A DNA stretch of 14,610 nt from JAZDEY01 sp043808325 [NCBI: Candidatus Eiseniibacteriota bacterium] (GTDB taxonomy: Bacteria; Arandabacterota; Arandabacteria; Arandabacterales): positions 1 to 14,610 of the forward strand of contig JAZDEY010000080.1 of NCBI GenBank assembly GCA_043808325.1, written 5' to 3'. The notes under the pieces are model-generated. The model made no database searches and was not told the origin of the DNA. It saw nothing but the letters and a program-made list of their open reading frames with translations. Of the stretch, positions 1 to 14,610 are shown piece after piece; position 1 is the stretch's first letter; the number at the start of each line of letters is the position of its first letter. Both the position numbers and the translations under genes were made by a program.

Positions 1-2
1 CG

Positions 3-122
3 GCGCTGCGACGCGAGATACTGACACTTCAGCAGAGACTCCACAAACTGGTGGCCTCCAAGAGGCCGCCCCTGACGACCCAAGAAACCCTGGAGGATGT
101 GGCTTATGCGGCTGTCTCCTAA
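3..122 (+). CDS. possible C-terminal tail of an unidentified protein (5' end outside window)
   Basis: One plus-strand frame is open from the left edge to a TAA at 120-122. It gives 39 residues ending TLEDVAYAAVS, preceded by a charged helix-like stretch (ALRREILTLQQRLHKLVASK). The composition looks like real protein, but forty open codons in GC-rich DNA prove little, and a second plus-strand frame and at least one minus-strand frame are also open here. I do not recognise a family. If real, it is convergent with the minus-strand gene that ends at 273. Confidence 0.3.
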   Translation, partial: ALRREILTLQQRLHKLVASKRPPLTTQETLEDVAYAAVS

Positions 123-144
123 CCCGCCCCGATCGGAATCACTT

Positions 145-205
145 CAGATACATTTATTTGTGAGGCAACGAATACCCGTTCAGATACTTTTTTACTTGAG
201 GCAAC
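145..205. repeat. imperfect 25-nt direct repeat, period 36 nt
   Basis: Two 25-nt units (145-169 and 181-205) share CAGATAC at the left and TGAGGCAAC at the right, with about 20 of 25 positions identical, and an 11-nt spacer between them. They lie just beyond the stop of the 841-residue membrane protein gene. The period is a multiple of three. On the minus strand an open frame that ends at 119 reads it as a 12-residue repeat (VASSKKVSERVF then VASQINVSEVIP). No gene, CRISPR array or terminator explains it. Confidence 0.55.
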
Positions 206-272
206 AGGCCGCGGAAGTACCTTGACATGGGTGGCCTTGCCGCGGTGGCGTCTCTCGATCGAGCCCCCTTTC

Positions 273-2798
273 TTAGATCTTGATTGTTCGATACAGGATG
301 AAGATCTCGCGGTAGACTGTGAGGGCCGCTGGCGAAGCCACGTTGCGCCCAAGTGGCGGCCCAACCACCCCCGCGCTATAACGGAACGAATCCAGGACGA
401 CCATCACATTTCCCCTACCCACTTTTCTGGTCACGGTCCCCGGGCCTAGGTCGCCAGGGGCGCTCGATGCCGGTGGCGACCCAGCCCCGTATCGCCCGAC
501 CCCGTATAAGTTGAGCGCGGGAAGGGTTGTCGAGGTTGAGACCAGATCCATCTGCAAGGCAAATGCATTCAGAACCTGGTTTGCCGTCGATTGGGAATTG
601 ATTACCGTATCGAGCAACACAAGCCGTCCGCCGCCGCGAACGTAATTCGCGACGCGGGTGATATCTGACCTGCTGAAGGCGCGAACCGGATTCACAATGA
701 CAAGGGCAAGTGGCCTGCACCTCGCAATATCTGTGGGTGATCCTGCCCGGGGATAAAGTCCCATCCTTTGAGCGCACATGTAGAATTCCTCAAACTGTTG
801 CCACATGGGTTTGGGAAACGCTCCAAGGTAGTTGAAGAACGATGCGCCGGAGTGGTCCGTATCGAACAGCACTCTCGGAAGCGGCGCCCTCTCTCTGACC
901 GGTCCGTAGGCATGCGCGTTGATCTGCGCTGTCGCAAACACACCTGCGCACAATCCCGCAAGGAATACCAGTCCGAACCGGGCGAACCACAACCCGGAGA
1001 CGCTGGCGCGGGGGGCGCACGCGAGCGACGCCCCAACGAGCGCCCCTGCCAGAAGGAGGCAGGCGAACCGGGCACGAGGATACTTGACGCCTCGACGGTT
1101 GAGGTAATCGATGAATCCCAGAACCAGCTCGGCCTTGCCCGGACTGAACATGCAGAAGTTGGAGAAGCAGGTGCTGTCGGTAAAGAGCAGCACTCTGCCC
1201 TTGCCATATTTCTTTGCTCCTGCCTGGAGAAAGATCCCGAACCTGTCCTTGAGGTCGAACGTGATGTTGCTGAAGAAGTTCGGGTGGCCGTAGTCGACGT
1301 CTTCACTTCCCAGTCCGTAACCCACCATCACAGGTTCGATGAGGGGACCTCCTTCGATCGTGCAGGAGGTCAGGAACTCGAACCGGCGGACGTCGCGGAC
1401 CGCGGGATGGAACCAGAAGCTCGGCGGCTCGTAGGTCGACAGAGCCGTCGTCTCGAGGTCGAAGGTGTCGTCGAGCCGGAAACGCATCCCGAATAGTGAC
1501 GCGATGGAATTGAGATACGTTGACATGCCGAAGAGATTGGTGTGGTCCCCGATCAGGAGTAGGCCACCGCCCTGCTCGACAAACCTTACAATGGCTGTGA
1601 TCTCGCTGCCGGTGTAGGGGCCGGTCGGCGTCTTGATGATAAGAACATCGGTGGTGTCGAGCGCATCTGCCAGATTTGTGGGCTCGGTGCCCACACCATA
1701 GAAGTGTCCCAGGTAGTCACGCAAACAGAAATAATTATACTCGGCCCGTATGCCAAATGAGGTCGTATCGAACCTGTCCCGCGTCCACTCCCAATCGGCA
1801 CGGGTTTCATCAATCAACACCCTCCCAGGTTTGATCTGTCCCGGGTCGTTGAAGGCAAGCGCGAAGGCCAGAGCTATGCCCACCAGGGCCGGAAAGCCGA
1901 GTCTCAGGACATGGCTGCGCGCCAAGGCCTGCGAGCAGCATCGAGCGCCAGGATTCTGCCCGCCTGCCGGGGACGCCTGGTCCTCCAGAAAAGGAGAAGC
2001 ATAGGGGGGCGGCGGTACCTTTAAGATCAAGGCGAGAGGGAGCCATGAAATGATGGTGTAACTGTGTCGCCAAATGAGACTGCCATCTCCCAGTTCAGCC
2101 GCCAGGATCACCAGCGCCGCGAATCGGAGGATTGCGTAGGTCCCCAGCGTGGCAACAAGGCGGGTGGCGCCAAGTGCTGCCGCACGCAATCCGGCCGTGC
2201 CTCGCGCAAAGCACCCTACAGTCCCGAGCACCACGCTCAGAAACCAGAGATTGTAGCCTCCCAGAGCTTCGAAAGTGATTCTGGCCGTTTCAAGCCTGGT
2301 CCCTGTCCAGAGCGAAAAGCCCCCACCCACCAAACCTATGTCCGTCAAGGCGCGCCGCAAGAATTCCACGGGCAGCGTGAGCGGGATATCGTGAAGTCCC
2401 CAGGCAAAACGCCTCAGCACAAGTGACGAGGCGCCGCAGAGGATCAGGATCAGGGCCGACATTGCGACTGAGCCCGCAAGCCGCCGCCGTACGAGTCCCG
2501 GCCACAGGAGAAGCAACAGGCTCAAGCACGACGCTCCCAGGATTGCCCGCACACCATCCTTTGCCCCGAGCATCAGCACAAAGCCGACTGCGATTGCTGC
2601 GCCAAGATTGAGCCTCGACAGCCGCGCCGATTCCTTACCGGCCGACTCCCACCCCACCATGAAGAGCAACGCTCCGATGCCCGCGAGCACAGCCGCAACC
2701 CAGGCATTGGGGTGGGCCGAGAAATGCTCGCCTGTCGGCCACACCAGGCTCAGCAGAATTGCTGAAAGTGCCAAGCTAATTCTCTGACTGGCTCGCAT
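273..2798 (-). CDS. large membrane protein: degenerate exosortase-like N-terminal domain plus two GATase-like domains
   Basis: The product is about 841 residues from ATG at 2798. That start has GAGGGG six bases upstream; the in-frame TTG at 2804 lies too close to that SD. Residues 1-260 hold about seven or eight membrane helices. Near residues 178-247 the order and spacing resemble exosortases: FEALGGYN where exosortases have a catalytic Cys-Ser-Gly, then ILRFA with an Arg about 46 residues on, then WRHSY with a His about 20 further. The Cys is absent. A helix near 300-318 leads into a GATase-like domain (about 325-570) with TDVLIIKTPTG, EQGGGLLLIGDHTN and TDSTCFSN. Two more helices (about 578-625) precede a second such domain (about 640-841) with RPLALVIVNP and VRGGGRLVLLDT. 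The gene overlaps the upstream 822-residue gene by 23 bp, which implies translational coupling. The fold comparison is from memory; function is unknown. Confidence 0.85.
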   Translation of the reverse strand: MRASQRISLALSAILLSLVWPTGEHFSAHPNAWVAAVLAGIGALLFMVGWESAGKESARLSRLNLGAAIAVGFVLMLGAKDGVRAILGASCLSLLLLLWPGLVRRRLAGSVAMSALILILCGASSLVLRRFAWGLHDIPLTLPVEFLRRALTDIGLVGGGFSLWTGTRLETARITFEALGGYNLWFLSVVLGTVGCFARGTAGLRAAALGATRLVATLGTYAILRFAALVILAAELGDGSLIWRHSYTIISWLPLALILKVPPPPYASPFLEDQASPAGGQNPGARCCSQALARSHVLRLGFPALVGIALAFALAFNDPGQIKPGRVLIDETRADWEWTRDRFDTTSFGIRAEYNYFCLRDYLGHFYGVGTEPTNLADALDTTDVLIIKTPTGPYTGSEITAIVRFVEQGGGLLLIGDHTNLFGMSTYLNSIASLFGMRFRLDDTFDLETTALSTYEPPSFWFHPAVRDVRRFEFLTSCTIEGGPLIEPVMVGYGLGSEDVDYGHPNFFSNITFDLKDRFGIFLQAGAKKYGKGRVLLFTDSTCFSNFCMFSPGKAELVLGFIDYLNRRGVKYPRARFACLLLAGALVGASLACAPRASVSGLWFARFGLVFLAGLCAGVFATAQINAHAYGPVRERAPLPRVLFDTDHSGASFFNYLGAFPKPMWQQFEEFYMCAQRMGLYPRAGSPTDIARCRPLALVIVNPVRAFSRSDITRVANYVRGGGRLVLLDTVINSQSTANQVLNAFALQMDLVSTSTTLPALNLYGVGRYGAGSPPASSAPGDLGPGTVTRKVGRGNVMVVLDSFRYSAGVVGPPLGRNVASPAALTVYREIFILYRTIKI

Positions 2799-5244
2799 AG
2801 GCAACCCCTCGTTTCAACCGGTCGATAAGCTCACCCACGAACACGATGTTCTGGCTGTTGGCATTTCGCTCGCCCTCGAGATTCCCATCGAGGAAGAATC
2901 TGCCGTCGCCCACCAGGGTGAAGCTTCCCTTGCCGTAGCGCCTGGTCACGATCGTCGGGTAGCCGAAGGCGGACGCCAGCACCGTGGTATCCGCGACAGC
3001 AGCGGCCGCTGTCCCATCGGCCTGGCCAGCCGACTCGCAACCTGCCCAGGCCAAGGCCCAGGCATCCTTGTGTGTGATCCGGGCATTCGGGGCCCCGTTA
3101 CCGAGCGGCACGTTCTCAATCGCAAACCCCAAGCGGTCGAGCAGCGCCCCGCACGGCTGGGGCCTGGTATAACCCTGCGACAGGATCAGGTTGCCGCCAC
3201 TTTCCATGTAATCAAGCAGCCTTTCGACGTCTGTGCTTCCGACGCGTGTCGGACTCACGATGAAAAGGTAGTCGCCTTCGGCGGTCCAATCACGGCGTGA
3301 GAAGGCAGGCCGCGCAACTACGCCCATACGTGCAAGGCAGTTGGCGAGCCCCCCGAGCGATGCTTCGCTAAAAAGCGAAAGGCTCACGGCAGGTCTGAGA
3401 GAGAAATCGATCAGCGCCGTCTCTTTGCCGAAGCTCAGTTGATCGGTCCGATCGCAGCTGTGTGTGCCACCGGATAGAACCCAGCCAACCGCATTCGAGA
3501 CAAATCCTTGCGATAGCAGAAGTGCCCCGTTTTGAAATGGGGATGTGTCCCCAAATACTAGGACCCGTCCCTTGCCGATATTCTCAGCAGCAACTAGAAC
3601 CAAGTCGCCAAGGGCCTCGTCTCGGTCGTGAGTAAGGTTACCCAGGAACGCGCCGGGACCGCCGTTCAGCGTGTCGCCCGTATCGGCGAAGCCGTACCTG
3701 CCGACAACGATCGGGGATGCCGGAGACTCAATCGCGAGAGATGCCCCAACCGCGATCTGAAGCCGGAGTTCCTCCGGCACCGTAGCTGCACACCCCGTCG
3801 TGGGCTCCCAGATCGGACCCGCAGTCACCGGATGCCTTCGTATCCCCAGGCATCCTTGCCAGTGCTCTCGCGTGGGCACTGCCGAATCGAAATTAAACCG
3901 TATGTTCGTGAAGGAAAGGACGCTGTTCAAAGGCTCTCGCGACCCGGCAATGTTGGTGTGATCCCCAAGCACTAGTAACCCACCACCCGACTCGACAAAG
4001 TGCCGAAGCATCGATATCTCGTCCTGGCATAGGCGTGTGGTTGGATTGATAAAGACCACAAGGCCGACCGACGAGAGCAGCTCAGCCGTGATCGTCCCGT
4101 CGGCGATCGAGTCTCTGTCATGCCCGGTTTGTGCCGCCCGGTTCGCGTGTTCCCCCCTGGATTTCACTTCCACGATCTCACCCCCGGCCTCCATCACGCG
4201 GCGCTGAAGAGAGCGCCTGAAGAGACCAAACATGCCGGAGTTCAGAAGCCCTGCCCTTTCGGCGCTCGGGACTTCCCAGTCAAGCAGACCTTCGGAATAG
4301 AGGGCAACGGACGGTCTCGCAGAAAACCGGAACGCCTGGGCTGAGCCCGACTCTGATTCGGCGATGCACAGGATTCCGGCCGCCGTGAGCGCCAGGGAGG
4401 CTGCGAGCACCCTGGATCGCAACCGGGTTCGGCCGCCCGCGCCGGTAGCCGACGCGATAGTCGCACACGGACCAGATCCCCTTGTCACCACAATCTTGGC
4501 GTCTGCGTCCCGGCCTGCCATGACCTTCGAGGCCAGAATTGCGACCAACTCCATGGACCCAAGCTGACAGACGCATATCTTGAGGGCCGTAACAGGCGTG
4601 AAAACCGTGAGGATCACCTGGACCACGGCAAAACCCGCAGCTAGGATCCCGATCAAGGCGATGGTGCCAGCCGCGGATCTACGAAGGACGACAGCCAGAC
4701 CCACAAATATTGAACCAAGAAGGTATATCGCCAGACCCGATGCCCAAATCCCAAGCGGCGCGTGCGCAGGCGAGATAGCTACCATGATGTGCTCCAGCAG
4801 GAACCACGTCCGGTCACTTCGCTCGTAACCGGCGAGGGCAAGAGCGTATGCGAGCGAGGCCAGGTGCATAACGAGGAAGCAAGCAACCTTCCCGGCACTG
4901 CGCGTGAAAACACCGCGTCGCTGCTCCAGGAAGTAGAGAAAGCCGAAAAACCACGAAATCAGAATGAGCCGGGCCACGGGATGCCCCACTCTGAGGGAAA
5001 CATACGCGAAGCTCGCAAGGCAGACCAGTAAGCCGGCCCTTGTGAGCCTCCCTCGGCGCCAGCCATGGCAGGAGGTACCTAGAAGCGCGAGCCATGCTAT
5101 CCAGGCCAACCAGGTATCACACCAGTCGGACAGGATCAGCACGGAGTCCGATGCCAGGAGCAAAACGGCCGTCGCAAGCAGGCACTTGACCGCGATTTCG
5201 AATCGCCGGAGTGCGCCTTCCGCCACCACGTCACCACCCCCCAC
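2776..5244 (-). CDS. large membrane protein with two GATase-like domains, architecturally related to its downstream neighbour
   Basis: The product is 822 residues from GTG at 5244. GTG codons at 5229 and 5226 follow a G-rich GGGGGGTGG and are likelier starts; an in-frame stop lies just upstream of 5244. Residues 20-245 hold about seven membrane helices, and a further helix lies near 278-295. An extracytoplasmic alpha/beta domain follows (about 310-590) with LVVFINPTTRL, ESGGGLLVLGDHTN (DHT at 428-430) and VFGDTSPFQN, then a second one (about 612-822) with DYLFIVSPTRV and ESGGNLILSQG. These motifs match the downstream gene in kind and order, so the two probably arose by duplication and divergence and may act as a pair. 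Glycine-rich strand-turn motifs of this type occur in GldG/DUF4350-like glutamine-amidotransferase folds. No nucleophile elbow Cys is evident, so a binding role fits better than catalysis. The exosortase-like Arg and His of the neighbour are not evident here. Confidence 0.85.
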   Translation of the reverse strand: MGGGDVVAEGALRRFEIAVKCLLATAVLLLASDSVLILSDWCDTWLAWIAWLALLGTSCHGWRRGRLTRAGLLVCLASFAYVSLRVGHPVARLILISWFFGFLYFLEQRRGVFTRSAGKVACFLVMHLASLAYALALAGYERSDRTWFLLEHIMVAISPAHAPLGIWASGLAIYLLGSIFVGLAVVLRRSAAGTIALIGILAAGFAVVQVILTVFTPVTALKICVCQLGSMELVAILASKVMAGRDADAKIVVTRGSGPCATIASATGAGGRTRLRSRVLAASLALTAAGILCIAESESGSAQAFRFSARPSVALYSEGLLDWEVPSAERAGLLNSGMFGLFRRSLQRRVMEAGGEIVEVKSRGEHANRAAQTGHDRDSIADGTITAELLSSVGLVVFINPTTRLCQDEISMLRHFVESGGGLLVLGDHTNIAGSREPLNSVLSFTNIRFNFDSAVPTREHWQGCLGIRRHPVTAGPIWEPTTGCAATVPEELRLQIAVGASLAIESPASPIVVGRYGFADTGDTLNGGPGAFLGNLTHDRDEALGDLVLVAAENIGKGRVLVFGDTSPFQNGALLLSQGFVSNAVGWVLSGGTHSCDRTDQLSFGKETALIDFSLRPAVSLSLFSEASLGGLANCLARMGVVARPAFSRRDWTAEGDYLFIVSPTRVGSTDVERLLDYMESGGNLILSQGYTRPQPCGALLDRLGFAIENVPLGNGAPNARITHKDAWALAWAGCESAGQADGTAAAAVADTTVLASAFGYPTIVTRRYGKGSFTLVGDGRFFLDGNLEGERNANSQNIVFVGELIDRLKRGVAYASQSEN

Positions 5245-5305
5245 CGTTCAGACGACATTCCAGATGCCGGCCTACTTGTTGCTGTAAACTTCCTCGACGC
5301 CGGCG

Positions 5306-5593
5306 TCAGGGTTTGGACGCTTGCTCCTCACGCCGCACCGCTGCCTGCTTCTTGCTGAGAAAGAGCGCGATTACGAACAGGGCGATCCCCGTGAGGATCC
5401 GGTATACGGGTGGTGCTGTGAAGACAACGACCAGCCCGATTGCCGTGACCACCACTATCAAGAGAACCGCCTTGGCAATTAGGCTGCGTTCACGAGGTCC
5501 GCTGCTTTCTGTGTAGCCTACATACGTCCCGATGATGCCACCGAGAAGCCCCGCAACAGAGCCAACGATACTTCCGACCACTGCTAAGTTCAT
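5306..5593 (-). CDS. small three-helix membrane protein with glycine-zipper first helix
   Basis: The product is 95 residues from ATG at 5593, which has a perfect AGGAGGT seven bases upstream. A GTG three codons earlier lies inside that SD and is rejected. Helix 1 (about residues 3-27) has Gly at 7, 11, 15, 19, 22 and 26, a glycine-zipper pattern suited to close helix packing or oligomerisation. A polar turn containing GPRER follows, then two strongly hydrophobic helices (about 41-60 and 66-82) and a basic, hydrophilic tail. From memory, a Gly-rich helix followed by GPRER is seen in small bacterial membrane proteins of unknown function. The gene lies 61 bp upstream of the 822-residue gene, so cotranscription is likely. 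Function unknown. Confidence 0.8.
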   Translation of the reverse strand: MNLAVVGSIVGSVAGLLGGIIGTYVGYTESSGPRERSLIAKAVLLIVVVTAIGLVVVFTAPPVYRILTGIALFVIALFLSKKQAAVRREEQASKP

Positions 5594-5662
5594 ACTGGGC
5601 ACCTCCTTCGAATCTCCTGTGACCTATGCGTCCGCTACCACATGCCAATTGCCGGGGCAGGC

Positions 5663-5692
5663 ATGCGGGCCGCCAGGTCAGACAGCCCGCAT
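5663..5692 (-). other. intergenic hairpin between the Cys-repeat gene and the small membrane gene
   Basis: ATGCGGGC (5663-5670) pairs perfectly with GCCCGCAT (5685-5692) across a 14-nt loop. On the minus strand no U-run follows, so it is not a typical intrinsic terminator. It could protect a processed mRNA end, or partly separate expression of the abundant first gene from the membrane genes behind it. Confidence 0.4.
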
Positions 5693-5713
5693 ATCTAGCC
5701 CCACTTCCCCACT

Positions 5714-6184
5714 TCAAGGCTGGTAACAGTTTCTGGTCAAGCTGGTCGATGGAAGGGGATCCACAGCATTGGTCTGTCCCCCACCACGCCTGCAGCCCGA
5801 GCCGCAAGCAGAGGCCCCGTAGCATGCCGACCCCACGCAGAGAGTCCCCACGCAGGTACTGCCGGCGCATGCGCTGCCCACACAGCCACTGCCCAGGCAG
5901 GAGCTTTCAAGACACGCTGAACCCAGGCACTCGCTGCCCAGACAGGCACTACCGATGCACACACTGCCCAAACACGCACTGCCGATGCACAGGCTCACCG
6001 GCTGGAGACTTGCCGGCCCCCCGTTGTCATCCGCGACATCCGCGACCGGTCGGGGCCCTGCCTCCCACTCGGCCAGGGTCGCCGCGAGTCTTGCCTGGTA
6101 CAGCGGAGAAACCGGATCTCCACCCAGCACCGTGCCGCACAGCATGAAGATGATACCCGTTACCACCAATCCGATGCGCATCAT
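5714..6184 (-). CDS. secreted protein with twelve tandem Cys-x-Gly-Ser-x pentapeptide repeats
   Basis: The product is 156 residues from ATG at 6184, which is preceded by a long SD-like tract (GAGGGGAGGTGG). The GTG at 6193 overlaps that SD, and ATG at 6181 is also possible. Residues 1-22 form a signal peptide, with likely cleavage near VLG/GDP; the Cys at 16 is not in a good lipobox. A spacer of about 40 residues follows. Then comes the repeat block: Cys at every fifth residue from 66 to 121, mostly as CLGSA, CIGSA or CVGSA, followed by Cys 127 and 131. The tail contains GCRRGGG and ends NCYQP. Read as A-C-L-G-S, the units loosely fit the pentapeptide-repeat pattern, and twelve would make about three turns of a four-sided solenoid with Cys ladders. 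Other possibilities are a disulfide or metal-binding wall protein, or a precursor peptide that is modified. The gene has its own strong promoter and heads the block of membrane genes. Confidence 0.8.
   Translation of the reverse strand: MMRIGLVVTGIIFMLCGTVLGGDPVSPLYQARLAATLAEWEAGPRPVADVADDNGGPASLQPVSLCIGSACLGSVCIGSACLGSECLGSACLESSCLGSGCVGSACAGSTCVGTLCVGSACYGASACGSGCRRGGGQTNAVDPLPSTSLTRNCYQP
5810..5989 (-). repeat. 15-nt tandem repeat, 12 units, within the Cys-repeat gene
   Basis: Twelve in-frame 15-nt units encode Cys-x-(Gly)-(Ser)-x. They are diverged at the DNA level, with TGC, TGT and varied Gly/Ser codons, while Cys stays at the first position of every unit. Codon drift with Cys invariant suggests selection on the protein and not a recent slippage product. 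Confidence 0.85.
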
Positions 6185-6215
6185 CCTAACCACCTCCCCT
6201 CATCACCACGCATCC

Positions 6216-6235
6216 GGAGCCCACCCAAGGGCTCC
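6216..6235 (-). other. hairpin in the leader of the Cys-repeat gene
   Basis: GGAGCCC (6216-6222) and GGGCTCC (6229-6235) form a 7-bp stem with a 6-nt loop. It lies about 32 bases upstream of the ATG at 6184, inside the roughly 100-nt leader predicted from the promoter at 6293-6320. No U-run follows. It may stabilise the mRNA or control translation, or it may be chance. Confidence 0.35.
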
Positions 6236-6292
6236 ATTGAACATCATGCAAAGCAATCTTCGTGCCGTTTGCGTGTACTTACTGTCGGAGGG

Positions 6293-6320
6293 ATTGTATC
6301 CCTGGAGCGACACATGTCAA
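6293..6320 (-). promoter_or_regulatory. sigma-70-like promoter for the Cys-repeat gene
   Basis: Read on the minus strand: TTGACA (6315-6320), a 16-bp spacer, then TACAAT (6293-6298). The -35 is perfect and the -10 has five of six bases. Transcription would start near 6286 and give a leader of about 100 nt before the ATG at 6184. It lies in the gap downstream of the HD-GYP gene, so the Cys-repeat block need not depend on that gene's transcript. Confidence 0.7.
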
Positions 6321-6391
6321 CAGAGAAACGAGGGAGGCTACCTGAGCGGTGGGCTTCCCGGGAGCATGCTGCCCGCCGGAGTGAAGGTTTC

Positions 6392-9340
6392 TCAGAGCTT
6401 GGCGCCGACTTCCTCGGGAATCTCGCCTACGCCGAGCTCCACTGTTTCCATCAGCCGCTCGAGGTCAATCTTCTCGAGCACGCCCAGGAAGGCCTCGACG
6501 ATCACGGGGTCAAACTGAGTTCCTGAGCAGCGCTTGACTTCATCGATCGCATTCTGAAGAGTCCGTTTGCGTTTGTACCATCTATCGTGAACCATTGCGT
6601 CGAATGAATCCGCGACACATAGTATGCGTGAGCCGATAGGGATTCTGTCACCACTGAGCTTGTGCGGGTATCCCTGGCCGTCCTCGCGCTCGTGATGATA
6701 CGTTATCATCTCGACGACCTGCTCGGATGATCCCGCGCGTGCCGCGATTGCCGCACTCACGTCCGGATGGGTCCACTTGTACTCCTCTTCCTCCTGTTCG
6801 TTCAGGATGGCGGGCTTCCTCAGGACCTGGTGGGGCCAAGCCACCTTACCTAGATCGTGGCGGATCGCCGCCTCCTCGATCTGCTCGACGAAGGACTCGC
6901 TCTTGCCCATTTCCCGGGCAATCGCGGTGGCTATCTCAACCACACTTGCCGAGTGGCCTCCGGTATAGCGGTCCTTCTCATCGACCGCCCGAGCGATCGA
7001 TCTGATCAGGCTTTCGTTGGTCTTGAGAAGCTCAAGGCGCCGCAGGAGCGCAAGATGGCGCCAGAAGGTGGGGAACAGGAAAAGTGGAATCGCCGCCCAA
7101 AGGCCAAGGAGACTGGTGCTCATCAGTATGGCGTAGCCGCAGACCGCGTAAGTCAGAGGCTCGGGAAGCACTTTTAGGTAGTTGCGCTGCCAGACGCGAC
7201 CCGTCGAGAGCCCGTGGACCGAAAGCAACATCGACTGCACCATGGTCTCGAGAAAGTAGAAGGCAGTGACACTCGCGACGAACGGGATGATTTCAGCCAC
7301 CGTCCCCTGGAGTGCCAAGCTTCGGGATACATACCGCCCAGCCATGTAGGCAACCCAGGCACCGCTTCCCGCCAGCATCAACAGGAAGCCATAAGCCGAT
7401 GCGGTGGAAAGCTGCGACTCAAGAGCCTTGGTCTTGATTAGGAACGCTATGCCGCTGTTTCGCTTGCGGCCGGCAGCAGAGGAGGTCGAATTGGCCAGCC
7501 CGCCGTTTCCGGCATTGTCTCCACACCTCTTACGGGATCCCTTCGCAGCTCCATTCCCGTAACCGTTACCGTATCCGTTACCATGGCCATTCCCGTTTGC
7601 TCCATCAGCGGCACCATTCGCCCCATTGATGCTTGCCATGGACTTGGAGAGCGCATTTGCGGGATCGAGCAGCAACGCCCACCCAATCAGGGCGAAGCCG
7701 AAGATCACTGCGTAGACGGGCCCTCCGGCCAGCGATATCGCAAGCACGACGGCTGACGAAGCGGATACGTATGCACCCTTGGGGAGCCTCACTGGCCTTA
7801 CGGCTGCGAGCCCGAGCAGAAAGAGGAAGAAGAGGCTCCCCAGGGCGGTGCTGGCAACTTGTCCGGATTTGACCCCAAGGGACAGCGGAACACCCAGTTT
7901 GCCGAAAACGATAACGATTGCGGCCGCGACCGCTATGATGGACGATCCAATGAGCATCGATCTGCGCTCTTTCCACGCTTTGGGTAGCACGACGACCGGC
8001 CGTGGATGCGACCTATATAGCCTTAGCTTGATTTGTCGTTTGTCCGGCGGACCGAAGCCCCTGGCCACTTTGGCCGAGAGGTCGGGCCGACCCATCAGCT
8101 CAAAGAGGAAGAAGGCCACCGTAGCATCGAGAGAGCGGCCTGCATCCCGGGCAATCTCATCGAGTGCCTCGTTCTTAGTGAGCGGGCGGTTCCGATGTGG
8201 GCGCGGATTGGTCATGGCGACAAAGGCCTCCGCTACCTTGATCACTGCAGCCTCAATCGGGATCTGCCGCGCCTTGAGGCCCTGCGGATAGCCCGAACCA
8301 TCGGGGCTTTCGTGATGGCTCCGCACAATCTCCGCAACAGCCTCCATCCCGACGACTTCTCTGAGGATCCTCATGCCGCTTTCGGGGTGCTCCCTGATTT
8401 CGCTCATCTCGGCATCCGTAAGCAGTGTGGGCTTGAGGACCGTATCTCTGTCGACGGCTATATAGCCGACGTTGTGGAGCATCGCCGCATGTTCGAGAAG
8501 CTCGAAACTCCGGTAGGGGAGCCTCATCTTATGGCCAAGCGCGATGGCAAGCTCAAGCACATGCTGGGTCTCGCCCTTAAGGTGCGGCATGTTGCCGTCC
8601 CTGGCCATCCGGAGGGCATCGACCAGCTGGACGAATGACGACTTGATGCGAACATGGTCGCGGACCGTGAGAATCCCGATCAACCCGGTCCCGATAAGGA
8701 TTCCGATCAGGAGGAAGCCTCCGTTAAGGTAGAAGACCGCCAAGAGGAATGCCCCCAGCGGCGTGCTCCACGAGACAAGAGCCTTCCAGCCAAACACGGT
8801 TCTCCAGGTGTCGGATGGGTTAGTACCATCACGTAGCCACAGTCCCAAGGAGAGTATGACGACGCTTGTGATGAAATACGCAGCATGCGCGGCCAGTAGT
8901 CGGATCAAGACCGACGGGCTGAGTGCGACCGTCAGGCAGCCCACTTGCCCACTATGTCCCCAGAGAACGTAGCCAGCTGCCATGACACAGAAGGCCCATT
9001 TCGCCGAGTTAGATCCTAGCCGCTCAAGATCCGTTTTCAGATTCCGCGTTCGAGAGGCCAGTGTGGTCACAATTCCGCACGACCAACCCGCGACTAGAGC
9101 GAGATTGGTGCCGTAGAGAAGAAGCATGGCCAGAAGGGGGAGGGGGCTAATATTGAGAGTGGTAGTTCCCGCGACACCACGAATAGGGAGTGTCGCGACG
9201 ATCATAGCCAGCCCGAACCAGAACAGGGCAGATGGAGTCACACGCAGCTGATCCAGCACACTCGGGACTCTCGACAGCACTAAGATTGCTGCCGATACCC
9301 CTGTGGCAACTGCAAATATGAGAAATCTCTTCTTGGCCAA
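6392..9340 (-). CDS. tandem membrane/HD-GYP protein, probable cyclic-di-GMP phosphodiesterase
   Basis: The product is 982 residues from TTG at 9340, which has GGAG six bases upstream and is followed by AKKRFLIF and a membrane helix. Starts at 9355 (GTG) and 9409 lack an SD. In order: membrane helices (about 5-225); a first HD-GYP domain (about 255-430) with HNVGY at 289 where HDxGK is expected, HP at 318 and HHESPDGSGYP at 342-352; a second membrane block (about 465-560); a Gly-Asn-rich linker (about 570-615); more helices (about 648-760); and a second HD-GYP domain (about 775-960) with HDLGK at 828-832, HP at 858 and HHEREDGQGYP at 882-892. HD-GYP domains hydrolyse cyclic-di-GMP with a di- or tri-iron centre. 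The second domain keeps the motifs needed; the first has lost the HD aspartate and may be regulatory. The protein looks like a duplicated membrane plus HD-GYP unit. A weak promoter and a palindrome lie just upstream. Confidence 0.9.
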   Translation of the reverse strand: MAKKRFLIFAVATGVSAAILVLSRVPSVLDQLRVTPSALFWFGLAMIVATLPIRGVAGTTTLNISPLPLLAMLLLYGTNLALVAGWSCGIVTTLASRTRNLKTDLERLGSNSAKWAFCVMAAGYVLWGHSGQVGCLTVALSPSVLIRLLAAHAAYFITSVVILSLGLWLRDGTNPSDTWRTVFGWKALVSWSTPLGAFLLAVFYLNGGFLLIGILIGTGLIGILTVRDHVRIKSSFVQLVDALRMARDGNMPHLKGETQHVLELAIALGHKMRLPYRSFELLEHAAMLHNVGYIAVDRDTVLKPTLLTDAEMSEIREHPESGMRILREVVGMEAVAEIVRSHHESPDGSGYPQGLKARQIPIEAAVIKVAEAFVAMTNPRPHRNRPLTKNEALDEIARDAGRSLDATVAFFLFELMGRPDLSAKVARGFGPPDKRQIKLRLYRSHPRPVVVLPKAWKERRSMLIGSSIIAVAAAIVIVFGKLGVPLSLGVKSGQVASTALGSLFFLFLLGLAAVRPVRLPKGAYVSASSAVVLAISLAGGPVYAVIFGFALIGWALLLDPANALSKSMASINGANGAADGANGNGHGNGYGNGYGNGAAKGSRKRCGDNAGNGGLANSTSSAAGRKRNSGIAFLIKTKALESQLSTASAYGFLLMLAGSGAWVAYMAGRYVSRSLALQGTVAEIIPFVASVTAFYFLETMVQSMLLSVHGLSTGRVWQRNYLKVLPEPLTYAVCGYAILMSTSLLGLWAAIPLFLFPTFWRHLALLRRLELLKTNESLIRSIARAVDEKDRYTGGHSASVVEIATAIAREMGKSESFVEQIEEAAIRHDLGKVAWPHQVLRKPAILNEQEEEEYKWTHPDVSAAIAARAGSSEQVVEMITYHHEREDGQGYPHKLSGDRIPIGSRILCVADSFDAMVHDRWYKRKRTLQNAIDEVKRCSGTQFDPVIVEAFLGVLEKIDLERLMETVELGVGEIPEEVGAKL

Positions 9341-9388
9341 GCTGCACTCCGTCACAATGAACACAAGAACACGCGTGCTACAACGTGC

Positions 9389-9404
9389 AAGTGGTGTGCC
9401 ACTT
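9389..9404. promoter_or_regulatory. palindrome at the predicted transcription start of the HD-GYP gene
   Basis: AAGTGG-TGTG-CCACTT is a perfect inverted repeat with 6-bp arms and a 4-bp centre. It lies 9-24 bp downstream of the proposed -10 (9413-9418) and about 50 bp before the TTG start. The position suits a repressor site or a leader hairpin. No regulator gene is in view. Confidence 0.4.
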
Positions 9405-9412
9405 AGCAAATG

Positions 9413-9441
9413 AGTGTAGTTCGTGACCTATTGATAATCAA
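9413..9441 (-). promoter_or_regulatory. possible promoter of the HD-GYP gene
   Basis: Minus strand: TTGATT (9436-9441), a 17-bp spacer, then TACACT (9413-9418). Transcription would start near 9406, giving a leader of about 65 nt. The match is moderate. It would supply transcription after the strong terminator at 9515-9550. Confidence 0.4.
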
Positions 9442-9514
9442 AGAGTTGAAACGGGATTTGCAGAACACGTGCAAGAGGGGACTTGTGGCCATTGCAGATT
9501 GCATCTATTACTGC

Positions 9515-9550
9515 AAAAAGCGGGAGAGGACGCATTCAGCGCCCTCTCCC
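9515..9550 (-). terminator. intrinsic terminator after the 19-codon reading frame
   Basis: Minus strand: GGGAGAGG (9543-9550) pairs perfectly with CCTCTCCC (9522-9529), extended by further pairs near the loop, and is followed by G, C and five T (9515-9519). It lies 35 nt after the TAG of the micro-gene and about 175 nt before the HD-GYP start. Confidence 0.85.
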
Positions 9551-9575
9551 CAAACAATCGTGCCTTGACGTGATG

Positions 9576-9604
9576 CTGGGACTGGCTAGAAGCCCTCGTC
9601 CCAG
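9576..9604 (-). other. hairpin overlapping the stop codon of the micro-gene
   Basis: CTGGGAC (9576-9582) pairs with GTCCCAG (9598-9604), and inside it GGCT (9584-9587) pairs with AGCC (9591-9594) around a 3-nt loop. The TAG (9586-9588) sits at the loop. The terminator stem begins 25 nt further on. Two consecutive hairpins at the end of a short Trp/Phe-rich frame resemble an attenuator layout, but I could not find a convincing antiterminator pairing. Confidence 0.5.
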
Positions 9605-9645
9605 AATCCAAGCCACATAATCAACCAAAACACTGGTGTGAACAT
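9586..9645 (-). CDS. 19-residue hydrophobic Trp/Phe-rich peptide (micro-gene or leader peptide)
   Basis: ATG at 9645 has a perfect AAGGAGG (9654-9660) eight bases upstream and the frame ends at TAG (9586-9588). The peptide is MFTPVFWLIMWLGFWDEGF: three Trp, four Phe, a hydrophobic core of about 14 residues and an acidic DE near the end. It would fit a single short membrane helix. It is flanked by a near-consensus promoter and a strong terminator, giving a transcript of about 165 nt. It could be a small membrane protein, a dual-function small RNA, or a leader peptide controlling the HD-GYP gene downstream on the same strand. The expression signals are clear; the function is not. Confidence 0.65.
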   Translation of the reverse strand: MFTPVFWLIMWLGFWDEGF

Positions 9646-9685
9646 CTCAAAGTCCTCCTTCGATGTTTTCCGATTCGCTACCTTG

Positions 9686-9714
9686 ATCGTACCAAGCGCC
9701 CTGGACAGTGTCAA
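9686..9714 (-). promoter_or_regulatory. near-consensus sigma-70-like promoter of the micro-gene
   Basis: Minus strand: TTGACA (9709-9714), an exact 17-bp spacer, then TACGAT (9686-9691). Transcription would start near 9679, about 34 nt upstream of the ATG at 9645. This is the best promoter match in the window. Confidence 0.75.
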
Positions 9715-10111
9715 GCTATTTTTTGCTGTTGTTGGGAGGCCCCAGCAGCCCCTTTGCAGACTGCAATGGTGGGCCCGTTCAGCGTGAGCCTCGTAATCTC
9801 AATCAATCAGTGCGTCGTCGATGTAGTGTCGGTCGTATTGTAGGCGTTAATTGCCGATAAAGTGAATCAATCGATCTGCGGTTCTCATCTGCATGACTCC
9901 TCAGCCCCAAAGTGCCTTGAGTGCCAGAGCACATCTTCCCCAGAAAACATCCTGCTTGCCTGGGTAATCTTCTGGGATTATACTTCGCACAAACCGCAAT
10001 CAGTGGACAGGCTAGTTAGTGGTCTTGCCCTGAGCACTTTGGCGGCGTTAGGTAACGCGACATTCTTCCGCTGTCACTCGGGGCCGGGGAGCACTCTTAG
10101 CGGAGGTCCTT
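9715..10111. other. intergenic region with no recognised gene
   Basis: This stretch separates the minus-strand micro-gene unit from the plus-strand outer-membrane protein. I see one promoter candidate (9956-9984) and the SD of the next gene (10102-10107). A plus-strand frame is open from 9862, but it has no SD and overlaps the next gene out of frame. No RNA gene or repeat was recognised. Confidence 0.5.
9956..9984 (+). promoter_or_regulatory. possible promoter of the PorV-like gene
   Basis: TTGCCT (9956-9961), a 17-bp spacer, then TATACT (9979-9984). The -10 is strong and the -35 moderate. Transcription would start near 9991, with a leader of about 120 nt before the GTG at 10112. Confidence 0.45.
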
Positions 10112-11218
10112 GTGAAGCGAGCGATATCGTATGGTGGGTGGGTCTCAAACATGGATCTGACCAGTTCTACGATTCTCCTGAGTATCCTGCTTATGTGGGG
10201 CTCGGCATCGGCCAGCTACCATGACGGTGGAGTCATTGATGACTTATTCTTCTATCGTCAGCCGAGCGCGAGAGCGGAGGCGATGGGCAAGGGTGGGGTG
10301 GCGATGGTCGACGACCCATCGGCCAGCTTCTACAATCCGGCGAGCCTCGGCCGGATGAGAGGAATCTCGATCTCTGGGTCTTATGGGAGTCCATTGTACT
10401 GGTTCGAGGATACCAAGTACATATTCCTGGGCAGCGGCGTCAGGGTCGGCAGGTACGGAACCGTCGGGATCAGCAGCTATCGCGTCGACTACGGGGGCTT
10501 CGCGGAAATCTGCTCGTCGGGCGAGGAAATGGAGGATTTTGAGGTAGCCCTCGAGACCTTGAGCCTCGCAACCGACCGGCTGTACGGGCTAGATATAGGT
10601 ATGAACGTGAATCGGATCCGTATGCTGGGAACCTGTCTTCGCGAGGACCCGACCGGCTACTCGGCAGACATTGGAGTCTCAAGAGATCTCTTGCTGCAAG
10701 CCGGGAGTCGCGCGGAGCAGAGCCTGACCTTCGCCAGTAGCCTCTATAATGTGACGGATTCGAAGATTGACTTCTCCGGAGACTCTGAGGAGTTGCCTGT
10801 GATCGTCCGCCTCGGAACCGCTTACAACCTCACCTGGTTCAGCAAGTCCTTCCTGCCGGCCTTCAAGACCGCGCAGGGGCTGATCCATATCGAGTATCAG
10901 GACCTGTTGAACTCGAAGTATTACGGCGCCTTGAGGATAGGCGGCGAACTCCGCCTCCTGGAAATGCTCGCGCTCCGACTCGGCTATTACCGTGAGAGCC
11001 GTAATGACAATGATGATCCCGAGAACTACAAGGATGCCCTCACGGACGTGACCTACGGCTTCGGGATCGAGATTCCTCTTGAGAAGATGGTTGCGGCGAA
11101 GATCCCCCTCCGGGTCAAGTTCGATATGACCCGGCTCCAGCAGCCTGGTTTCCGCAAGGGGCCAAATCCGTGGCGCGACTTCTCAGTCTACTCGCTCAGC
11201 GCACGGTGGGGATACTAG
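10112..11218 (+). CDS. PorV/UPF0164-like outer-membrane beta-barrel protein
   Basis: The product is 368 residues from GTG at 10112, which has GGAGGT just upstream. ATG at 10151 would give a more compact signal peptide (MDLTSSTILLSILLMWGSASA) and remains possible. After the signal peptide (cleavage near residue 35) come SARAEAMGKGGVAMVDDPSA and FYNPASLGRM, the N-terminal signature of PorV/PorQ and UPF0164 barrels, related to the FadL fold. Many alternating amphipathic strands follow, and the protein ends in YSLSARWGY; a terminal aromatic residue is typical of BAM-assembled barrels. In known cases PorV works as an outer-membrane shuttle of the type IX secretion system, but many UPF0164 relatives have no known role and no type IX genes are in view. 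It seems monocistronic. Confidence 0.85.
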   Translation: MKRAISYGGWVSNMDLTSSTILLSILLMWGSASASYHDGGVIDDLFFYRQPSARAEAMGKGGVAMVDDPSASFYNPASLGRMRGISISGSYGSPLYWFEDTKYIFLGSGVRVGRYGTVGISSYRVDYGGFAEICSSGEEMEDFEVALETLSLATDRLYGLDIGMNVNRIRMLGTCLREDPTGYSADIGVSRDLLLQAGSRAEQSLTFASSLYNVTDSKIDFSGDSEELPVIVRLGTAYNLTWFSKSFLPAFKTAQGLIHIEYQDLLNSKYYGALRIGGELRLLEMLALRLGYYRESRNDNDDPENYKDALTDVTYGFGIEIPLEKMVAAKIPLRVKFDMTRLQQPGFRKGPNPWRDFSVYSLSARWGY

Positions 11219-11300
11219 CAAAAACTTGGGCCCCCGCCCGCAACCAAAGACATCGGATGCGTTCGAGGGCCCTCGCCCCTAGGTTCACAAAACCAGAAAC

Positions 11301-11765
11301 TCAGCCCTTCAAATCGGCAGTGCAGAAGGCGCACTTGGCGGCCTTGATCGGGATCGCAGATAGGCAATAAGGGCAGGCTTTGGTGGCAGGCGCTGCCGCC
11401 GGCGCCGGCGTCTCGACCTGGGCCTTCATCCTGTTGATCATCCGGATCATCATAAAGACTGCAAAGGCCACGATCACAAAGTTGATGATGGTATTTATGA
11501 ACATGCCGTAGTTGATCGTCACCGCCCCCGCCCTGCCGGCCTCGGCAACCGAAGCATAGTGCTGCCCGGCCCCACCGTTCTTGAGCAAGACGAAGAGATT
11601 GGAGAAGTCCACCTTACCGAGCGCAAGCCCGATCGGTGGCATGATGACATCCTTGACAAGCGAGTTCACCACCGTTCCGAAGGCGGCGCCAATGATGATA
11701 CCGACTGCCATGTCGACCACATTGCCGCGCACGGCAAAATCCCGGAACTCCTTGAACATCGACAT
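11301..11765 (-). CDS. mscL: large-conductance mechanosensitive channel with C-terminal zinc ribbon
   Basis: The product is 154 residues from ATG at 11765, with GAGGAGGG seven bases upstream. It starts [20 protein letters not shown] followed by the first pore helix with [24 protein letters not shown], the hallmark of MscL. The loop has a family-like INYGMFIN, then TM2 (about 91-110). MscL forms a homopentamer in the inner membrane and opens under high membrane tension to release solutes in osmotic downshock. The usual C-terminal helix bundle is replaced or extended by an Ala/Pro linker and a ribbon with Cys pairs at 131/134 (CPYC) and 145/148 (CAFC). From memory, ribbons of this kind occur in MscL of several lineages. 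It is divergent from the MFS gene. Confidence 0.95.
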
Positions 11766-11838
11766 TGGCCAGCCCTCCTCTCCGAAACAGCCTCCATGCT
11801 TAAGGCAGCTCTAGCCAGACTGAATCTCTTGTCCTGCA

Positions 11839-11868
11839 GTTATCCACGATTGTAGTCTCCGCTGTCAA
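11839..11868 (-). promoter_or_regulatory. possible mscL promoter
   Basis: Minus strand: TTGACA (11863-11868), an 18-bp spacer, then GATAAC (11839-11844). The -35 is perfect and the -10 has four of six bases. It is placed about 70 bp upstream of the mscL start. Confidence 0.45.
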
Positions 11869-11876
11869 GTATCAAT

Positions 11877-11905
11877 TTGGTTCGTGCACCGATTCGAGTT
11901 AGAAT
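11877..11905 (+). promoter_or_regulatory. possible promoter of the MFS transporter gene
   Basis: TTGGTT (11877-11882), a 17-bp spacer, then TAGAAT (11900-11905). The -10 is good and the -35 weak. Its -35 is 8 bp from the -35 of the divergent mscL promoter, so one regulator could affect both. Confidence 0.4.
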
Positions 11906-11977
11906 TCCGGGGATCGCCCGGACACTCGGGGTGAACTGAAGCACCCGTTTCGACGGAAGCGATGAGAGAGAGATCCC

Positions 11978-13273
11978 GTGGAGGCACTTACGACTCAGGG
12001 GCCGGCGCCGCGGCGCAAGTACAGGTACGATCGGTCATTCATCCTCGGCGTCATAAACGGCGTGCTTTTCAATCTTGCCGAAGCCACGATCGGCGGCACG
12101 ACCGTTTTGCCGATCTTCATAAGCCAGATCACGACGTCCAAAGTCTTGATCGGGCTCGCGGGCACGATGGTGGCCGCAGGGCTCTTCATGCCGCAGATCA
12201 TCGTCGCGAACCTGGTCGAGCACATCAAGCGGAAGAAGCCCACTTATGTCTGGTCGGGCGCCGTGCGGGTGGGATCGATGTGGGCGATCGCGCTCCTGGT
12301 GGCCCTCGCGGGGCATTCCTCCGGTTCCTTCTTGCTCGCCGGTTTCTTCACACTCTTCACGGCCTACTGCCTCGCAGGTGGTGTGGCCAACATCCCCTTC
12401 ATGGATATTGTGGCGAAGACGGTGCCAACCGAGCGACGGGGAACCTTCTTCGGGGCAAGAATGTTCTTCGGCGGCATCGCGGCCGCCCTGGCCGGCCTAC
12501 TGGTGACGAACGTGCTGGCATCCAGACCCTTCCCGGCGGGTTTCGCGCTGCTCTTCATAGCGGCGGCGGCAGTTGTGACGGCAGCGGTTGTATCCTTCTC
12601 AATCGTGTCCGAACCGGCGGGCCCGTCCCATGAGACCAGGACACCATTTGGGCAGTTCCTCCGCAAGGGGCCGCTCCTGCTTAGAAACGTCAAGAGCTAC
12701 CGCATGCTGTTTGTGGTGAGGATTCTCTTGGGCGTCTGGGGCATGCCCTTGCCCTTCTACATACTATATGCGCAGGAGAAGCTCTCGCTTGCGCCGGGCA
12801 GCGTTGGGATCTTGCTCTCAATTCAGATGATCGGCGCCTTCCTGTCGAATCTGTTGTGGGGATACCTCAGCAATCACCGGGGCAACAGGATCGTGCTTGT
12901 TCTGGTCTCGGCAGTCGCGATCGCCTGCCCCCTCGTCACGATCTTGGGCGTCCTGTGCCTGCCGGGGCCTCCGATGGTGGCCTTCGGACTTGCGTTTTTC
13001 CTGATCGGTGTCGCCTGGAGTGGCCTGAGCCTCGGATACACCAATTACATTCTAGATGTGGCGCCCGTAGATGAGAGACCTACCTACCTCGGATTCATGA
13101 ATACCTTCCTCTCCCCGGTGCTCTTGCTCGCTGCGGTGGGGGGCTTCATAATCGAAAGGTCGTCATATGAGGTCCTGTTCGTAACTGCAGTCGTGGCAGC
13201 CGCCGGGGCACTGGTCGCCTCCCTCGAACTCGAGGAACCCAGGCACAAGCACAGCCATCCCGTAGAGGTGTAA
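11978..13273 (+). CDS. major facilitator superfamily (MFS) transporter
   Basis: The product is 431 residues from GTG at 11978, with a GAGAGAGA tract a few bases upstream. It has about 12 membrane helices in two halves, joined by a loop near residues 208-240 (SEPAGPSHETRTPFGQFLRKG). Motif-A-like loops occur after TM2 (VEHIKRKKPTYVW) and between TM8 and TM9 (GYLSNHRGNRIVL, close to GxLaDRxGRR). The fold is clear and the substrate is not. The tail is His-rich (EEPRHKHSHPVEV). It is divergent from mscL and alone on its strand. Confidence 0.9.
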   Translation: MEALTTQGPAPRRKYRYDRSFILGVINGVLFNLAEATIGGTTVLPIFISQITTSKVLIGLAGTMVAAGLFMPQIIVANLVEHIKRKKPTYVWSGAVRVGSMWAIALLVALAGHSSGSFLLAGFFTLFTAYCLAGGVANIPFMDIVAKTVPTERRGTFFGARMFFGGIAAALAGLLVTNVLASRPFPAGFALLFIAAAAVVTAAVVSFSIVSEPAGPSHETRTPFGQFLRKGPLLLRNVKSYRMLFVVRILLGVWGMPLPFYILYAQEKLSLAPGSVGILLSIQMIGAFLSNLLWGYLSNHRGNRIVLVLVSAVAIACPLVTILGVLCLPGPPMVAFGLAFFLIGVAWSGLSLGYTNYILDVAPVDERPTYLGFMNTFLSPVLLLAAVGGFIIERSSYEVLFVTAVVAAAGALVASLELEEPRHKHSHPVEV

Positions 13274-13698
13274 CTTTCCCGCCGCCCGTGTAACCGTTCA
13301 GTACATCCTTCGATCTTCTGCTTGGTCAATTGGTTGCTGAAACGCCGGGGTGGCCGGCCGACCGGAAGCGTTACACTCGCCCTGCCGAGCGATGCGGCGG
13401 CCCCAGGGCCGCGCTACGCTGCAATCCCAAGTCTATCAAGCGATTTCAAGTTTCCTTCCGCAGATTGCAACCCCCGGCACCACGCTTGCAGATTGACGAG
13501 ATCGAGGTTCCTAGGGGGAACGGGCGGGAGCCGCGCGACCCTGGGGTGGCGGCGGCGGAATCGCTGGTTGGCGAGCGTGATGGGATATATGGGAAGTGCG
13601 GTTCCCGCTTCGTAAACGAGATGCGCGACTGGGAGATGTCAATGAGATCCAAGGGCGAGGTTCGAAAGTGAGATGGAACCGGGAATGGGAGATGTAGC
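13274..13698. other. intergenic region with no convincing gene
   Basis: There are 425 bp between the MFS gene and the OB-fold-like gene. Frames are open on both strands (for example plus 13330-13671, minus 13446-13742), but they have no SD, an Arg/Pro/Gly-rich shadow-like composition and no recognisable motif. GGGAGATGT occurs twice (near 13630 and 13686), and the second copy supplies the SD of the next gene. No RNA gene recognised. Confidence 0.5.
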
Positions 13699-14082
13699 GT
13701 GAAATCAGGTGCGGCGAAAGATATGAGTGAATTACTTAACATAGATGATCGAGGAGATCGGTTCAGGAGAGCTTTCTCGGTAATCAGGTCTTCCTGCCTT
13801 GTCTTGCTGTTTCTTCTGCCTCTGAATGCCTTCGCTCAGGCTCACCTCCTGAAGCAAAGACCCTTCCGTGCGACTGACACTGCACTATCTGGCGGCGATC
13901 ACATCTGCAACCTCAGAAGAGATACGAGCGAGAACGGAAGACCTGAACGGCTCGGCGATTACGTGCGAGTATGTGGAACCGTAGTCGCCGAGCCATCTAC
14001 CTTTGAGACCGGCGGATGGCTCTTCTGGGTGAGAGAGTCGCAGTACGGTCTGAGTCCATTTGTGCATCGCCGCCAGGGATAA
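13699..14082 (+). CDS. secreted OB-fold-like protein, apparently truncated
   Basis: The product is 127 residues from GTG at 13699, with GGGAG seven bases upstream; ATG at 13723 is an alternative. Residues 28-47 form a signal peptide (SCLVLLFLLPLNAFAQ). Near 85-119 GDYVRVCGTVVAEPSTFE and WLFWVRESQYGLSPF fit the first strands of a nucleic-acid/OB-type domain (V-x-V-x-G-x-V, then F-x-V-R-D). The frame then ends after HRRQG, too early for a full five-stranded OB barrel. Its 3' part overlaps, antisense, the end of a serine recombinase gene that enters from the right. The simplest reading is that an integrated element replaced the original 3' end. Expression and function unknown. Confidence 0.55.
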   Translation: MKSGAAKDMSELLNIDDRGDRFRRAFSVIRSSCLVLLFLLPLNAFAQAHLLKQRPFRATDTALSGGDHICNLRRDTSENGRPERLGDYVRVCGTVVAEPSTFETGGWLFWVRESQYGLSPFVHRRQG

Positions 14083-14610
14083 TCCCTTTGATTCGCAGGG
14101 TCCGGCCCTTTAGATGGACCCTACTGACCAGCAGGGTGAGGATCCGACGCTTGTTCTCGAAATCGCAGGATAGGCCATCCAGGCGCTTCCTTATCATGCC
14201 GCAGTAATGGACCACATCATCCCTGTCAACGGTGCCAGCCCCGTTTCCACCCACCTTCGCCATGATGGCCTGCTTCTCCTCATTCAGGCGCGTCCTCTTG
14301 TCACTGACCTTGGCGATCTGATCCCTCAGCTGGTCCTTGGAGATAACCTCCTCCCGATAGGCGTCAAGCATCCTGCCCTCTTCCATCCCAATGGCGGCCA
14401 ATCTCTTGTCTATGCGTTCGAGGTCTCCCTTAAGAGCCCCCTGACCCACCCTCGCCCTCTCGCTAAGCCTCCCGATCTGACTGAGTATCAGCTCCGGGTT
14501 GGCAACTGCTTCGCAGACCTTCTCCCACACGGCATCCTCAACCCATCTTGCCGTGACCGACCCACCTCGACACTGGCTCTTCAGGGGGAACGTGCGTGCC
14601 CTGTCACCAC
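13997..14610 (-). CDS. C-terminal part of a large serine recombinase (N-terminus outside window)
   Basis: The minus-strand frame is open from the right edge to TAG at 13997-13999, about 203 residues. It begins with the last Cys of a zinc ribbon (SQCRGGSVTARW), followed by VEDAVWEKVCEAVANPELIL, the typical segment after the ribbon in large serine recombinases. A coiled coil of about 60 residues comes next (LERIDKRLAAIGMEEGRMLDAYREE through NEEKQAIMAK), and then FENKRRILTLLVSRVHLKGRTLRIKGIIPG, the usual last strand region. About 20 further residues, rich in Arg and Ser, lie antisense to the truncated OB-fold gene. These enzymes integrate and excise phages, ICEs and transposons using a Ser nucleophile in the N-terminal domain, which is beyond the window. 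Confidence 0.9.
   Translation of the reverse strand, partial: GDRARTFPLKSQCRGGSVTARWVEDAVWEKVCEAVANPELILSQIGRLSERARVGQGALKGDLERIDKRLAAIGMEEGRMLDAYREEVISKDQLRDQIAKVSDKRTRLNEEKQAIMAKVGGNGAGTVDRDDVVHYCGMIRKRLDGLSCDFENKRRILTLLVSRVHLKGRTLRIKGIIPGGDAQMDSDRTATLSPRRAIRRSQR

Follow-up and report, generated by a model that had tools for sequence, protein, structure and literature searches.

A 14,610-nucleotide stretch of DNA, referred to throughout as the window, encodes on its minus strand a secreted-type protein with twelve cysteines at a strict five-residue spacing, in a neighbourhood that includes a tandem pair of DUF4350/GIFT membrane proteins. The array is conserved in the window's phylum with changes in length by whole units, and it is linked to the DUF4350 pair. 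Leader-bearing Cys-array proteins recur beside DUF4350 pairs in other phyla, where the arrays have other periods. The reading that we prefer, to which we give about an even chance, is that of an exported Cys-ladder protein that would be recognised by the GIFT pair via its mature N-terminal helix and assembled into a cross-linked structure.

The cysteine-array protein

The gene and the segments of its product are as follows.

5714–6184, minus strand: Cys-array protein gene, 155–156 aa from ATG codons at 6181/6184
6119–6181, minus strand: putative signal peptide MRIGLVVTGIIFMLCGTVLGG, read from the sequence; no lipobox by eye
6053–6109, minus strand: SPLY motif with a predicted helix, opening the mature protein (SPLYQARLAATLAEWEA...), from alignment A2 and the structure model
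5822–5989, minus strand: twelve five-spaced Cys forming the array, in units mostly of the form C-[LIVA]-G-S-x
5726–5806, minus strand: tail, with Cys at +6 and +10 past the array and the last Cys near the C-terminus

A further possible start, a GTG, is open at 6193, and Cys positions here are numbered from it. A purine-rich stretch that resembles a ribosome-binding site (GGAGGTG in the window) is located 5′ of the ATG, and seven homologous copies have one too. The mature protein begins SPLYQARLAATLAEWE and runs through a linker into the array. The twelve cysteines of the array occupy positions 69–124 and are followed by Cys130 (+6), Cys134 (+10) and Cys156. An earlier note on this DNA had described this run as residues 66–121, counted from the ATG at 6184, with two further cysteines behind it, and both statements are confirmed. 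In 100,000 shuffles of residues 25–159 the longest run of Cys at spacing five was 7, reached in a single shuffle, against the 12 observed.

The Cys codons of the twelve units differ solely at the third base (eight TGC, four TGT), and mismatches between units are concentrated at third codon positions (0.64, compared with 0.36 at first and 0.31 at second positions). This pattern indicates that Cys has been kept while the DNA drifts, in agreement with the earlier proposal of selection for Cys under codon drift. The AlphaFold model of the protein has a mean pLDDT of 45.4. It contains a helix at residues 26–41 (pLDDT about 55–72) and some short strands of poor quality; the array itself, at pLDDT 33–37, is not usable.

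We consider it vanishingly improbable that the array is an artefact, a tandem DNA repeat read in a chance frame. Public DNA was scanned for four units of C-[LIVMF]-G-(S, T or a few others)-x, and the identity between neighbouring matched units was compared. Nearly all matches are indeed near-exact repeats: the identity is 0.89–1.00 for 23 of 23 matches in the viral collection and 0.78–1.00 for 117 of the 120 matches listed, from at least 120, in the genome collection. The other three of those listed have diverged units (0.60, 0.62 and 0.64), as do the first four units of the window (0.62). These three, L155, L187 and L196, are true homologues and belong to the metagenome-assembled genomes GMC4.maxbin2.282, Meg22_1214_Bin_137 and Meg22_1012_Bin_348. 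Unit divergence, together with conservation of the frame, the gene start, the N-terminus and the tail, led us to reject the artefact. Further relatives of the array may exist beyond the matches listed in the genome scan.

Conservation in the window's phylum

Array homologues are present in six of eight genomes analysed from the window's small phylum, once as a fragment, and were not found in G005 and G008. The family comprises eight copies plus that of the window. Alignment A2 contains eight rows: the G007 copy, which ends at a contig end, was left out, and L155 is included only from past an in-frame TGA. The rows have 9, 9, 10, 11, 12, 12, 12 and 12 array cysteines at exact spacing, so members differ by whole units, and the Cys spacing seen in the window is kept by its homologues. 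In all eight rows the array is followed by the +6 and +10 cysteines and by one more, at +31 to +34. Each of the 79 units has Cys at position 1 and Ser or Thr at position 4; Gly fills position 3 in 60 of them, and Leu, Val, Ala or Ile are the usual residues at position 2 (Leu in 27, Phe in 4).

Complete members are 144–161 residues long with a hydrophobic N-terminus. Ser25, Pro26, Leu27, Thr35 and Trp39 are invariant among the full-length rows, and Thr35 and Trp39 are shared by all eight. The hydrophobic start common to the seven full-length rows upholds the secreted-type N-terminus that had been proposed for the window protein. In the homologue of G001:C176 (L155:225–686), a single in-frame TGA interrupts the conserved SPLF helix at a position occupied in relatives by Gln, Arg or the like; it may reflect a mutation, an assembly error or recoding.

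No Pfam, NCBIfam or PHROGs model scores over its cut-off for the window protein. A genome scan with exact 8-mers gave 116 candidate stretches, none with tblastn E ≤1e-3, a result limited by the BLAST low-complexity filter, which masked most of the array in a local test. Weak array matches occur in 6 of 282 sampled genomes outside the phylum; three are near-exact DNA repeats (identity 0.91–0.98), three have no five-spaced Cys run, and none is a diverged-unit array. A plasmid search gave 447 records at E up to 10, of which the 20 listed are stretches inside the first 57 residues with E ≥3, and the PDB sequence search gave one chain at E 0.12 (7wkk_I). Phage records contain no match to the window protein, and with no PHROG match we rejected a phage origin.

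Gene neighbourhood

On the minus strand, the gene order in the window is double HD-GYP protein, Cys-array protein, small membrane protein, and DUF4350/GIFT proteins A and B. The neighbours of the array gene are the following.

6392–9409, minus strand: membrane protein with two HD-GYP domains (PF13487, 9.6e-65), next upstream of the Cys gene
5306–5602, minus strand: small glycine-rich membrane protein, 98 aa
2776–5244, minus strand: DUF4350/GIFT membrane protein A, 822 aa (Pfam PF14258, E=4.9e-19; 13-row alignment A3)
273–2804, minus strand: DUF4350/GIFT membrane protein B, 843 aa (PF14258, 1.9e-11; PF09822, 1.2e-9; 10-row alignment A4)

The start of gene B overlaps the end of gene A, and the PF14258 scores of the two partners (69.7 and 45.0 bits) exceed the gathering score of 30.4. 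Eight of nine loci, the window among them, have a gene for a small membrane protein after the Cys gene, the other seven proteins being 17–22% identical to that of the window; a different ORF takes this position in G003. An HD-GYP gene, judged by sequence likeness, lies directly upstream in the window, G003, G004 and G006 and is absent from this position in the other four loci with visible upstream sequence. That homologues might keep the neighbour genes, a point raised by the earlier note, holds in part. Gene A is found downstream of the array in seven of nine loci (the window, G001:C176, G002:C76, G003, G004, G006 and G007; cut by the contig end in G003 and G006), and the second array copies of two genomes (G001:C42 and G002:C370) have kept the small membrane protein and lack the DUF4350 pair.

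Several other genes in these loci were noted. The second array copies (L261:7077–11219 and L187:3049–7192) adjoin, in addition to the small membrane protein, a gene that appears DNA-methylase-like by eye. About 4.5–5.7 kb upstream of the G001 array gene are genes that look like a thioredoxin-like lipoprotein and DsbD/CcdA (L290:2520–3739, by eye), a possible thiol-redox link. In the window, 10112–11218 on the plus strand encodes an outer-membrane protein resembling the PorV/PorQ family (NF033709, 79.9 bits, cut-off 90), a hint that the organism may have a type IX-like system. A 177-residue ORF at 13997–14530 on the minus strand has a weak match to phage integrase phrog_95 (1.3e-4) and is perhaps a C-terminal fragment of a recombinase.

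The DUF4350/GIFT partners

The AlphaFold model of partner B (843 residues, 10 sequences) has a mean pLDDT of 69.5 and shows helices preceding a GIFT-like domain. This domain, at about residues 325–575, matches IFT52 with a Z-score of 20.6 and an rmsd of 2.8 over 205 residues; other matches are site-1 protease (Z 18.2), ThuA-like proteins (Z 16.6) and chains of the oligosaccharyltransferase complex (Z about 16). The one domain fills the list of the fold search, which does not inform on the helical part. Partner B is alike in fold to the GIFT domains, named after GldG and IFT52, and differs from them by its helical N-terminal region and its gene context. The fold that the model shares with GIFT proteins is no indication of function. 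GIFT domains, which also occur in Wbp1, have been proposed as sugar binders (PMC7226087, accessible part).

The accessible part of PMC5898192 (section 3.2) assigns archaeal DUF4350 proteins, by prediction, to a secretion complex, with predicted S-layer proteins among their neighbours. The arCOG01314/DUF4350 complex, with a predicted role in secretion or membrane remodelling, has in common with the present loci a DUF4350/GldG-like extracytoplasmic domain and secreted or surface neighbours (PMC5898192, same part). The archaeal proteins have one C-terminal transmembrane segment and mostly vWA and AAA+ neighbours (PMC5898192, same part), whereas the proteins here form a tandem pair, are predicted to have many helices and mostly stand next to a secreted-type protein that contains Cys. 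Exosortase-like N-termini, suspected in the DUF4350 proteins from their motifs, matched no NCBIfam exosortase model, and we make no claim of them. In the accessible portion of the literature naming DUF4350, we found no substrate described for the membrane pair.

DUF4350 pairs in other phyla

Searches baited with the DUF4350 proteins alone, and not with the array, recovered further tandem pairs, some of them in the window's phylum, where they are of a second type, and the rest in four other phyla. Such pairs are rare: only 5 of 282 sampled genomes outside the phylum matched. Inside the other four phyla, matches to the protein A profile were found in 3 of 5, 1 of 4, 5 of 9 and 8 of 132 genomes. 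Loci were counted as assessable where the neighbouring sequence was visible (n=26, seven family loci included), leaving out G397, G527, G529, G165 and G291, which are at contig ends, and G054, where the match contains stops. A leader-bearing secreted-type protein with eight or more Cys accompanies the pair in 20 of the 26; one locus (G273:C182) has the leader with a broken reading frame, and five have no such protein. When the seven loci known from the array or the window are set aside, 13 of the 19 bait-only loci encode such a protein (8–156 Cys), one does so partially and five do not. These 13 divide into six with long regular arrays, four with less regular ones and three with only 8–10 Cys.

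No leader-bearing Cys protein was seen at the pair loci G007:C358, G273:C219, G398, G524 and G525. The ORF listings keep the longest non-overlapping ORF and may miss genes under longer antisense frames; a second scan of these five loci in all frames for Cys-rich or leader-bearing segments was again negative.

The period of the array differs among the relatives. Modal spacings are 6 in G144 (at least 504 residues, the fetched stretch ending inside the protein; 66 Cys), 7 in G059 (24 Cys; TDPxWC) and 10 in G201 (1657 residues, 141 Cys). In G526, G528 (two genes) and G530 (two genes), proteins of up to 1088 residues contain 92–156 Cys with modal spacing 6, and the highest count, 156 Cys past the leader, belongs to relative L360. 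The second type of the window's phylum (G001:C57, G002:C32, G004:C56 and G008) has 16–55 Cys, mostly preceded by Thr, at spacings of 6–7 with many exceptions. G395 and G396 (twice) have 8–10 Cys and no regular array. The G059 protein ends in a type IX sorting domain, TIGR04183 (2.1e-7; 30.8 bits, cut-off 23). For the window protein, the profile search reported no C-terminal type A sorting domain of type IX, and we rejected its membership among type IX secretion substrates. The Cys gene lies upstream on the strand of the pair in G059, G395, G396 and the second type; it is divergent from the pair in G201, G526 (with an ORF between), G528 and G530, and downstream in G144.

Some of these proteins have further features. 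The 1657-residue protein at L314:8337–13310 has about 110 ten-residue spacings in units like CxTNPxxDPx; its Pfam match to Extensin_1 (1.3e-47) is probably a low-complexity proline match. Second-type proteins (L285:5277–5894, L286:5087–5704, L287:1–615 and L289:4700–6115) end in [ED]RTTWG[RK]xKxxF, and unrelated secreted-type proteins near the second array copies (L187:7324–7767 and L261:11350–11793) end in [TN]TWGRLKALYDR; judging from the two endings, they may represent a shared C-terminal signal. In the phylum of G165, the DUF4350 pair is followed by two small proteins with a hydrophobic GGYxxGxxR-like stretch (L360:10807–11566 and L362:3177–3936), perhaps counterparts of the small membrane protein of the window.

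The SPL[FY] leader

The motif at the start of the mature window protein recurs in the leaders of the other phyla. SPL[FY], a test motif chosen after the proteins of the other phyla had been seen, is present in 11 of 12 pair-adjacent proteins of these four phyla (L311 being tallied although its frame is broken) versus 4 of 1773 control segments. These controls, drawn from unrelated loci, are not genes but stop-to-stop frames at least 150 residues long; of those with more than 4% Cys, 1 of 227 has the motif. The exact motif is found in 8 of the 13 bait-only loci, and variants include TPLF in L314 and SPAF in the second type of the window's phylum. The leader protein of G273:C182 (L311:7641–8288) carries an SPLF helix, but a Cys-rich C-terminal stretch, like that of L352, is found in another frame. 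A profile HMM of the window family's leader did not retrieve the leaders of the other phyla significantly, its best matches being control segments. The motif suggests shared ancestry of the tag, which is not proved because the leader HMM did not find the others.

Comparison with known cysteine-rich and five-residue repeat proteins

The earlier note knew of no standard family with this pattern. That statement stands in so far as no model scored over its cut-off; what it missed is a curated Cys-every-fifth family, the RiPP peptide CefA (NF038108), of which the window protein is not a member. CefA also gives a real precedent for the suggestion of a modified-peptide precursor, in which the SPL[FY] helix would be the leader, the array the core, and the cysteines would be converted to thioethers or other rings, as the name of CefA proposes. 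We regard this as unlikely. A short leader ahead of a Cys array does resemble the layout of a RiPP, and NF038108 matches 8 of 8 family members at E ≤10 (best 1.5e-4). The scores seen are below the 30-bit cut-off, however (window 9.2, L258 18.2, L259 17.0, G001:C42 23.3), and G002–G004, G006 and G007 have no match at E 1e-3. A signal peptide would, we infer, export the chain before cytoplasmic enzymes finish, and the relatives reach about 150 Cys.

Matches to CefA over the cut-off were found in 3 of 386 genomes and 1 of 14 controls, with an array ORF listed only for G230 (L375, 50.3 bits), the one CefA that we compared. CefA and the window family are alike in Cys at every fifth residue, in similar array length and in weak profile similarity. 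The L375 peptide is 80 residues long, has no evident signal sequence and no Ser/Thr at unit position 4, and adjoins a radical SAM/SPASM protein. This neighbour matches CefB NF038107 at 1.1e-57, below the 600-bit cut-off, and other maturase equivalog models, all under their cut-offs; its SPASM domain is over its own. Unlike CefA, the window family has a signal-peptide-like start, the SPL[FY] helix, 144–161 residues, Ser/Thr at position 4 (79 of 79) and a DUF4350/GIFT pair, and no radical SAM gene was found nearby by motif. A CX3CX2C scan of the longest ORFs (150 residues or more) at 33 pair or family loci found a single ORF (L363), ferredoxin-like by eye. The scores, the longer chain with its signal-peptide-like start and the lack, by motif at the loci scanned, of a radical SAM neighbour such as the one CefA locus has led us to reject membership of CefA.

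A pentapeptide-repeat β-helix in which Cys merely fills the core, with no cross-links, is very improbable. It would account for the five-residue period, and a weak Pfam Pentapeptide_2 match (E=0.15) and the short strands of the poor model point the same way. Pentapeptide repeat proteins (PF00805/PF01469) share with the array the period and the use of small and hydrophobic residues, but their consensus has Leu or Phe at the centre (PMC8145042, accessible part). The arrays of the window family have an invariant Cys and no such centre, with Leu or Phe beside Cys in 31 of 79 units. PF01469 scores 12.4 of the 26.4 bits of its gathering threshold, no other pentapeptide model matches at E ≤1, and in the sister arrays the modal spacing is 6, 7 or 10. 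On the score and the consensus we dismissed membership. A solenoid such as the earlier note suggested, or a right-handed quadrilateral β-helix, is hypothetical for the array, whose model is not usable (pLDDT 33–37).

An extracellular binder of metal or sulfur, whose regular thiols would hold soft metal ions or a metal-sulfide surface, is quite unlikely. The very high Cys content, up to 156 past the leader, is what such a binder might show. Metallothioneins typically use CxC and CxxC, and Cys–Cys spacings of 3 or less are rare here, 22 of 1052 in 22 proteins, which counts against close chelation; we rejected a metallothionein-like assignment on this ground. The Cys region of the window protein, moreover, contains no His, one Asp and two Glu.

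Proposed system

In the cross-linked-ladder reading, the signal peptide would carry the Cys-array chain across the inner membrane, and the conserved SPL[FY] helix at the mature start would serve as a recognition tag for the DUF4350/GIFT pair. Outside the cytoplasm, the pair would take up the chain, modify it or hand it on. With one Cys and one Ser/Thr per short unit, the array could stack into a regular ladder, cross-linked through Cys, most likely by disulfides, to give an extracellular or envelope-bound structural element. We infer that the tag is recognised, that this member sits at the surface, and by what chemistry it is cross-linked. The type IX sorting domain of G059 is a hint of surface location.

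Several observations weigh against the ladder. The array model, at its low pLDDT, gives no structure, and the array lengths of 9, 10, 11 and 12 Cys are not confined to the multiples of four that a complete quadrilateral β-helix might want. The linkage has exceptions: five of the 26 pair loci have no such protein, G001:C42 and G002:C370 have no pair, the three proteins of G395 and G396 have few, irregular Cys, and in six loci (G201, G144, G526, G528 and G530 among them) the Cys gene is not simply upstream on the strand of the pair. The failure of the leader HMM and the SPAF and TPLF variants count against the tag.

A wider reading, which we offer tentatively as a possibility, is an undescribed envelope-building system in at least five bacterial phyla. 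Tagged Cys-array proteins with up to about 150 Cys would be exported and read by a dedicated GIFT pair, and would then polymerise extracellularly, giving a ladder or fibre held together by covalent cross-links. This reading takes in the family-specific periods of 5, 6, 7 and 10 and the SPL[FY]-type tag (SPAF or TPLF in some), and would make the products a prokaryotic counterpart of keratin-like Cys-rich materials. A literature search by title and abstract opening, with most subscription papers outside its coverage, found no description of the system. Its components, Cys-rich exoproteins and DUF4350 proteins, have loose relatives, and its function is predicted.

Should the linkage hold, a concrete candidate substrate, marked by a recognisable tag, could be assigned to the DUF4350/GIFT pair, and overlooked Cys-array exoproteins could be found via their neighbours and not via their masked low-complexity sequence. 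The question then arises of what these bacteria make extracellularly from as many as 150 thiols at even spacing. Regular ladders of thiols with a defined period would, in addition, be interesting materials.
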